DNA of 64,000 nucleotides from a virus, in IMG/VR virus record IMGVR_UViG_3300032288_004964, positions 186,001-250,000 of that record; one strand, given 5' to 3'. Of this stretch, positions 1-64,000 are shown piece after piece. The notes beneath the pieces are model-generated. The model worked only from the letters and a program-made list of their open reading frames with translations, was not told where the DNA came from and did no database searches. The translations under genes were made by a program, and so were the position numbers. Positions within the stretch are counted from its first letter, which is position 1. Each line of letters starts with the position of its first letter.

Positions 1-1
1 T

Positions 2-2290
2 AATAATGATAACTTTGATTCTATTACTGGTAAAACAATAGATTTGACAGTAACTCCTGAATTACTTACTTGTAATGGTGGTACTCCAGATGTTGATATA
101 CAATATCTACAATCTAATAACACAGTAACTATTCATATACCAACTTCAATTACTTCATTTACTCCAACATCAGCTACTTTCTCAGGTACAACTGTTAGTG
201 TTGTGGGTAAAGGATTCTACGCCATTGATTCAGTAAAAATAGGTGGAGTTGAAGTTGCGACTTATTCACTTGATAGTTTTACTAATTTAAGTTTAGTTAC
301 AGGTACTGTTTCAGATGGTTCTGTTTCAATTACTGGTACTTATGGTTCAGCTTCCAAATCTGGATTTGAATGGGATGCTACCGTTAAGTTTAGTTATATT
401 GCCACTCCTTTAAATGTTTTACCAAATACTTGGACTGATTTATCGTCTTACTATAAAGATTTAGAAATTAAATCAGGCGTATCACTTGATACACTATATT
501 CAGTTTTATTTGATGGTAGTAATTCAGGATATGGAACTTCAAGTCAAATGACTGTAAAATACACAAATGGATTTACAATAGAAACTTGGGTTAATTTCTC
601 ATCATTAACATCTGCTAATTATATAATGCAGTTTGTTGATCAAGATTATACAAATACTAATCCAGATTTAACTCTACTTACTATTGATAATGATTTAAGA
701 ATTCAATCAAGTAATTCTGTTAGTTTTTCTACTAATATAACTGCTAATAAATTCATCAAGGCTGTTGTTACATATGATTCATCAAATGGTGAAACTAAAA
801 CATATATAAATGGTCAATTAACAAATACTAGTACACTTAATTTATCCACAAGCTATAAGAAAACAATTGGTAAACTTTTTGTTGGTAATATAGGATCTAA
901 TCAACCTATGAGAATAGGCATGTTAAACTTTGTAAATTATATACAAGATTCAACAACTATTCTTAATAATTATAACAATGAAAGAAACACTTATGATGAA
1001 GCTAAAGGAAGTTTCTTATTTAATTCATCAAGTAGTCAATACTTATCATCTAGCTCACCTGATTATGTAATTGGTACAAATAGCTTTACTTTAGAAGCAT
1101 TTGTTAAAACAACATCTCAAAGCGGTTATGATGGTGTGATTTCAATGTTAGATAACAATGCTCCATTTAATGGTGTTTCTATTAATATTTTTGATGGTAA
1201 TTTTGACTTCTATTCTAAAGGTGGTCAATATACTTCATATACTGCTTCTAATGATACATGGTACCATGTTGCTATAGCAAGAGATAATGGAACTATAAGT
1301 TATTTTGCTAATGGTAGATTGGTAGCTCAATACTCTGATTCTTATAATTATACTCTTCAAGATTTAGTTATAGGTAGATATTATACAGATCTTAATGACC
1401 ACTATATAGATGGTGTTATTGCACAACCTAGATTAACAATAGGCACTGCATTATATAATGGTACATTTAGTGTAACTCCTCCATTAACAAGCGGTTCTAA
1501 TACTAAATTATTATTATTAGATGCTTATAATAACCAATTATTAGATTCTTCTGGACTTACACACTCTGTTATCTCTAATAATAATGTTGGTTGGACAAGT
1601 AGTTTACCTTCAACTATAGGAAGTACTTATGTACAAGATGCTCTTCAGTTTTATGTAGATGCTTCATTAAATACATCTTATCCTGGTTCAGGTACAATTT
1701 GGTATGATATATCAGGAAACTCAAGAGATCTTTCTTGGGGTTATGGATTAACTTATGATTCTGCAAATGGTGGTAATATTCATTTTGATGGTACTAATAG
1801 AGCACTAAGTGGTTCTAACTATACAATTAACTTCTCTAATGGAATTACGGTTGAGGCGGTTGCTAAATATCATTCAGGTTTTTATGGTGGTGTATTTGCA
1901 TTCAATGGTGGTGGTGACTATATTAATGTTCAATTTATGTCTTCTGGTACACAACTTAGATTTGAGCTTGATGCGGGTCAATCCTTATACACAACTGGAG
2001 TCTCTCCTGATAATTGGTACCATATAATGTGTGTTTATGAAGGCGCTTCCAATGGTGGTAGTGCTACTGCTAGAATTTACATAAATGGAGTTCAAACTAC
2101 TTATACTACCTTATCTGCTAGTAGAAGTTATGGTAGTGTAAGTGGTGATCAAAATTCTCCTATCTATTTAGGTCTTCACGATGGTTATTTAAATGGTAAT
2201 ATTGGACTTTCAAGATTCTATAATAGAGCATTAAATTCTTCAGAAGTTCTACAAAACTTTAACTCATCAAAAGATAGATTTGGTTTATAA
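2..2290 (+). CDS. Tail or fibre protein with TIG-like and LamG/lectin-like domains (5' end off window)
   Basis: The reading frame is open to the left edge (codons from base 2 with no stop and no convincing start), so this is the C-terminal part of a longer gene. Using residue numbers from the TTG at position 44, a TIG/IPT-like beta domain (about 40-115) is followed by three concanavalin-A/LamG-like jelly rolls (about 150-310, 320-500, 530-745). Each has the family pattern of a 'FDG' strand, 'FT(I/L)E' and 'WYH' motifs. The last ends with the 'R-F-Y-N-R-A-L-x-S-x-E' segment common in phage and bacterial lectin-like domains. The likely role is glycan or receptor binding at the tail tip. Ser, Thr, Asn and Gly dominate, as in the other fibre proteins here. 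Exact virion position is unknown. Confidence 0.8.
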   Translation, partial: NNDNFDSITGKTIDLTVTPELLTCNGGTPDVDIQYLQSNNTVTIHIPTSITSFTPTSATFSGTTVSVVGKGFYAIDSVKIGGVEVATYSLDSFTNLSLVTGTVSDGSVSITGTYGSASKSGFEWDATVKFSYIATPLNVLPNTWTDLSSYYKDLEIKSGVSLDTLYSVLFDGSNSGYGTSSQMTVKYTNGFTIETWVNFSSLTSANYIMQFVDQDYTNTNPDLTLLTIDNDLRIQSSNSVSFSTNITANKFIKAVVTYDSSNGETKTYINGQLTNTSTLNLSTSYKKTIGKLFVGNIGSNQPMRIGMLNFVNYIQDSTTILNNYNNERNTYDEAKGSFLFNSSSSQYLSSSSPDYVIGTNSFTLEAFVKTTSQSGYDGVISMLDNNAPFNGVSINIFDGNFDFYSKGGQYTSYTASNDTWYHVAIARDNGTISYFANGRLVAQYSDSYNYTLQDLVIGRYYTDLNDHYIDGVIAQPRLTIGTALYNGTFSVTPPLTSGSNTKLLLLDAYNNQLLDSSGLTHSVISNNNVGWTSSLPSTIGSTYVQDALQFYVDASLNTSYPGSGTIWYDISGNSRDLSWGYGLTYDSANGGNIHFDGTNRALSGSNYTINFSNGITVEAVAKYHSGFYGGVFAFNGGGDYINVQFMSSGTQLRFELDAGQSLYTTGVSPDNWYHIMCVYEGASNGGSATARIYINGVQTTYTTLSASRSYGSVSGDQNSPIYLGLHDGYLNGNIGLSRFYNRALNSSEVLQNFNSSKDRFGL

Positions 2291-2292
2291 TT

Positions 2293-2304
2293 TTTAATAT
2301 ATAA
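2293..2304 (+). promoter_or_regulatory. Phage promoter-like element TTTAATATATAA
   Basis: Exact copy of the recurrent intergenic 12-mer. The TATATA core ends 4 nt before the ATG at 2308, implying an almost leaderless transcript. Confidence 0.55.
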
Positions 2305-2307
2305 ACT

Positions 2308-3252
2308 ATGATTAAAAGATACTTTGAGTTTATAAAAGAAGATTTTAGTGGTTTTAATTCACTTGGTGAATGGGTTGAGTCTCTTATAGAAGATCAATAT
2401 GTTAAAAATATAATTAACCGTTATACACAAGATATTGATCCAGAGATTGAATTATCTAATGCTATTAACATTTTAGACAAAAGAATTCAAAATGAAATCA
2501 AAACTCAAATTGAAAACTATTTACAAAATGGTATTGATGAAAAAGAACCTGAAGTTTTAGCTTCTACTGATTTAGATATACTAACTGAATCTGCTGGTAA
2601 AGGTATATTTACTTCTTTTCTAAAAGCATTAACTGCTTTAGGTCAAAAAGAAACAAATCCTAATTGGGAAAAATGTCCTGATAACTTCTTATTATTTTAT
2701 TATTATCCTAATTTAGATGCTACTATTGTTAAACAAATATTCACAAGATTTAAATCACTTTCAATGTATTTAGATACTATTGACTATGGTAAAAATGAAG
2801 TTAATTTATACTTTGGATTAAAGTCAGATGGTGTATTTGAATATGGTATAGGTTATGATAACTTAACACCAATAGGTCAATTTAAAATAAATCAATCTAT
2901 TATTAAATGGATGTTAAGTTTAGAATCTAAATCAGCTCACTCATTAAAGAAAGAGTTAGTTAATTTGACTTTGGTTGATATTTTAACTTTAAGTAAAATT
3001 AAATCTGATATGAAAGAGTTTAATCCGGGATATCATGAAAAGAAAGGTCAAGTAATTATTAAAGATAGAATAATATCTTTTGCTTGGTATGGTGTTGGTA
3101 AATGGGATAATGGTAAGTTAGATGAAGGTGAGTTAATGAATATTAAAAACAATTTTACAAACTTTGTTTTAAGTAAGAAATGGGGAGAGAAAATATTAAT
3201 TTCTATAAAACCATCAAGCTTTTGGCTTAATATACACATCAAATTAAAGTAA
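2308..3252 (+). CDS. Hypothetical protein with capsid-targeting-like N-terminus
   Basis: A 314-residue protein of unknown function. It begins MIKRYFEFIKEDF, which fits the window-wide pattern of a basic/aromatic start, F/Y-x-x-F and then an acidic 'x-E' site. This resembles the capsid-targeting sequence of T4 internal head proteins. The body is mixed alpha/beta with no recognisable catalytic motif. The start is chosen because the TATATA promoter core lies 4 nt upstream of this ATG. It is followed 1 nt later by a second gene with the same kind of N-terminus. Packaging into the head is an inference from the N-terminus only. Confidence 0.75.
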   Translation: MIKRYFEFIKEDFSGFNSLGEWVESLIEDQYVKNIINRYTQDIDPEIELSNAINILDKRIQNEIKTQIENYLQNGIDEKEPEVLASTDLDILTESAGKGIFTSFLKALTALGQKETNPNWEKCPDNFLLFYYYPNLDATIVKQIFTRFKSLSMYLDTIDYGKNEVNLYFGLKSDGVFEYGIGYDNLTPIGQFKINQSIIKWMLSLESKSAHSLKKELVNLTLVDILTLSKIKSDMKEFNPGYHEKKGQVIIKDRIISFAWYGVGKWDNGKLDEGELMNIKNNFTNFVLSKKWGEKILISIKPSSFWLNIHIKLK

Positions 3253-3253
3253 T

Positions 3254-3997
3254 ATGAAAATTAAAAACTATAAACTATTCTTAGAATCAAATGAATTTGA
3301 TTTTGAATTTTTAGCAAATATTGGTAAAATGAAAGAAGCTATTCTTAAAATAGTCCAACTTCACGAACAAAAATGTTATGGTGATAATAAACTATCATCT
3401 TACGAAAGATTCAAAATTTCATTAAATGATCTAATAGATAGCGCTGTTAAAGGTGAATTTACAATTACTGAAGATTACTTATCTGTAATTAATTTATTCG
3501 AAAAAGAAGTTTATGGTAGGAGTTTACTAAATTCTTATGAGGAATCTATGTTTAGTCATATAGATGACTTAATATCTTGTTTTAATAGCTTATTAGATAA
3601 CAAGGAAAGAGATGAAGAAGATATTATGAGATTAGGTAAAGAAGCTGATCATTATTTAAATAAAATGGATGATACTTGGATTTATAGTTCAGAAGAATCT
3701 GATGATAGTGGTTCTGAAATTAATACTGATGGTATTGATGATGTTATTACCGGTTTGGAAGATAGATTATCTGAAGATGTTGATGATATGTGGACTTCTG
3801 AAGAAGATTTTGAAAAAGATATCGAAGGATATATTGGTAAAAAGATGGAAGATTTTGACTATTCTGAAAAACTTCAAGCTTATAAATATATTGAGAACAA
3901 ACAATGGGTAAAAAATATACTTGAAGGTGGTTCTCAAAAAGATAAAGATTTTGTTAATAATTTTCTTTCAGAAATGAAAGATTTATTTGAGCTATAA
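3254..3997 (+). CDS. Hypothetical acidic protein with capsid-targeting-like N-terminus
   Basis: A 247-residue protein starting MKIKNYKLFLESNEF, similar in pattern to the neighbouring gene (K-rich start, F-L-E site). The middle (about 125-185) is strongly acidic, rich in Asp, Glu and Ser, with the look of a charged linker. No enzyme family is recognisable. It starts one base after the previous stop codon, so the two are co-transcribed and probably coupled. Function unknown; an internal head protein is an inference. Confidence 0.72.
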   Translation: MKIKNYKLFLESNEFDFEFLANIGKMKEAILKIVQLHEQKCYGDNKLSSYERFKISLNDLIDSAVKGEFTITEDYLSVINLFEKEVYGRSLLNSYEESMFSHIDDLISCFNSLLDNKERDEEDIMRLGKEADHYLNKMDDTWIYSSEESDDSGSEINTDGIDDVITGLEDRLSEDVDDMWTSEEDFEKDIEGYIGKKMEDFDYSEKLQAYKYIENKQWVKNILEGGSQKDKDFVNNFLSEMKDLFEL

Positions 3998-4008
3998 TTT
4001 AATATATA
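3998..4008 (+). promoter_or_regulatory. Phage promoter-like element TTTAATATATA
   Basis: Copy of the recurrent element. TATATA ends exactly 4 nt (CATT) before the ATG at 4013. Confidence 0.55.
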
Positions 4009-4012
4009 CATT

Positions 4013-4237
4013 ATGAAATACTTAAAGAAATACAATGAATCTAATAGTTCAAAAATTGAAGAAATTGAATTAAAAATTCAAGACGCTGCTTATAGTTTGA
4101 AAACATTTGGAACTATGACTAAACAAGCATCATTTATAAACGGTGCTAAATGGGCTATTCACAATCTAACAGATGAAGAAATAAAACATTTAAGAGAAAA
4201 CTCGGATCCTGATGATCATAGTTTCTTTGGACTATAA
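4013..4237 (+). CDS. Small protein with capsid-targeting-like N-terminus (paralogous start to next gene)
   Basis: A 74-residue protein beginning MKYLKKYNES. The first eight residues are identical to those of the next gene (4252), and the upstream 'TAATATATACATT' block is nearly identical too. The leader and N-terminus have therefore been duplicated while the bodies differ. The remainder is mostly helical and charged ('SFINGAKWAIHNLTDEE') with no known domain. It has its own promoter-like element. Function unknown; it may be a small packaged head protein. Confidence 0.68.
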   Translation: MKYLKKYNESNSSKIEEIELKIQDAAYSLKTFGTMTKQASFINGAKWAIHNLTDEEIKHLRENSDPDDHSFFGL

Positions 4238-4247
4238 TTAATATATA
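4238..4247 (+). promoter_or_regulatory. Phage promoter-like element TTAATATATA
   Basis: Slightly shortened copy of the recurrent element, with TATATA ending 4 nt (CATT) before the ATG at 4252. It duplicates the arrangement upstream of 4013. Confidence 0.5.
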
Positions 4248-4251
4248 CATT

Positions 4252-4563
4252 ATGAAATACTTAAAGAAATATAATGAGAATCAAGAACAACAAGATCCTA
4301 CCTTTGCTATTGCTAAAATTAAAGAAGAATATCCTGTTGCTAATGTAAAGGATATGTTAGAAAAAGAAATTAAAATGTGGGAACCTGAAGAATCGGATCC
4401 TGACTTTTATTCTACTTCAGGAAATGGTGAAGCAGAAGATGTTATTATCAATCAAATGATAGGTTGGTTTGAGAAAAAGTATTATTCTTTATCTGATGAA
4501 AACTTTGAAAGTGTAAAGGAACTGATTCTAAAAGAGTATGAATTCTTAAACTTTAACTACTAA
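4252..4563 (+). CDS. Small acidic protein with capsid-targeting-like N-terminus
   Basis: A 103-residue protein starting MKYLKKYNEN, sharing promoter, leader and N-terminal octapeptide with the gene at 4013. After the shared start it is acidic and unrelated to its neighbour, apart from a similar 'SDPD' segment. It ends 10 nt before a factor-independent terminator, which closes this set of four prohead-targeted-type genes. No recognised domain. Confidence 0.68.
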   Translation: MKYLKKYNENQEQQDPTFAIAKIKEEYPVANVKDMLEKEIKMWEPEESDPDFYSTSGNGEAEDVIINQMIGWFEKKYYSLSDENFESVKELILKEYEFLNFNY

Positions 4564-4573
4564 ACTAAAAACT

Positions 4574-4604
4574 AAAACTTTTCTATAATAAGAAAAGTTT
4601 TTTT
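4574..4604 (+). terminator. Factor-independent terminator
   Basis: An 11-bp perfect stem (AAAACTTTTCT / AGAAAAGTTTT) with loop ATAATA, followed by a T run. It lies between the gene ending at 4563 and the ATG at 4610. Confidence 0.8.
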
Positions 4605-4609
4605 GTTTT

Positions 4610-5029
4610 ATGAATAAACCAAATAAAGAAGAAATAATGAAAAAATGGGCCAAGGCTTTAGGGTCTATTGAAGAAACTAAATCAGAAGAGTTTCCAAGTT
4701 TACTACCAATAGCTATGAAAGTATCCTCTAAACTAATATCAAATGATTTAATATTTGCTTCAAAAGAAGAAATTGATGCTGTAAAAAGTAGAGTACAATC
4801 TGATAACCGTGATGGTAAAATTGAAGCTATTATAGAAGATAAAGAATTTACGGAAAAGAAGTTAGAAGATGATGAAGAATATAAAGAGTTGATGAAAAAA
4901 GGAGTTACTCCAATGTCTGCCCCATCAGGTACTTTATTCTATTTAGATTATAAATATGGTGATGATTTACCTAAACCACACAAGAAAACAAGAAGAAGTA
5001 AAAAGAAGAAATCAAATGGGAGTATTTAA
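4610..5029 (+). CDS. Hypothetical protein with lysine-rich C-terminus
   Basis: A 139-residue protein, largely charged and helical, with an acidic middle and a very basic tail (KKTRRSKKKK) that could bind nucleic acid. It follows directly after the terminator at 4574-4604. Its 3' end overlaps the start of the small reading frame at 5016. No family recognised. Confidence 0.65.
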   Translation: MNKPNKEEIMKKWAKALGSIEETKSEEFPSLLPIAMKVSSKLISNDLIFASKEEIDAVKSRVQSDNRDGKIEAIIEDKEFTEKKLEDDEEYKELMKKGVTPMSAPSGTLFYLDYKYGDDLPKPHKKTRRSKKKKSNGSI

Positions 5030-5198
5030 GAGTCCTGGTGTTTTTGTTAAAGAGGTAGATATATCTATTGTTAGACCTAATTTTTCTAAAAGATATTCAA
5101 GAAAAATAAAAATAGGTAAAATATTTGGAATAGATGTTCCTAATGTTATTATAACCTCTACACCAAAAGGACCAAACAACTTTCCACAAATCTGGTAG
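5016..5198 (+). CDS. 60-aa frame mixing a tail-sheath-like start and a terminase-like motif (probable gene fragment)
   Basis: The ATG lies inside the end of the preceding gene (14-nt overlap). The first residues, MGVFKSPGVFVKEVD, look like the N-terminus of contractile tail sheath proteins ('SPGV-x-V-x-E-x-D'). The last part, NVIITSTPKGPNNFPQIW, looks like the 'I-I-S-T-P-N-G-x-N-H-F-x-x-x-W' segment of T4-type large terminase ATPases. Sixty residues is far too short for either protein, and it ends at a TAG. It could be a decayed chimeric remnant left by recombination next to the GIY-YIG nuclease, or a genuine small protein. Both similarities are by eye. Confidence 0.45.
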   Translation: MGVFKSPGVFVKEVDISIVRPNFSKRYSRKIKIGKIFGIDVPNVIITSTPKGPNNFPQIW

Positions 5199-5226
5199 GG
5201 AATCATGATGACAGAATATATACTCC

Positions 5227-5559
5227 ATGTATTTTGTCTATTTAATATGTGCTGAAATTGGAGGTGAAAGAGTTCATAAGATTGGTTATACCAGGAGAAC
5301 ACCAGAACAAAGAATTAAAGAGTTTAAGACTGGTAACGCATCTGATTTTTTTATTGTAGATTCATTTAAGTCTAAATGGGGTACTAAAATAGAAGCTAGT
5401 TTACACCGTTTATATAGAACAAAAAAGATAAATGGTGAGTGGTTTCTTTTAAATGAAGAAGAAATCAAGGATTTCAAACCACAATGTGAATTGTTACATA
5501 GAAATTTTGAAGCAATATCAACTCTGAATACCTACTACATAGATAGAGGTCACTTCTAA
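5227..5559 (+). CDS. GIY-YIG nuclease-like protein (T5orf172/MUG113 type)
   Basis: A 110-residue protein. It opens with MYFVYLICAE, then 'HKIGYTRRTPEQRIKEF', and ends with 'EASLHRLY-x-x-K-x-x-GEWF-x-L'. This order (Y-x-Y/V strand, K-I-G-x-T/S-x-x-P-x-x-R, E-x-x-L-H, E-W-F) is typical of the T5orf172 branch of the GIY-YIG endonuclease superfamily. Conserved Tyr, Arg and Glu are present. It is stand-alone, with no DNA-binding extension, and lies right behind the fragment at 5016, the pattern expected for a mobile or homing-type nuclease gene. Homing activity is inferred, not seen. Confidence 0.7.
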   Translation: MYFVYLICAEIGGERVHKIGYTRRTPEQRIKEFKTGNASDFFIVDSFKSKWGTKIEASLHRLYRTKKINGEWFLLNEEEIKDFKPQCELLHRNFEAISTLNTYYIDRGHF

Positions 5560-5571
5560 ACAAATCATATA

Positions 5572-5583
5572 TTTAATATATAA
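5572..5583 (+). promoter_or_regulatory. Phage promoter-like element TTTAATATATAA
   Basis: Exact copy of the recurrent 12-mer, 22 nt before the ATG at 5605. It would drive the 5605-6447 gene set. Confidence 0.5.
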
Positions 5584-5604
5584 ATAAAAAATAAACTTTC
5601 GAAT

Positions 5605-5877
5605 ATGAGCTCAATGAAAGAAATGGCAATCAGAGAATATGTATCTAATATTGATTTTAGCCATGATGATTGGAAACTATCAAAGATAAAAGAAGACATG
5701 AGAAGATTCTTAGGTGAAGAACCAGGAATTGAAGTTGTTTATAAAAAAGATGTAATGTTGAATGAGGTATCAGGAGAAGCAAAGGAATTTGTTGATGTTG
5801 ATAAGATTCAAATTATATTCACTGATACAGATGATAAATTCAAGAAATTAGAATTTATTGTTGGTCAAAAACTTTAA
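5605..5877 (+). CDS. Hypothetical protein
   Basis: A 90-residue acidic protein with helix-rich N-terminal half and a beta-rich end ('VDVDKIQIIFTDTDDKFKKLEFIV'). No known motif. It is the first gene of a tight three-gene set (the next starts 1 nt after its stop), preceded by the promoter-like element at 5572. Confidence 0.65.
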   Translation: MSSMKEMAIREYVSNIDFSHDDWKLSKIKEDMRRFLGEEPGIEVVYKKDVMLNEVSGEAKEFVDVDKIQIIFTDTDDKFKKLEFIVGQKL

Positions 5878-5878
5878 T

Positions 5879-6091
5879 ATGAAAGTAGATAACTATTACT
5901 TAGATCTTAAAAAAGTATCTGAGATAAAAGACAAACAAGAAAGAGAGCAAATTCACTCTTATTACCGTGATATGTTACATTGTAACTTTGATGGTAGAAC
6001 CGAAATGGCTCAATCTTATATGAACACTCTTTTGAAATCTGGATATTTAGTTGATATAAGAAATGAAAAAATAGACCAAATTCTAAGCTAA
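5879..6091 (+). CDS. Small protein with shared C-terminal RNxKIxQIL motif
   Basis: A 70-residue protein (start at 5879, one nt after the preceding stop). It ends DIRNEKIDQILS, a clear copy of the C-terminal motif found on at least nine otherwise different proteins here. The body is helical and tyrosine-rich, without a known fold. The stop overlaps the next start (TAATG), so translation is coupled. Confidence 0.68.
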   Translation: MKVDNYYLDLKKVSEIKDKQEREQIHSYYRDMLHCNFDGRTEMAQSYMNTLLKSGYLVDIRNEKIDQILS

Positions 6092-6447
6092 TGACTATAC
6101 AAACATCAATATTAGATTACATGGGAAAAATTGAACAAAGTATCTTTGTTTTAGTTTCTTTTGTTTATAATGATAAGTATTATGAAGGTATTTTTGTTTA
6201 TACAAATGAACAAATAATGCTTAATGTTGATGATGAATTAGAAGAAGTCTTAGGATGCACAATCAAGAAGCATAAGGAATATGAGGATATATTAAGATTC
6301 CTAATTAAAAATGTAGTTCCTTGGAGTGAAATGATAAATAGAATAGATGATATTGATTTATCAGTATATGAGCCGGTAACATCAGAAACGGTAGTTTTAG
6401 CTCAAGATATAGATAGTGACCAAATTACCTCAGCCACACAATCATAA
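6091..6447 (+). CDS. Hypothetical protein
   Basis: A 118-residue acidic protein sharing the TAATG stop/start with the previous gene. The N-terminal half is beta-rich (MGKIEQSIFVLVSFVY...YYEGIFVYTN) and the C-terminus is Thr/Ser/Asp-rich and probably flexible. No family recognised. Confidence 0.62.
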   Translation: MTIQTSILDYMGKIEQSIFVLVSFVYNDKYYEGIFVYTNEQIMLNVDDELEEVLGCTIKKHKEYEDILRFLIKNVVPWSEMINRIDDIDLSVYEPVTSETVVLAQDIDSDQITSATQS

Positions 6448-6500
6448 TTACTAAACTTAAACTGGTTATTTCTATATAAAAATAAAAATAATCAATATTA

Positions 6501-8240
6501 ATGTTAATTAATGAACTAGGAATCAGAGGATTCAAAAGTTATGGCAATAACGAACAAATTTTAAAACTAAATACAGAAAGGGGGGAATTAATTCTCCTTG
6601 TTGGTAATAATGGTGCTGGTAAATCATCACTATTAGATTCATTTGATTATACAATTTACGGTAAAGTAAGAGGCCGTAAAAAAAGATGGGCTACACTTTC
6701 TACTCTGCCAAACCGTATAAACGGTGAACTATTAAATCGCATTAAATTTATTTCTAATGGAACTGAAGTTGAAATTAAAAGAGGTATATCTCCTAGTGTA
6801 TTAGAACTTTGGGAAAATGGAATTCTAAATGAAAGAGCCGGTAAATCTAATATAGATGAAAAGATTGAAGGATATGTTGGAATGGATATAGAAACATTCA
6901 AATCCTTTATCTCAATGTCAATAAATGATTTCAAAAATTTTATTTCACTTTCAAATGAAGAAAAACAATTACTACTTGATAAGTTATTTAACTTAGAAGT
7001 AATTAACATTCTTAACAATATCCTAAAAGATATTAACAAGAATAATAAAATCAGAATGGCTTCTCTGGATTCTGAAATCAGAACTTTAGATGATTCTATT
7101 GCTTCTATTAAAAGATCCATAGATAAAGCTATTGAAAGAGAAAAAGAAGAAGCTAGATTAGCAGCAGAAAGAGAAAAAGAAGATATTCAATCTGAAATTG
7201 ATAAGTTAGTTGAGGAAATGAACTCTAAAAAAGATGATTATAAAAGTCTTAAAGATAAGATGGATAAAATCAAAGAAAAAGAGAATGAACTCAATGAAGA
7301 GATTGATAAAGAAAAGAAGCAATATATCAATTGTCAAAATGATATTAAAAATGTTCAAAGAGAATTAGATTTATATGATTCTGGTAAATGTCCTACTTGT
7401 AAAACTGATTTTGATTCAGAACACTTTTCTAATTTAAGAACCGCTTTAGAAGAAAAGAAAAAAGGATTTGAAGATATTAAACTTGAAATTGAAGAGAATA
7501 TTAAAAAAGTTAAAGAAAGACAAGTTAAGTTAAAAACACTTTCTGAAAGCACAACAACTGCTTTTAATGATTTAAGTTATTTATTGAAAAATTACAAATC
7601 AGATATTGATAAGTTAACACAAAAGAAAGCTAATCAATCTGCTCAACCTGTTACAAAATCATCTGTTAATGTTCAAGAGTTTCAAAATACAATTACTGAA
7701 CTTGAAGATAAAAAAACAATTAGCTCAGATAGTGTTACTGTTTGTAAAGAGAAAGAACTTTACTACAAGGAAATGAATAGAATATTTGGTGAAGATGGTG
7801 TTAAAAAATCAATTATTGCTGGTATTATTAAACCAATCAACCACTTTATTTCCGAGAATATTAAGAAGATGGGTCTTAACTTTGAAGTTAAGTTAGATGA
7901 AACATTCACCGCTGAAATTAGACAATTAGGTTCAGTTATTGAACATGATTCTTTATCAACTGGAGAAACTAAAAAGATAAATATTGGCATCTTAATTGCT
8001 TACTTAAAATTAATTAGAACTAAGCGTCATATCAACATACTTTTCTTAGATGAGGTTTTCTCTTCAATTGACATAGAAGGTATAGATTCTATTTTGGCTC
8101 TCTTAAAATCATTTGCAAATGATTATAACATCAATATATTTGTTGTTCATCATGCTATTTTGAATCAAGAAATGTTTGATAGAATTCTGAAAATTAATAA
8201 AGAGGTTTTTTCTTCCATAGAGGAAGTTGTTTATGAATAA
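6501..8240 (+). CDS. Rad50/SbcC-like recombination ATPase (T4 gp46 family)
   Basis: A 579-residue SMC-type ATPase, close in size to T4 gp46. An N-terminal Walker A (GNNGAGKSS, about residue 35) is followed by long coiled coils. These flank a zinc hook, CPTC (about 300), which would join two subunits. The C-terminal lobe carries the ABC signature (LSTGETKK, about 487) and Walker B (NILFLDEV, about 515). By family knowledge it pairs with an Mre11/gp47 nuclease to resect DNA ends for recombination-dependent replication and to help degrade host DNA. No nuclease partner is visible next to it, so gp47 must lie outside the window. The following gene starts inside its last codons. Confidence 0.93.
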   Translation: MLINELGIRGFKSYGNNEQILKLNTERGELILLVGNNGAGKSSLLDSFDYTIYGKVRGRKKRWATLSTLPNRINGELLNRIKFISNGTEVEIKRGISPSVLELWENGILNERAGKSNIDEKIEGYVGMDIETFKSFISMSINDFKNFISLSNEEKQLLLDKLFNLEVINILNNILKDINKNNKIRMASLDSEIRTLDDSIASIKRSIDKAIEREKEEARLAAEREKEDIQSEIDKLVEEMNSKKDDYKSLKDKMDKIKEKENELNEEIDKEKKQYINCQNDIKNVQRELDLYDSGKCPTCKTDFDSEHFSNLRTALEEKKKGFEDIKLEIEENIKKVKERQVKLKTLSESTTTAFNDLSYLLKNYKSDIDKLTQKKANQSAQPVTKSSVNVQEFQNTITELEDKKTISSDSVTVCKEKELYYKEMNRIFGEDGVKKSIIAGIIKPINHFISENIKKMGLNFEVKLDETFTAEIRQLGSVIEHDSLSTGETKKINIGILIAYLKLIRTKRHINILFLDEVFSSIDIEGIDSILALLKSFANDYNINIFVVHHAILNQEMFDRILKINKEVFSSIEEVVYE

Positions 8241-8529
8241 GATAGATGAATTATTAATAGAAATGTTTGAATCTAAAAGATTGAAAAGTGAGGCTATAAG
8301 ATATCAGAAATATGAAGATGCTGCCTCTGCTAGAGATAAAGAAAGACAATTATCAGAACAGTTATATAAACTTATTATAGGAAGAGATGATGTTGGATTT
8401 ATTAAATGGGTTGAATGTGAGAAGGCGGTAGATGATTATTGTAAAGAAAAATATGGATTTTCATATATTGATTCTGATTCATTGGTTCAATTAAAAAGAC
8501 AAATTGCCCTTAAGAATTTAGGTATTTAA
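8233..8529 (+). CDS. Small UVR-motif protein
   Basis: A 98-residue protein whose ATG overlaps the stop of the Rad50-like gene (ATGAATAA). Residues about 18-42 match the UVR motif of UvrB/UvrC and McsA (A-x-x-x-Q-x-Y-E-x-A-A-x-x-R-D-x-x), a helical hairpin used for protein-protein contacts. No nuclease or Zn domain is attached. The coupling suggests a partner of the recombination ATPase. A second UVR-type protein is at 37110. The motif is visible; the role is inferred. Confidence 0.68.
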   Translation: MNKIDELLIEMFESKRLKSEAIRYQKYEDAASARDKERQLSEQLYKLIIGRDDVGFIKWVECEKAVDDYCKEKYGFSYIDSDSLVQLKRQIALKNLGI

Positions 8530-8536
8530 TATATAA
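8525..8536 (+). promoter_or_regulatory. Phage promoter-like element TTTAATATATAA
   Basis: Exact copy of the recurrent 12-mer overlapping the stop of the UVR gene, 17 nt before the ATG of the nuclease at 8554. Confidence 0.5.
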
Positions 8537-8553
8537 ACAAAATTAAATCAAAT

Positions 8554-9246
8554 ATGAAATTAAAATTCACATTACTATTTTCACTAATTAGTTTATTAAG
8601 TTTTTCACAAGTAGACACAGTTACAATTAAACATTCAGGTTACACAACTCTTTGGAGTTCAACTTTAGATTATCCACTTATGGTTCAATGGTGGGACACA
8701 AAGTTAAGATGTGATTGTAATAGAATACCAAGAAAAGATGATTTTGGACCAGATCCGGCTTTGGTAAAACAAACAGATATTCAAAGTGAATATGATTCTG
8801 CTAATAAAACGGAAAAAGCTAAAGGTCTTAAAGGATTCGATAGAGGTCATATGACACCAGCGGCTGATAATCAATGTCCTTTAGTAAACAATGGTAAAAA
8901 AATTACTGCTGAAAAGTTACAAGAAGAGTGTTTTTATTTCACAAATATGGCTCCTCAATATCACTCATTAAATGCTGGTGATTGGAAAAAGCTAGAAGAA
9001 AGAACAAGAGAATTAACAACAACATATGATTCAGTTTATGTTTGGTGTGGTTCTGTGGGAACTAAAATGACAATTGATGGATTACATATTCCTACTAAAT
9101 GTTGGAAAGTTATTTACATTAAGAAAACTAAAACTTATGAATGTTATATCTTTAATAACACACCAGATAAACCAGTTGGTTTAGACAAGTGGAAAGTTAG
9201 AAAAGAGGAAGTTGAAAAATTAACAGGGTTTAAACTCAACTTATAA
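8554..9246 (+). CDS. Secreted DNA/RNA non-specific endonuclease (NUC1/Serratia nuclease family)
   Basis: A 230-residue protein with an N-terminal signal peptide (MKLKFTLLFSLISLLSFSQ, likely cut after Ser-x-x-Ser-Gln). The beta-beta-alpha metal nuclease domain follows, with its hallmark DRGHMTPAAD (catalytic His) and the downstream metal-binding Asn in 'FTNMAPQ'. Family members cleave single- and double-stranded DNA and RNA with Mg2+. The signal peptide puts it in the periplasm or outside the cell, unusual for a phage replication-region gene. It could destroy DNA released at lysis or incoming phage DNA, or supply nucleotides. It has its own promoter-like element at 8525. Confidence 0.9.
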   Translation: MKLKFTLLFSLISLLSFSQVDTVTIKHSGYTTLWSSTLDYPLMVQWWDTKLRCDCNRIPRKDDFGPDPALVKQTDIQSEYDSANKTEKAKGLKGFDRGHMTPAADNQCPLVNNGKKITAEKLQEECFYFTNMAPQYHSLNAGDWKKLEERTRELTTTYDSVYVWCGSVGTKMTIDGLHIPTKCWKVIYIKKTKTYECYIFNNTPDKPVGLDKWKVRKEEVEKLTGFKLNL

Positions 9247-9268
9247 TTAACTTATTCATAAAATTAAA

Positions 9269-9496
9269 ATGAAAGCAAATATCCTAAATAATGTAATTGT
9301 GACTGGATCTGGAATTGCAATTGACAATTCTTCTGGATCAATAAATGTATCAATGAATTCTGATTTAATTCAGTTTCAGGAACTTATTTTAGCGGCACTT
9401 GGTGTTGACATCACATATGAGCAATTTTGTTCAATGTCAAATGATGAAAGAAAATCATTAATCAGAGATATAAAAATAAATAGAATATTATGTTAA
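9269..9496 (+). CDS. Small protein with shared C-terminal RDxKIxxIL motif
   Basis: A 75-residue protein. The N-terminal half is a repetitive beta pattern (ILNNVIVTGSGIAIDNSSGSINVSMNSD) and the C-terminal half is helical, ending IRDIKINRILC, a member of the recurrent C-terminal motif family. It overlaps the bS21 gene by 7 nt and so is translationally coupled to it. Function unknown. Confidence 0.68.
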   Translation: MKANILNNVIVTGSGIAIDNSSGSINVSMNSDLIQFQELILAALGVDITYEQFCSMSNDERKSLIRDIKINRILC

Positions 9497-9681
9497 TAAT
9501 AGAAGTTAATGAAAAGCAACCAATTGAGAAAGCTCTTAAAAAGTATAAGAAGAAATTTGACAAAATTAAAATTCTTAGAGAACTTAGAAACAGAAAAGAG
9601 TTTACTAAAAAATCTGTCAATAAAAGAGAGAAACTTAAAAAGGCTATTTATTTACAAAAGAAGTTTGGCAATAATGAGTAA
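9490..9681 (+). CDS. rpsU: Ribosomal protein bS21 homologue
   Basis: A 63-residue, strongly basic protein. MLII-V-...-IEKALKKYKKKFDK followed by LRELRNRKEFTKKSV-KRE matches bS21, specifically the Bacteroidota form (MLII start, ALKRYKRKFDK, R-x-x-F-x-K-P/K-S). Its length equals a cellular bS21. In Flavobacteriia bS21 sits with bS18 and bS6 over the 3' end of 16S rRNA and hides the anti-Shine-Dalgarno sequence, so a phage copy could alter which mRNAs the ribosome selects. bS21 is among the ribosomal proteins known from large phages. It is embedded in a chain of overlapping small genes. Confidence 0.9.
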   Translation: MLIIEVNEKQPIEKALKKYKKKFDKIKILRELRNRKEFTKKSVNKREKLKKAIYLQKKFGNNE

Positions 9682-9919
9682 AGAATATATTGATATACCA
9701 CAATCACACTTATCAATGTGTTGTCCTAAATGTGGTTCTGAAAATGTCAAAAGAAGATTTATTGTATCTGTATCTAATTATGGACATTTACCAAATAAAA
9801 AACCAGTAGATATTTGTAGTGATTGTAGGTTCGAATCTATTGAATCCTTTACAGATATAAATTTTAGAAATAATAGAAATAAAAAAATTGAACAAATATT
9901 AAAAGAAGATGGGATTTAA
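9674..9919 (+). CDS. Zinc-ribbon small protein with shared C-terminal motif
   Basis: An 81-residue protein starting at 9674 inside the end of the bS21 gene. It has two Cys pairs, CCPKCGSENV and CSDCR, forming a zinc ribbon of the type used in small nucleic-acid or ribosome-associated proteins. It ends RNNRNKKIEQILKEDGI, with the recurrent C-terminal motif near the end. Its overlap with bS21 hints at a translation or transcription role, but that is inference. Confidence 0.72.
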   Translation: MSKEYIDIPQSHLSMCCPKCGSENVKRRFIVSVSNYGHLPNKKPVDICSDCRFESIESFTDINFRNNRNKKIEQILKEDGI

Positions 9920-10109
9920 TAAAAGATATATCAATAAAGAAACATTGATGGAATATAAAAAACAGGGTTTGCAAAGTTTAATTAATTTTATTAAAAAGCC
10001 AGATTCTCTAATAATAGAAGATGAGTTTTCTCAAAAAGTTTGTAACATAGTATTAAAGACTGATGAAAAACTTCTTTTTGTTGAACTATCTAAAATAGGA
10101 TTTTACTAA
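9909..10109 (+). CDS. Hypothetical small basic protein
   Basis: A 66-residue protein overlapping its neighbours at both ends (11 nt upstream; shared TAATG with dnaJ). It is lysine-rich and helical, with no recognised motif. It belongs to the bS21/zinc-ribbon/DnaJ operon. Confidence 0.6.
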   Translation: MGFNKRYINKETLMEYKKQGLQSLINFIKKPDSLIIEDEFSQKVCNIVLKTDEKLLFVELSKIGFY

Positions 10110-10816
10110 TGAATTTATCTAAAAACTACTACTCTATTCTTGGAGTAGATTCTCAGTCTGATGAGAAAACAATAAAAAAAGCCTACTATAAACTATCATT
10201 CACACACCACCCAGATAAAGGTGGTGATCAAGTTATTTTTGGTGATATTACAGAAGCATATGATGTTCTTTGTGGTGAACAGAGAGTAGATTATGATTTA
10301 AAAAGTAAATTTGGTAATAACTATAATGAATATTTTGAATTATTTGAAATTAAAATTGACTTAGACTATGATGCTGAGAAAGAAAGATACGAAACATTTA
10401 AAAAGAATGATGTTTATAATATTCATGTAAAAGTTGATGAAAATTTTGATGGTAATTTAGAATATGAAAGATGGGTTAAATGTAAAACTTGTGATGGTAC
10501 TGGAAAAGACCTTTCCTCTAAAATAGTAATAAGAGATATTAATGGTAATATAACTAAAACTTTTGATGCTGATGATGGTTGTGACTTTTGTGAAGGTACT
10601 GGAAAAGACTATATGGGTAATTCTTGTTCATTTTGTTCCGGTAAAGGCAAAGTAGGATTAACACCTTGTAAGACTTGTAAAGGTGAAAAAAGAATATTAG
10701 GTAAACAAAAACTTACAGGTATTAAATTAACTGGTAAAGAAACTAAAATAGAAGCTATGGGTCATTTTGCTAAAAATGAACCAGGTAAAGTAGGTTATTT
10801 GTTGATACTAAATTAA
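10109..10816 (+). CDS. dnaJ: DnaJ-like co-chaperone
   Basis: A 235-residue protein. The J domain (residues about 5-65) has the HPD motif (THHPDKGG) that stimulates DnaK. A zinc-binding domain follows with four C-x-x-C repeats (CKTCDGTG, CDFCEGTG, CSFCSGKG, CKTCKGEK), as in type I Hsp40. There is no Gly/Phe linker, and only a short C-terminal substrate domain of about 40 residues remains, so it is much shorter than cellular DnaJ (about 370). It probably diverts host DnaK toward phage protein folding or assembly. It converges on the structural gene at 10813 with a 4-nt overlap. Confidence 0.9.
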   Translation: MNLSKNYYSILGVDSQSDEKTIKKAYYKLSFTHHPDKGGDQVIFGDITEAYDVLCGEQRVDYDLKSKFGNNYNEYFELFEIKIDLDYDAEKERYETFKKNDVYNIHVKVDENFDGNLEYERWVKCKTCDGTGKDLSSKIVIRDINGNITKTFDADDGCDFCEGTGKDYMGNSCSFCSGKGKVGLTPCKTCKGEKRILGKQKLTGIKLTGKETKIEAMGHFAKNEPGKVGYLLILN

Positions 10817-13800
10817 GGAGCACCTGGACCTTCGATATCAAATAATCCAAAGTCAAAATTAACCTGTGCAGACCCACCATCCACTACTATAACTCCACCA
10901 CCACTTTCTCCAACTGAAACACCAACTCCACTAACAGGTAAACTAGAGGAAACAACACTCACACTATCAAACCCTATTGATATATTATCAAGGAATGAAA
11001 AGTTAGAATTTGTATAATCTATAAAAGGAGCTACTCCTTGGAAAGGAATTTGAACAGATTTGTTAATATTAACTTCAGTAAAATATTTGAAGAATGGCAC
11101 CATGTCTATTTCAAAGAAATTTAAATTATCAATTATAAAAGTTGATAGAGAAGATCCGTATAATCCACTGCCTTTAAAATTCATTGATAGATTTGTTTTT
11201 CCATAAAAATACTCATACTTTCTTGTAGAGGGTATGTCTATTGTTTCATTAGATATATATTTACTGGTTGATAAGTGGTCAATATTTTGATATATTGGTA
11301 AATATGTTGCTGGTAAAACAGTTGGAACTATTGGACTAGCTGTTGCTCCAAGTGTGTTAAGATATGCTACGCTGTCATAGTAAACATCTCTAACTATAGT
11401 ATTTATATTATTAAAGTGTATAACTGGTTGTAACCAATTATCTCCTTTATTCTTTGATCCACCACTTTTTTTATTATCTTGTTCTAATACAAAATAGTCA
11501 GTATTAACAGAATATGTTAGTAAATCAAACTCAACAACTGTATATCTTTGTTTTTCTATTGATGATATACTTCTGTTTCTTATAATATTCGGTGGTTGTG
11601 TTATATTCAATATACCTCCATTTCCAAATGCCTCAACCTTTAACTCTTTTCCTGTTATAGGATCAATACCTGAGTCAGTTGTTCTAGAGAATGTTATAGA
11701 TCCGGTTATTGGAGTTGGGTTAAGAGCGTTAACGAATGATGCTGATGAATATGTCCATCCTTGGTCTACGAATAATTGAGCATCTGGTCCGGTAGGTCCA
11801 AAATAGTCTTCAAATTTAGAAGAGTCTCCAATATAGTCTTCAAATATTTTATATTTTGTTCCTAATTTATAATCTCTTTCAGTGATTGAAAAACTATCTC
11901 TAAATTTAGATGTACTTGATAAAACATCATATGTTGGCCATCCATATAAATTATTTTGTGAATATGATCTTCTAGATCCATCTAATAATGTTTGTGGTTT
12001 TCCTATATTAACAGCAGAATATGAATCAAAGTTAACATCTATCCATGAGTTATAAATAAAAACACTATCAGAATCAAGTGATGTAACTGATGTTATTGTT
12101 GACACATTATGACTTCTGAAGTCAAAATTTTGAACTAGTCCATTTGATATATGTGTATAAACCCATCCACTTTCACTTATATTTGTTGCTGTGCCCCAAT
12201 CTATATTAGTTATAATTTGATATTCACTAGGTACTTGCAATACAGTTGTCCATCCATTATATTGTGGATTTACACTGATATTATCTTTACTTATGTATAT
12301 GTTATCACCTACTGTTAATTTATGTGGTGTAGAAAAGGTTAATCCAACTTTAGATGATGGTCTTAACCCTACGGTAACTGATGAATATACAGTATTGCTA
12401 AATGTCATTCCTAATTGAGTGGCATTAAAGTGACCACCATCAAATACACCATCTATCCAATTTGATTCAAACATTTCTGTTATTAGAGGGTAACCTTTGA
12501 ATAATCCATAATTCCAAACACCTTTAAAATATCCATTTAGAAATGCTCCTGATAACCAAACATTTTTAGTTATAAGTATTCTATGATCTTCCGAATCTAT
12601 TTCAATTCTTCTTAATGGAAAATTATTTACAAGTTCAACTATAATATAATTTGATGTTGATAATGTAGTTGTTGTTGAATAATTAACTGATAATATTGTA
12701 AAATAATTCTTAATAAGCTTTCTATCCTCATTAATATCTATAGCTACTATATTACCGATAGATACTTTATCACCTACACTAAATTTAGAAACTGAAGATG
12801 GTGGTCCTGATATTACAAATTTCCAATTTTTACCTTTTGTATAATCATAATATTTATTTACCTCATAAAATTCATAAACACCATCATCATACCTCCAACC
12901 ACTATTCCAAACACCATTTTCCCAAATACCTGATTTAAATAATCCGTTTCCTATTTTAGAAAATAATTGACTAACATTTAATGATTGAGTAGCATTAATT
13001 GTATTCCCAACACCGATATATGTACTATATACTGCTGATGTTAATCCTATTGCTGACAGTGTTGTTGGATTTGAATATGTTGCAGAGTTTGTTAATAGAT
13101 ATTGTCTATTATTACCAGGATGATAACCACCATCTACTTTTAGATTACTCAATACTATTGATGAGTATGTTGCTGATTTATTAGCTACAATTAGTAAATA
13201 TTGGTTACCTAATAGTCCGTAAAATTGAGCATCTGCTGATGATTGAGTAATAGATGCAATTAAAGTGCCCCCTGGTGGTAAAGAAAATGTAGGCCCTGCC
13301 GATGATGGTAATGATGGTGATAAGTATACCTTAATACCATCATTTAATCCACCTTGAATCTTTTGATATATAAAACTTACATTAAAGAAAGGATAAGGTA
13401 TTAACTTACTTAGAAAATTATTACCTCTAAAGTCATATGATGGTGCTCCAATTTTACCAATAGAAGTATCTACAATACCACACGGGTAATATAAACTAGT
13501 TGAACTATCAAACCAAACATATGACTTACTATCATCATAATATGCCCAACCAAGTGTGTCACCACTTGGGAAATTAGGATTTGCATAAGTATTAGATAAT
13601 CTATAGAAAGAAAATCCTTGTATATAAAAATCTATTTCATGAATTTTTAAATCTACTAAACCCTCTGTTGGTGATGTATCTGGTCCAAATTTAGTATTGG
13701 CTTTATACACAGCATAAGTGTTTGATGAAACATCAGTACTTGGAGATGAATAAAAATGTAAATAACCATTGCCTGGTGACGCTGGTGTGGCTGTGGCATA

Positions 13801-14082
13801 TCCCGCAGGATACCCAGTTACTATTATTGGATAATTATCATACATGAAACTAATATTCCAAGGATTTGTTACCGAAAATGAAGTTCCGGTTGAGTAAAAA
13901 TTTTCTACTTGTGTTATATACTGATAGTTTTTATTACTATTAAATGTTTTTGCAGAATCAGTATATGTTAATGATGGATAGTCTAATAAATTAGAACTAG
14001 ACACTTTTAAACTACCGCTACTAAAAATCCAACTATTGTAATTAGTAGACATTGATGTATAATATGAAGATATCCAAGTCAT
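10813..14082 (-). CDS. Giant virion structural protein (tail/baseplate or fibre)
   Basis: A 1089-residue protein rich in Ser, Tyr, Asn, Thr and Gly, with no enzyme motif. The central part (about 385-560) contains short 'G-x-F-x-x-G-x-W-x-x-G-x-W' repeats that also fill the upstream protein at 14123, suggesting the two form one structure. The C-terminus is Gly/Val-rich and ends GPGAP. It is the second gene of a two-gene minus-strand operon, 40 nt after its partner, with an 'AAATATATAAAAT' promoter-like sequence in the gap. A fibre or baseplate role is inferred from composition, size and repeats. Confidence 0.7.
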   Translation of the reverse strand: MTWISSYYTSMSTNYNSWIFSSGSLKVSSSNLLDYPSLTYTDSAKTFNSNKNYQYITQVENFYSTGTSFSVTNPWNISFMYDNYPIIVTGYPAGYATATPASPGNGYLHFYSSPSTDVSSNTYAVYKANTKFGPDTSPTEGLVDLKIHEIDFYIQGFSFYRLSNTYANPNFPSGDTLGWAYYDDSKSYVWFDSSTSLYYPCGIVDTSIGKIGAPSYDFRGNNFLSKLIPYPFFNVSFIYQKIQGGLNDGIKVYLSPSLPSSAGPTFSLPPGGTLIASITQSSADAQFYGLLGNQYLLIVANKSATYSSIVLSNLKVDGGYHPGNNRQYLLTNSATYSNPTTLSAIGLTSAVYSTYIGVGNTINATQSLNVSQLFSKIGNGLFKSGIWENGVWNSGWRYDDGVYEFYEVNKYYDYTKGKNWKFVISGPPSSVSKFSVGDKVSIGNIVAIDINEDRKLIKNYFTILSVNYSTTTTLSTSNYIIVELVNNFPLRRIEIDSEDHRILITKNVWLSGAFLNGYFKGVWNYGLFKGYPLITEMFESNWIDGVFDGGHFNATQLGMTFSNTVYSSVTVGLRPSSKVGLTFSTPHKLTVGDNIYISKDNISVNPQYNGWTTVLQVPSEYQIITNIDWGTATNISESGWVYTHISNGLVQNFDFRSHNVSTITSVTSLDSDSVFIYNSWIDVNFDSYSAVNIGKPQTLLDGSRRSYSQNNLYGWPTYDVLSSTSKFRDSFSITERDYKLGTKYKIFEDYIGDSSKFEDYFGPTGPDAQLFVDQGWTYSSASFVNALNPTPITGSITFSRTTDSGIDPITGKELKVEAFGNGGILNITQPPNIIRNRSISSIEKQRYTVVEFDLLTYSVNTDYFVLEQDNKKSGGSKNKGDNWLQPVIHFNNINTIVRDVYYDSVAYLNTLGATASPIVPTVLPATYLPIYQNIDHLSTSKYISNETIDIPSTRKYEYFYGKTNLSMNFKGSGLYGSSLSTFIIDNLNFFEIDMVPFFKYFTEVNINKSVQIPFQGVAPFIDYTNSNFSFLDNISIGFDSVSVVSSSLPVSGVGVSVGESGGGVIVVDGGSAQVNFDFGLFDIEGPGAP

Positions 14083-14122
14083 TATTTTATATATTTATTT
14101 TTACTGTTTTATTAATTTTATT

Positions 14123-17100
14123 TTAAAGTTCTGTTTCCTCCGGTGCTACATAAGTTGGTGGATTAACTGGTGATCCTGGTGTTGCATCTATAACTAAAGT
14201 ATTACTTGAAGGATCTTCAAATATATTCCAAATATGACAAGATGAAGTTCCACTCCATGACATACCTCTAAATAATATTTGTCTAGTATAGTCGTCCGTT
14301 ACTGAACCATCAAATTCAAAAGATGAACCATACCAGTTACCATTTCTCCATAATCCATTTTCCCAAAATACATTAAAGGCATTCATATAGTTAGAAGTAC
14401 CATTCTGCCATATCATACCATTTGCTGTACCTAAAGTAAATAAACCATCATTCCATTTAGATATATTAAAATCACCACCACTAAACACACCATTTTTCCA
14501 AACACAAGTATCATCATTTATATTAAAAGAGTTTGTAAGTCCAAATTTATTTGATGAATCTAATCTTCTAACATAAGGATTAAAAGAACTATTATTAAAT
14601 GTTCCTTGTTCGAATGTACCATCTAACCAAACACAGTTATTCATTTGACCACTTCTATGACTAAAAGTCCCGGTGACCCATAAGGCATTTTTCATAGTTG
14701 CCCTTTTTCTATTAACCAATTCAGAAAATTTTATATTATTTGAGCTTCTCTCAACTGTTGTTAATAATTCTTTATTTTTAATAAATTTATCTTTTGTTTC
14801 AGTTACAAAACCATCTCTCCACAATCCATAATATGAATGTGTGAAAGAATCGACAAATGATATAGAATTTGACTGATATGGATCATCTAAATATTCTACA
14901 ATTGATAAATAACTTATAGCTAATGATCCGGCTTGAGGACCAGCACCATCATAAAATGCTCTTATATTAATAATATCCTCTGTACAAGTAACAACACCTG
15001 TGAATGTTCCGTTATATGAATATATATACGGACCACTTGTAAAATAAGATGTTGGTGTTACAATAAGCATATTATCCTCTCCTTCTATTGGAGAATATGT
15101 TGACGCTGATCCAAGAAATACAACAAGTCCAACAGGATCTGTTTCACCATAAGCATAATCAACTGTTATTGTTATTAAATACTTACTGCCTGGTGTTAGA
15201 TTCGCTGGTGTTGTATTATATATTGTTAGTGGTACCATATTTAGTGTTCTATAATACAATATATAGCCACCACTTTGAAAAACTCTACCAAATCTATCAT
15301 CACTTTCAGCATCTATTATAAAACTTCCTACTGATGAGAAAACATTAGATGTAAAGGAAGTACTTGGACAATATTCTATCAATGATTTTAAATTAGTAAC
15401 TGGACCAACAGATGACCAAGTAGAACCTCCTTGAAATTCACCAGATACTAATATTCCATTATTCCAAACTTTTCCCTTGAATATTCCTCCATGCATTTCA
15501 CCATTCCACCAATTAGAATTTGTTAGACCATCAGCGGTCCCGAATTCACCACCGTTAAATACGCCATTTTGCCAAGTATATTCAGATTGATTATTTGATA
15601 TAGTATATGTTGCCCCATAATAAGAAGTTAACTTACCACCATTAAATGTTCCATTTAACCAAACAGCTGTGTTTGTGAAATTTCCACCATTGAATGTTCC
15701 GCTGGCCCAAGTAGCAGTTGCTTGTGGATCATTAACATTATTTCCAAAAATACCTGATTGAAAAATACCATTTTGCCAATTTATTCCAGTAAATCCAGTT
15801 GAATATGTTCCACCTGAGTAAAAGTTTGAGTTAATTACAACACCACCACTAAATGTACCACCATAGAAGTTATTATCAGTAACATTAAATTTATCATCAC
15901 CAAAAATACCATCATAGAATATACCATCTGTCCATGTTGATTTATAAATTTTACCACCTTTAAATGAACCTCTTTCCCAAACAGACTCAAAAAACTGACC
16001 ATTATAAAATGTTCCATTTTCCCAAGTAAACCTATCATTTATCATAGCAAATGGAATGTTACCTGAACTCTTATAGTAGCTAGATTCCGAGTTATCAAAG
16101 AATAAATTATTATAAATAGATGTTTTATTTTGATAAAAAATTCCATTATTAAATGATCCATTTTTCCAATTAGATTCTACGAATGATCCATTATTAAAAT
16201 TAGCACCTTCCCATAAAGATCTCCAAAATACACCATTATACCATACATCATTATTAATATTACCTATTCTATTTATATAGCTTGTTGAAATTAATCCTGA
16301 CTTTATTGAATTTCCATTTTTTGAAAAAATAGAATCCATTATAACTAAACTTTTTAATTTAATTTTATCATTAAATAAATAATCAGAGTTATCAAATGTA
16401 TCTGAATATATTGTAGAATTAGATATAAAAGCTCTTCTAATTATTCCACTTTTAATAGTAGAATTATTAATTCTAACTTTATGTAAATAATTATATCTGT
16501 TTGTTCCAATTATACTACTTGTTAGTCCATCTGGTGATGTTAAAAATATACCACTACCTGTTAAAGATGATACTATTGTAGATGTTGTTCCAATTAAATA
16601 TTCACTTAATCTAAAAGGAAATATAGTATCAATTTTCCAAATATTTGTAAGTCTAGTTACACTATTACCATTATTGTAATCAATAGCATTAAGATAAACA
16701 ACATCACCAGCTTTGTAATATTCATCTTTTAGTCTAGTAGTATCAATTGGTAAAGTAGTTGATAATTGAGTAGATGAAACTACCGATATAGAATACGATC
16801 CATAGTTAGGATTACCATCAATTTTAGTATCTGAATTATAGTTATACAAATCACCACTGTTCCAATTAGACCTTTCAAATAAACCACTATTAAAGTAGGA
16901 ATCTACTATATAAGCATCTGATATATTTATATTGTTACCAATATAAGATAAAGTACCACCAATTGGTAAACTTTCAAATGTGTAGTTATAATCATTAGTG
17001 GTACTGAAAAATCCACCTATATATGATAAGTAAGGTTCGATTCTTACAGTTACATCAATAGACGGTAATTGAATATCATTTAATGAATATGTTCCAGTTA

Positions 17101-18820
17101 CATAAGTAATTCCCGTTAAGTAAGCACTTAATTTATAAGTATTTTCTGCTTTACTTGAAAGTTTACATGTAAAATCAATTGATTTTTTTGTAAATCCTGT
17201 AGTAGTTTCTACATCTTCATAATCTGAATAAGAATCTAATATAAATCCTCTATCAAAGAAATTTAATATCTTATTATATTTAAGTGTCCAATAATCTTCC
17301 GAATTTAATTTAAGTCCTTTTATAAAAAACTTATCTAAACTTTTCATTCTAGAATAATCTGATTCTGAAATATAAAATTTGTATATTTTATACTTAGTAT
17401 TGGAACTATTTCCATTTAAATGTGCGTTCCACTCATCATATGCTTGTATTTTAATAATATTATCACTATTATAATTTGATTTATAAAATACAGCATCAGT
17501 AAAATATGAGTTGATTGATTTTACATTTTCAAAATATGAGTTATTTGTTCTACTATTCTTAACAACAGAGTTATAAACATAAGAACTTTCAAAATCACAA
17601 GAAGTAAAATCACCTTTATTAATTTTATTTGAAACATCAACTGATAGATTTTGATAGTATTTATCAGCCACTGAATAAGTTGAACTAGCTAATCCTACAT
17701 TACAATGTATAAAATTACCATTATTAATTACAGATTTAGTAAAATCCATGTTTATAAAATAACTATATCCAAATCCTCTATTATTCACAATGTTATCTTT
17801 TTGAACTGGTAATCCAAACTCATCAAACTCAGCAAAATAACTTTTTTCAGGTATGAAGATTGAATTTATTGCTCCTGACTTCCATTCAGTATTTATAACA
17901 GTACCGTTATTCCAAGCTGAGTCAACACCTTCCCAATTTATCTTTTCATCATAAGATCCATAAACACCTTTATTCCACTTCCCCTTAAAATTACCTCTTC
18001 TAAAATTTGACTTAGTTATAAAAGGTCTCATATACTGTGGATCTATCTCCCAAGTATTTGTTGATGTTTTATAAAAATAAATATCATCTTCTCTAAACTC
18101 TTTACTACCATAAGTAAAATTCTCATTAATTACAATAACTCTACCATTATTACTAAAGTTAGTAGATAAATAAGAGGTTAAGTTATTAGATAAGAAATCA
18201 TTAGTTATATTAACCCAGTTAGCGGGTGAACTTGTATCTCTAACATAAAATCCAGACTGTGTTACACCACCATTATCACCTAAGTCTGTTAAAAGAGATG
18301 CTGGTGGTTTGCCATTATAAGCACCATCTACAAATATGATATTATTTTGACCAATTTCAAATTTATTAGCAAAAGAATCTCTAGCTATATATTGGTCATT
18401 AACATAATCAAATTCTCTTTGATTTCTAACATGGTGAACTTTAATAAAGTTATCATAATCATCTTCTATCCAAGGTAAATCACCGGTATAATCTAAATCA
18501 AGTGTGATTTTACATCTATCAATATCTAATATTTTATATCCATCTCTGCCTCTTTTATATCTATCAGCATCAATTAATAAATCACTATCATAATTACCAT
18601 TAATAATAAAAACTCTATCGCCTTTTTTTAGATTACTATCAATTTCAGTGTAAATAATAGTTTTTTCATACCCAGCAATAATAACAGGTTCAACCCAATT
18701 TATTAATCTAGGTGAAGCAGAAAGATTTGAATAATCAACAATAGCCCTTTTTCTAACAAGACTTCCTTCTGATTTTATGTTTCTACTAATATTTAAATTC
18801 CTTGTTGATAAATTAATCAT
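14123..18820 (-). CDS. Giant repeat-rich virion protein (W-x-x-G-x-F solenoid)
   Basis: A 1565-residue protein. Two large sections (about 260-480 and 860-1160, with more near 1370-1500) consist of irregular repeats of 'W-x-N-G-x-F-x-x-G-x-F' with alternating Trp, Gly, Phe and Ser or Asn. This spacing predicts a right-handed beta-solenoid, by analogy with pentapeptide and other short-repeat helices. Intervening segments are globular and beta-rich. The length suggests a long fibre or a peripheral baseplate element. The start at 18820 is the first ATG, and the upstream region is shared with the divergent sirtuin gene. It forms an operon with 10813-14082. Confidence 0.72.
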   Translation of the reverse strand: MINLSTRNLNISRNIKSEGSLVRKRAIVDYSNLSASPRLINWVEPVIIAGYEKTIIYTEIDSNLKKGDRVFIINGNYDSDLLIDADRYKRGRDGYKILDIDRCKITLDLDYTGDLPWIEDDYDNFIKVHHVRNQREFDYVNDQYIARDSFANKFEIGQNNIIFVDGAYNGKPPASLLTDLGDNGGVTQSGFYVRDTSSPANWVNITNDFLSNNLTSYLSTNFSNNGRVIVINENFTYGSKEFREDDIYFYKTSTNTWEIDPQYMRPFITKSNFRRGNFKGKWNKGVYGSYDEKINWEGVDSAWNNGTVINTEWKSGAINSIFIPEKSYFAEFDEFGLPVQKDNIVNNRGFGYSYFINMDFTKSVINNGNFIHCNVGLASSTYSVADKYYQNLSVDVSNKINKGDFTSCDFESSYVYNSVVKNSRTNNSYFENVKSINSYFTDAVFYKSNYNSDNIIKIQAYDEWNAHLNGNSSNTKYKIYKFYISESDYSRMKSLDKFFIKGLKLNSEDYWTLKYNKILNFFDRGFILDSYSDYEDVETTTGFTKKSIDFTCKLSSKAENTYKLSAYLTGITYVTGTYSLNDIQLPSIDVTVRIEPYLSYIGGFFSTTNDYNYTFESLPIGGTLSYIGNNINISDAYIVDSYFNSGLFERSNWNSGDLYNYNSDTKIDGNPNYGSYSISVVSSTQLSTTLPIDTTRLKDEYYKAGDVVYLNAIDYNNGNSVTRLTNIWKIDTIFPFRLSEYLIGTTSTIVSSLTGSGIFLTSPDGLTSSIIGTNRYNYLHKVRINNSTIKSGIIRRAFISNSTIYSDTFDNSDYLFNDKIKLKSLVIMDSIFSKNGNSIKSGLISTSYINRIGNINNDVWYNGVFWRSLWEGANFNNGSFVESNWKNGSFNNGIFYQNKTSIYNNLFFDNSESSYYKSSGNIPFAMINDRFTWENGTFYNGQFFESVWERGSFKGGKIYKSTWTDGIFYDGIFGDDKFNVTDNNFYGGTFSGGVVINSNFYSGGTYSTGFTGINWQNGIFQSGIFGNNVNDPQATATWASGTFNGGNFTNTAVWLNGTFNGGKLTSYYGATYTISNNQSEYTWQNGVFNGGEFGTADGLTNSNWWNGEMHGGIFKGKVWNNGILVSGEFQGGSTWSSVGPVTNLKSLIEYCPSTSFTSNVFSSVGSFIIDAESDDRFGRVFQSGGYILYYRTLNMVPLTIYNTTPANLTPGSKYLITITVDYAYGETDPVGLVVFLGSASTYSPIEGEDNMLIVTPTSYFTSGPYIYSYNGTFTGVVTCTEDIINIRAFYDGAGPQAGSLAISYLSIVEYLDDPYQSNSISFVDSFTHSYYGLWRDGFVTETKDKFIKNKELLTTVERSSNNIKFSELVNRKRATMKNALWVTGTFSHRSGQMNNCVWLDGTFEQGTFNNSSFNPYVRRLDSSNKFGLTNSFNINDDTCVWKNGVFSGGDFNISKWNDGLFTLGTANGMIWQNGTSNYMNAFNVFWENGLWRNGNWYGSSFEFDGSVTDDYTRQILFRGMSWSGTSSCHIWNIFEDPSSNTLVIDATPGSPVNPPTYVAPEETEL

Positions 18821-18869
18821 TAACTAAATAGAATGTTTCTACTATATATAAATTTATTAATAGTTTCTA

Positions 18870-18900
18870 TTGTATAACTTGAGATTTTTACCTATCTTTG
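18870..18900 (+). promoter_or_regulatory. Bacteroidota-type promoter (TTG-20-TATCTTTG)
   Basis: -33 TTG at 18870-18872 and -7 TATCTTTG at 18893-18900, spacer 20 nt, matching the TTTG / TAnnTTTG consensus. It lies 23 nt upstream of the sirtuin ATG and suggests early transcription by host RNA polymerase. Confidence 0.65.
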
Positions 18901-18923
18901 TTATATAATTTCATATAAATTAA

Positions 18924-19664
18924 ATGAGAAAAAAAATATTAGTATTTACTGGGGCTGGAGTCTCTGCTGAAAGTGGAATACAGACCTTTAGAGACTTAAA
19001 TAACGGGCTTTGGTACAACTTCAAGGTTGAAGATGTAGCTACACCAGAAGGTTGGAAAAAAGATAGATTAAAGGTTCTTGATTTTTATAATCAAAGACGT
19101 TCTCAACTAAAAGATGTTCAACCTAATTTAGCACATAAAATAATTGCAGATTTAGAAAAAGAATTTGATGTTACTATTATTACACAGAATGTAGATGACT
19201 TACATGAAAGAGCTGGATCTACAAATGTTGTTCATCTTCATGGTGAACTAACAAAGGCAAGGGGATGTATGTATGACCAATCACTAGAATTAGATAATAT
19301 TATTGATATTGGATATAATCCTATTAATATAGGAGATAAATGTCCTAAAACTGGTTCTCAGTTAAGACCACATATTGTTTGGTTTGGTGAAATGTTAGAT
19401 TATGGAAATCTTGAATATTCAAGAAAAGTAGCCACAATGGCAGATGCTTGTGTTGTTATTGGGACTTCTATGCAAGTAACGCCTGCTAATATGATACCAT
19501 TCACAACAAAAGAAAATTGTTTGATTTACTATGTAGATCCAAGTGAGGTTGATTTTAAAATATCAGATTATAGAATGGCTTTCTTTTATCATTTTCAAGA
19601 AAAAGCAACAATTGGGATGAAAAAAGTATATGATGATTTAATTAACACTTTTAAAAATAAATAA
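18924..19664 (+). CDS. cobB: Sir2 family NAD-dependent deacylase (CobB-like sirtuin)
   Basis: A 246-residue sirtuin with the NAD-binding GAGVSAESGI, QNVDDLHERAG, the catalytic His in VVHLHGEL, and GTSMQVTPA. 'DFYNQRR' matches the Tyr/Arg pair that gives SIRT5 and E. coli CobB their preference for acyl groups such as succinyl. The usual four zinc cysteines are mostly absent (only GCM and DKC visible), a zinc-poor form I associate with Bacteroidota sirtuins, which points to a host origin. It would remove acyl groups from lysines of host or phage proteins using NAD. It has a clear host-type promoter and leads a run of small genes. Confidence 0.9.
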   Translation: MRKKILVFTGAGVSAESGIQTFRDLNNGLWYNFKVEDVATPEGWKKDRLKVLDFYNQRRSQLKDVQPNLAHKIIADLEKEFDVTIITQNVDDLHERAGSTNVVHLHGELTKARGCMYDQSLELDNIIDIGYNPINIGDKCPKTGSQLRPHIVWFGEMLDYGNLEYSRKVATMADACVVIGTSMQVTPANMIPFTTKENCLIYYVDPSEVDFKISDYRMAFFYHFQEKATIGMKKVYDDLINTFKNK

Positions 19665-19665
19665 T

Positions 19666-20046
19666 ATGGAAAAGAAAAAAATCGAATTGGAATCACGTAT
19701 TTCCGAAATTATCAAAATGGATAATAAATGTCATGCTCATTTTGAATATAATAAATCTAATATCACCATAACAACATTTAATCCAATAAAGAATGAAACA
19801 TTCTTACTACTTAATATACCTTGTAGTAATGAAGTAGAAGGTTTGGAAAAAGCTTTAATTTGGGTTAAAGAACATTCAAGAGAAGAAGTATCTCATACAG
19901 TTATTTGGACAAAAAGAGGAGAAGCAAGTACATATAAATCATATTTTTACGCTTCAAATATGAGAAAAGTAATTGATAAATTTTATCATGATAAAAATGA
20001 ATTAGATTATATTATCTATGAAATTAAAGTAAATCCAATATCATGA
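19666..20046 (+). CDS. Hypothetical protein
   Basis: A 126-residue protein starting 1 nt after the sirtuin stop. It has an alpha/beta pattern, with an N-terminal helix, beta strands ('SNITITTFNP', 'TFLLLNIPC') and a helical middle. No recognised motif. It is co-transcribed with the sirtuin and overlaps the next start (ATGATAA). Confidence 0.6.
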   Translation: MEKKKIELESRISEIIKMDNKCHAHFEYNKSNITITTFNPIKNETFLLLNIPCSNEVEGLEKALIWVKEHSREEVSHTVIWTKRGEASTYKSYFYASNMRKVIDKFYHDKNELDYIIYEIKVNPIS

Positions 20047-20381
20047 TAAATATCTTAAAGTTTGATAATTATCGAGATGGTGGTACTATTGCTCTAAAGT
20101 GTAATATAGGTGGAACACAATGGTCTAAGTATCTATCTGACCATCATTTAAATAATGATGAGTATGAGATTTGCTTAGATGGAAGATCTGGTAAAGAACC
20201 TAAAATTTGGTTGGGTTATCCTGGTTCAGAAGACTCTCAATTAATTGAGGAAAAGGAACTGATTGATGATATTATTAAGAGAATAGAGTCATTTAAAAAG
20301 ACTCAAAATTGGAGAATGGATCAATTTATTAATTTTGAAGCAAATGTAAGAGATTGGAAAATTAAAAATATATTAAAATGA
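20043..20381 (+). CDS. Hypothetical protein with shared C-terminal RDxKIxxIL motif
   Basis: A 112-residue protein whose stop overlaps the next start (AAATGA). It ends NVRDWKIKNILK, a diverged copy of the recurrent C-terminal motif. The conserved Arg, Lys and hydrophobic positions are kept although the codons differ from the other copies. The rest ('NYRDGGTIALKCNIGGTQW') is beta-rich and unrecognised. Confidence 0.66.
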   Translation: MINILKFDNYRDGGTIALKCNIGGTQWSKYLSDHHLNNDEYEICLDGRSGKEPKIWLGYPGSEDSQLIEEKELIDDIIKRIESFKKTQNWRMDQFINFEANVRDWKIKNILK

Positions 20382-20656
20382 AAGAAGACTTTTTAGACAT
20401 ATATAAAAAATACTCAAAGAGTAAATTTGGAAAATATCATATCTCATATGATCCAGCTAATGAATCATTTGAAGTGAATGGATATCATGATAGTTCTAGT
20501 AGTTGGGGATATGAGGATTTAATTAAATATGCTACAGATTATTATAATGATCATACTATTGTAATGCCCGAAACTCCTGAAGAAAAAGCAGCTCGTGAGT
20601 TAAAAGAAAAGGCTATTAATCGAAATGAAAAAATAGATAAAATTTTAGGAGAATAA
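20378..20656 (+). CDS. Hypothetical protein with shared C-terminal RNxKIDxIL motif
   Basis: A 92-residue protein ending AINRNEKIDKILGE. The 3' DNA is close to that of the copies at 5879 and 47792. The N-terminal part is small, aromatic and polar ('YHISYDPANESFEVNGYHD'). It overlaps both neighbours by 1-4 nt. Function unknown. Confidence 0.66.
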   Translation: MKEDFLDIYKKYSKSKFGKYHISYDPANESFEVNGYHDSSSSWGYEDLIKYATDYYNDHTIVMPETPEEKAARELKEKAINRNEKIDKILGE

Positions 20657-21216
20657 TGTCACAAATATCAATTATGAATTGGATTATGGCTTTTTTAATA
20701 GTAGTGCCTTTATTTGCTTTTTTTATTTCTATTCCAAGTTTCTCATCTATGTATAAGATTGGATTCAAATATTATTTTAAACAATTATCACTTCTAAGAA
20801 TAATGTTAAAGAAATTATCTCTTAGTTATAAAATTACTAAGCCTCAAACATATACATATACATATGGTAATTCTCAAATATCAAAATCTACAGTTATTGA
20901 AACCAATTACTTTTTTCCCATCTTTATTAATAAAGATCGCCTTTTAGTTATTTCTAAAAAAGAGGGAAAATTTAATACTTTGTATATTCAAGATTGTACT
21001 CAGAAAGATAGTGAATGGATAAGTAATAGTATTGAGATAAAAACATCTACCTGTTTATTAACACAAATTCTAAATGATAAGTTACAAAGAAAAGTTGATA
21101 ATCTTATGAAAGAATCTATTCAACTTGAAGATGTTGAAAATTTAAATGAATTATTGAATAGTGAAATAACTTCTATTAAAAGAGAAGATAAACTTAAAGC
21201 CTTGTTAGATGGATAA
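20656..21216 (+). CDS. Membrane-anchored protein of unknown function
   Basis: A 186-residue protein with one strong N-terminal transmembrane segment (about 8-30, WIMAFLIVVPLFAFFISI). A soluble domain follows that may read out 'YFFPIFINKDRLLVISKKEG'. It ends KREDKLKALLDG, a weak variant of the shared C-terminal motif. The topology suggests an inner-membrane protein with its C-terminal part in the cytoplasm. No family recognised. Confidence 0.65.
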   Translation: MSQISIMNWIMAFLIVVPLFAFFISIPSFSSMYKIGFKYYFKQLSLLRIMLKKLSLSYKITKPQTYTYTYGNSQISKSTVIETNYFFPIFINKDRLLVISKKEGKFNTLYIQDCTQKDSEWISNSIEIKTSTCLLTQILNDKLQRKVDNLMKESIQLEDVENLNELLNSEITSIKREDKLKALLDG

Positions 21217-21373
21217 AAAAGATATTATTATAGTAGATCATATTAGTATGATAAGTCAGACTAAATATGATTCTAGTTTGATTGAGAGACTTAGTATAAA
21301 AGTTGCTAATATTCGTAAGTACAGAGGTAGAATTAATCGGAGAAAAGAAAAAATTAAAAGATTATATGAATAA
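21209..21373 (+). CDS. Small basic protein
   Basis: A 54-residue frame beginning inside the last codons of the previous gene (ATGGATAA) and ending inside the start of the next (ATGAATAA). Such tight overlaps at both ends support it being real. It is Arg/Lys-rich toward its C-terminus ('INRRKEKIKRLYE'), which resembles a degraded copy of the shared C-terminal motif. No known domain. Confidence 0.55.
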   Translation: MDKKDIIIVDHISMISQTKYDSSLIERLSIKVANIRKYRGRINRRKEKIKRLYE

Positions 21374-21554
21374 AGAAACTCTTGAGATATTTGGTCAATA
21401 TCTAAATGGTGGTAGGAAAATTATTATGTCAAAAGCTAGGCAAACTGGTAGATCAGATATAACTGTTTCTATAATGGCTTGGAAACATTTACATCATAAA
21501 TATGAAAGAAGATTATTAAGAAAAGAAACCATAAAACGGATCTTTAATATATAA
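21366..21554 (+). CDS. 62-aa frame with terminase-like Walker A segment (fragment?)
   Basis: It starts at the ATG overlapping the previous stop. The segment RKIIMSKARQTGRSDITVSIMAW resembles the Walker A region of T4-type large terminases (x-x-x-x-S-R-Q-x-G-K-T/S). However, the key Lys is replaced by Arg, and nothing else of the ATPase is present. It could be a decayed fragment of a terminase-like gene or an unrelated basic peptide. The similarity was seen by eye only. Compare the fragment at 5016. Confidence 0.5.
   Translation: MNKETLEIFGQYLNGGRKIIMSKARQTGRSDITVSIMAWKHLHHKYERRLLRKETIKRIFNI
21543..21554 (+). promoter_or_regulatory. Phage promoter-like element TTTAATATATAA
   Basis: Exact copy of the recurrent 12-mer; its last bases are the stop codon of the 21366 frame. 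It lies 18 nt before the ATG at 21573. Confidence 0.5.
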
Positions 21555-21572
21555 TCAAACAAAAATAATTTT

Positions 21573-22133
21573 ATGAATTTACAGGAACTACTTAATAAAT
21601 GGAATATCAAATGTGATGTTAATACATTACTTTCAATGTGGAATGAATCACATAGAGCTTACCATACTTTAGATCATCTAAATGATGTTATAGACCAAAT
21701 AAATGAGAGTAAATCAAAATACTCTGAAAAAGAATATGAAAAGTTAATGCTAACAGCTCTTTTTCATGATTGTGTTTATGATCCTATGAGAAATGATAAT
21801 GAAGAAAAATCAGCTGATTTCTTTTTAGAATGTTGTTCAGATAAATCAAATTCAGACATTTTAGAAGTTAGACAAATGATTTTAGATACAAAGACTCATC
21901 AATCAACAACTAATCTTTCTGAGTCATTTAATCACTATGATATGAGTATTGTAGAAAGAAATTTTGACCAATTATTAGAGTGGGAAAATGGAATACATGA
22001 AGAGTTTAAAGGATATGGTAATGAAAAATATAAAGAAGGTAGATTGAAATTTTTAGAATCTATTTTAGACAAATATCCACATAACACCGACAACCTACTT
22101 AAATTAATTGATTGGGTAAAAGTTAACTACTAA
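21573..22133 (+). CDS. HD-superfamily metal-dependent phosphohydrolase
   Basis: A 186-residue protein of the predicted HD hydrolase type (COG4339-like). It has 'HRAYHTLDHL' near residue 28, 'LTALFHDCVYDP' (the HD pair, about 65) and 'DNEEKSADFF', followed by a conserved His/Asp helix region ('HYDMSIVERNF'). Members are thought to hydrolyse phosphate esters or nucleotides, but the substrate is not known. The start has the promoter-like element at 21543. It shares TAATGG with the next gene. Confidence 0.82.
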   Translation: MNLQELLNKWNIKCDVNTLLSMWNESHRAYHTLDHLNDVIDQINESKSKYSEKEYEKLMLTALFHDCVYDPMRNDNEEKSADFFLECCSDKSNSDILEVRQMILDTKTHQSTTNLSESFNHYDMSIVERNFDQLLEWENGIHEEFKGYGNEKYKEGRLKFLESILDKYPHNTDNLLKLIDWVKVNY

Positions 22134-22555
22134 TGGAATACGGTATAATTTATATAAAAGTTTGTCCTGTTAAGGGTAGCAAAGCAGAATGGGTAAAATA
22201 CTGTCATATATTCTCATCAACTCCTCAATCATTTCAACAAAATGTTAAGGAAATTGCTAATGATATAAATACTAAATATTCTAGTGATATTGTAATACCT
22301 ATGGATATTAGAGTTCATCCTGGATGTACTACTACCTCGGAAAAAGTAGAAGAAATCGCTACTGATATGTATAATCAATTTCTAGAATTAGCTGATAGAC
22401 AAGGAATTCCTAACTCAGTTAGATGTGTCTATTCAATTGGTGAATTATCATATGTTGATGTTGATTCAACTCATAAATTAGGTAATGATGAGGTTATGAT
22501 AAAATTAGGAAGATTTTTAGATGAATCAGATGAACCAGGCATTTATAAGATATAA
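22133..22555 (+). CDS. Hypothetical protein
   Basis: A 140-residue alpha/beta protein overlapping the HD hydrolase stop by 1 nt. No motif I recognise. The sequence suggests a ferredoxin-like arrangement of strands and helices ('GIIYIKVCPVKG', 'DIVIPMDIRVHPG'). It is the last gene before the bidirectional terminator at 22555. Confidence 0.6.
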   Translation: MEYGIIYIKVCPVKGSKAEWVKYCHIFSSTPQSFQQNVKEIANDINTKYSSDIVIPMDIRVHPGCTTTSEKVEEIATDMYNQFLELADRQGIPNSVRCVYSIGELSYVDVDSTHKLGNDEVMIKLGRFLDESDEPGIYKI

Positions 22556-22584
22556 AAAAACCTCTCAAAATTGAGAGGTTTTTT
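22555..22584. terminator. Bidirectional terminator
   Basis: A perfect 14-bp stem (AAAAAACCTCTCAA / TTGAGAGGTTTTTT) with a 2-nt centre. It lies between the convergent genes ending at 22555 (+) and 22593 (-) and has T runs on both strands. Confidence 0.88.
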
Positions 22585-22592
22585 AATTAATA

Positions 22593-23168
22593 TTATTGAA
22601 ATATAGCAGCGTATCTAACACCGTTTGTTTCTTCATCCATGTGACTTTTTTGTAATTTCACTCCAAATGACTCTAATTCTTTTTTCAATAGTTCAGCTTT
22701 TGATTTGTGAACAATAACATCTAAATTTCCATTATCCCAAAGTTTAATATAGATATCAGGTTCACTATATTCACTTGATTGATCTACAGTTCTCATTTTA
22801 TTTTCTTTTGCCCAATTTACTAATTTATCAAAAGCTTCTTTGGCTGCTGGAATTTTATCACCTAATTCATTTTTTGGTTCTACAATTTTATTAACAGCAG
22901 ATAATTGTTTTTTAGTTTCTTCAACTATATAGGATGTATTTAATTGGTAAGTTTCACCTTTTTTCATTCCTTTATATTCAGTAGTTTTATTTTCTTCCAT
23001 TACTTCTCCAATGAAGTATTTATCATTGACAATTTTCACAACTTTAATTTTGAAAGGTGGATAATCTTGTACTCCTGATTTATAATTATATTCTTCACCA
23101 ACTTCTATATGAGCTGTTGAAGCCATTGCTTCATTTAAGAAATTTTCAAATAATTTAATATATTTCAT
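22593..23168 (-). CDS. Protein with capsid-targeting-like N-terminus and LNE|A site
   Basis: A 191-residue protein starting MKYIKLFENFLNEAMAST. This is the best match in the window to a T4 internal-protein capsid-targeting sequence, with a prohead-protease-type site (Leu-x-Glu|Ala) at residues 11-14. A beta-rich domain follows (about 20-75), then a C-terminal domain with 'SEPDIYIKLWDNGNLDVIV'. It is a lone minus-strand gene with its own promoter-like element. Packaging into the capsid and cleavage are inferences. Confidence 0.7.
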   Translation of the reverse strand: MKYIKLFENFLNEAMASTAHIEVGEEYNYKSGVQDYPPFKIKVVKIVNDKYFIGEVMEENKTTEYKGMKKGETYQLNTSYIVEETKKQLSAVNKIVEPKNELGDKIPAAKEAFDKLVNWAKENKMRTVDQSSEYSEPDIYIKLWDNGNLDVIVHKSKAELLKKELESFGVKLQKSHMDEETNGVRYAAIFQ

Positions 23169-23189
23169 AATTTGTATTTTTTTTCTAAT

Positions 23190-23200
23190 GTATATATTAA
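23190..23200 (-). promoter_or_regulatory. Phage promoter-like element (TTAATATATAC, minus strand)
   Basis: Copy of the recurrent element on the minus strand, 21 nt upstream of the ATG at 23168. Confidence 0.5.
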
Positions 23201-23201
23201 T

Positions 23202-23927
23202 TTAAAAATTCATAATTAGATACTCAGTGCCCATTATTGTAGCTTTTTTTTCAATTTTACAATTGGGATAAAGTTCTCTTAATCCATCAAAGTAAAAATA
23301 ACTTAAAAGAAATCTTCCTTTAATATTATTCAAAACTTTAGCTAATTCTAAATGTGAATCTTCTGTAAAATCATGGTTGATATAATATTTTTCCTTACCC
23401 ATATAAGGTGGATCAACATAAAAGAAAGCATCTTTAGAATCATACTTTTTAATAACATCTATATAATCTAATTTTTCAATTTCTGTTATTTTATCAACAT
23501 GATATTTATAAGCACCATATTTAATCTTGAATATGTCAAATTCTGAACTACCAACCCAAGAGTCTTCACCTACTTTATAAGGAGATGAACAAGTTAAAAT
23601 AACTAGCCAATAGAGTGAAAGCAATCTTTCATCTTTCTCTATAAATATATCTTTAAGACACTCTATATAAAATTCCTTATCAACCTTTGTGGATTTAACC
23701 AAGTCTATAAAATCTGAATCATCTTTAAGGTGTTTAAATAGTAGGTAGTTTAAATAGTTTTTATCATTATAGATAAAGTTGATATTCTTAAATTTAGTAA
23801 AATCTAAGCAAAAGAAAACACCAAACATCCCAGAGAATGGTTCTACATAAGTAGAAATATCTGTCGGAATGTAAGGTGTTATAAAATTAGCAAGTTTAGA
23901 TTTCTCACCAAGATATGGTATTAGCAT
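23202..23927 (-). CDS. DNA N6-adenine methyltransferase (Dam/D12 class)
   Basis: A 241-residue methylase. It has an N-terminal 'P-Y-L-G-E-K-S-K-L' (usual P-x-x-G-G-K), motif I 'VEPFSGMFGV' (about 28-37), where SAM binds, and motif IV DPPY (about 172), the adenine-N6 catalytic loop. Size and order fit the D12/Dam family (about 260-280 residues, slightly short here). It probably protects phage DNA from host restriction. The target sequence cannot be read from the gene. It lies downstream of the 23937-25453 minus-strand genes. Confidence 0.9.
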   Translation of the reverse strand: MLIPYLGEKSKLANFITPYIPTDISTYVEPFSGMFGVFFCLDFTKFKNINFIYNDKNYLNYLLFKHLKDDSDFIDLVKSTKVDKEFYIECLKDIFIEKDERLLSLYWLVILTCSSPYKVGEDSWVGSSEFDIFKIKYGAYKYHVDKITEIEKLDYIDVIKKYDSKDAFFYVDPPYMGKEKYYINHDFTEDSHLELAKVLNNIKGRFLLSYFYFDGLRELYPNCKIEKKATIMGTEYLIMNF

Positions 23928-23936
23928 TCTTGATAA

Positions 23937-24179
23937 TTATTTTTTTCTAGACTCTTTAATTTCTTTGTGTAATTTCTTAAATACGGATTTTACTTCCCCG
24001 AACTTAATCTTACCACTTAGAGCTGCCATATAAGCAGTTTCTAAATTTGTCATTTTAGCACGAATTACTTTATTTACATCTAATTCTGCTTTCTTAACTA
24101 CTTTTTTAGTAGTTGTTTTCTTTTCAGCTTGAACAGGCTCTGCCTTAATTACTGCTGGTTTTTTTGTCTTTGTATTCAT
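23937..24179 (-). CDS. Small lysine/alanine-rich basic protein
   Basis: An 80-residue protein starting at 24179. The N-terminal 35 residues are Lys/Thr/Ala/Pro-rich and low-complexity (TKTKKPAVIKAEPVQ...), histone-H1-like in composition. A short helical domain follows ('TNLETAYMAALSGKIKFGEVKSVFKKL'). It could be a DNA-compacting or nucleoid-type protein, but this rests on composition alone. It sits between the M16 peptidase and the methylase in the same minus-strand run. Confidence 0.65.
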   Translation of the reverse strand: MNTKTKKPAVIKAEPVQAEKKTTTKKVVKKAELDVNKVIRAKMTNLETAYMAALSGKIKFGEVKSVFKKLHKEIKESRKK

Positions 24180-24180
24180 T

Positions 24181-25299
24181 TTATTTGTTTTTACTTTTAA
24201 ATTCTTTCTTATCAGAAGAGATGTGAAATTTATCAAAGTCATAGTATTTATCATAGACTTCTCTAATTTTCTTTAGATTTACCTTATCTAAGATGTCATA
24301 TACTGACCAACCTTCTGGGTTAATCCACTGATTAACATTTTTATATCTTAAGATTTCATCTTTTTGTTTTCTTACTTTATAGTAATCTTTAACAAGGTCA
24401 AATCTTTCTTTTATTAAATACTTATCAGGATTATTAATTACTAATTTAGTAGCTTCTAAAACCTCATCAAAGTTTTTATTTGATGTTAAAGTTGAAATTG
24501 TATTAATTCCTTGATTATTCATTCTTGATTGATAACAATGAACATAGTAAACTAATCCTTTTTTCTCTCTAATTTCTTGATATAAAGGAGATTTCAAACC
24601 TAATGATAACATCGCATTTATGAAATGAACATAAGCAAAATCTTCTTCAATAATAGGTGAAAGAATAGCAATAGATGTTTTATCTTTGAATTCATTGTTT
24701 AACTCAAGTGTATTATTATAATCACCAAACTTAGTTACTTTTTCAATTTTTCTTTCAGCAAACTCAATAGTATTGTTTTTATATTGTTTGTTTTTAGAAA
24801 CATTTATAATTTTAGTTGGCTTAGCATATTGTAATTCAAAGAAATTAAGACAATCCATAAACTTAAGATTCTCTAAATCTTCATTAAGACCAATTGGGTC
24901 AAAATCATTAAATAATTTACGAGAAAGATTTAACATATGTGATTGAGTTTGGTCATTAAATGAATCCATATACTCTTCAAGAACAATATTTCTTTCATTT
25001 TCAAATTGTTCTTTAGTAACATTAAATTGACCAAGTAAGTTCATAAACTCACCTTTCCATTTATTTACTTTTTCATCTAATCCAGTTAAATAGAAAACAA
25101 TTTCATTTGATGATGTGTATGCGTTCCAGTCTATAGAATCCCTATCAAAGTCTTCTTGTAGATGATCAAAGTTCTTGCACATCAAATGTTCCATAAGATG
25201 ACTGATTCCATACCATCCCTTCTTCTCAAGGTTTGTTGAACCTTCGTATACAACATAGAACCCAGAAAGTTCTGTCTCGCTTTTTAAATTAATTATCAT
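24181..25299 (-). CDS. M16 family (insulinase-like) zinc metallopeptidase
   Basis: A 372-residue protein with the inverted zinc motif HLMEH (H-x-x-E-H, about residues 34-38). The distal Glu region follows ('FENERNIVLEEYMD', about 95-108), as in M16 peptidases. The second, non-catalytic half includes 'REKKGLVYYVH' (about 240), the M16 C-domain signature. One M16 unit is about 400-450 residues, so it is nearly complete and would work as a dimer. M16 enzymes degrade small peptides or process precursors. Its phage role is unknown. It overlaps the ribbon-helix-helix gene upstream. Confidence 0.86.
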   Translation of the reverse strand: MIINLKSETELSGFYVVYEGSTNLEKKGWYGISHLMEHLMCKNFDHLQEDFDRDSIDWNAYTSSNEIVFYLTGLDEKVNKWKGEFMNLLGQFNVTKEQFENERNIVLEEYMDSFNDQTQSHMLNLSRKLFNDFDPIGLNEDLENLKFMDCLNFFELQYAKPTKIINVSKNKQYKNNTIEFAERKIEKVTKFGDYNNTLELNNEFKDKTSIAILSPIIEEDFAYVHFINAMLSLGLKSPLYQEIREKKGLVYYVHCYQSRMNNQGINTISTLTSNKNFDEVLEATKLVINNPDKYLIKERFDLVKDYYKVRKQKDEILRYKNVNQWINPEGWSVYDILDKVNLKKIREVYDKYYDFDKFHISSDKKEFKSKNK

Positions 25300-25453
25300 T
25301 TTCTTTTATATATTTTTTTATTAAAAATTCAATAAATCTTGACTTTTTATAGAATTTAGACTCCAATATCTTATCGACCTCTTTATTTAAAAGAGGATCA
25401 ATACTTATTGATATTTTAATTCTTTTTTCATCATCAGGTATTTTATTATTCAT
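25289..25453 (-). CDS. Ribbon-helix-helix (CopG/Arc-like) protein
   Basis: A 54-residue frame (ATG at 25453, TAA at 25289-25291) read directly from the minus strand. A basic beta strand, EKRIKISISIDP, is followed by a helix, LLNKEVDKILES, and a second helix, KSRFIEFLIKKYIKE. This is the classic strand-helix-helix layout of Arc, CopG and antitoxin repressors, which dimerise and insert the strand into DNA. It overlaps the M16 gene by 11 nt, so the two form an operon it may autoregulate. Confidence 0.75.
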   Translation of the reverse strand: MNNKIPDDEKRIKISISIDPLLNKEVDKILESKFYKKSRFIEFLIKKYIKENDN

Positions 25454-25523
25454 TATATTTTATATAAATTAAATATTAAAAGTTTAAAATAAATACAAAA
25501 AAGTGTGTAGGAAAGTGGTAATT

Positions 25524-25535
25524 TTTAATATATAA
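25524..25535 (+). promoter_or_regulatory. Phage promoter-like element TTTAATATATAA
   Basis: Exact copy. TATATA ends 4 nt (ATAT) before the ATG at 25539. Confidence 0.55.
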
Positions 25536-25538
25536 TAT

Positions 25539-26372
25539 ATGATTTTAGATAAGGAAGTTAGAATAAAAAATAATGGTAGAATTATTAATCACTATAGATC
25601 AATTGGATTAGATGTTAGTAGTGAATTCATAATAGTTCCAATAGGTCTCATAACAAACGGATCACATATAGAAGTATCTTGTTGTTGTGATACTTGTGGG
25701 ATGATTAATAGAATGATGTTTAAAACATATAAAGTTCATACAAAATATGACGGGTTATATTATTGCGAAAGATGTTCTTTGATAAAAAAGAGGAAAGTTA
25801 TTAGTGAAAAATATGGAGTAGATAGTTACACACAAACAGATGACTTTAAAAATAAATCAAAGGTTTCATGTTTAGAAAAATACGGAACTGAATTTTACCA
25901 AAGCTCTATTGAATATAAAGAACAGATTAGAAAGACATGCTTAGATAGGTATGGATGTGAGAATGTTATGCAAAGTTTTAGAATTTTTAATAATCAACAG
26001 AGTATTTCATATAATATCTACAAATATAAAGACACTGAAATAACTTATCAAGGAACTTATGAGTTAGATTTTTTAGAAAAATATTATAATGAAATAAAAA
26101 TTGAAAAAATAAATCCTGTTAAATATACTTTCAATGAAAAAGAACATTATTATCATCCGGACTTTTACTTACCTGATTATAATCTAATTGTTGAAATTAA
26201 ATCATCATATACTTATAACTATGATGTTAATAGAAATATATCAAAAAAAGACGAGTGTCTGAGAAAAGGATATAATTTTATATTTATAATAGATAAAAAC
26301 TATATTGAACTTAATGATATATTAAATTTCTTGGAACACTCAAGTAAATCTAGTTCAAGTCCCAAGGGTTGA
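25539..26372 (+). CDS. Homing-type endonuclease (zinc finger, KYG repeats, PD-(D/E)xK)
   Basis: A 277-residue protein in three parts. A Cys4 zinc finger (CCCDTCGM...CERC, about 48-87) comes first. Then three helical repeats of the 'K/R-Y-G-x-x-x-x-x-Q-(T/S)' kind (about 95-150) probably read DNA. Last is a nuclease-like domain with HPDFYLPDYNLIVEIKSS (about 205-223), where Asp and E-x-K match the PD-(D/E)xK catalytic core. It is a lone plus-strand gene inserted among minus-strand genes with its own promoter, as expected for a selfish endonuclease gene. Homing is inferred from architecture. Confidence 0.75.
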   Translation: MILDKEVRIKNNGRIINHYRSIGLDVSSEFIIVPIGLITNGSHIEVSCCCDTCGMINRMMFKTYKVHTKYDGLYYCERCSLIKKRKVISEKYGVDSYTQTDDFKNKSKVSCLEKYGTEFYQSSIEYKEQIRKTCLDRYGCENVMQSFRIFNNQQSISYNIYKYKDTEITYQGTYELDFLEKYYNEIKIEKINPVKYTFNEKEHYYHPDFYLPDYNLIVEIKSSYTYNYDVNRNISKKDECLRKGYNFIFIIDKNYIELNDILNFLEHSSKSSSSPKG

Positions 26373-26856
26373 AAGTATCAAAGCCAACCTCTGGATGCAT
26401 ATCACTTATTCTACTATAAACTTCTGATGTATTACTACTTACTTCTCTATAATCGCCTACTTGACCAACTACTATACAAAAAGTAATATTTAAACTAAGA
26501 TATCCTGATTTAAAACCATCTATAATTTCACTGATTGGTTTAGTAACCTCATTTGACCAATATAAGTTTTCTTCTATGTCTGGTGATTCAAATGAATATT
26601 CACCTCCTAATAAGTTTCCTTCAAATTCATTTTCTTTACTATGTAAATCTACTATAAATAATATTTTTTTATCCATTATAGTATTATCTTCATCATTATC
26701 ATCAGAGAATCTATTATCACTTACATGTCTTACATCTAAGTATTCCAATGAAACATCTTTTAAATCATAAAGAATATTAATCATATTACTTACTTCTAAG
26801 ACTTTATTTTCCCAATCTTCTCTGGAAAAACTCTCAAATAACTTCAGTCTTTTCAT
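26350..26856 (-). CDS. Protein with capsid-targeting-like N-terminus
   Basis: A 168-residue protein starting MKRLKLFESFSREDW, which fits the shared K-x-F-x-x-F-x-x-E pattern. The rest is acidic with beta strands ('DKKILFIVDLHS', 'SLNITFCIVVG') and no known domain. It ends in a TAG inside the 3' end of the convergent endonuclease gene (23-nt overlap). It is last in a three-gene minus-strand operon. Confidence 0.68.
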   Translation of the reverse strand: MKRLKLFESFSREDWENKVLEVSNMINILYDLKDVSLEYLDVRHVSDNRFSDDNDEDNTIMDKKILFIVDLHSKENEFEGNLLGGEYSFESPDIEENLYWSNEVTKPISEIIDGFKSGYLSLNITFCIVVGQVGDYREVSSNTSEVYSRISDMHPEVGFDTFNPWDLN

Positions 26857-26859
26857 AGT

Positions 26860-26982
26860 CTACTTCTTTTCCTCTTTATTTATGTCTACTTTTTCAGTAG
26901 ATTCATCTACTGATTTTTCATCATAGAAATCAGGATCAATATATCCGACATCACTATCATTAAAAAAAATTTTAGTTTCCAT
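26860..26982 (-). CDS. Small acidic protein
   Basis: A 40-residue frame (METKIFFNDSDVGYIDPDFYDEK...) between two prohead-targeted-type genes. It is separated by only 3 nt from the downstream start and 6 nt from the upstream stop, and ends in TAG. The very tight packing supports it as real. Acidic, no known motif. Confidence 0.5.
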   Translation of the reverse strand: METKIFFNDSDVGYIDPDFYDEKSVDESTEKVDINKEEKK

Positions 26983-26988
26983 ATACAT

Positions 26989-27525
26989 TTAATTATTTCT
27001 AGATATAAAATCTTCAAAGTTGTAATTGGCGAGTTCTTGTAATCCTAATTCCTTAACCTTTGGTAAATAAACATCTGCTATTATACTAATAATATCCATA
27101 TAAGTTACTCCTTGTTCTTCAAAAGTTTCTAATTCTTCTTTATTATTAACATCATCAACATAGATATAAATATCATAATTATTCATAGAATTGATTTTAA
27201 TACCTAAAATCAATAGGTGTGTTTTTGACTCCACCATGAAGTTATAATAATCTTCTTCTTCATCATACTTTGTGTATAATTTAAAATTATCAAACTTAAT
27301 TTCACTATCATCATTATTAGTAGCATCAGTGAATGCTCTCATAAATGGATAATGTATATCTGATATTTTATTAATAAGATTTCCTATATTTTCAGTTTTG
27401 AAGTCATAATCTATTTTATTACCAAATGAATAAGAAGTATCTCCCGTTAATTTCATTAACTCATGCTCTGGTAAGTCTCTCAATTCTTCTGAATCAAAAA
27501 ATTCATTAAATTTCTTTAGTTTCAT
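26989..27525 (-). CDS. Acidic protein with capsid-targeting-like N-terminus
   Basis: A 178-residue protein. The start at 27525 is chosen because it gives MKLKKFNEFFDSEEL, in register with the other shared N-termini, and because the region upstream is intergenic with promoters. The body is acidic alpha/beta ('YDEEEDYYNFMVESKTHLLILG') without a recognised fold. It heads the minus-strand operon 27525-26350 and is divergent from the kinase at 27581. Confidence 0.7.
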   Translation of the reverse strand: MKLKKFNEFFDSEELRDLPEHELMKLTGDTSYSFGNKIDYDFKTENIGNLINKISDIHYPFMRAFTDATNNDDSEIKFDNFKLYTKYDEEEDYYNFMVESKTHLLILGIKINSMNNYDIYIYVDDVNNKEELETFEEQGVTYMDIISIIADVYLPKVKELGLQELANYNFEDFISRNN

Positions 27526-27531
27526 AGTTAT

Positions 27532-27562
27532 TTGTTTTTTTAATTTATTATCTATATATTTG
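27532..27562 (+). promoter_or_regulatory. Bacteroidota-type promoter (TTG-20-TATATTTG)
   Basis: TTG at 27532-27534 and TATATTTG at 27555-27562 with a 20-nt spacer, ending 18 nt before the ATG at 27581. Confidence 0.6.
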
Positions 27563-27580
27563 TATTCTAAAGTGTAAATT

Positions 27581-28207
27581 ATGATCAAAGTAGGACTAAC
27601 GGGAAATAGATATTCTGGAAAAGATACAGTAGCTTCTTTATTTAAGAAAATTAGTATTCCAGTATTTGATGCTGATGTTATTATTAAATTTCTTATAAAT
27701 CATAACTTTGAAATGGATTATAAGATTAAAAAGAAAATTGATAGTTCATTTTTTAAGAATGACCGATTGGATTTAAGTAAACTAACCGGTCCAGTTTTAG
27801 ATCAAATTATTGATATTGTTGAGTATGATTTATTTGATGCTTATAAAAAGTATGAATTAAAAAATATGAACTCTATTTATACCATTTTTCATTCCTCAGT
27901 CTTATTTGAAAGAGATTGGAATAAAAAAATGGATTTTACTATTTCTGTTTTTTCACCAATATCTGATAGAGTTGAAAGATGTCAGAAAGAATCCGATCTT
28001 AAATTAGCAAATATTTATAACTTATCACAAAGAGAAATGAAAGATCTTTCTAAAAATTCTCTTTCTGATTATGTTATACACAATTATAATGATGAAATTA
28101 ATCCATTTGGTGATATATTGACACAAGTAAATAAAATTGACCAAAGACTAATAGATAACTACTTGTCAAGCGAACGTAAACTTAGATTAAAAAATGGAAT
28201 GTATTAG
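27581..28207 (+). CDS. Dephospho-CoA kinase-like P-loop kinase
   Basis: A 208-residue P-loop kinase. GLTGNRYSGKDT (about 5-16) is the Walker A. 'VPVFDAD'-like 'IPVFDADVIIKFL' (about 29-41) matches the CoaE segment that follows it, and 'FSPISDRVERC' corresponds to the lid region. The closest families are dephospho-CoA kinase (CoaE) and the phage deoxynucleoside monophosphate kinases of the T4 gene 1 type, which share this loop. I cannot decide the substrate from sequence alone. It has a host-type promoter. It ends in TAG, overlapping the next gene by 14 nt. Confidence 0.75.
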   Translation: MIKVGLTGNRYSGKDTVASLFKKISIPVFDADVIIKFLINHNFEMDYKIKKKIDSSFFKNDRLDLSKLTGPVLDQIIDIVEYDLFDAYKKYELKNMNSIYTIFHSSVLFERDWNKKMDFTISVFSPISDRVERCQKESDLKLANIYNLSQREMKDLSKNSLSDYVIHNYNDEINPFGDILTQVNKIDQRLIDNYLSSERKLRLKNGMY

Positions 28208-28595
28208 TATTAAATTGATTTATCCTTCAAATACCAAGCTAAAACTTGTTAAGTTGATTAAGGATTGTAGTGGTCTTGGTCTAAAAGACTCAAAAGATAT
28301 ATGTGATGAATTACACTCAAATCCTGGTAAGTCTGTTAAAATGCAAGTTCTACCTGTTGCATCTGATGGTACTAATTACATCAGGAAGTTTATCAATGAA
28401 CTGAAAGAGGTAGATGGTATGTTTGAAGTAACTGGTGGAAGAGAATGGCAAAGAAACTATAAAATGCTTGCTATTGGATTAGGTGATAAGTCTGAATATG
28501 TTGATTTTATAAGTGAACATATTTCTGACAATAGAACACTAGAGGAATCAAAAAATTTGATTAAATTTATAATTGAAAAACTTTCCGAAAAATAA
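28194..28595 (+). CDS. Protein with ribosomal L7/L12 C-terminal-like domain
   Basis: A 133-residue protein. Residues about 14-45 (KLKLVKLIKDCSGLGLKDSKDICDEL) closely follow the bL12 C-terminal domain (K-x-x-V-I-K-x-V-R-x-x-T-G-L-G-L-K-E-A-K-D-x-V). That domain is the surface that recruits translation GTPases. The N-terminal dimerisation domain and hinge are absent, and a different helical C-terminal half follows. It may compete for or redirect translation factors. The domain match is visible by eye; function is inferred. It overlaps the kinase gene. Confidence 0.65.
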   Translation: MECISIKLIYPSNTKLKLVKLIKDCSGLGLKDSKDICDELHSNPGKSVKMQVLPVASDGTNYIRKFINELKEVDGMFEVTGGREWQRNYKMLAIGLGDKSEYVDFISEHISDNRTLEESKNLIKFIIEKLSEK

Positions 28596-28630
28596 ATTCA
28601 AGAAGTTTTTTCTAAAATTAAAATTGACAT

Positions 28631-29359
28631 ATGATAGTTATTTGTAAAAAAGCAACAAAGAAAATGGTTAAAGGACTTCGATATGAAGTTTTAAATCTAC
28701 ATAATGACGGCACCAGTCAAAGATGGCAAGAAGGTAAGGTAGAAATTCTTGGATTTGGTAGATTTGTAGTAGGTAATTTTACAGACACTGATGGTAATCC
28801 TCTTCCAAAAATTAAAATAGTAAATCCTATTCCTCGTGTAGCAAATTTAGAATTTACTACCTTAAGAAAAGGTGATATACTTGTTTGTAAATCAGACCGT
28901 TATAAAACAATAGCTAAAGGAGCTATGTATAAAATAGAGTCTCTGAAAGAAGTAGTAACTACAAAGGTTGGATGGAATAAACAACCATATAATCATACTG
29001 AAAGAACTATTAAACTTGAAGGTCTACCAAGGTCTATGAAGTTTAAATCTTGGGTTTTTAGAAAATTAACACCTGAAGAAAGTAGAGAAATTAATTTAAA
29101 TAAAATTCTTCACAATGAAGATGCTAAAATAGTTACCGACTCTAAAACTAGAAAAATAGAATTAGTAATTAATAAAAATTTAGAATTAATGAAAAATCTT
29201 TCTAAATCTATTATAGATGAAAATAGACATCATCTTTCTATATTAGATTGGTCTTGTTATAAAACAGGATCTACAATGGGTATTGTAAAGGAAGACTACA
29301 ATGAACTTATGAATATGTCTCTAAAAGATATTTTAGGACTAATAGAAACTTCTAAATAA
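28631..29359 (+). CDS. Hypothetical protein with SH3-like repeats
   Basis: A 242-residue protein with two similar small-barrel-like segments ('MVKGLRYEVLNLHNDG...', about 10-60, and 'IAKGAMYKIESLKEV...', about 98-150), each a 'K-G-x-x-Y-x-(V/I)' pattern preceded by an 'I-x-V-C-K' strand. An internal 'SREINLNKIL' resembles the recurrent C-terminal motif. The next gene begins with the same barrel pattern. No catalytic motif. Confidence 0.62.
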   Translation: MIVICKKATKKMVKGLRYEVLNLHNDGTSQRWQEGKVEILGFGRFVVGNFTDTDGNPLPKIKIVNPIPRVANLEFTTLRKGDILVCKSDRYKTIAKGAMYKIESLKEVVTTKVGWNKQPYNHTERTIKLEGLPRSMKFKSWVFRKLTPEESREINLNKILHNEDAKIVTDSKTRKIELVINKNLELMKNLSKSIIDENRHHLSILDWSCYKTGSTMGIVKEDYNELMNMSLKDILGLIETSK

Positions 29360-29622
29360 TGAAGTATAACAAAGGTGATATTATAGTTTGTTCTAACAAT
29401 AAAATTAATTCATATGAATATAACCTTGTAGTAGGTGATAAATATGAGATTATTGGATCTATGCTAATTCACGGTGGTGGAAATGATGGACTTAGTAAAG
29501 TAGCATTAGATGTTAGAAAATGTAATAGTAATGACAATACTGTCCAATACATGCAGCCGGATAATTTATTTATACCACTTGATGTTTATAGAGAGTTTAA
29601 GTTAAGACAAATTTTGGATTAA
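29359..29622 (+). CDS. SH3-like small protein with shared C-terminal motif
   Basis: An 87-residue protein: one barrel-like domain ('YNKGDIIVCSNNK...VVGDKYEIIG') followed directly by DVYREFKLRQILD at the C-terminus, a diverged copy of the recurrent motif. Its first codon overlaps the previous stop (TAATG). The pairing of a small binding domain with the motif suggests a modular adaptor. Function unknown. Confidence 0.66.
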   Translation: MKYNKGDIIVCSNNKINSYEYNLVVGDKYEIIGSMLIHGGGNDGLSKVALDVRKCNSNDNTVQYMQPDNLFIPLDVYREFKLRQILD

Positions 29623-29643
29623 TATATTTTATCCTTATATTTA
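29614..29643 (+). promoter_or_regulatory. Bacteroidota-type promoter (TTG-19-TATATTTA), leaderless layout
   Basis: TTG 29614-29616 and TATATTTA 29636-29643 (last base differs from TAnnTTTG), spacer 19. The element ends exactly 4 nt before the ATG at 29648. Confidence 0.5.
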
Positions 29644-29647
29644 CAAT

Positions 29648-30388
29648 ATGTATAATAAAATCTATGATTTTTGTAAAGTAAGAAATAAGGGAAGTATTTA
29701 TCAAAATGATAATAACCCTACACCAAGAGTTCAATTTCTAATGAGCCTTCTTGATAATGAATGTATTTCTTATGAGTTAGATAAATTTAATACTGATAAA
29801 GTAACTGGTTATAATATTATCATGAAAGGAAATTCTACTAGAATGGTAGTTGCTCATCATGATATTTCCAATCCAAATATTGACAATGCTAATGATAATT
29901 CAGCATCTGTTATCAATGCTATAATGATTAAGAAGTTAATGCCTGAGATGAATGTTGTTCTTTTGGATGGTGAAGAATGTGGTGGTATTGGTTCTCAAAG
30001 ATGTTCTGAAAGGATAAATGAAGGATATTTTGGAAAAATTGATTGGGTTCTTAACCTAGAGCTAACTGGTAGAGGGGGTAAACACTTTTTTATTGGTGAT
30101 TATCCTGGTACACTAACTAATCATATTAAATCTATATTTAACTGTCCTATTACAAGAACTCCTTATAATGATTCTGTTACTTTTAGAAAAAATGGAATTG
30201 ATTCTTGTGTTATTAATCCGCTACCACCTCTTAATGAAGGAACATCACAGGTTAAATGGGATGAAAATACTTATCTAGACTACTCTATGTTATTTAACTG
30301 CCATTCTTCTAAAGACACTATTGATACAATTGATATTAGTGATATGAAAGAATTTGTAGAAGATGTTGTTTTAAAGATACTTTCTTAA
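29648..30388 (+). CDS. M28-like zinc aminopeptidase
   Basis: A 246-residue protein with the metal-binding sequence of M28/M20 di-zinc peptidases. It has 'VVAHHDIS' (first His), 'NANDNSASV' (bridging Asp), 'LLDGEECGGIGSQ' (catalytic and ligand Glu), 'NLELTG' and a late His in 'CHSSKDT'. It lacks a signal peptide, so it acts in the cytoplasm and probably trims peptides. Such a gene is uncommon in phages. Its promoter core lies 4 nt before ATG, suggesting a leaderless message. Confidence 0.82.
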   Translation: MYNKIYDFCKVRNKGSIYQNDNNPTPRVQFLMSLLDNECISYELDKFNTDKVTGYNIIMKGNSTRMVVAHHDISNPNIDNANDNSASVINAIMIKKLMPEMNVVLLDGEECGGIGSQRCSERINEGYFGKIDWVLNLELTGRGGKHFFIGDYPGTLTNHIKSIFNCPITRTPYNDSVTFRKNGIDSCVINPLPPLNEGTSQVKWDENTYLDYSMLFNCHSSKDTIDTIDISDMKEFVEDVVLKILS

Positions 30389-30400
30389 TTTAATATATAA
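30389..30400 (+). promoter_or_regulatory. Phage promoter-like element TTTAATATATAA
   Basis: Exact copy of the recurrent 12-mer, directly after the M28 stop codon and 23 nt before the ATG at 30424. Confidence 0.5.
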
Positions 30401-30423
30401 TATATTAAAATAAAGAATTATTA

Positions 30424-30873
30424 ATGAAACATATTACTAAATTTGACCAGTTTATAAATGAAGAGTTTTATAAAAAAAATCAAAGCCTAACTTATCTTAA
30501 ACAACCTGTTGAAATCAGAATTGATGTTGAGAAAGTATCTCACGCAACTGATAGACAATTCAGACACGGTCTTTCTGATAAAATATCAAATGATGATATT
30601 ATTGAAACTATTGAACTTGCAATTGAACAAATAACTATTGATTTAATGCAAGATAACTTTGATATCTACCAAGATGAGGATAATTATCCATCAAAAGGTG
30701 TCAAAGCTGGAGAACCAAATAGATTTATAATTAAGAATAAAACAAATAACTTAAATGTTGTTTGTCAGTTAGAACCAGGTGATAATGAATTCACATTAAC
30801 AGTTATAACAGTTATGACTAAACCTGATTTCAAAGCTTATCCAGGACAATATATTGTTGAAGTACAATCTTAA
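30424..30873 (+). CDS. Protein with capsid-targeting-like N-terminus and INE|E site
   Basis: A 149-residue protein starting MKHITKFDQFINEEFYKK, matching the shared pattern with an Ile-x-Glu site at residues 11-13. The body ('VSHATDRQFRHGLSDKIS...') is alpha/beta. It is flanked by a promoter-like element and the terminator at 30877, so it is its own transcription unit. Function unknown; packaging is an inference. Confidence 0.7.
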   Translation: MKHITKFDQFINEEFYKKNQSLTYLKQPVEIRIDVEKVSHATDRQFRHGLSDKISNDDIIETIELAIEQITIDLMQDNFDIYQDEDNYPSKGVKAGEPNRFIIKNKTNNLNVVCQLEPGDNEFTLTVITVMTKPDFKAYPGQYIVEVQS

Positions 30874-30876
30874 AAT

Positions 30877-30906
30877 AAAAAACCTCAGAGAAATCTGAGG
30901 TTTTTT
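30877..30906. terminator. Bidirectional terminator with GAAA loop
   Basis: A 13-bp stem (AAAAAACCTCAGA / TCTGAGGTTTTTT) with a GAAA tetraloop between the convergent genes at 30873 (+) and 30908 (-). Confidence 0.88.
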
Positions 30907-30907
30907 A

Positions 30908-33900
30908 TTATCTTAGTAAAGTAACATGTCCGAATTTATCTACAACATCACCATCTGAAGTTTTGAATTTTATTCTATAAACATAAACTTCTTCTTTAGC
31001 AGGATTTCCTTTATAAAGACCATCCCATCCTTTTTTATAATCATTAGTACTGAATAGTAATGATCCCCATCTATCAAAAATCTCTAGTTGATAGAATCTC
31101 TGATCAAATCCATATGTAGTAAATACTGGTAGAAAAACATCATTCAATCCATCGTAGTTTGGAGTAAATGAATTTGGTATTGTTATATTAAAATCATTTT
31201 TAACTTCTACCCATTTAGTCATCCAATCTTTACAACCTTCTGGTGTAATTGATATTAAAGTTACTTCATACTTACCCACTTTAGGAAATACAACAATAGG
31301 ATTAACCTCATTTGAAGTAAAACTCATACTTGGTATTGACCAAGTGTAAGTGCAAGATCCTAGTATATTTGTTTTATTACTTAGTTGTAACTTTGGATCA
31401 GATATTAAAACATCATTAACTATAAAGTTAGTAACCGGCTTTGAGAAAACACTTACATTAGGAATTGATACTAAGTTAGCTACACAACCCTCAGCACTTA
31501 TGTAACTAAAATTAGCAGTATAAGTTCCATTTGATGTATAAGTATGTGATGTATATAATCCCTTAGACTCGCTACCATCATCAAATTTCCAAGAACCAAC
31601 ACCATCATTTCTATCAGTTCTAAATATAACTTGTAATGGATTACAACCTGATAATTCACTTGTTAAAACATTAACTGTTGGTGTCTCAGAAACAAATATA
31701 TTAATCATTGAACTATCTTTACAAACATTATTGATTGAGTTTGTCCAATAGATAACACGATTGTTACCAACATTGGCTAGGTTCGGATGAAACATATTAC
31801 CAATTACACCAGGACTACCTGACCAAGTATAGCCAGGATTTTGAACAAGTGAGTTAAGATTAAATGGAAATTCAGATCCTTTACAATAAGCCGATTTAGG
31901 ATATTTATCAAAATCAGCAGAGATAAACTTTTCAACACTGATAGTTGTTTGTGCATAAGCAACACAAGGACCAGCAGTGATACTATAATTAACAATGTTA
32001 TTACCATTTACACCAAATGCTGGGTTAAAGACACCATTTAGTGAAACGGCGTTATTATTAAACCCACCAAATATGCCACCAACTGGAGTTACTATTAACT
32101 GAAACGGTGTTGATGTGTTACAGATTCTATTCACACTTGTTATAATAGGAGAAGATAGTGAATAAACTTTAACCGCAACAGTTGAACTGTTAGGGCATAA
32201 CCCACTTGGTGAAGTAGATGTGCTGTGAGTTAATACAATGTTTCCAGTACCAGAAGTTGATGGATTAAATAGTGATCCAGAAATACCAGGACCAGACCAA
32301 ACACCTGATGATAAAGCATATGGTCCTAAATTTATAGCTGCGCTTGTATTACACAAATCAGGAATTTGATTTGTGATTGTAGATGGAACATAAGCTTCAA
32401 CATTAATAACTTTAGTTTGTTGAGCAAAACATGTATTTGTACCAACAACATAAGATACTTGATTAGAACCGATTGAAGCAAGACTTGGAGTAAATACGCC
32501 TGATGTTGATAGATATGAAGAAGCCACCCAGTTACCAGTATTTGGTGTGACTGATAATTGTATTGGAGAATTCATATTACAAACTGTAGGTACATTTTCT
32601 ATATTAGGCATTATAGGATTATAAACAGATACATTTATAGTTTTAGTATCTGGACATAAAGTAGAATTCGGTGTAGAAGTAGTGTTATAAGTTAATGTAT
32701 AAACACCAGTTGGTAAATTAGGATTAAGATAGTTATTACTAATATTAGGACCGTTCCAATATCCTGTAGTATTTTGAATAATGGCCATTAGATTAACTAA
32801 ACCACCATAAGAACACTGGTTGTTTACAGTACCTGTAATTATAGCTGGTCTGAAAATAGAAGGTGAAATTGAAGTAGATCCAGTATTAATACAAGGTCCT
32901 ATATTAACTGTGTAAGTAACTAATGTATTTTGAGGCGCAGAATTAGAAGGCGTTACTACACCAAGTGATGAAACAGCTTGATTTGAGCCCCAAGTACCAC
33001 CTGATGGACTAGCATTCATCACAAATGAAGAAGCATTTGTACAAAAAGGTGATATCTGTATAATACTAGGCACTAAAGTAGATGTCACTGATACATTTAG
33101 AATTGTACTTGATGGACAAACACTAGCATTTGGATTTGATTGAGTTGAATAAGTTAATTGATAATTACCAGTAGATAAACCACTTGGATTAAAGATACCA
33201 TTACTAACATTAGATCCTGTCCAAGTCCCTGTTGTGTTTTGAACTATTGTCATTAAATTAATAGTTGGGTTAGTAACACAAATAGGACTTACACTTGATG
33301 TTAAATTAGAGTTATTGAAATGATTTAACTGAAATGTTACTGAGTTAGAAGCTGAACAACTATTAGTTAAAGTTGAGTAAGTAATTAAGTTAGTTCCAAT
33401 TGTATATGTATTTGAAGTTGGTATAATAATACCATTAGGTATGTTAAAAGTACCACCAGATGGAGTAGCCTGAATAGTATAAGGATTTCCATTATCACAC
33501 ATATTAGGTATAGCAACAAATGTTGGAGTCATTGGATTTGTTACTAATAAAGACATTGTTTTTGTTTGAGGACAATTAATAACAGAAGGAGTAACTGTAA
33601 CTGAATAGGTTATAAGAGTTGAAGTACCTGGTGCCACACTTGCACTTATGATATTGTTTTGAAATGTACTACCAAATAACATAGTATTAGGAGTCCAATT
33701 GTATAAATATTGATTTGGTGAAACAACATATCCAAAACTAACACCACCAGCAATTTGTTGACCTTGACATAATGTGCTATTACCTGGTGATAAAGTCCAA
33801 GTAAAAATATGAGTAGGTACATTCAATGTTGTTGAATAAGAACAAGAACCATCAAATACATTAATGCTATAAGTACCTGCAGATAAGTTATTAAATGTAT

Positions 33901-35551
33901 AAGTTGTTAATGGTGTTGTTATTAAAGATGAAGTATATGCTAATGTGTTTGATGTAACAATAAAGTAATTTGTATTTGGCGGTGAACCAGCAGCAGGCGA
34001 TAGATTAATTGTTCCAGTGCCATTACTTCCATTCGGACAAACAGATGATGATGAAACTGAAATAGCACCCGGAGGAGAAGCCATTAGTGTATATGAGATA
34101 ACTTCATTACAATTATAAATTGATGTATAAGTTAGATTATAAACAGCACCATTTGTTGGAGATGTTACGGTATAACTTGATGCGATACCAGTTGATCCAG
34201 TTATTGCAGAATTACCAAGAAACCATTGAAAGTTAGTACCACCACCGGTTGTTAAATAAGCTTGACCATTACAGTAAGGCTTTAGAACATTCTGTGGAAT
34301 TGGTGTGCCAGATCCTACAGCAACTGTAGCTGAAGCTGTTCCACACATAGCATTACCCAAACCAGCAATAGTAACAGAATAAATACCCGCTGGTAAGTTT
34401 ACGGCAACAGATGAGTTACCAACAACAGAGTTTGATGAGTTTGTCCAGGTATAAGTATAACCTGAACCACTACCATTACCTTGTACCGTAGCAGAACCAG
34501 AAGAACCATTCAAACATGTTGTTGATGATCCAATACCAGCAATACTAATTGTTGATGTGTTTAAGGTATTGATTGACATTAATTGACAACCACCCTGAGA
34601 CATTAATTGAACTGTGTAAGTTTGACCGGGTATAGGATTTGTAACTGTTAATACAGGCATTGTTCCTTGAGGAGCAGCAATTATACCATTAGGTCCATAC
34701 CATTGATAAGTGTTATAACCTAAGGGTGCTGCGATTGTAGCAACACCTGAACCAGAACAATAAGAAACAGGTCCCGGTATTTGACCACCTGGTATTCCAC
34801 CAAGTCCTTGACCTATTAATTGACCACCACACATCGCATCAAAGAAAGTAGTACCATAGTGACCACCAAAGTTACAATCAGCAGTCCAAACTTCTATAGT
34901 AACACAACCTCCGATATAAGGTGTTAAATCGATAGCTTTTACTTGCCAGTTAGTCATCACACCAGCAGTTCCACAATTTGTGAAAGAAACATTGGCTAAT
35001 GAACCACAATTAGCGGCTAATGTCATTGAAGAGCATGAGGCAACGGTATTACCACTACAAGCATTAAGAACTCGTAAATAAAGTCCTGGTTGATCACAGC
35101 AACTATGACCACCATTTTCATAATAACCAGCAAAAGCAAATTGAAATAAAGTATTGGCTGATGTTACGTTAAATGTAGTAGCCATTTTATTTCTTGAATA
35201 ATTTGCTGTATTATCTCCAATCTTAGCAACTTGAGTGCCCCCAAAAGGAGAATTACCTAATATGAAAGAACACCCACCAGAAGAACTATTATAAGTTAAT
35301 GGTGTATTTACTATGTAGAATTCATTAGCACCTAAATTATAAGGTGTTCCTAAGTTAGCACAATTGTAACCAGCATTAGTAGCGTAGTTACCGTATAATG
35401 TCCAACTTGTTACAGCATAAGCATTACCAGATCCATTATAAGTCCCGGATGGTGTTTGTTCAAAGTTTATGTTTGTGGGACATTGAGCGTTTCCAAATAT
35501 AGTTACTAAACTAAAAAGAAAACTAATAAGTATTTTACTTAGATTCTTCAT
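30908..35551 (-). CDS. Giant secreted surface protein with T9SS type B sorting domain
   Basis: A 1547-residue protein. It has an N-terminal signal peptide (MKNLSKILISFLFSLVTIFGNAQ), then an extracellular region with a lectin- or MAM-like start. About ten Cys-containing Ig-like repeats of 'C-x-...-G-x-W-x-G-x-x-(I/V)-x-x-x-x-(F/L)-N-P' type follow, then two PKD-like domains (about 1315-1460; 'GSWKFDDGSESKG...SHTY'). Residues about 1465-1547 are a gliding-motility-type C-terminal domain (IPNSFTPNYDGLNDVF, 'EIFDRWGSLLF', 'GWDGLYKG', 'DVYVYRI'-like), the type B signal for T9SS export. Every feature points to display on the host surface, not the virion. A strong AGGAGG lies 4 nt before ATG. It overlaps the small secreted protein upstream. 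Confidence 0.9.
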   Translation of the reverse strand: MKNLSKILISFLFSLVTIFGNAQCPTNINFEQTPSGTYNGSGNAYAVTSWTLYGNYATNAGYNCANLGTPYNLGANEFYIVNTPLTYNSSSGGCSFILGNSPFGGTQVAKIGDNTANYSRNKMATTFNVTSANTLFQFAFAGYYENGGHSCCDQPGLYLRVLNACSGNTVASCSSMTLAANCGSLANVSFTNCGTAGVMTNWQVKAIDLTPYIGGCVTIEVWTADCNFGGHYGTTFFDAMCGGQLIGQGLGGIPGGQIPGPVSYCSGSGVATIAAPLGYNTYQWYGPNGIIAAPQGTMPVLTVTNPIPGQTYTVQLMSQGGCQLMSINTLNTSTISIAGIGSSTTCLNGSSGSATVQGNGSGSGYTYTWTNSSNSVVGNSSVAVNLPAGIYSVTIAGLGNAMCGTASATVAVGSGTPIPQNVLKPYCNGQAYLTTGGGTNFQWFLGNSAITGSTGIASSYTVTSPTNGAVYNLTYTSIYNCNEVISYTLMASPPGAISVSSSSVCPNGSNGTGTINLSPAAGSPPNTNYFIVTSNTLAYTSSLITTPLTTYTFNNLSAGTYSINVFDGSCSYSTTLNVPTHIFTWTLSPGNSTLCQGQQIAGGVSFGYVVSPNQYLYNWTPNTMLFGSTFQNNIISASVAPGTSTLITYSVTVTPSVINCPQTKTMSLLVTNPMTPTFVAIPNMCDNGNPYTIQATPSGGTFNIPNGIIIPTSNTYTIGTNLITYSTLTNSCSASNSVTFQLNHFNNSNLTSSVSPICVTNPTINLMTIVQNTTGTWTGSNVSNGIFNPSGLSTGNYQLTYSTQSNPNASVCPSSTILNVSVTSTLVPSIIQISPFCTNASSFVMNASPSGGTWGSNQAVSSLGVVTPSNSAPQNTLVTYTVNIGPCINTGSTSISPSIFRPAIITGTVNNQCSYGGLVNLMAIIQNTTGYWNGPNISNNYLNPNLPTGVYTLTYNTTSTPNSTLCPDTKTINVSVYNPIMPNIENVPTVCNMNSPIQLSVTPNTGNWVASSYLSTSGVFTPSLASIGSNQVSYVVGTNTCFAQQTKVINVEAYVPSTITNQIPDLCNTSAAINLGPYALSSGVWSGPGISGSLFNPSTSGTGNIVLTHSTSTSPSGLCPNSSTVAVKVYSLSSPIITSVNRICNTSTPFQLIVTPVGGIFGGFNNNAVSLNGVFNPAFGVNGNNIVNYSITAGPCVAYAQTTISVEKFISADFDKYPKSAYCKGSEFPFNLNSLVQNPGYTWSGSPGVIGNMFHPNLANVGNNRVIYWTNSINNVCKDSSMINIFVSETPTVNVLTSELSGCNPLQVIFRTDRNDGVGSWKFDDGSESKGLYTSHTYTSNGTYTANFSYISAEGCVANLVSIPNVSVFSKPVTNFIVNDVLISDPKLQLSNKTNILGSCTYTWSIPSMSFTSNEVNPIVVFPKVGKYEVTLISITPEGCKDWMTKWVEVKNDFNITIPNSFTPNYDGLNDVFLPVFTTYGFDQRFYQLEIFDRWGSLLFSTNDYKKGWDGLYKGNPAKEEVYVYRIKFKTSDGDVVDKFGHVTLLR

Positions 35552-35819
35552 CTTTCCTCCTAACTGTAAAAAACTTTTGATTTATGTAGTCTCTTTTAAG
35601 TTGCTTAATGTGATTCTCTAATTCTGAACCAACTACATTATTAAACTTTAGTTTTTCTCTTATTTCAGATTCATTGAACCCTTTCAAAGAGTCTATAGGA
35701 TATTTATCCATATCTGGAGTGAAGGTTTGTGACTTTATCACAAAAGGTAGTAGAATTGCGATGAATAATATTAGCCTTGCCAACTTCTCCATCTTTTTAA
35801 TTTTCATATTATTTTTCAT
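35535..35819 (-). CDS. Small secreted or membrane-anchored protein
   Basis: A 94-residue protein with a basic start and a hydrophobic signal segment (LARLILFIAILLPFVIKSQ, about 14-31), then a short acidic mature part ('FTPDMDKYPIDSLKGFNE'). Later ATGs at 35807 and 35792 are also possible. It overlaps the T9SS cargo gene by 17 nt and carries that gene's Shine-Dalgarno in its 3' end, so the two are coupled and may act together at the envelope. Confidence 0.68.
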   Translation of the reverse strand: MKNNMKIKKMEKLARLILFIAILLPFVIKSQTFTPDMDKYPIDSLKGFNESEIREKLKFNNVVGSELENHIKQLKRDYINQKFFTVRRKDEESK

Positions 35820-35898
35820 ACCTAAATTGATTTAGATGTTTATTTATATATTCTATGATATTATTGGACAAAGATATACACTAATCAGTGAGCAATAA

Positions 35899-35924
35899 AA
35901 AACCCCTGATATAATCAGGGGTTT
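35899..35924 (-). terminator. Terminator of the S1-domain gene
   Basis: An 11-bp stem (AAACCCCTGAT / ATCAGGGGTTT) with a 3-nt loop and a T run on the minus strand, downstream of the gene ending at 35981. Confidence 0.82.
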
Positions 35925-35980
35925 AGTGTTTTAGAATGTCCCACGGGTGAGTGAGTGATACTAGTTACTTAGCGAATGAA

Positions 35981-37054
35981 TTACCCTAAAGTTAAAAATA
36001 TCTTTCTATTCATTCTATCAACTGATAGAACTTTCACTTTCAACTGTTGACCAGATGTGAATCTTTTACCCAGTTTCTCCATTTCTGAAGTGTGAATAAG
36101 ACCAACAGTCTCGCTGTCTAAGTTGATAAGTGTACCAAATTGTTTGGTGTCTCTAACAACACCATCTAATACTTGGCCGTTCTTAATATTATCCCAAAGA
36201 GTTTCTCTTAAGATCTGAGTAAGAATAATCTTATCCTTAATCACTTCTTTAATATAAAACTGGATTTCAAATCCTGGTTTAATAGAAGTTAATTTCTCTT
36301 GCCACTCTGGGTCAACATTTGCTTTGTGGATCATTCCAGTCAAACACTCATTGAATTCAACGAATACTCCAAAAGGAGTTGTTCCTGTAACATGTCCATT
36401 GTAAACTTCACCACTTTGAAGTTCTTTGATTGCTGAAGGAATTAGTCCTTGTAGGTATCTGCGTCTACTTACAATATAGGTTCCTTCGTCACCTGAATAA
36501 GATTCAATCATAACCTCAAGTGTTTTACCAACAATAGAAGTTGGGTCATGAAGTTTATTGATACCAGCTAATGTGTTTGGCATAAATGCCGGTAGTGTTA
36601 CACCACCGTGTGATAACTCGATATCATAACCAGCTGGGTTAAGTGATTTGATATAAGCTGTCACTGATTGACCTTCTTCCAAAGTCATAAGATTGTGGTG
36701 AGCTCTTGATTCATAGATAGCAGCGATGCTACCTGTGATATAATAATTATCTTGGTCAATATCAAGAATTAGAACATCAATCATGTCACCAACATTAGAA
36801 TTCTTCAGATATTTAGACTCAGACAATCTGTCTTCAATTCTAATATCATCTTTGTATCCTAATACACTGAACAAGTGTTGGTCTGCTAATTTTCCGCGGT
36901 ATTTAGCAGAAACAACTCCTCCTTTTTCAGGAGATTTTGCTTCGTAAGCATCATAGAGCTTACTCATTTCAATAAATTTTGAAGTGTTTTTTGAACTTTC
37001 TTCTTCAAATAAGAAAGCTAATTCGGGATTACCCATTGTTTTTTCCATATACAT
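35981..37054 (-). CDS. S1-domain RNA-binding protein (ribosomal protein S1-like)
   Basis: A 357-residue protein. Four OB-fold S1-type repeats cover most of it: about 70-115, 120-195, 205-275 ('GEVYNGHVTGTTPFGVFVEF...TGMIHKANV') and 285-357 ('GQVLDGVVRDTKQFGTLINLDSETVGLIHTSEM'). Cellular bS1 has six repeats (about 550-600 residues), so this is a shortened S1-like protein. S1 brings mRNA to the ribosome, and the phage version may favour phage messages or, if it binds the 30S, compete with host S1. Its codon use looks less AT-biased than that of neighbours (several GC-richer stretches), possibly reflecting high expression. It has its own terminator at 35899. Confidence 0.85.
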   Translation of the reverse strand: MYMEKTMGNPELAFLFEEESSKNTSKFIEMSKLYDAYEAKSPEKGGVVSAKYRGKLADQHLFSVLGYKDDIRIEDRLSESKYLKNSNVGDMIDVLILDIDQDNYYITGSIAAIYESRAHHNLMTLEEGQSVTAYIKSLNPAGYDIELSHGGVTLPAFMPNTLAGINKLHDPTSIVGKTLEVMIESYSGDEGTYIVSRRRYLQGLIPSAIKELQSGEVYNGHVTGTTPFGVFVEFNECLTGMIHKANVDPEWQEKLTSIKPGFEIQFYIKEVIKDKIILTQILRETLWDNIKNGQVLDGVVRDTKQFGTLINLDSETVGLIHTSEMEKLGKRFTSGQQLKVKVLSVDRMNRKIFLTLG

Positions 37055-37109
37055 AATTTTTAAAGTTACTTGGTTTGTAGTTGAAAATAATTCAGAAGTT
37101 TTAATTTAA

Positions 37110-37517
37110 TTAAAAATTATTTAATCTTTTTATTCCATTTTTCATCATATAATCTCTTACTCTAGCTGCCTCTTCAAACTTCTCTCCTTTAATAAGATTA
37201 TCTAATTTTTGATTAATGTCTTTAGTTAGTTCTTCTAAACTCTTTTCTTTTGATATTTGACTTATATCATCTAAAAATGAATCATAAAAATCATTCATTT
37301 GTGTTATATTGACAAAATATACTGGAATATTTACTGATTTATCAGAATCATCTGATATTTTTTTAAGTTTATCGCTATTTGTTAGCTTATTAATAAAATC
37401 ACTATTAAGTGCTGAATTTTCTATTAAATATTTAGCTAGATGATAAGGTCTATTCTTAAACATCTTTAGTAAGACAACTAAACTTTTATTTAATTCCTCA
37501 TTTTTATCCATAAACAT
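37110..37517 (-). CDS. UVR-motif protein
   Basis: A 135-residue protein with a helical N-terminal part. Residues about 105-130 match the UVR motif (L-x-x-L-I-x-x-E-x-F-E-E-A-A-R-V-R-D). The motif mediates UvrB-UvrC and similar contacts. No nuclease domain is present. An alternative ATG is at 37511. It is the last gene of the minus-strand operon that begins at 45583, 23 nt behind the small structural gene. Confidence 0.65.
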   Translation of the reverse strand: MFMDKNEELNKSLVVLLKMFKNRPYHLAKYLIENSALNSDFINKLTNSDKLKKISDDSDKSVNIPVYFVNITQMNDFYDSFLDDISQISKEKSLEELTKDINQKLDNLIKGEKFEEAARVRDYMMKNGIKRLNNF

Positions 37518-37540
37518 TTTATGGATTTTAATTAATAAGT

Positions 37541-38230
37541 TTAAATTTTTTCAAAGAAAAGATTAAAGTAGTAATTAAAACTATACTTGGAACTTGGTTG
37601 CTCCTGACTAAATGTTACTTTAACAGAAGAATAATCATATGCTGTCTCAGTTTGTATCTTTTTTAAAGCCGTACCCGTTTTTAAAATATCAACATTCCAA
37701 GAATTACTGTATTTTAATACATTTTGATCTCTTAAATCAATATACTTTATATACAACTCTAATTTAGAATATTTATATCTATTTAAAACATTTTTTGATA
37801 TGTAATCTTTCATTGCAAAATTAACATCATTATAAATAGTCATTCCGTTTCTAACACCTTCAAATGTTCTATTCTCCTTTAACTTAGCAAAAAGATAATT
37901 AGTAAGAATTTCATTTAGATTTATATCTAAAATCCATTTTGTATTATTATTCTTATCAAATTCAGTTTGAGCTTCATCTATTTTTATAGTATGATTAGCT
38001 AACTTATCATTACTTGAATTATAAATATAAGGTGTTAGAGTATTCTCTGTAGTTAAATCTATTTGTTCATTATTTAAATTTTGATAATAAATTAAATTAC
38101 CACTATCTATAGAAATAGAATCTTCTATTTCAAGCATTTTAGACCCAAAGAAAGAACTTTCTTCTTTCATATTGTATGTTCCATAAACCGGATTATATTT
38201 AAATTCAGGTGATATATAATGTCTTCTCAT
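37541..38230 (-). CDS. Putative virion structural protein
   Basis: A 229-residue protein; the start at 38230 (MRRHYISPEFKYN) follows the stop of the large upstream gene by 13 nt. It is rich in Tyr, Asn and Lys, with 'YGTYNMKEESSFFGSKMLEI' near the start and a beta-rich C-terminus. There is no enzyme motif. Its place behind two giant structural genes suggests a baseplate or tail component. Confidence 0.62.
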   Translation of the reverse strand: MRRHYISPEFKYNPVYGTYNMKEESSFFGSKMLEIEDSISIDSGNLIYYQNLNNEQIDLTTENTLTPYIYNSSNDKLANHTIKIDEAQTEFDKNNNTKWILDINLNEILTNYLFAKLKENRTFEGVRNGMTIYNDVNFAMKDYISKNVLNRYKYSKLELYIKYIDLRDQNVLKYSNSWNVDILKTGTALKKIQTETAYDYSSVKVTFSQEQPSSKYSFNYYFNLFFEKI

Positions 38231-38243
38231 ATCTATTTTTATT

Positions 38244-41200
38244 TTATGATGGTAGTGGCCCTGGCGGAGGTGGAGTTGGTGGTGCTGTTGTAGTTGTAGT
38301 TGTATCAATTGATAATGTCAACTCACTTAACTCATTCATTATATTATTTGATATAAAGCTCATATTAATTGATTCTACAATATCTTCAGTTGCTCTACTA
38401 TTGGTATTTACATTTTCTAAACACTCATAGTGGTAATTAAAATCCCATGTTGATTTGAAAATAAAGAAATCTACTGTTGTATATCCAAATTCATCTAACA
38501 TTGGATATATTGATCTAAAATCATTTCTATCTTTAAGTTTTAAAATAGATTTCTTTCTATTTACTTTAGAGATTATTCTTTGTTTAACTCTACCAAAATT
38601 AGTTAATTCGGTATCAAATTTATAATTACCATATAAAGATGAAGTTATACCAGGTCTTTTGAATAAGTCTATTTCATAGAAAATAGGCATGTAATATCCA
38701 CTATGTCTATAAATGTTATTATAAACTATATTCTTAATTCCATGAGTACTTCTAGAAACCACTCTCATTGGTGGATTAGAAGCATCTGTTGCAGCCGTTG
38801 GATTTGTATTAAATTCACCCATTTTGCTTATTTTATAAGCCGGAATTAAACTATTATAGTAGTTTAACTTGCTGATATTATCTAAAATACCGCCAACTAG
38901 TGCTCTATTAGGTTTCATTAAATTTATAGGAGATAATTCCTCTTTATAGTTTAATGAGTCCACTCTTATATTTAACTCATCCGGATATTCACACTTTATC
39001 AGGTGTGTAAGTCCAGTCAAATTCTTATAGTTATAAGTTTTTGATGTACCGTCTTCACTTATAACTATATAGTTTAAATAATCAGTAAATCCATATTTAT
39101 TACTCAAGTCATTTATACAACTCATAACATTAGCAGCAGTTAATTTTACATTAACTGGACTATCTAATCCTACTGAATAAGTCATTCCAAGTTGATACAT
39201 ATTAAATCCATATAAATGGTCTCTATCTACATTTGAAATGTTTTTAATAGTGTTATCATCTATTGAAATATTTACTAATATATTTTTCCATTTTTTATTT
39301 ATATAGATGTTTATACCATTCTGTAATGTAGCATTAGATGTATTACTTTGTATAATATAGTATTTATCATTTAAATATATAACAGCATTATTTGAAGTGT
39401 TGTAAACAACATCAGTATCTGGTATTATAGAAGATACTCTACTCCAATGTTCTTTATTTGTAGGTGCTTTTGTATCAGTGCTTCCTGTAAAGTTAGAATT
39501 TATACACTTATAAACGACATCGTAATAAACAACAATATTATTTACAGAATATGTTTTATTAACATCATACAATTCAATTAATTCCCATTTACAATTATAG
39601 CTCGCATTGGATACTGTCCAATATTGGTTGACTCCTTTTTTTGTAACTTGACCTGATGATGGTCTATTAGTATTACTAGATGTTGATGATGCCCAAAAAA
39701 TTCCTTTATATAAAACAACATCACCAAGAGCGTATGTTGAATATGGATTCCATAGAGAATGTGTTGATCCTGGACTAACATATTTATAATATTCACCACT
39801 ATTATAAATAACATCATTTATTGAATAACTTCCACCTAATTCATAGTTAGGATTCCAAAGTAATGATCCGGTAACTCCTGGATGATTGTATGTTGACCAA
39901 CCAGAATATAACCAAGGACAAAATTGATTACCTAATATAGTGGTAATTGGACCAGATTGCGTTGATACTTGAAATAACATGTCATCAAAAACAACTATAG
40001 ATCCTGGGTAATATATTTCTTTATTATTCCACTCATCAACAATATACCAACTCATATCATTATCAACATTATCCGATAATAATATAGAAAATTTATAATC
40101 AGAAAATGTATTAGAAGTCTTTAAACTAATATCAGTAAGATTACCATTCTCATATTTAATATTTTCAACATCATACATTAAGAATTTAATATTTCTAAAT
40201 AAGGTAATATTTGGAGTATCTTTATCTCCTAAATTAAATTCAGAATACTTTTTAGTGTTTTTAACTATATTTCCATTATTAAAATATGTCTTCTTTCCAA
40301 AGAAATAAGAAAAATAATCAAAACTATAAGTTGCTGATGATGTACCAATAGAATATGTTCCAGTATTTAAATACTTATCTAATTCAAATCTAAAATTTGT
40401 ATTTAGATATCCATTTGTATGATCCTCAACATGTAAAGTGTGATGTATATAAGAGGAAGTAGATGAGTTAACAGTATAGAAATAATCTAAATTTCTTTCA
40501 ATCCTTGATGGAATTGGTAAAAATAAATTAGCACTTCTGTTAAAGTCTTCAAATAAATCCGAGTTATTTAAAAGGTATGGTTGATCATTTGCTGAAAGTG
40601 ATCCTTCGAATCCCCATCTAGAATAAACCGCATTTTTTCTCCATATTTCTGTTAAATCATTATTAACAATTCTAAATGTTTCAAGACCTGATGTATATTC
40701 AGATGCTGATGGTATATTAATAACATCTCCATTGTAAACATAGTCATCATAATCATTAGGAAATGACTTACTTCTTAAGTCAGGAAAATACATTTTAGTC
40801 TCATCAGTATCTGTAAGTGAGGTTGATTTTTCATATTCATATTTAGAATACTCAGTGTCTATTATTGCGGTATCAAAATCTTTAATGTCTAAAAAGTTAA
40901 GTCTGTATATTTTAAAGTTTTTAGGTACATTATTAAAATCAACGGTTAAGTCAACCTTTTTTGTATATGATGTATCTGACTGATTTATATAATATTTATA
41001 ACTATCTATTGTGAATTCAAAAGCATAATCAGTGTTAACTTTTAATTTACCACCATCATTAATAATATTGTGCATTTTACTATCAATCTCAATTAACCAA
41101 ACATCGACATCATCAAATCCATCAATAGTAAATGATGAATAATCTGAATATTTAATTATATGATTTGTACTATCAAATAAACAAATATTCTTGTTAATGT

Positions 41201-42386
41201 AAGATTCTTTACCATAAAGGCTAATATTACTTACAATTTTATAAGTATATAACTCAGGTTGAGTAAATTGTTCAACAGTTACTGGATTTTTAGTATTACT
41301 AGTAAATTTTTTAACAGTTGGTACTTTTGTTTTAGTAAGGGGTTGTTTTACTTTATACTGCTCTACTTTATAGAAATTACCTAAATATTCAACATAATAA
41401 TATCTATCACCAAATGTGTCTTCACTTTTTTTATCATTAAATGGATAGTTTCCAGTAGATAATGATTTAATATTATTATTTGAATCAATATAAATATCAG
41501 ATTTTAATTGAATAGGTATATAAGGAGATATTGAAGTAACCAATTCTATATCTTTTAAATAAAATCCAAAATATCTATTTAAACTCCATTTTCTTAGTGA
41601 TGTTGGAGTTGCGGGTGTATCATCAAATAAAAATGAAAAATTAATAATATTAGGAAATACTACTTTATTTCTTTGATATCCATCAAATACAAACTTTTCT
41701 AAATCAAAAATAGGATTTTCATATTCTAAAGTTTCATTTAAAAAAGCTGATTTGTAAGAATAACCACCTGTTGTAAAATCTATACCATACCATCTAGTAA
41801 ATTCATCTCTTCTGAAATCAACTTCTAATGGAGTGTCTGGGAATAAGGTATTTTTTGTAAAGTTTTTTTCAACCCATTGACCAAGTAATGTATTTCTTGT
41901 TAGGTCAAATATTTTAATACATTTTAATTTATTAATTATTTCAGATTTAAAATTATCTTTATTTAGATTAATTAATCCCGGTCCATCAGCTCTGAATATT
42001 ATAAAATATTTAGGGAATTTACTTTTAGTGAAATAAATTGGTGCAAAAAATTCAAATTCTTCTGTATAACTTTTATTATTATCAATGTTTCTAGCACCCA
42101 TTTGATATAAATCATCATATTGATTCTCAAAAGTAGTGAATTGATTATCATTATCATCTTCATATTTAATATGAAATGCTATTTCAGCAGGTAGATTCTT
42201 ATAAAAGAAAGAAAAAAACTCATCAAAATAATTATCTTTATTGAATCTAACTCTTTTAAATTTAGATGCAGACAATTCAGTAGCAGAGTCAATACTCTCC
42301 ATGAATAATCCATAGTTTGAGTCAACAACTATTTTTAGATTGGTTGTTAGACCTACATTTGTTTTAAGTATAGAAAAACTATCCAT
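38244..42386 (-). CDS. Giant baseplate/tail protein with CBM5/12-like modules
   Basis: A 1380-residue protein. Residues about 830-1000 contain four short modules of the chitin-binding CBM5/12 type ('W-x-x-x-x-x-Y-x-x-G-D-x-V-x-Y-x-G-x-x-(Y/W)'), e.g. 'STYALGDVVLYKGIFW' and 'KTYSVNNIVVYYDVVYKC'. These usually bind polysaccharides. The rest is beta-rich structural sequence. It ends with a Thr run and Pro-rich tail (TTTTTTAPPTPPPPGPLPS). The start overlaps the previous stop (TAATG-type), so it is coupled to 42386-45583. Attachment to cell-surface glycans is a reasonable inference. Confidence 0.72.
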   Translation of the reverse strand: MDSFSILKTNVGLTTNLKIVVDSNYGLFMESIDSATELSASKFKRVRFNKDNYFDEFFSFFYKNLPAEIAFHIKYEDDNDNQFTTFENQYDDLYQMGARNIDNNKSYTEEFEFFAPIYFTKSKFPKYFIIFRADGPGLINLNKDNFKSEIINKLKCIKIFDLTRNTLLGQWVEKNFTKNTLFPDTPLEVDFRRDEFTRWYGIDFTTGGYSYKSAFLNETLEYENPIFDLEKFVFDGYQRNKVVFPNIINFSFLFDDTPATPTSLRKWSLNRYFGFYLKDIELVTSISPYIPIQLKSDIYIDSNNNIKSLSTGNYPFNDKKSEDTFGDRYYYVEYLGNFYKVEQYKVKQPLTKTKVPTVKKFTSNTKNPVTVEQFTQPELYTYKIVSNISLYGKESYINKNICLFDSTNHIIKYSDYSSFTIDGFDDVDVWLIEIDSKMHNIINDGGKLKVNTDYAFEFTIDSYKYYINQSDTSYTKKVDLTVDFNNVPKNFKIYRLNFLDIKDFDTAIIDTEYSKYEYEKSTSLTDTDETKMYFPDLRSKSFPNDYDDYVYNGDVINIPSASEYTSGLETFRIVNNDLTEIWRKNAVYSRWGFEGSLSANDQPYLLNNSDLFEDFNRSANLFLPIPSRIERNLDYFYTVNSSTSSYIHHTLHVEDHTNGYLNTNFRFELDKYLNTGTYSIGTSSATYSFDYFSYFFGKKTYFNNGNIVKNTKKYSEFNLGDKDTPNITLFRNIKFLMYDVENIKYENGNLTDISLKTSNTFSDYKFSILLSDNVDNDMSWYIVDEWNNKEIYYPGSIVVFDDMLFQVSTQSGPITTILGNQFCPWLYSGWSTYNHPGVTGSLLWNPNYELGGSYSINDVIYNSGEYYKYVSPGSTHSLWNPYSTYALGDVVLYKGIFWASSTSSNTNRPSSGQVTKKGVNQYWTVSNASYNCKWELIELYDVNKTYSVNNIVVYYDVVYKCINSNFTGSTDTKAPTNKEHWSRVSSIIPDTDVVYNTSNNAVIYLNDKYYIIQSNTSNATLQNGINIYINKKWKNILVNISIDDNTIKNISNVDRDHLYGFNMYQLGMTYSVGLDSPVNVKLTAANVMSCINDLSNKYGFTDYLNYIVISEDGTSKTYNYKNLTGLTHLIKCEYPDELNIRVDSLNYKEELSPINLMKPNRALVGGILDNISKLNYYNSLIPAYKISKMGEFNTNPTAATDASNPPMRVVSRSTHGIKNIVYNNIYRHSGYYMPIFYEIDLFKRPGITSSLYGNYKFDTELTNFGRVKQRIISKVNRKKSILKLKDRNDFRSIYPMLDEFGYTTVDFFIFKSTWDFNYHYECLENVNTNSRATEDIVESINMSFISNNIMNELSELTLSIDTTTTTTAPPTPPPPGPLPS

Positions 42387-45300
42387 TATCTAGTTTCTTG
42401 ATTTGCTGGGCTAGCTGTCTTTCTAACAACTACCTGACTTCTGTTAATGATAAATTTAATGGAAAATTGGAATGCTTTATTATCAGCTTCATTTTCTAAG
42501 AAAAATTTCACTTTTTTAATATGTTTAATTGTGCTTCTAGTTGAATTTAAATCAATGAATTCATAATTCAATCCAGAATTAGTAGGATCAAGAGAATTCA
42601 TTTTAAAGTATATGTTTATTGGAACTAAAATAGCTTTATTATCACCACCATTTACTGTTTTTACTTTTTCTGTATTTGTTTCAGTTAAATCCTCTAAAGT
42701 TGGAGTAACTGGATGAATAGTAGTTAATAGCTTACTTTGAGAAGTAGCAGTAGGAACAGTATCTATCCACTTTTTAGTATCTAATAATGATTTATTATTA
42801 CCAACAAATGATAATAAAGTTGTTTCATTATACCCAACATTAAATTCACTTGATGCTAAAACCGAAGTAATAGAATTTGAATTATTAGTAACAAACGCAT
42901 TTCCTATATTTTCAGATAGCTTTGTAACTATTGTCTGTGAATCATTTACAGTTTCAAAGTTAACATTCCATAAGAATTGATTGTTTAACTGAGATCTTGT
43001 TTGACCAGTTGCTGCTGAAGCTAATAACTCATCTTTATCATTTACCCAGAACACTTGAGGTGCTCCGGTGTTATACATATCTGAGTTTTGAACATAACTT
43101 CTATTTGAAAGTAGACCTAATGGTGAATCAATAGAGTTATTTCTAACCTTAACAACAAAATCTTTAATAACATAAATATTATTAGCATAAATTCTTCCTG
43201 CTTGAACTTGCCTAGATAGAGCAGATCCAACAAATTTATCTAAATAGTCTTCACATTCTATATTGAATGTAACTTCAGCTCCATTATCAACAATAAATTC
43301 TTTATTGTTTCTAAGAATAACAACTTGAAGCTCACCTTTAACTCTTTTAATTTTATCTTCTAATGAAGAAATTCTATCCTGAAGAGACTTTAAATATGTT
43401 AATAGATCAAGTGATACACCATTAGCATCTTTGAATCCTGATAAAATAGCATCAGCCGTATGATTATATGTTTTATTACCAACAACTATTGTTCCGGATA
43501 AATGCTGATCTAATCCTTTAGCAGAAAGTTCAGCATTTAATCCAGTTTTTAATTCTTCTTTTGATGCTTCCTTTAGAATAAAGTCATTCTCATTTAAAAC
43601 ATTGTTTAAATCATCTGGAAACTGAACAGTTAATACATCAGACCAATCTGATTCAACTGCTGATTCAGGCCAACCAACTTCAGAGATAGATTTAATTCTA
43701 ATTTCAACCTTTTCATTTGACTGAATTGGAATATCTATCTGATTAATATTTGGAGTATCAGCATTTTCAATATCTTCTATTTGCCAAGTATAAGTTCCAT
43801 TAGTTGTATTATAAACTCTTTTTCTGGCATCTGTTTTAAATTCAGTCCAGTTAGAAAAAACTGCTGTTTGGTTTTTACCAGCTAAACTTTTTACTTTGAA
43901 AGTTTCAGTAGGAGTTTCTTTACCATCTTTAGAAATATATCTATATTGAACTCTAAACTGAACAATTTCTTGCGGAGCGGTTCCTTTAGTTATAATAGCC
44001 TCTGGTATGTTCCAAAAGCCTCTAACAGAGAATTTTGGTTGTATTTTAGTAAGAGAAGGTGATTTTGAAAGATCAATAATCTCTTGAGTAATAGTAGATA
44101 ATAATTTAGATTTACTTTCTCTTTGCTTTGTAAGTAAATCTTTTTCTAAATCTATTTGTTTTCTTTCAGAATCTGAGGTAAATCTTTGTACTTTAGATTT
44201 TTTATTCTTAGACTCAATTGATTCATTAATCTGAGTAACTTCAGACTTCAAAGACATCATTAAATTATGTTTTGTCTTTATTAAATTTGAATCAGGAGAA
44301 TCTGTTAAATGTTTATTAATCTGAACAACTTTAAAGTTTTCAGAGTTTAATGTTGGAGCAACTGGTGTACCAGCTAATTTATTAGGAGTTTTCTTTGCTA
44401 CCAAATCTTGTAGAACTTCACCATAATCATATACATAATCAATATAATATTGTTCCATAGTAAGACCATTACTATTATCAGTAGATGATAGTCTTAAATC
44501 ATTAGTCCAAAATGCAGTACCACCACTCCAATTCTTAGCCATTAAATTAGTTTCAGCATTCATTGGTTTTAAGAAAATAACATTTCTCTCATTATAACCA
44601 ACACTTACTTTAACAGTTTTTGTATAAACAACCGGTGAGTATATTTTCAAAGTACCTAATCCTACTGGAATTGGCTGATTTCCTTCTACTCTTTCAAATC
44701 TAACTCTGTAGTTGGATTCAACTTTAGAAAGTTCAATAATTTTATATCTTGTATTAGATTGTGCTGTATTTATAATTACTTCATCATTAAGAGATAATTG
44801 TCTTACTTCATTTGTATCAGTAACTAAATAGTCAAATGTATTTAAATAATACCAAAGTTTTCTATTTAATTTATCTTCTTCTGTACCTAATACACTAAAA
44901 ACACCATCATATAATAATTGATTAGGATCTAAATCAAAAACTTGCTCATCATAATTTGGATTTGTTGGATTTACTAACCCAGCGGTTGTGGAATACCAAT
45001 CAACAAAGTCATCAATATTAATATTAGATTTACCACTAAATTTTGTATTAAAACTATTAAGTGCTGACTGACCAAGTGGTGTTAGATTACCAGCTGCATC
45101 TACTGCAAAATCAACAATATATCTTCTAACTAAACATTTTCTAACATTATCTTCAACTTTACCAGAAAGATCTATCTCAACAGAGAGCATTGGGTTCATT
45201 AAACCATCAAATATCCAGTTTTTGCTTGATTTAAATGTAGTTAAAGTTTGAAGTTCAGCAATAGGAGAAGGTTCTTTATTAAGATCAATAGTAATAACCT

Positions 45301-45583
45301 TCTTAAATTTATTAGCAGAGGTTCCAGATACTAGAGCACCTGATGTATTTAAATTATAAAGTGAATTTATATTATTATTAAGCCTATCAATTTCACCTTT
45401 CAAATATGAAAAAGATGGTAATGAATATTGAGTAATAACACCACTTGCATCAACTATTTGAACATTAATTACAGGTTCTGTAGTTGTTGTAAGCGAATTT
45501 ATTTTTGAAAGAACTTCAGTTAAATTCTTATTATATGTTATTATTTGTTCTGCTACTGCTGGAAATGAACTTCTTGCTGACAT
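42386..45583 (-). CDS. Large virion structural protein (baseplate/tail)
   Basis: A 1065-residue protein and first gene of the operon. It has a helical N-terminus (MSARSSFPAVAEQIITYNKN...), a coiled-coil-like Lys/Glu region (about 435-495), a fibronectin-III-like section (about 510-665, 'VQFRVQYRYISKDGKETPTE...', 'VEIRIKSISEVGWPESAVESDWS') and another helical segment near 725-750. No enzyme signature. Size, composition and location support a baseplate or tail role. A minus-strand promoter-like element precedes it. Confidence 0.7.
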   Translation of the reverse strand: MSARSSFPAVAEQIITYNKNLTEVLSKINSLTTTTEPVINVQIVDASGVITQYSLPSFSYLKGEIDRLNNNINSLYNLNTSGALVSGTSANKFKKVITIDLNKEPSPIAELQTLTTFKSSKNWIFDGLMNPMLSVEIDLSGKVEDNVRKCLVRRYIVDFAVDAAGNLTPLGQSALNSFNTKFSGKSNINIDDFVDWYSTTAGLVNPTNPNYDEQVFDLDPNQLLYDGVFSVLGTEEDKLNRKLWYYLNTFDYLVTDTNEVRQLSLNDEVIINTAQSNTRYKIIELSKVESNYRVRFERVEGNQPIPVGLGTLKIYSPVVYTKTVKVSVGYNERNVIFLKPMNAETNLMAKNWSGGTAFWTNDLRLSSTDNSNGLTMEQYYIDYVYDYGEVLQDLVAKKTPNKLAGTPVAPTLNSENFKVVQINKHLTDSPDSNLIKTKHNLMMSLKSEVTQINESIESKNKKSKVQRFTSDSERKQIDLEKDLLTKQRESKSKLLSTITQEIIDLSKSPSLTKIQPKFSVRGFWNIPEAIITKGTAPQEIVQFRVQYRYISKDGKETPTETFKVKSLAGKNQTAVFSNWTEFKTDARKRVYNTTNGTYTWQIEDIENADTPNINQIDIPIQSNEKVEIRIKSISEVGWPESAVESDWSDVLTVQFPDDLNNVLNENDFILKEASKEELKTGLNAELSAKGLDQHLSGTIVVGNKTYNHTADAILSGFKDANGVSLDLLTYLKSLQDRISSLEDKIKRVKGELQVVILRNNKEFIVDNGAEVTFNIECEDYLDKFVGSALSRQVQAGRIYANNIYVIKDFVVKVRNNSIDSPLGLLSNRSYVQNSDMYNTGAPQVFWVNDKDELLASAATGQTRSQLNNQFLWNVNFETVNDSQTIVTKLSENIGNAFVTNNSNSITSVLASSEFNVGYNETTLLSFVGNNKSLLDTKKWIDTVPTATSQSKLLTTIHPVTPTLEDLTETNTEKVKTVNGGDNKAILVPINIYFKMNSLDPTNSGLNYEFIDLNSTRSTIKHIKKVKFFLENEADNKAFQFSIKFIINRSQVVVRKTASPANQETR

Positions 45584-45603
45584 TTTAATCTAATGATTTT
45601 TTA

Positions 45604-45615
45604 TTATATATTAAA
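45604..45615 (-). promoter_or_regulatory. Phage promoter-like element (TTTAATATATAA, minus strand)
   Basis: Exact copy of the recurrent 12-mer on the minus strand, 20 nt upstream of the ATG at 45583. It would drive the structural operon 45583-37110, consistent with late expression. Confidence 0.55.
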
Positions 45616-45651
45616 TTCTCTCTTTTTCTTTATTATTTGTTTATTTATTTT

Positions 45652-45659
45652 TATATTTG
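45652..45659 (+). promoter_or_regulatory. Bacteroidota-type -7 element TATATTTG
   Basis: TATATTTG ends 4 nt before the ATG at 45664. No good -33 TTG at the usual distance, so this promoter is weaker evidence. The layout implies a leaderless transcript. Confidence 0.45.
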
Positions 45660-45663
45660 TATT

Positions 45664-45903
45664 ATGTTAAAAATATGGACAGTTACATTTAATGATGGTG
45701 GTTGGCATAGTTCCAGACCCGAATATCAAGTAGTAGCCGAATCAAAAGAAGTGGCTATTGAAAAAGTTTTACAAGAAAATCCTCGATACAGAACAGGACA
45801 TGATAAATGGGCCTATGAGTTCAAAATTGAAGGATATGTAATTGAGGTTTATGATGAAAAAACATATAATCGTGATAAAAATTTAGAAAAGCTTGATATT
45901 TAA
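45664..45903 (+). CDS. Hypothetical small protein
   Basis: A 79-residue protein; the start at 45664 is chosen because the -7-type element TATATTTG lies 4 nt upstream. It has an alpha/beta pattern ('IWTVTFNDGGWHSSRPEYQVVAESKEVAIEKVL'). This resembles small phage proteins that convert a value along a strand-helix unit, but no family can be named. It carries the ligase promoter in its 3' end. Confidence 0.6.
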   Translation: MLKIWTVTFNDGGWHSSRPEYQVVAESKEVAIEKVLQENPRYRTGHDKWAYEFKIEGYVIEVYDEKTYNRDKNLEKLDI

Positions 45904-45922
45904 AAATAATTACTTATCTTTG
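45893..45922 (+). promoter_or_regulatory. Bacteroidota-type promoter (TTG-19-TATCTTTG), leaderless layout
   Basis: TTG 45893-45895 and TATCTTTG 45915-45922, spacer 19. It ends 4 nt (TAAT) before the ligase ATG at 45927. Confidence 0.65.
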
Positions 45923-45926
45923 TAAT

Positions 45927-47795
45927 ATGATAGAACAATTAAAAGAACAGATTATTAAAGCCAATGATGCTTATCGCTCTGGTAAATCTATAATTTCAGA
46001 TGTTAAATATGACCAACTAATTGAAGAATTATCTTTACTATCACCTGATGATGAACTACTTACAAAAGTAGGACATGTGGTTGTTGATGAAACTCGTAAG
46101 AGTAAACTACCTATTGAAATGGCTTCAATGAATAAAATTAAGTCTATGGGAGACATAGATAATTGGACTCGTCTTAAAGGAATAAATCAAAATGAATTAG
46201 TTATAATGACACCTAAGTTTGATGGTCTTTCTCTTTGTGTTAAAGAAGATGATAATGAAGCTTGGACTCGTGGTGATGGTGAATTTGGTCAAAAATCTGA
46301 CGAACACTATAAACTAATTCAAAATCACTTATATGAAGATGGATTTACTGATGATACAACCGATCCATTTGCACCCATTGAATTCAAATATACTTATGGT
46401 GAGGTGATGATGCCTAAGAAAGTATTCATTGATAAATATTCTACTGACTTTGCTAATCCAAGAAACTTGGTAGCTGGTCTTATTAATAATAAAGAAGCTA
46501 CAAATCCTTTATCAGATTGTCAGTATATTAAATATGGTGGAATGCCTTCCAAAGCTTTTAATCCAAAAACTAAAAAAGAAATACTTGATACTCTTAACAA
46601 TGGCCAGAGAAGTAAAGTAAACTATCATATCTGTAAAGTTTCTGAATTAACAGAAGAACTACTAATCGGATTATTCCATAAGTGGTCTGTTGATTTTGAA
46701 ATTGATGGAATTATTATTGAAATTAATGACTTAACATTACAAAATAAATTAGGTCGCGAAACCTCATCAAACAATCCTGTTTGGGCTCGCGCTTTCAAAC
46801 ATCCTTCTTTTGAACAATCTGCTGAAACAGATGTTATTGGAATCTCTTGGAATATTTCTAAACAAGGTTTATTAAAACCAACTCTACATATTAATCCTGT
46901 TAAATTAGACGGTGTTACAGTGTCTAATGTTACTGGTAACAATGCTCGTTTTGTAAAAGACTTAGGACTTGGTGTAGGTGCTAAAGTAGTTGTAAAACGC
47001 TCAGGAATGGTTATTCCAATCATTGCTGATGTTATCAAACCCGTTGATTTTGTTCAACCTACTATTGATGGAGTTGAAATAGATTGGAATGAGGCTGGCA
47101 TTGAGTTAATTACTTTAACAGAAACTGACGATCAAAAATTAAAAAAGATTGTTGCTTTCTTTGAAATCTTAGAAGCAGACAATGTGTCAGAAGGAGTTAT
47201 TACTCAACTATGGGATGCTGGTTATAAAACAATAAAAGATATTTTAAGTCTAAAAACTTCTGACTTAGAAAAAATTGACAGATTTGGTAAGCGTAAGGCT
47301 CAAATTGTTTTTGATTCAATTCAAAAATCTGTTAGTAATGTTCAGTTGTCTAAACTACAACACGCTACTGGTATCTTCAAAGGATTAGGATCTAAGAAAT
47401 TAGTTCTTTTAGAAGATTTCAAAACTAAACCAACTATTGACCAAGTAATGTCAATTGAAGGATTTGCTGAAGTATCTGCTAAATCATATATTGATTCATA
47501 TGATGTATTCTTTGATTTTATCAAAGATTTGCCTGTCACAATTGTAGAAAAAGTAGAAGCTGCAAAAGTTGGCACGGATCTTGATGGTAAACAATTTGTA
47601 TTTACTGGAGTAAGACGTGCTGATTTAGAATCAGTTATTGAATCCCGTGGTGGTAAGATTGGTAGTGGTGTATCTAAAAATACAACATATTTAGTTATGA
47701 AAGCAGTAGGTAGTGGTTCTTCTAAAGAGAAGAAGGCTATTGAATTGGGAGTACAAGTTATTACAGTTGAACAATTAGAAAAATTATTATCATGA
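45927..47795 (+). CDS. ligA: NAD-dependent DNA ligase
   Basis: A 622-residue LigA-type ligase. It has a short N-terminal Ia domain (AYRSGKSIISDVKYDQL) and an adenylation domain with the nucleotidyl-lysine in TPKFDGLSL (about residue 95). The OB fold follows ('GVGAKVVVKRSGMVIPII'), then helix-hairpin-helix repeats (about 430-540) and a C-terminal BRCT domain (about 550-620, 'GKQFVFTGVRRADLE'). The Cys4 zinc finger that normally follows the OB fold is missing: no Cys pairs are present between about 375 and 425. It seals nicks using NAD+ during replication and recombination. Its last bases overlap the next gene. Confidence 0.93.
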   Translation: MIEQLKEQIIKANDAYRSGKSIISDVKYDQLIEELSLLSPDDELLTKVGHVVVDETRKSKLPIEMASMNKIKSMGDIDNWTRLKGINQNELVIMTPKFDGLSLCVKEDDNEAWTRGDGEFGQKSDEHYKLIQNHLYEDGFTDDTTDPFAPIEFKYTYGEVMMPKKVFIDKYSTDFANPRNLVAGLINNKEATNPLSDCQYIKYGGMPSKAFNPKTKKEILDTLNNGQRSKVNYHICKVSELTEELLIGLFHKWSVDFEIDGIIIEINDLTLQNKLGRETSSNNPVWARAFKHPSFEQSAETDVIGISWNISKQGLLKPTLHINPVKLDGVTVSNVTGNNARFVKDLGLGVGAKVVVKRSGMVIPIIADVIKPVDFVQPTIDGVEIDWNEAGIELITLTETDDQKLKKIVAFFEILEADNVSEGVITQLWDAGYKTIKDILSLKTSDLEKIDRFGKRKAQIVFDSIQKSVSNVQLSKLQHATGIFKGLGSKKLVLLEDFKTKPTIDQVMSIEGFAEVSAKSYIDSYDVFFDFIKDLPVTIVEKVEAAKVGTDLDGKQFVFTGVRRADLESVIESRGGKIGSGVSKNTTYLVMKAVGSGSSKEKKAIELGVQVITVEQLEKLLS

Positions 47796-48166
47796 TATTA
47801 TTTTTAGGAATTATTATAGGATTTATATTAGGTCTTCCAATTGGTTTTATCAAGTGGAAGAAAAAACCCGCTATTGAGAAATACTCAAGAAGGGGTTTAT
47901 TAGAAAAGAGTTTTTCTGTTATGGGTATGGTTGAAAAAGAAACAGTTGATGTTTTATTTGAGATTGGTGAGTTAGAATCAACTGATGTATTATCAAAAAT
48001 TGAAGTCATTAATCTCAAACCAAATAAGTCAGAGTATAATTCAGAGTATAATAAAAAAAGATTAACGGATATGGTTGATAATTCTTGGGTAAATAGTAAA
48101 GATATTACCTGGATTACAACTGCTGCTGATACAAGAAATAAAAAAATAGACCAAATACTTAATTAA
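47792..48166 (+). CDS. Membrane protein with shared C-terminal motif
   Basis: A 124-residue protein: one N-terminal transmembrane helix (MILFLGIIIGFILGLPIGFI, about 2-20), a basic stop-transfer stretch, then a soluble part. It ends ADTRNKKIDQILN, a strict copy of the recurrent C-terminal motif. Its C-terminus would face the cytoplasm. It overlaps the ligase stop (ATGATA) by 4 nt and lies 1 nt from the next gene, which ends with the same motif. Confidence 0.7.
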   Translation: MILFLGIIIGFILGLPIGFIKWKKKPAIEKYSRRGLLEKSFSVMGMVEKETVDVLFEIGELESTDVLSKIEVINLKPNKSEYNSEYNKKRLTDMVDNSWVNSKDITWITTAADTRNKKIDQILN

Positions 48167-48167
48167 T

Positions 48168-48464
48168 ATGAATTTTGAAGATTTAGTACTTCCTCATATT
48201 ATGTATATTTCTTTTCCTGATTCTGAAAGGATAGGGCTGTGGTACTTAGGTGGAGAACCAGAGGAAAATCATAGTAGATTAACTGTTGGTAAATTGTATC
48301 ATCTTAATACAAAGCTATACTCACCAACCAGAGATATAGAAAGAGTTAAGGTTTGGACTACAGAAGATAATGAAAATAGAGGAAGACTTTGTAAAGTTAA
48401 GTTAGAAAATTTTGGTACCTTAGCTGACTTAAGAAATAAAAAAATAGAACAAATATTAAAATAA
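48168..48464 (+). CDS. Hypothetical protein with shared C-terminal RNKKIEQIL motif
   Basis: A 98-residue protein; a small beta-barrel-like domain ('RLTVGKLYHLNTKLYSPTRDIERVKVWT') precedes ADLRNKKIEQILK at the C-terminus. At DNA level the last about 33 nt closely match those of 47792-48166 and 9674-9919. It abuts the next gene with no gap. Confidence 0.68.
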   Translation: MNFEDLVLPHIMYISFPDSERIGLWYLGGEPEENHSRLTVGKLYHLNTKLYSPTRDIERVKVWTTEDNENRGRLCKVKLENFGTLADLRNKKIEQILK

Positions 48465-48863
48465 ATGGCACTGACTTGTCCTAAATGTGAAAAAACAAAC
48501 AAATGTGATTGTAAAACTTGCAACCCAGATGGTACCGCAACTGATTTAGTTATTATACTTGAAGATGAAAGACTTTATCAATGTTGTTTTTGTGGTCATA
48601 AGTTTGATGAACAAGACTCATTAGATTTTGACTGGGATAGAATGATTGCTCATATTGCTGAAAAAGCAACACCCGAATTGTGTTTAGAGTGGTTGTCATT
48701 AGTTCATAAGGAAAGAATTGCTTTAGAGGAAAAGGTTGGTGTAGGTGAGTTTGGATTTGAACAAGCATTTAGATATCATTTCAAAATGAATTGGGGTGAT
48801 TGCGATAGAGCAACATTTATAACACTTAAAAGAGATTTAAAAATAAATAAAATTATAAATTAA
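48465..48863 (+). CDS. Zinc-binding protein with shared C-terminal motif
   Basis: A 132-residue protein. CPKC, CDC, KTC and QCCFCGH give a Cys-rich metal-binding N-terminus (about 4-45), probably one or two zinc ribbons. A helical domain follows, ending LKRDLKINKIIN, a diverged member of the recurrent C-terminal motif. Third consecutive gene with this ending. Function unknown. Confidence 0.7.
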   Translation: MALTCPKCEKTNKCDCKTCNPDGTATDLVIILEDERLYQCCFCGHKFDEQDSLDFDWDRMIAHIAEKATPELCLEWLSLVHKERIALEEKVGVGEFGFEQAFRYHFKMNWGDCDRATFITLKRDLKINKIIN

Positions 48864-48864
48864 T

Positions 48865-49380
48865 ATGGGTTGTGACATACACTTTTTTACCGAAAGATGG
48901 ACTTCAGACAATAAATATGAAGGTCCAAAAGATTTAGCTGAAGATAGAGATTCTAAGCTAGAAGAAATATTAGAAAATACCGAACCTACTTATAGGTGGG
49001 TTTCTGCTGATAAGTGGTCCACTGATAGATATGGTGATGATAGTTGGTCTGCGGATGAACTTTATGGTGGTAGAAACTATTTTCTATTTGCTGTTTTAGC
49101 TGATGTAAGAAATGGATACGATATAGATCCGATAGATTACCCAAGGGGAATACCTGATGATTTATCATCTGGATATAAGTATATTACAAATAGATGGGAT
49201 GGTGATGGACATTCACACTCTTATTTTACTTTAGATGAATTACTAAATGTTAATTGGTCAAAATATGAAAAATCGGATAGAGTAGGTTGGTTATATGAGT
49301 TTATGGAAACTATTGAACAAATGAAATCTATTGATCCTGATCCAAAAAATGTAAGATGTTGTTTCTTTTTTGACAACTAA
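48865..49380 (+). CDS. Conserved phage-type protein (MGCDIH family), function unknown
   Basis: A 171-residue protein starting MGCDIHFFTERW. It contains 'GGRNYFLFAVLADVRNGYDI', 'PRGIPDDLSSG' and 'DGDGHSHSYFTLDELL'. I recognise this pattern (MGCDIH, R-N-Y-x-L-F-A-x-L-A-D-V-R-N, G-H-S-x-S) as a conserved family found in phages and prophages, but no function is established to my knowledge. Conserved His and Asp residues suggest a metal site. An internal 'DRDSKLEEIL' resembles the shared motif. Confidence 0.75.
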   Translation: MGCDIHFFTERWTSDNKYEGPKDLAEDRDSKLEEILENTEPTYRWVSADKWSTDRYGDDSWSADELYGGRNYFLFAVLADVRNGYDIDPIDYPRGIPDDLSSGYKYITNRWDGDGHSHSYFTLDELLNVNWSKYEKSDRVGWLYEFMETIEQMKSIDPDPKNVRCCFFFDN

Positions 49381-49405
49381 ATATTAAATTACTAAAACCA
49401 GATAT

Positions 49406-49606
49406 ATGAAACAGAAAAAATTAAAAAAACTCGGATACGGAGTAGCTATTCATTATAATGAATATAAGGGTATCTTTGAAGTTTATCAGATTGGTACTTA
49501 CAATCCAAGTGATCCAAGTATTAATAAGGAATCACAAATTGTGACTAAAAATAAAAGCCTGAAGAAAGCTGTTAAAAGTTTTCAAAATTACCGTAAATTA
49601 GTTTAA
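49406..49606 (+). CDS. Small basic hypothetical protein
   Basis: A 66-residue protein rich in Lys with a beta-rich middle ('GYGVAIHYNEYKGIFEVYQIG') and basic helical end. No known domain. It sits alone between the MGCDIH gene and the sigma factor. Confidence 0.6.
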   Translation: MKQKKLKKLGYGVAIHYNEYKGIFEVYQIGTYNPSDPSINKESQIVTKNKSLKKAVKSFQNYRKLV

Positions 49607-49739
49607 AGGAGTTGAAACTTTTTTATATATATTTTATATAAATTATTCCAATAAACGGAAATTAACGGCAATAAAAAGAAATTAAAAACCCAAATTGATA
49701 GCTAATAAAGGCAGTCAACAAAAAAATAAATGGCAATAT

Positions 49740-50348
49740 ATGCAATCTAAAGCAAAGACAACAATTCTATTCTCTGAACAAGAGAAAGTTTTCAAAGAAA
49801 GAACAGGAAAAGACTTTAACAGTCTTTACACAAAGTACTACCCTAAATTAGTTTACTTCACTTCTAAAATCTGTAATGATACTCAAAAAGCTGAAGACAT
49901 TTCAACAGAATCATTTTTATCAGCATTTGATAAAATTGAAAAATATGAAAAAGACAAATCACAATTTTCTACTTGGCTTTTTACAATAGCCAAAAACTTA
50001 GCACTTCAAGAAATTAAAATTCAAAAGAAAACAACTTCTATGGATCTTGAATATGATGAGGAAGGAACAACTATGAAAGACTTTATTCAAGAAGATGAAG
50101 ACTATTCATATCTACATGAGGTACATGCTAAAAAGGCAGATATCATGAAAAGTAAAATATCTCAATTAAAAAACCCATATAAAAAGGTGATTGAAATGAG
50201 AGAAATTAAAAAGATGTCATATAAAGATATCTCTGATGAATTAAATCTTAATTTATCAACAGTTAAATCACAAATTAGAAACGGAAGAGCTATCCTTATC
50301 AAAGAAACTCAAAAGGAATTTGATGAGATAGATGAAATGTATTTATAA
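49740..50348 (+). CDS. ECF-like RNA polymerase sigma factor
   Basis: A 202-residue protein; the ATG at 49740 is preferred over an upstream TTG. Region 2 is clear: '[16 protein letters not shown]...[16 protein letters not shown]', then '[17 protein letters not shown]' (about 25-98), the -10 recognition and core-binding helices. Region 4 (about 140-190) has '[40 protein letters not shown]', a helix-turn-helix. Size and layout fit ECF (group 4) sigma factors. It is the best candidate to direct host RNA polymerase to the recurrent TTTAATATATA elements. Its own upstream region holds two AT-rich near matches at about 49620-49640. Confidence 0.9.
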
Positions 50349-50362
50349 ATAATAAATACCTT

Positions 50363-50450
50363 GGAGAAATGGCAGAGTGGTCGATTGCGGCAGTCTTGAA
50401 AACTGTTGAACCGTGAGGTTCCTGGGGTTCGAATCCCTATTTCTCCGCCA
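50363..50450 (+). tRNA. tRNA-Ser (TGA)
   Basis: An 88-nt class II tRNA with 7-bp acceptor (GGAGAAA/TTTCTCC), anticodon loop CTTGAAA (TGA), a long variable arm, T loop TTCGAAT and encoded CCA (50448-50450). It is flanked by a perfect 9-bp inverted repeat (AAATACCTT/AAGGTATTT) that extends the acceptor stem, the right copy followed by T residues. Confidence 0.95.
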
Positions 50451-50474
50451 AGGTATTTTTTAAACCTAGTAAAA

Positions 50475-51776
50475 ATGAATATAGAATCTTTAGGCAGACA
50501 AGCTATAGACAGGATTAAATCTCAATGGGGTTTACCTAAAAATGGTTTTATCGCCGGTGGGTCAATCGCCAACATTGTTTGGGAATTGGTATCTGGTAAT
50601 AAAGCTATCATTAATGATATTGATGTTTTTGTTTTTGATGGTATTCAAGACGAGTTAGATAAATCTGACAAATCTTCATTATTTAACTATCAAGAAAAAG
50701 AAACCAAATATGGTGAAGATTATACTGGTATGTGTTTCAATACATATACTAAGGACTTTTATTCTATAGTTGAGTCTACTAAAGATGATATATTTAATAT
50801 TGTTAAATACAAATCAAATAGTAAAGATCCTTCTTTAATTATTAAATCATTTGATATTAACTCAACAAGAATTGGATATTCTATCGAGAAAGATGAAATA
50901 TACTGGACTCCTGATTTTGAAGAGTTCTTAAAAACAGGTGAGTTAAAAATCACAAATCTTATGACACCTTCTCATACAGCAGTAAGAATTGCTAAGAAAA
51001 GTAAAGAGTTAAAAGCTAAAATAGACATTTTTGAATTTAAACTTTTACAATATGCGCTTTGCCATGGATTTTCTGATAGAATTAAGTTTAGATTTAAGGA
51101 AAGATATCACCAGATGTATAAAGATAACTTAGATATACTTGATAGTATGTTTTGTTTATCTAGAGATACTGAGGCTGAACAATATGTTAGATCTCAATAT
51201 GGTGATATTACTGAACTTTATTACTTAAGTCCTAAAGTAGAAGATGGTAATCCAGAACTTGAAATTCCTCATTATATTAATACTAGTCCTTCTTTTGGTA
51301 AAATTTTTGGAGAATCAGATAATAATGTTAATATTATAAGTAAGTCTATAGATTTTTTATTTTATATGAGAAATATCTGGGGTAATGAAAATCTTCAAAA
51401 CATTTGGAAAAATGTTTATTACTTCTTTACTGATGTTAATTATATTGATAGAGAGATAAATAATGAGGATTTAGAATTGTTATCAAGGTTTTCACAATAT
51501 GCTCCTAAATCTATTGAGAATCTTAAAGGAATGAAAATATCTGAACAAATTGATATCATTAAAACATTTTTAGATAAATTTAAAGATGATCCTTTAGTTG
51601 CCATTTCCATAATAGAGAAGATTAAAGTAACTAAAGACTTGATATTGGATGATGAAACAACTCTTATTTTAGAATTATCTGTTAGAAAAGAAATTGTAAA
51701 TGATACAAGAAATAAGGTTAGAAGAATTTTGAATAATGAAAATGATAGAAATCAAAACTTTTTAGCAGATTTTTAA
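50475..51776 (+). CDS. Putative nucleotidyltransferase-fold protein
   Basis: A 433-residue protein; the start at 50475 is the first ATG after the tRNA. Residues about 20-50 read FIAGGSIANIVWEL...INDIDVFVFD, matching the polymerase-beta/nucleotidyltransferase core (G-G-S ... D-x-D). Two catalytic Asp lie on the second strand and a third is possible in 'SFDINSTRIGYS' (about 135). The long helical C-terminal region is unrecognised. It could add nucleotides to RNA (the tRNA next door is suggestive) or modify a protein. Substrate unknown. Confidence 0.68.
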   Translation: MNIESLGRQAIDRIKSQWGLPKNGFIAGGSIANIVWELVSGNKAIINDIDVFVFDGIQDELDKSDKSSLFNYQEKETKYGEDYTGMCFNTYTKDFYSIVESTKDDIFNIVKYKSNSKDPSLIIKSFDINSTRIGYSIEKDEIYWTPDFEEFLKTGELKITNLMTPSHTAVRIAKKSKELKAKIDIFEFKLLQYALCHGFSDRIKFRFKERYHQMYKDNLDILDSMFCLSRDTEAEQYVRSQYGDITELYYLSPKVEDGNPELEIPHYINTSPSFGKIFGESDNNVNIISKSIDFLFYMRNIWGNENLQNIWKNVYYFFTDVNYIDREINNEDLELLSRFSQYAPKSIENLKGMKISEQIDIIKTFLDKFKDDPLVAISIIEKIKVTKDLILDDETTLILELSVRKEIVNDTRNKVRRILNNENDRNQNFLADF

Positions 51777-51800
51777 TATAAAAAAGAAAAATATAAAATT

Positions 51801-52127
51801 ATGGTGGTTTATACAACTGAATTAAATAATGAAAACTATAATACATTCGTAGGATCTAATTTGGCTCTTGTGGATGTTTGGGCAACTTGGTGTGGTCCTT
51901 GTAGAATGATCTCTCCTATTGTAGATGAAATTTCTTCTGAATATCATGATAAAGGATTATCTGTTGGTAAATTAGATGCAGATGCTAATAGAGAAACTGT
52001 TACTGAACTTGGAATTAGAAACATCCCAACAATTCTTCTTTATAAGAATGGTGAGATTGTTGACAAAAGCACAGGTGCTGTAACCAAACAAAAATTAGTA
52101 GAAATGATTGATAAACACCTTTCTTAA
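51801..52127 (+). CDS. trxA: Thioredoxin
   Basis: A 108-residue protein with the complete thioredoxin fold: 'LALVDVWATWCGPCRMISPIVDEI' with active-site WCGPC (about 32-36), the cis-Pro in 'GIRNIPTILLYKNGE' (about 74-76) and C-terminal helix. Length is normal. It reduces disulfides and may serve ribonucleotide reductase or, as in T7, a polymerase. A shortened TTTTTAATATA sequence lies upstream at 51770. Confidence 0.95.
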   Translation: MVVYTTELNNENYNTFVGSNLALVDVWATWCGPCRMISPIVDEISSEYHDKGLSVGKLDADANRETVTELGIRNIPTILLYKNGEIVDKSTGAVTKQKLVEMIDKHLS

Positions 52128-52705
52128 TGAAAGATATTAATTATCTATTTGATCTATTAAAGCAATCTAATGTATCTCTTTTAGGATATACATTTAGACA
52201 AGAAAGACTCAAAGACGAGATTATTTCAAAATTACCTCATGTTGTAATTCCGGAAATAGACTCGTCTTTTTCTTTTAAATCTTTTTTAAGAGATTTGAAA
52301 TTAAAATCAATTTTAGAAACTGGAGAGATTGTAAATAATCCAGAGTATTTTGTTTTAGATTTAAATAATATCAGATCTGTTGAGTCTGATATAATTGGTA
52401 GACAAAGACAAATAAAGAGTATTGTAAATAACATTGTGGTGAGTAGCATGTCTATGTCTCATTCTTATAAACTTTTATTACTTACTACACTATATAAAAG
52501 TGGAACTAATACAGATAATTCTGATATTACAAATTTTTCAGGAGGTAGTCAACCAATCTATATGAGTGATATTGCTATTGTAATGAAAGATAAATCTATG
52601 AAGGTAATAAAAAATAGATTTGGTAATGATGGTGATGATATATTAATATCATTTGATAAATTAAAAGAATATAATTACATTTGTAACTATGAACATAACA
52701 ACTAA
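52127..52705 (+). CDS. Hypothetical protein, possibly related to RecA-fold helicase C-terminus
   Basis: A 192-residue protein overlapping the thioredoxin stop (TAATG). Its last third ('SGGSQPIYMSDIAIVMKDKSMKVIKNRFGND') resembles the last strands of DnaB/RecA-type phage ATPases, where a 'G-S-x-x-I-x-x-x-(S/A)-D-x-x-(I/L)' strand precedes 'K-N-R-x-G'. No Walker A is visible, so it is not a complete ATPase. It also contains an internal 'LRDLKLKSIL' like the shared motif. Weak assignment. Confidence 0.55.
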   Translation: MKDINYLFDLLKQSNVSLLGYTFRQERLKDEIISKLPHVVIPEIDSSFSFKSFLRDLKLKSILETGEIVNNPEYFVLDLNNIRSVESDIIGRQRQIKSIVNNIVVSSMSMSHSYKLLLLTTLYKSGTNTDNSDITNFSGGSQPIYMSDIAIVMKDKSMKVIKNRFGNDGDDILISFDKLKEYNYICNYEHNN

Positions 52706-53123
52706 TAGAAAAGCACATTATGAATTCTCAATACTTCAAGAGTTTGAGGCAGGTATTGTGCTTATAGGAACTGAAGTTAAATCTATTAGAAAAGGTGATG
52801 TAACTATTGGTGATTCCTTTATCTATATTAAAAATGGTGAAGTTTGGGCCAAAAATGTCAAAGTAGCTAAATACAAACAATCTTATTCTGGAGATACTCA
52901 CGATGATAACCGTGATAAAAAACTACTACTAAACAGATCTGAAATTAATAAAATAGAAAAACTTCTTCAAGATAAAGGAGTAACTATTGTTCCCTTAAGT
53001 ATTTTTACTTTAAACAATAAAATCAAAATGAAGATTGCTGTTGTAAAAGGTAAAAAGATGTATGATAAAAGGGAAACTATCAAAAAGAGAGATGTTGAAA
53101 GAGATTTAAGAAGAGTTGCTTAA
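52689..53123 (+). CDS. smpB: SsrA-binding protein SmpB
   Basis: A 144-residue protein with nearly all SmpB landmarks: 'NRKAHYEFSILQEFEAGIVLIGTEVKSIRKG' at the start, 'RDKKLLLNRSEI', 'KGVTIVPLSIF', and the C-terminal 'VKGKKMYDKRETIKKRDVERDLRR'. Cellular SmpB is 150-160 residues. SmpB brings tmRNA to stalled ribosomes for rescue. No tmRNA gene is visible in the window, so this copy may act with host tmRNA, interfere with it, or serve a phage tmRNA elsewhere. It overlaps the previous gene by 17 nt. Confidence 0.94.
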   Translation: MNITTNRKAHYEFSILQEFEAGIVLIGTEVKSIRKGDVTIGDSFIYIKNGEVWAKNVKVAKYKQSYSGDTHDDNRDKKLLLNRSEINKIEKLLQDKGVTIVPLSIFTLNNKIKMKIAVVKGKKMYDKRETIKKRDVERDLRRVA

Positions 53124-53125
53124 TC

Positions 53126-53491
53126 ATGAAAAGAGAAGAGAAATTTCAACAAGTATTAAAGCTTTTAGAGAACTCTCAAAATGAGGAAGAAGTTATTTCT
53201 CATCTTACTAAAATGCTTAAAGAATTTAGTATCTACTTTTATAAAGATATTATCTTTTCAAATCCTTACTTTAAATCCCTTATTCCTGAAATAAAAGAAG
53301 TTGTTAAAATAGATTTATTATCAGTGAAGAAATCTATTTTAGATGAGTTAAAATCTATTCAAAAAGAAATAGATATGTTTAAGGGATATGGTAATGTTAA
53401 TAATTTAGAAAAATACAAAGATCTTAAAAGAGATTGTTTATTACTATTAGATGAAGTTATTGAAAGAGAGAAGGAATTAGACTCACTTTAA
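53126..53491 (+). CDS. Helical hypothetical protein
   Basis: A 121-residue, highly charged, all-helical protein with coiled-coil-like heptads (about 1-30 and 75-118). It begins 2 nt after the smpB stop and converges on the minus-strand gene at 53483 with a 9-nt overlap. No known family. Confidence 0.6.
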   Translation: MKREEKFQQVLKLLENSQNEEEVISHLTKMLKEFSIYFYKDIIFSNPYFKSLIPEIKEVVKIDLLSVKKSILDELKSIQKEIDMFKGYGNVNNLEKYKDLKRDCLLLLDEVIEREKELDSL

Positions 53492-55105
53492 TATAGAGTT
53501 AATTGCCTTTTCAATATGTTTTAGTCTTTCTTTAGTTTCCTCTAAATCTTTCTTATTTACTCTATCCATGTAATAGCTAACATCTGATAAATCATTGAAG
53601 TATTTTAATATAGCTTGAACTCTATCTGGCAACAAAAAGACATCTTCATTTATTATATTTCTAATAGTATCTACTTTAGATTTAATAACTCTCATATCTT
53701 CAATACTATTAGCTTCTTGAGAGTAAATTATATCAAATATTTTAGAACCGATTTCTGTACATTTAGATATAATTTCCCTAATTAAAACATCTTCTTCACT
53801 TTCACTATTGTGATTTTTCATAATCCAATTGTATGATTTTTCATATTCTTTTTTAAAATTTGAAGACCTATTATAAATTGTTTTATATTGTTCCATTAAT
53901 TCTTTAAAATAGTACTGTCTATCTTCTTGACTATTTTTAAAATGTCTTATAAAATTATATAAGTAGTTTATAAAATTATCAACTGGTTTATAACTACCAG
54001 AATAAATAGAAAACAATGAATATTTACCAACTAGTGAGGTTGCAATAACCTTTTGTAAATTTTTAACATCTGACTTATCTACTGAGACTCCAAATTTTAA
54101 TATCAATTGATTTAAATATCTTTCTAAATTAACCTTTTTGATTTCTTCATCAGACATTAGTTTAAGAGCTCCTTTACGAGATTCCTTTCTTTCTTTTGAA
54201 ATATCAGAAGGCATTTCATAGAATGCTGCTTTATCTGGGTTAATCATATCATCAAAGAATAAAATTATTGAAAAGTCTGCTTCTTGTAATAAACCATCAT
54301 TATCTATACTTGAAAAGGAATTTTCCCATTTTGTTATTGTACCATCTGATCTAACTGGTAGATTCCAATCTAATGGGTTTTCTAAATCTTCAATAATATC
54401 ACTTTCTAATCTAAAAGGTTTATCATCTATAATATAATGGTGTAATTTACAATGATCATCTCCTATATTATTTAATCTACCAAGATTCCAACTATATCTA
54501 CCAAATTGATTCCAGTCTATATAATCACTTGGAGAATCTCCATCAGCAACATTCTGTATAGCAAATAATCTATCTCTTTCTAATATAATAGTAGCCGGTG
54601 CTGTGTAATCTTTTTCTGGATAACTCGCAAAACAACCAACCACTTCATCACCTGTTTTAAGTGATGAGTAATTTTTTACAGGAACTAACTTACCAGAGTT
54701 ATAATCAAATTTATTTTTTATAAATTCCAACTCACTTTCACTGAAAGGTTCATTTTTACCCGGTTTTGACAATGTGTATTTATAATTCTTATTTGATGTG
54801 GCTGTATATCCTAAATATCCTGATTCTAATGAAAACCAAAACTTTAAGCAATATATACCCCAACGGTTATTTAATTCACCATCAAATTTTATTTTAAGAG
54901 CTTCTTTTCTATTTGTGTATTTTATGAAAGAATCATCTATTTTATCAATTGGATAATCATAATTATCCTTCATTTTTCTTAATACTTTAAGAAATTGTTC
55001 CTTAGATTTTTTAGACCTTTTATCTAAAAATCCTAATGTTTTTGAAATAGCTTTTGAATCAAAAGCTTCATTTAAAAATTGATATCTTTGTTTGATATAT
55101 TTCAT
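53483..55105 (-). CDS. Large protein with capsid-targeting-like N-terminus and LNE|A site
   Basis: A 540-residue protein starting MKYIKQRYQFLNEAFDSK, a second exact Leu-x-Glu|Ala site at residues 11-14. The middle has beta-rich segments ('GDEVVGCFASYPEKDYTAPATIILERDR', about 150-180) and the C-terminal 220 residues are helical. It is the largest member of the prohead-targeted-type set, comparable to large T4 injected proteins such as Alt, but no ADP-ribosyltransferase motif is recognisable. It is a lone minus-strand gene with a promoter-like element 5 nt upstream of ATG. Confidence 0.7.
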   Translation of the reverse strand: MKYIKQRYQFLNEAFDSKAISKTLGFLDKRSKKSKEQFLKVLRKMKDNYDYPIDKIDDSFIKYTNRKEALKIKFDGELNNRWGIYCLKFWFSLESGYLGYTATSNKNYKYTLSKPGKNEPFSESELEFIKNKFDYNSGKLVPVKNYSSLKTGDEVVGCFASYPEKDYTAPATIILERDRLFAIQNVADGDSPSDYIDWNQFGRYSWNLGRLNNIGDDHCKLHHYIIDDKPFRLESDIIEDLENPLDWNLPVRSDGTITKWENSFSSIDNDGLLQEADFSIILFFDDMINPDKAAFYEMPSDISKERKESRKGALKLMSDEEIKKVNLERYLNQLILKFGVSVDKSDVKNLQKVIATSLVGKYSLFSIYSGSYKPVDNFINYLYNFIRHFKNSQEDRQYYFKELMEQYKTIYNRSSNFKKEYEKSYNWIMKNHNSESEEDVLIREIISKCTEIGSKIFDIIYSQEANSIEDMRVIKSKVDTIRNIINEDVFLLPDRVQAILKYFNDLSDVSYYMDRVNKKDLEETKERLKHIEKAINSILK

Positions 55106-55110
55106 GTTAC

Positions 55111-55122
55111 TTATATATTAAA
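55111..55122 (-). promoter_or_regulatory. Phage promoter-like element (TTTAATATATAA, minus strand)
   Basis: Exact minus-strand copy, ending 5 nt before the ATG at 55105. It is divergent from and nearly abuts the host-type promoter at 55129. Confidence 0.55.
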
Positions 55123-55128
55123 ATTTTT

Positions 55129-55159
55129 TTGGATAATTAAAACTTTAACTCTATATTTG
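55129..55159 (+). promoter_or_regulatory. Bacteroidota-type promoter (TTG-20-TATATTTG)
   Basis: TTG 55129-55131 and TATATTTG 55152-55159, spacer 20. It has no coding gene for 410 nt downstream and instead precedes the structured region 55165-55560. Confidence 0.65.
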
Positions 55160-55164
55160 TGTAA

Positions 55165-55560
55165 TAATAAAATAAGTTATTAGAATAGTATCACAATAGA
55201 TTTTTGATATGATTTCTTTTAATGTTTATGGTAGTAAGTAGCTGTTAAATAAGTTAATACCCTTGTTAAACACAGTGAACTACCTTGTATTATAATATAT
55301 GATATAAGTTAAGGGTGTAGGCATTGAAGTTGTATTGGTGATAGATGTCTCAAATTATAATGTAGTAAATCCAATATTGTGAAGATTAATTCGAGTAGAA
55401 TGGTAACACTACTCAACCAAAGACCGAATAGACTGGATCGAAAGGTTTTTAAGAGATAAGTCCAAGTGATTAGATCACTAAAAGTTAGGTTAAGGTTATA
55501 GGCTTTCGACCATACCTAACAGAAGTTCCAACAATTTTCACATTAATATTAAACAATTAA
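55165..55560 (+). ncRNA. Candidate structured non-coding RNA
   Basis: About 400 nt without a credible reading frame, behind a good host-type promoter. Visible stems: 55257-55264/55311-55318 (8 bp), 55333-55338/55371-55376 (6 bp), GAGTAG/CTACTC at 55393-55414, AGTGAT/ATCACT at 55465-55479 (3-nt loop) and GTTAGGT/ACCTAAC at 55484-55520 with an inner GGT/ACC. Base composition is also less AT-biased than nearby spacers. It is not tmRNA-like (no GGTTCGA T-arm or CCA end). A segment at 55451-55463 (AAGAGATAAGTCC) vaguely recalls the J8/7-P7 strand of group I introns. The class is unknown. It could also act as a long 5' leader of the YqeY gene. Confidence 0.5.
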
Positions 55561-55571
55561 AATAAAATAAA

Positions 55572-55997
55572 ATGACACTAAAAGAAAGAATAAATGCTGA
55601 CTATATTAAAGCATTTAAGGAAAAGAACAGTATTGAAAAGAATTTGCTTTCAGTAGTAAAAGCTGAAATCACTACAATTGAAAAAAATACCTCGGTTGAG
55701 AATCTTTCGGATGCTGATGTTACAAAGATTCTTAATAAAACAGCTAAATCACTGAATGAAACTATTAAATCTTTAACATCTACTGATCATAGTGAAAATT
55801 TAGTACAAGCTTGTATGGAATTGGATATCATTCAAAGTTATCTTCCAAAACAAATGTCTAAAGAAGAAGTTGATGCAAAAGTAAATGAACTTGTTACATC
55901 TGGTATTACTCAAATTGGTGCTATTATGAAAGAATTTGCAACTTTACCAGTCGACAAGAAAATGGTTTCTGAGTCAATAAAAGAAATTGTAAAATAA
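55572..55997 (+). CDS. GatB/YqeY domain protein
   Basis: A 141-residue protein matching YqeY over its length (usual about 148): 'LKERINADYIKAFKEKN', 'LLSVVKAEITTIEKN', 'ELDIIQSYLPKQMSKEEVDAKV' and 'IGAIMKEFATLPVDKKMVSESIKEIV'. The family shares its fold with the tRNA-binding tail of the GatB amidotransferase subunit. Its molecular role is unclear, but a tRNA link is likely. It lies directly downstream of the structured RNA and near the tRNA cluster. Confidence 0.88.
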   Translation: MTLKERINADYIKAFKEKNSIEKNLLSVVKAEITTIEKNTSVENLSDADVTKILNKTAKSLNETIKSLTSTDHSENLVQACMELDIIQSYLPKQMSKEEVDAKVNELVTSGITQIGAIMKEFATLPVDKKMVSESIKEIVK

Positions 55998-56045
55998 AAT
56001 AAACAAAAAGAATATTTTTGAATATATAAAATAAAATATAATTTT

Positions 56046-56255
56046 ATGAGTCTTAGAAATAACGGAATAATTTCAGAATCTGAATACAAAGGAAAAACCA
56101 TTGAAGAAGCTAAAAGATATGCTGAAGAAGGTGGATTTGTTACTAGAGTAGTAGAAGAAAATGGAATTGCTCTTATGTTAGACATGACTGCTAAATCTAA
56201 CAGAATTAACTTTAGAGTTAGAGATGGATTTGTAACCGCAGCATTTGGCGGATAA
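56046..56255 (+). CDS. Peptidase inhibitor I78-like small protein
   Basis: A 69-residue protein with 'GKTIEEAKRYAEEGGFVTRVVEENGIALMLDMTAKSNRINFRVRDGFVTAAFGG'-type layout: a helix, an R-V-V strand, T/L-x-D-M/Y, R-I/L-N-x-x-V and a final G. This follows the I78 inhibitor family (and is close to the potato inhibitor I fold). The family blocks serine proteases. No signal peptide, so it would act inside the cell. A variant promoter sequence (GAATATATAAAAT) is upstream at 56020-56032. Confidence 0.6.
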   Translation: MSLRNNGIISESEYKGKTIEEAKRYAEEGGFVTRVVEENGIALMLDMTAKSNRINFRVRDGFVTAAFGG

Positions 56256-56257
56256 TT

Positions 56258-56269
56258 TTTAATATATAT
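56258..56269 (+). promoter_or_regulatory. Phage promoter-like element TTTAATATATAT
   Basis: Near-exact copy of the recurrent element, directly after the stop at 56255. The first ATG downstream (56276) opens a two-codon ORF ending in TAG. Confidence 0.5.
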
Positions 56270-56311
56270 AATAATATGATGTAGATTTTAACATATAACA
56301 ACTTAGAAAGA

Positions 56312-56388
56312 CCTCCTTAATAGGAATTTAACTGACTAGCTAAATAGCACTCGGTTAGACACTTATTATGGAGGTATTTTATTTTAAA
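56312..56388 (+). ncRNA. Candidate structured RNA or leader with CCTCC/GGAGG stem
   Basis: The region 56270-56407 holds no gene. A long-range stem pairs ACCTCCTTAATA with TATTATGGAGGT (one mismatch) and encloses a second imperfect stem around ACTGA...TCGGT. 'CCTCCTTA' copies the anti-Shine-Dalgarno end of 16S rRNA, and GGAGG is its complement. It could be a small RNA or the regulated leader of the peptidyl-tRNA hydrolase gene. No family recognised. Confidence 0.4.
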
Positions 56389-56419
56389 CAAAAACAAAAA
56401 AACAATTATGAACAATTAG

Positions 56420-56764
56420 ATTAATGAAACAAAATTAATAGTTATCACAAGAAGTGATATCTCAAATGGCTACCAAGTAGTACAATCAACACATTCAATA
56501 GCAGACTTTGCCTTTGAATTTCCTCAAACATTCTCCCAATGGAAAGGAGAATCAAATTCTATTATCTGCCTTTCAGTTAAAAATGAATTTGAATTACAAA
56601 AACTTTATCATAAATACAAAGACCTGACCGAAACAGTTATGTTTTTTGAACCTGATGTAGATCAGTTTACATCACTGTGTCTTTATGGTACACCAAAAAT
56701 CCGTAAAAGCCTTTCTCACTTACCCCTGGCTCTAAAAAATAAAAATCAAGAAAATGAAATTTAA
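56420..56764 (+). CDS. Peptidyl-tRNA hydrolase, PTH2-like, with no standard start codon
   Basis: A 114-residue frame read directly: 'KLIVITRSDISNGYQVVQSTHSIADFAFEFP' at the start, a middle 'SIICLSVKNEFELQKLYHKYK' and an end 'FFEPDVDQFTSLCLYG...LSHLPLALK'. These match the bacterial and phage branch of PTH2 (V-x-R-x-D-L, A/S-x-H-x-x-A/F, F-x-E-P-D-x-x-x-x-L-T, L-P-L-A-L). No ATG is available. The ATG at 56408 is in frame but followed after two codons by TAG (56417-56419), then ATT. So it starts at ATT, or at ATG with TAG readthrough, or after reinitiation. PTH2 recycles peptidyl-tRNA lost from ribosomes. It overlaps the next gene by 11 nt. Confidence 0.75.
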   Translation: MNETKLIVITRSDISNGYQVVQSTHSIADFAFEFPQTFSQWKGESNSIICLSVKNEFELQKLYHKYKDLTETVMFFEPDVDQFTSLCLYGTPKIRKSLSHLPLALKNKNQENEI

Positions 56765-57437
56765 TTTATTCAAAAAAAAGGAAAAAGTGGTAGAACCAGT
56801 TTTACCTAAACCAGTAATATACACAGTTAATAATACAAATTATACTATAGAAGATAGTTTTCCAATAAAGATACAATCACAAGCTGGTGATGTTTCTGTA
56901 TATGGTTATACATTAGAAGTTAGATGGAAAGACCAAAAAGGAGAATGGTATAGTTGGATGACTTACTGGAATCATAGAATCTATGTTAGTAGAAGTTCAG
57001 CTTTAGATGCTGCTATTAAAGTATTCCCAAGCTATAGAGATGGATATGAATGGAGAATAACTCCACTTTACAAAATGACTGAACCAGAATACAGAGATTA
57101 TAAAATTGACCAATTATTATCAGAGAAAAAAGTTAATAGAGAACCAATTGTATATGAGATTAAAGCTTGGAAAGTAAAAGATGATTGTGAAATTCATTAT
57201 GAAAAAACAAACCATACTTACAAATACTCAAAAGGAACTTTATTCATCCAAATGGAGAATGGTAATATTGTAACAATAAAGGATCCAAGGACTTTTGTTG
57301 GATATGGTAGTAGACATCATCTATTTAATGAATTGGTTAAAGATGAAAGAGTAGAAGAAGTAGACATTCAAAATGAAAAGTGGGCACATCCTCACTTATG
57401 TAAAGAATTAAAAACAAAAATAAAAAATAAAAACTAA
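56754..57437 (+). CDS. Hypothetical protein
   Basis: A 227-residue protein starting inside the PTH2 gene. Two small beta-rich halves ('YTVNNTNYTIEDSFPIKIQ...' and 'VYEIKAWKVKDDCEIHYEK...') are joined by 'EYRDYKIDQLLSEKKV', an internal copy of the recurrent motif. So in this protein the motif acts as a linker helix, or a former C-terminus has been fused to a second domain. Basic C-terminus. No enzyme signature. Confidence 0.65.
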   Translation: MKFNLFKKKEKVVEPVLPKPVIYTVNNTNYTIEDSFPIKIQSQAGDVSVYGYTLEVRWKDQKGEWYSWMTYWNHRIYVSRSSALDAAIKVFPSYRDGYEWRITPLYKMTEPEYRDYKIDQLLSEKKVNREPIVYEIKAWKVKDDCEIHYEKTNHTYKYSKGTLFIQMENGNIVTIKDPRTFVGYGSRHHLFNELVKDERVEEVDIQNEKWAHPHLCKELKTKIKNKN

Positions 57438-57477
57438 AATTATGTTGTAGATTACAAAACAAGAATTAAGTCAAAAA

Positions 57478-58029
57478 ATGACTGAATGTTATCAGACCAA
57501 AGGTCAGTCTGTTTTAGAACACGGCATTTCAGTTAAAAATTACTTATTTGATTTAGTCAATCATTTAAGAAGTAATGATCCATTACAATATGAATGGAAT
57601 CTACCAGATTGGTTATTGCAAAATAAAGACCTTATTTTATCATCATCACCAGATGATGAAACTCTAGAACTATACACAGTCTATCATGATTGTGGTAAAC
57701 CCTTTTGTACAGAAATAGATGAAAATGGTAAGAGACATTTTCCAAATCACGCGGAAGTATCTTATAACTATTTCAACCAAGTATTTAGTAACCCAGTCGC
57801 TGCAGATTTAATACTACATGATATGGACATTCATTTATTGAAATCCGATGGTGTTGTAGAATTCTGTCAGAATCCTCAAGCTTTAACTTTATTATTAACA
57901 GGTTTAGCCGAGTTACATTCAAATGCTCAAATGTTTGGTGGTACTCAATCAACCTCTTTCAAGATTAAATGGAAGAGTATTAATCAAAGAGGTAAACAAA
58001 TTATTAATCAACTAAAAAATAAAAACTAA
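57478..58029 (+). CDS. HD-domain phosphohydrolase-like protein
   Basis: A 183-residue protein with an HD-type set: 'SVLEHGISVKN' (first His), 'LYTVYHDCGKPF' (HD pair, about 70), 'HFPNHAEVSYNYF' and 'LILHDMDIH' (late Asp). Its arrangement is like HD domains of tRNA nucleotidyltransferases and related phosphatases. The frame extends upstream to an ATG at 57442 but is broken by TAG at 57448-57450 (ATG-TTG-TAG-ATT), so the start given is the first ATG after it. It ends 4 nt before the next gene. Confidence 0.75.
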   Translation: MTECYQTKGQSVLEHGISVKNYLFDLVNHLRSNDPLQYEWNLPDWLLQNKDLILSSSPDDETLELYTVYHDCGKPFCTEIDENGKRHFPNHAEVSYNYFNQVFSNPVAADLILHDMDIHLLKSDGVVEFCQNPQALTLLLTGLAELHSNAQMFGGTQSTSFKIKWKSINQRGKQIINQLKNKN

Positions 58030-58033
58030 AATT

Positions 58034-58417
58034 ATGAAAACAACAGAACAAATCAAATCAGAAATCGTTAATTATTTAACAAAAACATCAATTCACACTT
58101 TTGCGAAACCAAAATCAACTTATAAATATGGAAAAGAAGGTTCATATTATGAGTATGACTATGAAAACTTTACTTATTTCAAAGTATTTAAAAAAGATGA
58201 AGACTTTTATGTATTAGAGAATAGCAATGGTCAAAATACACCTACAACTTATAAGTTGAGAAAAATTGATATTGATTATTATATAACTTATTATGGTAAT
58301 AATGCTAAATGTGTTATTAGTAATAATTTATTCTTAGATAAAAAAATGAAGAGCACTAAGAAGAACAAGTATGTTATGTCTGAGATTGATGAAATTACTA
58401 AAAATATTACAAAATAA
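58034..58417 (+). CDS. Hypothetical protein
   Basis: A 127-residue basic protein, with helical start (MKTTEQIKSEIVNYL) then Tyr/Phe/Lys-rich strands ('EYDYENFTYFKVFKKDEDFYVLE'). Its upstream 16 nt are identical to those before the ATG at 57442. No recognised domain. Confidence 0.6.
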   Translation: MKTTEQIKSEIVNYLTKTSIHTFAKPKSTYKYGKEGSYYEYDYENFTYFKVFKKDEDFYVLENSNGQNTPTTYKLRKIDIDYYITYYGNNAKCVISNNLFLDKKMKSTKKNKYVMSEIDEITKNITK

Positions 58418-58418
58418 T

Positions 58419-58449
58419 TTGGTGGGTTAAAAAATTCATCTTATATTTG
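58419..58449 (+). promoter_or_regulatory. Bacteroidota-type promoter (TTG-20-TATATTTG)
   Basis: TTG 58419-58421 and TATATTTG 58442-58449, spacer 20, with no gene directly behind it. It overlaps the end of the upstream coding region by a few bases at most. Confidence 0.6.
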
Positions 58450-58454
58450 TATTC

Positions 58455-58536
58455 ATAAGGGTGTTAGTATAATACGCAAAACTTAATTATGATAAGCGCT
58501 TCCCATCTCGAAGGATAAAATCATAACCCTTTTTTG
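58455..58536 (+). ncRNA. Candidate small RNA
   Basis: About 80 nt behind the promoter at 58419, closed by an end-to-end stem (AAGGGT near 58457 / ACCCTT near 58530) and followed by a T run. It contains a palindromic AAGCGCTT and a 9-codon frame (MISASHLEG). No known RNA family. Confidence 0.35.
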
Positions 58537-58554
58537 AAAAAAAATTAAAAAATA

Positions 58555-58586
58555 TTAGGTAGATATAAAACTTTTATCTATATTTG
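58555..58586 (+). promoter_or_regulatory. Weak Bacteroidota-type promoter (TTA-21-TATATTTG)
   Basis: TATATTTG at 58579-58586 with a poor -33 (TTA). It would read toward the microprotein at 58644 and the tRNA cluster. Confidence 0.4.
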
Positions 58587-58625
58587 TATAAAATAAGAAA
58601 AAAATAACAAAAGAGAGAATAATTT

Positions 58626-58637
58626 TTTAATATATAA
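58626..58637 (+). promoter_or_regulatory. Phage promoter-like element TTTAATATATAA
   Basis: Exact copy of the recurrent 12-mer, 6 nt before the ATG at 58644. Confidence 0.5.
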
Positions 58638-58643
58638 GAAATA

Positions 58644-58739
58644 ATGACAACAATTCGCACACATAAACATTTTAGTAAATCGAGTAAGTGGTTTAGTCTC
58701 CACGGGTTCGGTACTAATAGCGTATTGTTTAAATTTTAA
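58644..58739 (+). CDS. Basic microprotein
   Basis: A 31-residue frame (MTTIRTHKHFSKSSKWFSLHG...) with two promoters upstream and a terminator at 58775, so it is a complete transcription unit in itself. It is His/Lys/Ser-rich with no known motif. Its GC content is higher than the surroundings. A functional RNA is an alternative reading. Confidence 0.45.
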   Translation: MTTIRTHKHFSKSSKWFSLHGFGTNSVLFKF

Positions 58740-58774
58740 GTATGATAAAATTATAAATTGACAATATTCAAATT

Positions 58775-58805
58775 AAGTCCGAACTAAAAAGTTCGGACTT
58801 TTTTG
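58775..58805 (+). terminator. Factor-independent terminator
   Basis: A 10-bp perfect stem (AAGTCCGAAC / GTTCGGACTT) with loop TAAAAA and a T run, upstream of the tRNA cluster. Confidence 0.88.
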
Positions 58806-58814
58806 TTTTTATAT

Positions 58815-58906
58815 GGTATCGTTAATGTTAGCGGTTAGTGTTGAGAAATCAACCAGCATATGGCTCTGTGAAAGCCAAGGGATGGATTCGAATTCCATAC
58901 GATACC
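58815..58906 (+). tRNA. tRNA-His-like (GTG) with hairpin in the D loop
   Basis: 8-bp acceptor (GGTATCGT/ACGATACC), the extra G(-1):C73 pair typical of tRNA-His; anticodon stem TGGCT/AGCCA with loop CTGTGAA (GTG); T arm ATGGA-TTCGAAT-TCCAT. The D loop is expanded to about 27 nt and contains a perfect hairpin GTTGA-GAAA-TCAAC, which is abnormal. CCA is not encoded. A normal tRNA-His follows at 58994, so this copy may be decayed or specialised. Confidence 0.65.
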
Positions 58907-58911
58907 CAAAA

Positions 58912-58987
58912 GGAACCTAAGCTAATCAGGTGAAAGCACTAGACTGAAAATCTAGGGAGCCCGGATCGATACCGGGAGGTTCCACCA
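58912..58987 (+). tRNA. tRNA-Phe (GAA)
   Basis: Acceptor GGAACCT/AGGTTCC, anticodon stem CTAGA/TCTAG with loop CTGAAAA (GAA), T stem CCCGG/CCGGG with unusual T loop ATCGATA, encoded ACCA at 58984-58987. Confidence 0.85.
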
Positions 58988-58993
58988 AAATAT

Positions 58994-59067
58994 GGTGTGT
59001 GTAGCTCAATCGGTAGAGCGTTGGTTTGTGGAGCCAAAGGCAGCGGGATCGTAACCCGTCACACACC
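58994..59067 (+). tRNA. tRNA-His (GTG)
   Basis: 8-bp acceptor (GGTGTGTG/CACACACC) including G(-1):C73, D arm GCTC/GAGC, anticodon stem TTGGT/GCCAA with loop TTGTGGA (GTG), T arm GCGGG/CCCGT. CCA not encoded. Confidence 0.88.
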
Positions 59068-59093
59068 CTGTAAGGATGGTAATCCCCTACTTT

Positions 59094-59142
59094 GAGTGAA
59101 AAGTAACGATGTGACGACAATCACAGAAGAGTGAAAAGTAAC
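59094..59142 (+). repeat. Direct repeat GAGTGAAAAGTAAC in the tRNA cluster
   Basis: Two exact 14-nt copies (59094-59107, 59129-59142) flank a small hairpin (TGTGA/TCACA) in the spacer between tRNA-His and tRNA-Trp. Otherwise this spacer (59068-59185) contains only a further short hairpin CCTCTC/GAGAGG near 59164-59180. Confidence 0.5.
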
Positions 59143-59185
59143 AAAAAAAGTAAAATTGTACTCCTCTCTTGTCGGAGAGGTAAAT

Positions 59186-59256
59186 ACGTCATACAGACAA
59201 GGTGTCGGTCAGGTCTCCAAAACCTCGATGGCTGGGTTCGATTCCTGGATGGCGTG
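59186..59256 (+). tRNA. tRNA-Trp (CCA)
   Basis: Acceptor ACGTCAT/ATGGCGT (one G-T pair), anticodon loop CTCCAAA (CCA) on a 4-bp stem with a terminal mismatch, T arm CTGGG-TTCGATT-CCTGG with wobble pairs. The several weak pairs suggest divergence but the anticodon loop is typical for Trp. Confidence 0.7.
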
Positions 59257-59345
59257 CAAAAAATGAAATATAAAAAAATGAAAACTAAAATGAAATATAA
59301 ACGATAGGCAACGGTTCATACGGATCGTTGCCCAAACAAGACAAT

Positions 59346-59418
59346 GATTCCGTAGCTCAATTGGTGGAGCTTCTGGCTTTTAACCAGAAGGTTGTGGGTT
59401 CAAACCCCACCGGGATCA
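59346..59418 (+). tRNA. tRNA-Lys (TTT)
   Basis: Normal class I tRNA: acceptor GATTCCG/CGGGATC (one wobble), D arm GCTC/GAGC, anticodon stem TCTGG/CCAGA with loop CTTTTAA (TTT), 5-nt variable loop, T arm GTGGG-TTCAAAC-CCCAC. Confidence 0.9.
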
Positions 59419-59427
59419 CTAAAAATA

Positions 59428-59512
59428 GATCCTGTCGCTTAGCGGCTATAGCAACTGGCTTTTAACCAGTAGAGAGAAATCTCAACCGTGGGTTCGAGTC
59501 CCACCAGGATCA
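59428..59512 (+). tRNA. tRNA-Lys-like (TTT) with class II variable arm
   Basis: Acceptor GATCCTG/CAGGATC, anticodon stem ACTGG/CCAGT with loop CTTTTAA (TTT), T arm GTGGG-TTCGAGT-CCCAC. The D stem has 3 bp and the variable region is 17 nt with a GAGA-GAAA-TCTC hairpin, a class II (Ser/Leu-type) body carrying a Lys anticodon. Confidence 0.75.
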
Positions 59513-59517
59513 CTAAA

Positions 59518-59598
59518 GCTTTCGTCGCTTAGTGGCTATAGCAACTGGCTCTTAACCAGTCGAGAAATCAACCGTGGGTTCGAGTCCCACCGAAAGCA
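59518..59598 (+). tRNA. tRNA-Lys-like (CTT) with extended variable arm
   Basis: Acceptor GCTTTCG/CGAAAGC, anticodon stem ACTGG/CCAGT with loop CTCTTAA (CTT), T arm as in the previous gene. It has a 13-nt variable region containing GAGAAATC and is clearly a sister of the tRNA at 59428. Confidence 0.75.
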
Positions 59599-59607
59599 CA
59601 AATATAT

Positions 59608-59737
59608 GGGGAGTTAGCTCAGTGGTAGAGTATATATAACCTCTTTTGAAATTTTACCTCACAAGAGTGTTGATTAAAAGAGTTACTTCGTTTGAATTGA
59701 AATCAAAAGGTCATAGGTTCGAATCCTATACTCCCCG
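59608..59737 (+). tRNA. tRNA-like gene with about 58-nt insertion
   Basis: It begins with a normal acceptor (GGGGAGT) and D arm (GCTC-AGTGGTA-GAGT) and ends with a normal T arm (ATAGG-TTCGAAT-CCTAT) and acceptor (ACTCCCC), but 130 nt long. Only one standard anticodon arm fits (TTTGA-ATTGAAA-TCAAA, anticodon TGA, 5-nt variable loop), leaving about 58 extra nt between D arm and anticodon arm. It may be an interrupted tRNA, a pseudogene or an unusual RNA; identity uncertain. Confidence 0.55.
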
Positions 59738-59756
59738 CAAAAAAGAAAAATAAATT

Positions 59757-59831
59757 ATGAAAAATATTAATACATCAAAGTCGTCAAGTAGTCGCTCGTC
59801 AAGAATGAGTGAGATTCGATTGTATTCATAA
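59757..59831 (+). CDS. Ser/Arg-rich microprotein (or RNA)
   Basis: A 24-residue frame (MKNINTSKSSSSRSSRMSE...) between the interrupted tRNA and a strong terminator. Nine of 24 residues are Ser. Like the 31-residue frame at 58644 it has 'SKSS' and sits beside the tRNAs. Coding status is uncertain. Confidence 0.35.
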   Translation: MKNINTSKSSSSRSSRMSEIRLYS

Positions 59832-59850
59832 TAGTCAGAAGATATTTATG

Positions 59851-59883
59851 AAACCCTCGAATCTAATGATTTGAGGGTTTTTT
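59851..59883 (+). terminator. Factor-independent terminator
   Basis: Stem AAACCCTC-GAAT / ATTTGAGGGTTT with loop CTAATG and a following T run, inside the tRNA cluster, ending its first part. Confidence 0.82.
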
Positions 59884-59893
59884 ATTTTAATAT

Positions 59894-59967
59894 GGTTCCA
59901 TCGTTCAACTGGATAGGACACTCGGCTACGAACCGAGAGATTGGGGATTCGAATTCCTCTGGAACTA
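59894..59967 (+). tRNA. tRNA-Arg (ACG)
   Basis: Acceptor GGTTCCA/TGGAACT (G-T at the end), D arm GTTC/GGAC, anticodon stem CTCGG/CCGAG with loop CTACGAA (ACG), T arm GGGGA-TTCGAAT-TCCTC. Confidence 0.85.
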
Positions 59968-59972
59968 CAAAA

Positions 59973-60059
59973 GGAAAAGTAACTTAGCCGGCGCTAAGCA
60001 CAGTCTTGAAAACTGCTGGTACCTACGGGTATGGGGATCGACACCTCACTTTTTCGCCA
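59973..60059 (+). tRNA. tRNA-Ser (TGA)
   Basis: Class II body: acceptor GGAAAAG/CTTTTTC, anticodon loop CTTGAAA (TGA), long variable arm (GTACC/GGGTA-type), T loop ATCGACA, encoded CCA at 60057-60059. Second TGA isoacceptor in the window. Confidence 0.82.
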
Positions 60060-60062
60060 AAT

Positions 60063-60148
60063 GGAGAGTAATCTAGTCTGGTGACTAGCACCGCCTGCTA
60101 AGCGTGTGGTACGTTTAATCGTATGGAGTTCAATTCTTCTACTCTCCG
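60063..60148 (+). tRNA. tRNA-Ser (GCT)
   Basis: Acceptor GGAGAGT/ACTCTCC, anticodon loop CTGCTAA (GCT), long variable arm (GTACG...CGTAT), T arm GGAGTTCAATTCTTC-type. The anticodon stem has mismatches. Confidence 0.78.
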
Positions 60149-60153
60149 CAAAA

Positions 60154-60239
60154 GGAAGATAATCTAGTCTGGTGACTAGCCACGCCTGGAAAGCGTTGGG
60201 TGCGTTCAATCGCATGGGATTCGATTTCTCTATCTTCCG
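60154..60239 (+). tRNA. tRNA-Ser (GGA)
   Basis: Acceptor GGAAGAT/ATCTTCC, anticodon stem about ACGC/GCGT with loop CTGGAAA (GGA), long variable arm (GTGCG...CGCAT), T loop TTCGATT. It shares the 'AATCTAGTCTGGTGACTAG' D region with the previous tRNA, so the two are recent duplicates. Confidence 0.82.
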
Positions 60240-60242
60240 CAA

Positions 60243-60539
60243 ATGGTAGCAATAGTTAAAATAAAAATTACATACTTTAGAAAGTCAGCAAGTGCTGAAG
60301 ATGGTAGTATTATTTGGGTTTATAAAACTAAAGATGAATCATTACATAACGGTAGTGGAATAAGTGAATCAGCTTTAGACAGAAGTGGTTATAAATTAAT
60401 GAAATATAATAGTGATTTAGAACAATATGCAATTGACTTATCATTTAATGGTAAAAAAGATATAATTTATTCATCAATTGAAAGTGAAATTAGACCTTTA
60501 TTAAGAAACAAATTATTAACAGAATTATTAGAATATTAA
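60243..60539 (+). CDS. Hypothetical protein
   Basis: A 98-residue protein starting 3 nt after the last tRNA. N-terminal strands ('AIVKIKITYFRKS'), a middle loop and a C-terminal helix ('SEIRPLLRNKLLTELLEY'). No known family. It is followed 1 nt later by the next gene. Confidence 0.6.
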   Translation: MVAIVKIKITYFRKSASAEDGSIIWVYKTKDESLHNGSGISESALDRSGYKLMKYNSDLEQYAIDLSFNGKKDIIYSSIESEIRPLLRNKLLTELLEY

Positions 60540-60540
60540 A

Positions 60541-60852
60541 ATGGAAACAATATATTTAAGACATAGAAGAGGTTCTACCTCATTTGAAGGAACTTTGAGT
60601 TTACTTCAAGATTTATTAACATCTAGATTACTTCCTGGATATAGAAGAATTTGGGTACAAGGTAGTAACTCAGGTAGAGCAAATTTAGTATTTACTATTT
60701 TTCAAGATGGTAGAGATTATAGAATGGAGTTTTTAACTATTTCAAGTTTTAGACAATGGAGACCTGACGGTGACATTGAAACAGAAATTAGATTAATTGA
60801 AGAATTGATTGATAGATTAAAATCGGATATTTTATCAAAAATTATAGAATAA
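60541..60852 (+). CDS. Hypothetical protein
   Basis: A 103-residue, Arg-rich protein with N-terminal strand, helix ('SLLQDLLTSRLLPGY'), a beta section ('ANLVFTIFQDGRDYRMEF') and a long C-terminal helix. It is co-transcribed with 60243-60539 and ends 5 nt before a large inverted repeat. Confidence 0.6.
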   Translation: METIYLRHRRGSTSFEGTLSLLQDLLTSRLLPGYRRIWVQGSNSGRANLVFTIFQDGRDYRMEFLTISSFRQWRPDGDIETEIRLIEELIDRLKSDILSKIIE

Positions 60853-60857
60853 AGAAA

Positions 60858-60907
60858 GGATAAATGATATATAGAATTATGAAAGTCATAAAATATATCA
60901 TTTATCC
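60858..60907. terminator. Large nested inverted repeat between convergent units
   Basis: A perfect 15-bp arm (GGATAAATGATATAT / ATATATCATTTATCC) encloses a second hairpin (TTATGA-AAG-TCATAA). It lies between convergent genes, so it may end transcription from both sides, although T runs are weak. A protein-binding palindrome is the alternative. Confidence 0.55.
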
Positions 60908-60958
60908 CTTTGTTTATTATATTCAATGTAGAATTGAATCTAGAAAGAACTTTTAAAA

Positions 60959-63900
60959 CTAATCATATACTCTTATTTCAATTGATGCTCCCATGAGGCC
61001 GTCAACTAATACATTAAAATTGAAATAAGTAGCTAATAATATTTGAGATGTATAAACTGCCGGTACAACTGTTCTATCAGGTGCTGCAGTATTAGTAATA
61101 AAAACAACACATTTAGTTGGATCAAACAACACATTTGTTGCTTGATAGACACCAGTTGATACATAGTCCCATGTTGGATTAAATCCAAGTGTATTTTTAA
61201 AAACCTGTGTTGTTGTTAATGATGATGTAACACCATATCCATTACCAATTAGATTGGCAACATATACTTTATATCCATTGGATAAATTAGATGATGCTGT
61301 CCAAGTACCAACACCATTAGTATCAGATACTAAAACATAACCATCTGATTGTGTTGTATCTTCTAATCTAAATGCTCCTGATTGTGTAGCATAAACATGC
61401 AATTTAGCAGTAGATGATGCTGTTCCTATACCCACTTGACCATTAAATACATATTTATGTAGAGTACCAGATTCTCCAAAATTAAATTCATTATCTTGTG
61501 TAGTTATAGAATTATATCCAATTGCCCAAGAGTTATTATGTGATGACACAGCATTTCTACCTATTGCTACACCTCTAACACTTGAGTTAACAGTCGATGA
61601 TCTACCAATTGCTATACCATCTGTTGTACCTGAAACAATATTTGAAAATAAACCAACCGCTATACCATCATCAGATGAGACTACACCAGACCCAATAGCA
61701 ATAGCTCCACCATTTCCAGAGTCATTAAGTGTATTACCATTACCTATTGATATATTAGGTGCTCCAAATCCTTGACTCATCTTAATAGCTGTATAAGATC
61801 CAATATTATATGAACTAGAAAGTCCTGATAATTTAATATTACCACTTACTTCTAATTTTTCGGAAGGAGTTGTGGTTCCAATTCCAACATTTGAGCCAGT
61901 TACATAAATAGAACTTGTTGATGAAAGTGTTGTAGATGATGTATAATAAGGCACATAATTAGTACTTCCTGATAATGAAGTGCTTGATGTTGCTATCAAT
62001 AATCCATCAACACTTACTGCTACAAGACAAGAAACTGATGATGTCATAGATGTTATAATGATATCATTAGCATGAGCCGTATATTGTCTACTTGCGGTTA
62101 TGTTAGATCCTAAAATAGAAGATCCTGTCATACCATTTGTAGTATTATTACATCCACCAATTATAGAACCAAATGGTGCATTTGAAGTATTACAATAACC
62201 CCCACCTATAGCAGAATAAGATGAGCAATATCCAGAAATTGTATTTTGTTGACCACCTCCTATTGTTGAAAATGATGAATTAGTACCTGATATTGTATTT
62301 GCTATACCACCTCCTATTGTTGAATTAATTGAAGAATACCCAGAGATTGTATTTGAATTACCACCATTTATAGTTGAGTGATACGAATAATAACCTGAGA
62401 TTGTATTTTGTTGACCACCACCTATATTTGAGTTATTTGAATATTGACCACTTATTGAGTTTAATGATCCACCATTTATAGTTGAGTTGTATGAGTTGAA
62501 TCCAGATATTGTATTTTGTTGACCACCTCCTACTGTTGAACTATATGAATTAAATCCAGATATTGTATTTAATGTACCACCGCTTATAGTTGATCTATAT
62601 GAATTTGTACCAGATATTACGTTTTGAACACCTCCGCTTATAGTTGAGCAATGTGAATAAGTACCACATATTTTGTTTAAGCGTCCGCCTCCTATTGTTG
62701 AATCTATTGAGCAGTATCCAGATATTTCGTTTTGTCTACCACCAGATATAGTTGATTGATGAGAGAATTGACCTGAGATTGTATTTTGACATCCACCACT
62801 TATAGTTGAAGAGTTACTAGTAGCTCCAGAGATAATATTACAAGAACCTCCACTTATTGTTGAATAATATGAAATATTTCCAGAGATTAAATTACAATAT
62901 CCACCGCTTATAGTTGAAATAGTAGAAGTATTACCAGAGATTGTATTAAGTTTACCACCACCTATAAATGATTGATATGAGTAAAGACCAGAAACTATAT
63001 TATAATAACCACCACTTATAGTTGAAAAACATGAATTGGTACCAGAAATTGAATTAGATCTACCACCGCTTATAGTTGAATATTCCGAATTAATTCCAGA
63101 TATTATATTGGCGTTTCCTCCTCCTATTGCTGAAAAAAATGAGTTAGAACCAGAGATTGTATTACAAGAACCTCCTCCTATTGTCGAATTATCTGAATTA
63201 GGACCAGATATTGTGTTCGTCTGTCCACCGGATATAGTAGAGTAATATGAATTAATTCCAGAAATTGTATTATCACATCCACCACTTATAGTTGATTGAT
63301 ATGAATTTGTACCTGAAATTTTATTTAATTGACCACCAGATATAGTGGAATAATAAGAAGATTTACCAGAGATTGTATTAGTACTACCACCACCTATAGC
63401 TGAGTAATATGAACATTCTCCAGAGATTGTATTTGTTAGACCACCACTTATTGTAGATCTATATGAATTTGTACCTGAAATTATATTATTATAACCCCCA
63501 CCTATAGTAGAAGAATCTGAATTATATCCTGATATTGTATTAGTACCACCACCACTTATAGTTGATTGATATGAATAACAACCAGAGATTGTATTAGTAC
63601 TACCACCACTTATAGTTGATTTTTGTGAGTAAAAACCAGAGATTGTATTAGTACTACCACCACTTATAGTTGATTTTTGTGAATAATATCCAGATATTGT
63701 ATTTTGCTGACCACCTCCTATAGTTGATAAGCACGCACTGTAGTATGATGAAACTGTATTACAACATCCACCACTTATAGTTGATAAACATGAACTCTCT
63801 ATACAATTACAATAACCACCACTTATAGTTGAACAATTTGAGCTAGATATATAATTAAAATAACCACCACTTATAGTTGATCTATATGAATAAGAGCAGA

Positions 63901-64000
63901 TCATATTTGCTTCACCACCACTTATAGTTGATAAGCATGAGTCAGTTATACAATTATTCCAACCGCCGCCTATATTAGAGTAATTTGATGCTCTTATTGT
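60959..64000 (-). CDS. Repeat-rich tail fibre/adhesin (5' end off window)
   Basis: At least 1013 residues; the frame stays open to the right edge, so the gene begins outside the window. From the edge down to about 62165 it is an array of 18-residue repeats (x-S-T-I-S-G-G-x-x-N-T-I-S-G-x-x-S-x), roughly 34 copies, resembling YadA-like head repeats that build a trimeric beta-roll. A C-terminal part follows with more 'A-I-G-x-x-S/A' units and 'VGIGTTTPSEKLEVSGNIKL', a sequence type common before the tip of phage fibres. It probably is a long trimeric fibre that touches the host. Confidence 0.82.
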   Translation of the reverse strand, partial: TIRASNYSNIGGGWNNCITDSCLSTISGGEANMICSYSYRSTISGGYFNYISSSNCSTISGGYCNCIESSCLSTISGGCCNTVSSYYSACLSTIGGGQQNTISGYYSQKSTISGGSTNTISGFYSQKSTISGGSTNTISGCYSYQSTISGGGTNTISGYNSDSSTIGGGYNNIISGTNSYRSTISGGLTNTISGECSYYSAIGGGSTNTISGKSSYYSTISGGQLNKISGTNSYQSTISGGCDNTISGINSYYSTISGGQTNTISGPNSDNSTIGGGSCNTISGSNSFFSAIGGGNANIISGINSEYSTISGGRSNSISGTNSCFSTISGGYYNIVSGLYSYQSFIGGGKLNTISGNTSTISTISGGYCNLISGNISYYSTISGGSCNIISGATSNSSTISGGCQNTISGQFSHQSTISGGRQNEISGYCSIDSTIGGGRLNKICGTYSHCSTISGGVQNVISGTNSYRSTISGGTLNTISGFNSYSSTVGGGQQNTISGFNSYNSTINGGSLNSISGQYSNNSNIGGGQQNTISGYYSYHSTINGGNSNTISGYSSINSTIGGGIANTISGTNSSFSTIGGGQQNTISGYCSSYSAIGGGYCNTSNAPFGSIIGGCNNTTNGMTGSSILGSNITASRQYTAHANDIIITSMTSSVSCLVAVSVDGLLIATSSTSLSGSTNYVPYYTSSTTLSSTSSIYVTGSNVGIGTTTPSEKLEVSGNIKLSGLSSSYNIGSYTAIKMSQGFGAPNISIGNGNTLNDSGNGGAIAIGSGVVSSDDGIAVGLFSNIVSGTTDGIAIGRSSTVNSSVRGVAIGRNAVSSHNNSWAIGYNSITTQDNEFNFGESGTLHKYVFNGQVGIGTASSTAKLHVYATQSGAFRLEDTTQSDGYVLVSDTNGVGTWTASSNLSNGYKVYVANLIGNGYGVTSSLTTTQVFKNTLGFNPTWDYVSTGVYQATNVLFDPTKCVVFITNTAAPDRTVVPAVYTSQILLATYFNFNVLVDGLMGASIEIRVYD

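Follow-up and report, generated by a model that had tools for sequence, protein, structure and literature searches.

A huge phage carries, within the 64,000-nucleotide stretch analysed here (the window; bases 186001–250000 of the 385,333-base virus record G000), a pair of overlapping genes that together are, judged by sequence, a host-derived, split phage copy of a Bacteroidota cell-surface adhesin. The large gene (30908–35551, minus strand, as for all features of the pair and its control signals below) encodes a 1547-aa type B T9SS adhesin, assigned on its ORF, its TIGR04131, CHU_C and PKD_4 matches and its full-length phage and bacterial relatives. The small gene (35535–35819) encodes a 94-aa protein with a signal peptide that corresponds to a detached N-terminal adhesin domain. 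That this split pair, exported through the host T9SS, remodels the surface of the infected cell is in our estimate fairly probable, an estimate that does not extend to superinfection exclusion.

The extreme C-terminus of the large protein (residues 1456–1547 of 1547; 30911–31186) matches the full 85-position TIGR04131 model at 56.8 bits (E 1.8e-15; cut-off 35 bits), and CHU_C from Pfam covers residues 1456–1533 (E 3e-14). A sequence-only reading of this DNA had described a 1547-residue protein with a signal peptide and a type B sorting domain and had proposed this profile comparison; the description held, except that the domain begins at about residue 1456 and not at 1465. The same reading spoke of PKD-like domains in the plural. 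One PKD domain is present at residues 1320–1359 (31475–31594; PKD_4, E 1.8e-11), and it alone passes the Pfam cut-off. Secretion of SprB requires five conserved motifs within the last 100 residues. The comparison made here is with the columns shared by phage and bacterial sorting domains in their alignment; these columns, among them IPNxFTP, RWG, WDG, YVY and GHVTLLR, are kept in the window protein. The N-terminus of the window protein, MKNLSKILISFLFSLVTIFGNA followed by Q, reads on inspection as a typical Sec signal peptide (residues 1–22; 35486–35551) and passes a simple hydrophobicity rule, as do 3 of the 33 window ORFs in all. No SprB repeats (PF13573) were found in the window protein in the Pfam search.

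Prediction of the whole structure had also been proposed; models were obtained for residues 1288–1547 and for the homologous N-terminus of the protein of phage L097. Using an input alignment of 16 phage and bacterial sequences, AlphaFold modelled residues 1288–1547 with a mean pLDDT of 91, the C-terminal end forming a four-stranded sheet of long strands, in line with a published prediction that type B domains form a sheet of four strands (PMC12618676). The structures closest to this model come from fragments of GhpA, the grappling-hook protein of Aureispira, a match that at the level of the model is a likeness of Ig-like modules in general. The L097 N-terminal domain was modelled with moderate confidence (mean pLDDT 62) as a jelly roll, for which Foldseek returned CBM4-2 (1k42, E 2.2e-6) as best match, with the gingipain K3 adhesin domain also close. 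By homology, the N-terminal domain of the window protein (about residues 23–245; 34817–35485) is predicted to be a lectin-like jelly roll near carbohydrate-binding modules. A sequence search of the PDB gave no significant relatives of the adhesin, and a BFVD fold search returned generic jelly-roll and tail-fibre matches only.

The small ORF overlaps the large one by 17 bp, and the overlap is identical in the sister contig L003, as is an AGGAGG (35556–35561) that lies inside the small gene just upstream of the large-gene ATG and is its likely ribosome-binding site. The coupling to a small secreted protein reported in the sequence-only reading was therefore confirmed. The probable start of the small ORF is an internal ATG aligned with the start of its relative, giving 85 rather than 94 aa. 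The product has its own signal peptide, is modelled as a two-helix unit (pLDDT ~80) and has no sorting tag, so that on sequence it could be retained in the periplasm. In phage L097 and in bacteria L098, L099, L101 and L169–L171 this domain is fused to the large protein, whereas in the window and L003 it is a separate ORF. Because the two parts form one protein in bacteria and L097, the window pair is read as a split host-type adhesin and, being fused elsewhere and coupled here, its two products probably work together as partners. No relatives of the fused N-terminus were found in INPHARED, and in L096 the start region lies in two frames, perhaps through an assembly error.

Upstream of the pair, a terminator-like hairpin (35900–35924; an 11-pair stem followed by a T run) closes the S1-domain gene. 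A possible Bacteroidota-type promoter of the pair, TTG-N16-TATCTTTG (35869–35895), is suggested weakly, by its position only. The pattern occurs 10 times in the window against 11.6 expected and is not enriched; at this chance-level frequency it was downgraded to weak evidence for the pair having its own control.

Full-length relatives of the large protein occur in two phage lineages (59–70% identical), as the sequence-only reading had suggested searching for. The closest is in contig L003 (70%), and the other phage lineage (L097, L096 and L133) stands at about 60%. Full-length or nearly full-length relatives in Bacteroidota chromosomes (L099/G001, L101 and L169–L172) are 46–59% identical. The best of these, L099/G001 from a 'Sphingobacteriia' genome from Lake Lanier, is 58–59% identical (58% over residues 27–1547) and is encoded among ordinary chromosomal genes, with further full-length copies (46–51%) in the family of that genome. 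The domain order is the same and homology is full length against this bacterial family, whose members share with the window protein the sorting domain, the signal peptide, the N-terminal domain and, in the loci read, the lack of a recognisable adjoining shuttle gene. They differ in being single fused chromosomal proteins of ~1640–1730 aa, whereas the phage has two genes. In a tree of nine sequences the five phage copies group together, apart from the bacterial ones (support 92/98), and the bacterial copy closest to them is that of L099. Either one capture followed by exchange among phages or two captures from related hosts would account for the origin. The sequence-only reading had missed this descent from a bacterial adhesin family, the identity of the small protein as the detached N-terminal part, and a second type B gene outside the window. 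A further candidate phage homologue, MT839536.1 (L006, 'Bacteriophage sp.'), was rejected: its type B gene lies beside a murein transglycosylase-like gene and uvrA and looks bacterial.

The record G000 contains a terminase match, and window genes matching phage families encode an SbcC-like protein, an NAD-dependent DNA ligase, a DNA methyltransferase and a sigma factor. Host DNA misassembled into, or contaminating, the phage contig, the possibility that the sequence-only reading had named as fatal to its placement of the gene in a phage genome, might be suspected from two features: the flanking site lacks the pair in three sister phages, and overall GC is above that of the surroundings. We rejected it as having a negligible chance of being correct. 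The independent phage contig L003 carries the same pair with the same overlap, synteny is preserved, and the phage copies stand apart from the bacterial ones in the tree. GC3 of the large gene is 0.143 against a phage-gene median of 0.158, whereas the bacterial copy (0.279) resembles its own neighbours. Between window and L003 the large gene has a dS of 0.88 and a dN/dS of 0.26; in 150-codon blocks, dN/dS is 0.09–0.16 over the first 450 residues, the most constrained part, 0.22–0.53 in the middle and 0.17–0.29 from residue 1200. The small gene has a dN/dS of 0.36 over 82 codons. Purifying selection and phage-like GC3 together indicate that the large gene is an old, maintained phage gene and not contamination.

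The insertion site is flanked by an M28 peptidase gene (29648–30388) on one side and the S1-domain gene (35981–37054) on the other, which are 64–75% identical and in the same order in three sister phages that lack the pair there; the phages thus have a backbone in common, to which the pair is an accessory addition. Only these two genes define the site, since the flanking 149-aa gene (30424–30873) has no relative in the sister phages. The S1-domain protein contains several S1 RNA-binding domains, is 64–71% identical in three sister huge phages and perhaps affects host translation. In L003 the same pair occupies another site, between the first adhesin locus and a DNA methylase, so the small and large genes have moved as a unit. 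The corresponding place in G000 is occupied by a PlsY-like ORF (G000:366069–366692; L008:4069–4692), named from sequence only as an acyl-phosphate glycerol-3-phosphate acyltransferase, a membrane-lipid enzyme.

Outside the window, G000 encodes another type B protein (357568–360264; L007:15568–18264). It has 898 aa, with a signal peptide, four SprB repeats, PKD, CHU_C and TIGR04131. The gene order at its locus is a gp52-like topoisomerase (a name taken from the sequence), a 121-aa protein, a rhomboid protease, a NIF-type phosphatase, a 562-aa secreted protein, the 898-aa adhesin and a 122-aa protein. The same locus carries a type B adhesin in L003 (736 aa), L091 (734 aa), L093 (739 aa) and the 642-kb LR756502, where the adhesin has 1670 aa and 14 SprB repeats. 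In the 476-kb sister phage L094 the locus lacks the adhesin, yet four TIGR04131 matches occur elsewhere in that genome; LR756502 has three matches in all and LR745206 (635 kb) has four, one of them below the cut-off. The rhomboid protease gene (PF01694; G000:354462–355061, L007:12462–13061; L003:1114–1677; L005:4059–4652), which weakly matches the rhombosortase model TIGR03902, is conserved, lying a few genes ahead of the adhesin with SprB repeats, and its product might process surface proteins. The end of the 562-aa secreted protein (G000:355752–357440; L007:13752–15440) resembles a shortened type A T9SS tail; this tail matches no HMM, and neither L003 nor L005 has a counterpart of that size in this position.

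Other genes of the window are given here as separate observations. A secreted DNA/RNA non-specific endonuclease (8554–9246; PF01223, E 4.4e-31) bears a signal peptide; DNA beyond the cytoplasm is a possible target. A Sir2-like protein (18924–19664), an M16 peptidase (24181–25299) and a CoaE dephospho-CoA kinase (27581–28207) are encoded in addition to the M28 peptidase, and several of these four are conserved in sister huge phages. A 981-aa ORF (60959–63904) has numerous STISGGxxN repeats at its start, reminiscent of trimeric autotransporter adhesin heads, and is probably a tail fibre.

To place the pair among viruses at large, IMG/VR was scanned with the C-terminal alignment, which confirmed 385 stretches, a rough figure, as host DNA may be present in some contigs and nearly identical ones were counted repeatedly. 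Among the best 80 of the 385, 17 lie on contigs of at least 100 kb, 66 of the 71 with a complete start begin signal-like by the simple hydrophobicity rule, and a ~735-aa family and a set of ~187-aa proteins dominate. The latter, minimal type B proteins (L034, L038, L048, L059, L060, L070 and others), are frequent in viral contigs and consist of little beyond a signal peptide and a sorting domain; a function as shuttle decoys is possible.

A type B substrate depends on a PorP/SprF-like shuttle, whose gene is usually a neighbour, and is seemingly held at the surface by this shuttle; in F. johnsoniae one shuttle is common to three orphan type B substrates (PMC12618676, PMC9143113). We searched nine phage records (G000 and eight others) with the shuttle model TIGR03519 and found no match, whereas two control bacterial genomes with orthologues gave ten and eleven; some of the phage records are incomplete, and the search would overlook a shuttle that has diverged very far. 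Four phages lacked SprA, which both orthologue-bearing bacterial genomes have. The idea that the phage brings its own PorP/SprF or SprA was rejected on these negative phage and positive control results. By inspection, no recognisable shuttle gene adjoins the bacterial orthologues in the loci read, and the type A tag TIGR04183 had no match at E 1e-3 across the whole phage record. Since no phage shuttle or translocon was detected, the phage protein would be expected to use a shuttle of the host, as an orphan substrate. A working T9SS is presumed in the phage's host. From what is known of T9SS biology, export and surface display of the large protein by the host T9SS is very likely.

Under the mechanism that we propose, both products would leave the cytoplasm of the infected cell via Sec, and the large protein would cross the outer membrane through the host T9SS on a host PorP/SprF-like shuttle. 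It would then stay surface-held through that shuttle, its lectin-like N-terminus outward because the C-terminus is held at the cell; the small product, as the detached N-terminal domain, would most likely work with it. A phage-made relative of the host adhesins would in this way take up shared shuttles and surface, adhesins that serve other phages as receptors would be lowered or masked, and the cell would be protected until lysis.

Superinfection exclusion is our best guess at the purpose of the adhesin pair, held tentatively, yet the sequence favours no one adhesin use over others. In Cellulophaga baltica and other flavobacteria, mutations in gliding/T9SS genes lead to phage resistance, and some flavobacterial phages need gliding and T9SS proteins for infection, with SprB and RemA as proposed receptors (PMC13288928). 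Counting against exclusion, expression could come too late for long protection, since in L133, of the second phage lineage, the adhesin gene lies among late baseplate-type genes. The main rival is display for adhesion, by which infected cells would stick to one another, to particles or to new hosts, or would glide differently, so that progeny are freed beside fresh cells. Homology to bacterial adhesins, the lectin-like tip and the SprB repeats in the second protein of G000 and in proteins of several other huge phages speak for this reading, but the window protein itself has no such repeats, and such repeats do not prove a gliding role; we regard it as rather unlikely.

Two further readings carry less weight. 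An abundant orphan substrate might overload the T9SS and strip host adhesins, receptors and enzymes from the surface: with no shuttle of its own found, it would compete for host shuttles, and several such substrates are encoded per phage genome. The most conserved part of the protein, however, is the far N-terminal domain (dN/dS 0.09–0.16), which a mere jammer would not need, and we consider this explanation improbable. The protein might instead be a fibre or decoration protein of the virion, its T9SS tag a relic or otherwise used, given that phage fibres often contain Ig-like and lectin-like domains and that baseplate-type genes lie near the adhesin gene in L133. Virion assembly is cytoplasmic, though, the sorting domain is conserved, and signal peptides are kept on both products and in 66 of 71 phage relatives with a complete start, a retention that makes a virion part very unlikely.

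Phage morons alter the host surface, for instance by O-antigen conversion or receptor-masking lipoproteins. The window pair resembles them as an accessory unit that may alter the infected-cell surface and block other phages; it differs in using the T9SS and a giant adhesin instead of an enzyme or a small lipoprotein. Like the window protein, SprB, the gliding adhesin of Flavobacterium johnsoniae, is a large modular type B surface adhesin. Its repeats are absent from the window protein, whereas four occur in the 898-aa protein of G000, and its own shuttle, SprF, is encoded next to sprB (PMC12618676), whereas none was found in the phage. The sequence-only reading knew of no phage system that uses the T9SS, a claim contradicted by two papers. 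In Cryophage (2020), the products of three variable genes have type A sorting domains, and competition or superinfection exclusion was suggested for them (PMC7468147); that cargo is likewise phage-coded and tagged for the host T9SS, and exclusion was proposed there too, but its tags are of type A, on an endoglucanase, a glycoside hydrolase and a PA14 protein, whereas the window holds a type B, host-like adhesin in a huge phage. In crAss-like gut phages (2019), T9SS sorting domains were likewise noted on phage ORFs (PMC6949934), tied to BACON domains near head genes, with the type not stated and the function not followed up. Phage T9SS cargo has therefore already been published; for type B or gliding-type C-terminal domains in phages, and for SprB-like adhesins in the huge ones, our search found no earlier account, its coverage leaving out most subscription journals and preprints, and type B host-like adhesins in huge phages are apparently unreported.

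More broadly, and with still more reserve than for exclusion, we suggest that huge Bacteroidota phages maintain a set of host-derived T9SS type B adhesins, one to four in number and some of them SprB-like, which would rebuild the host surface and perhaps gliding by way of host shuttles; in the present case one adhesin would be split and rejoin outside the cytoplasm. Phages are well known to alter the sugars and pili of the infected-cell surface, whereas hijacking of the T9SS has been a side remark in two papers. For orphan type B substrates, the phage adhesin offers a ready test of how shuttles are found, and its natural split gives a handle on the role of the N-terminal domain. If the reading is correct, many large phages of a major bacterial phylum would dress their hosts in phage-coded adhesins, with a bearing on superinfection, biofilm and particle attachment in water.
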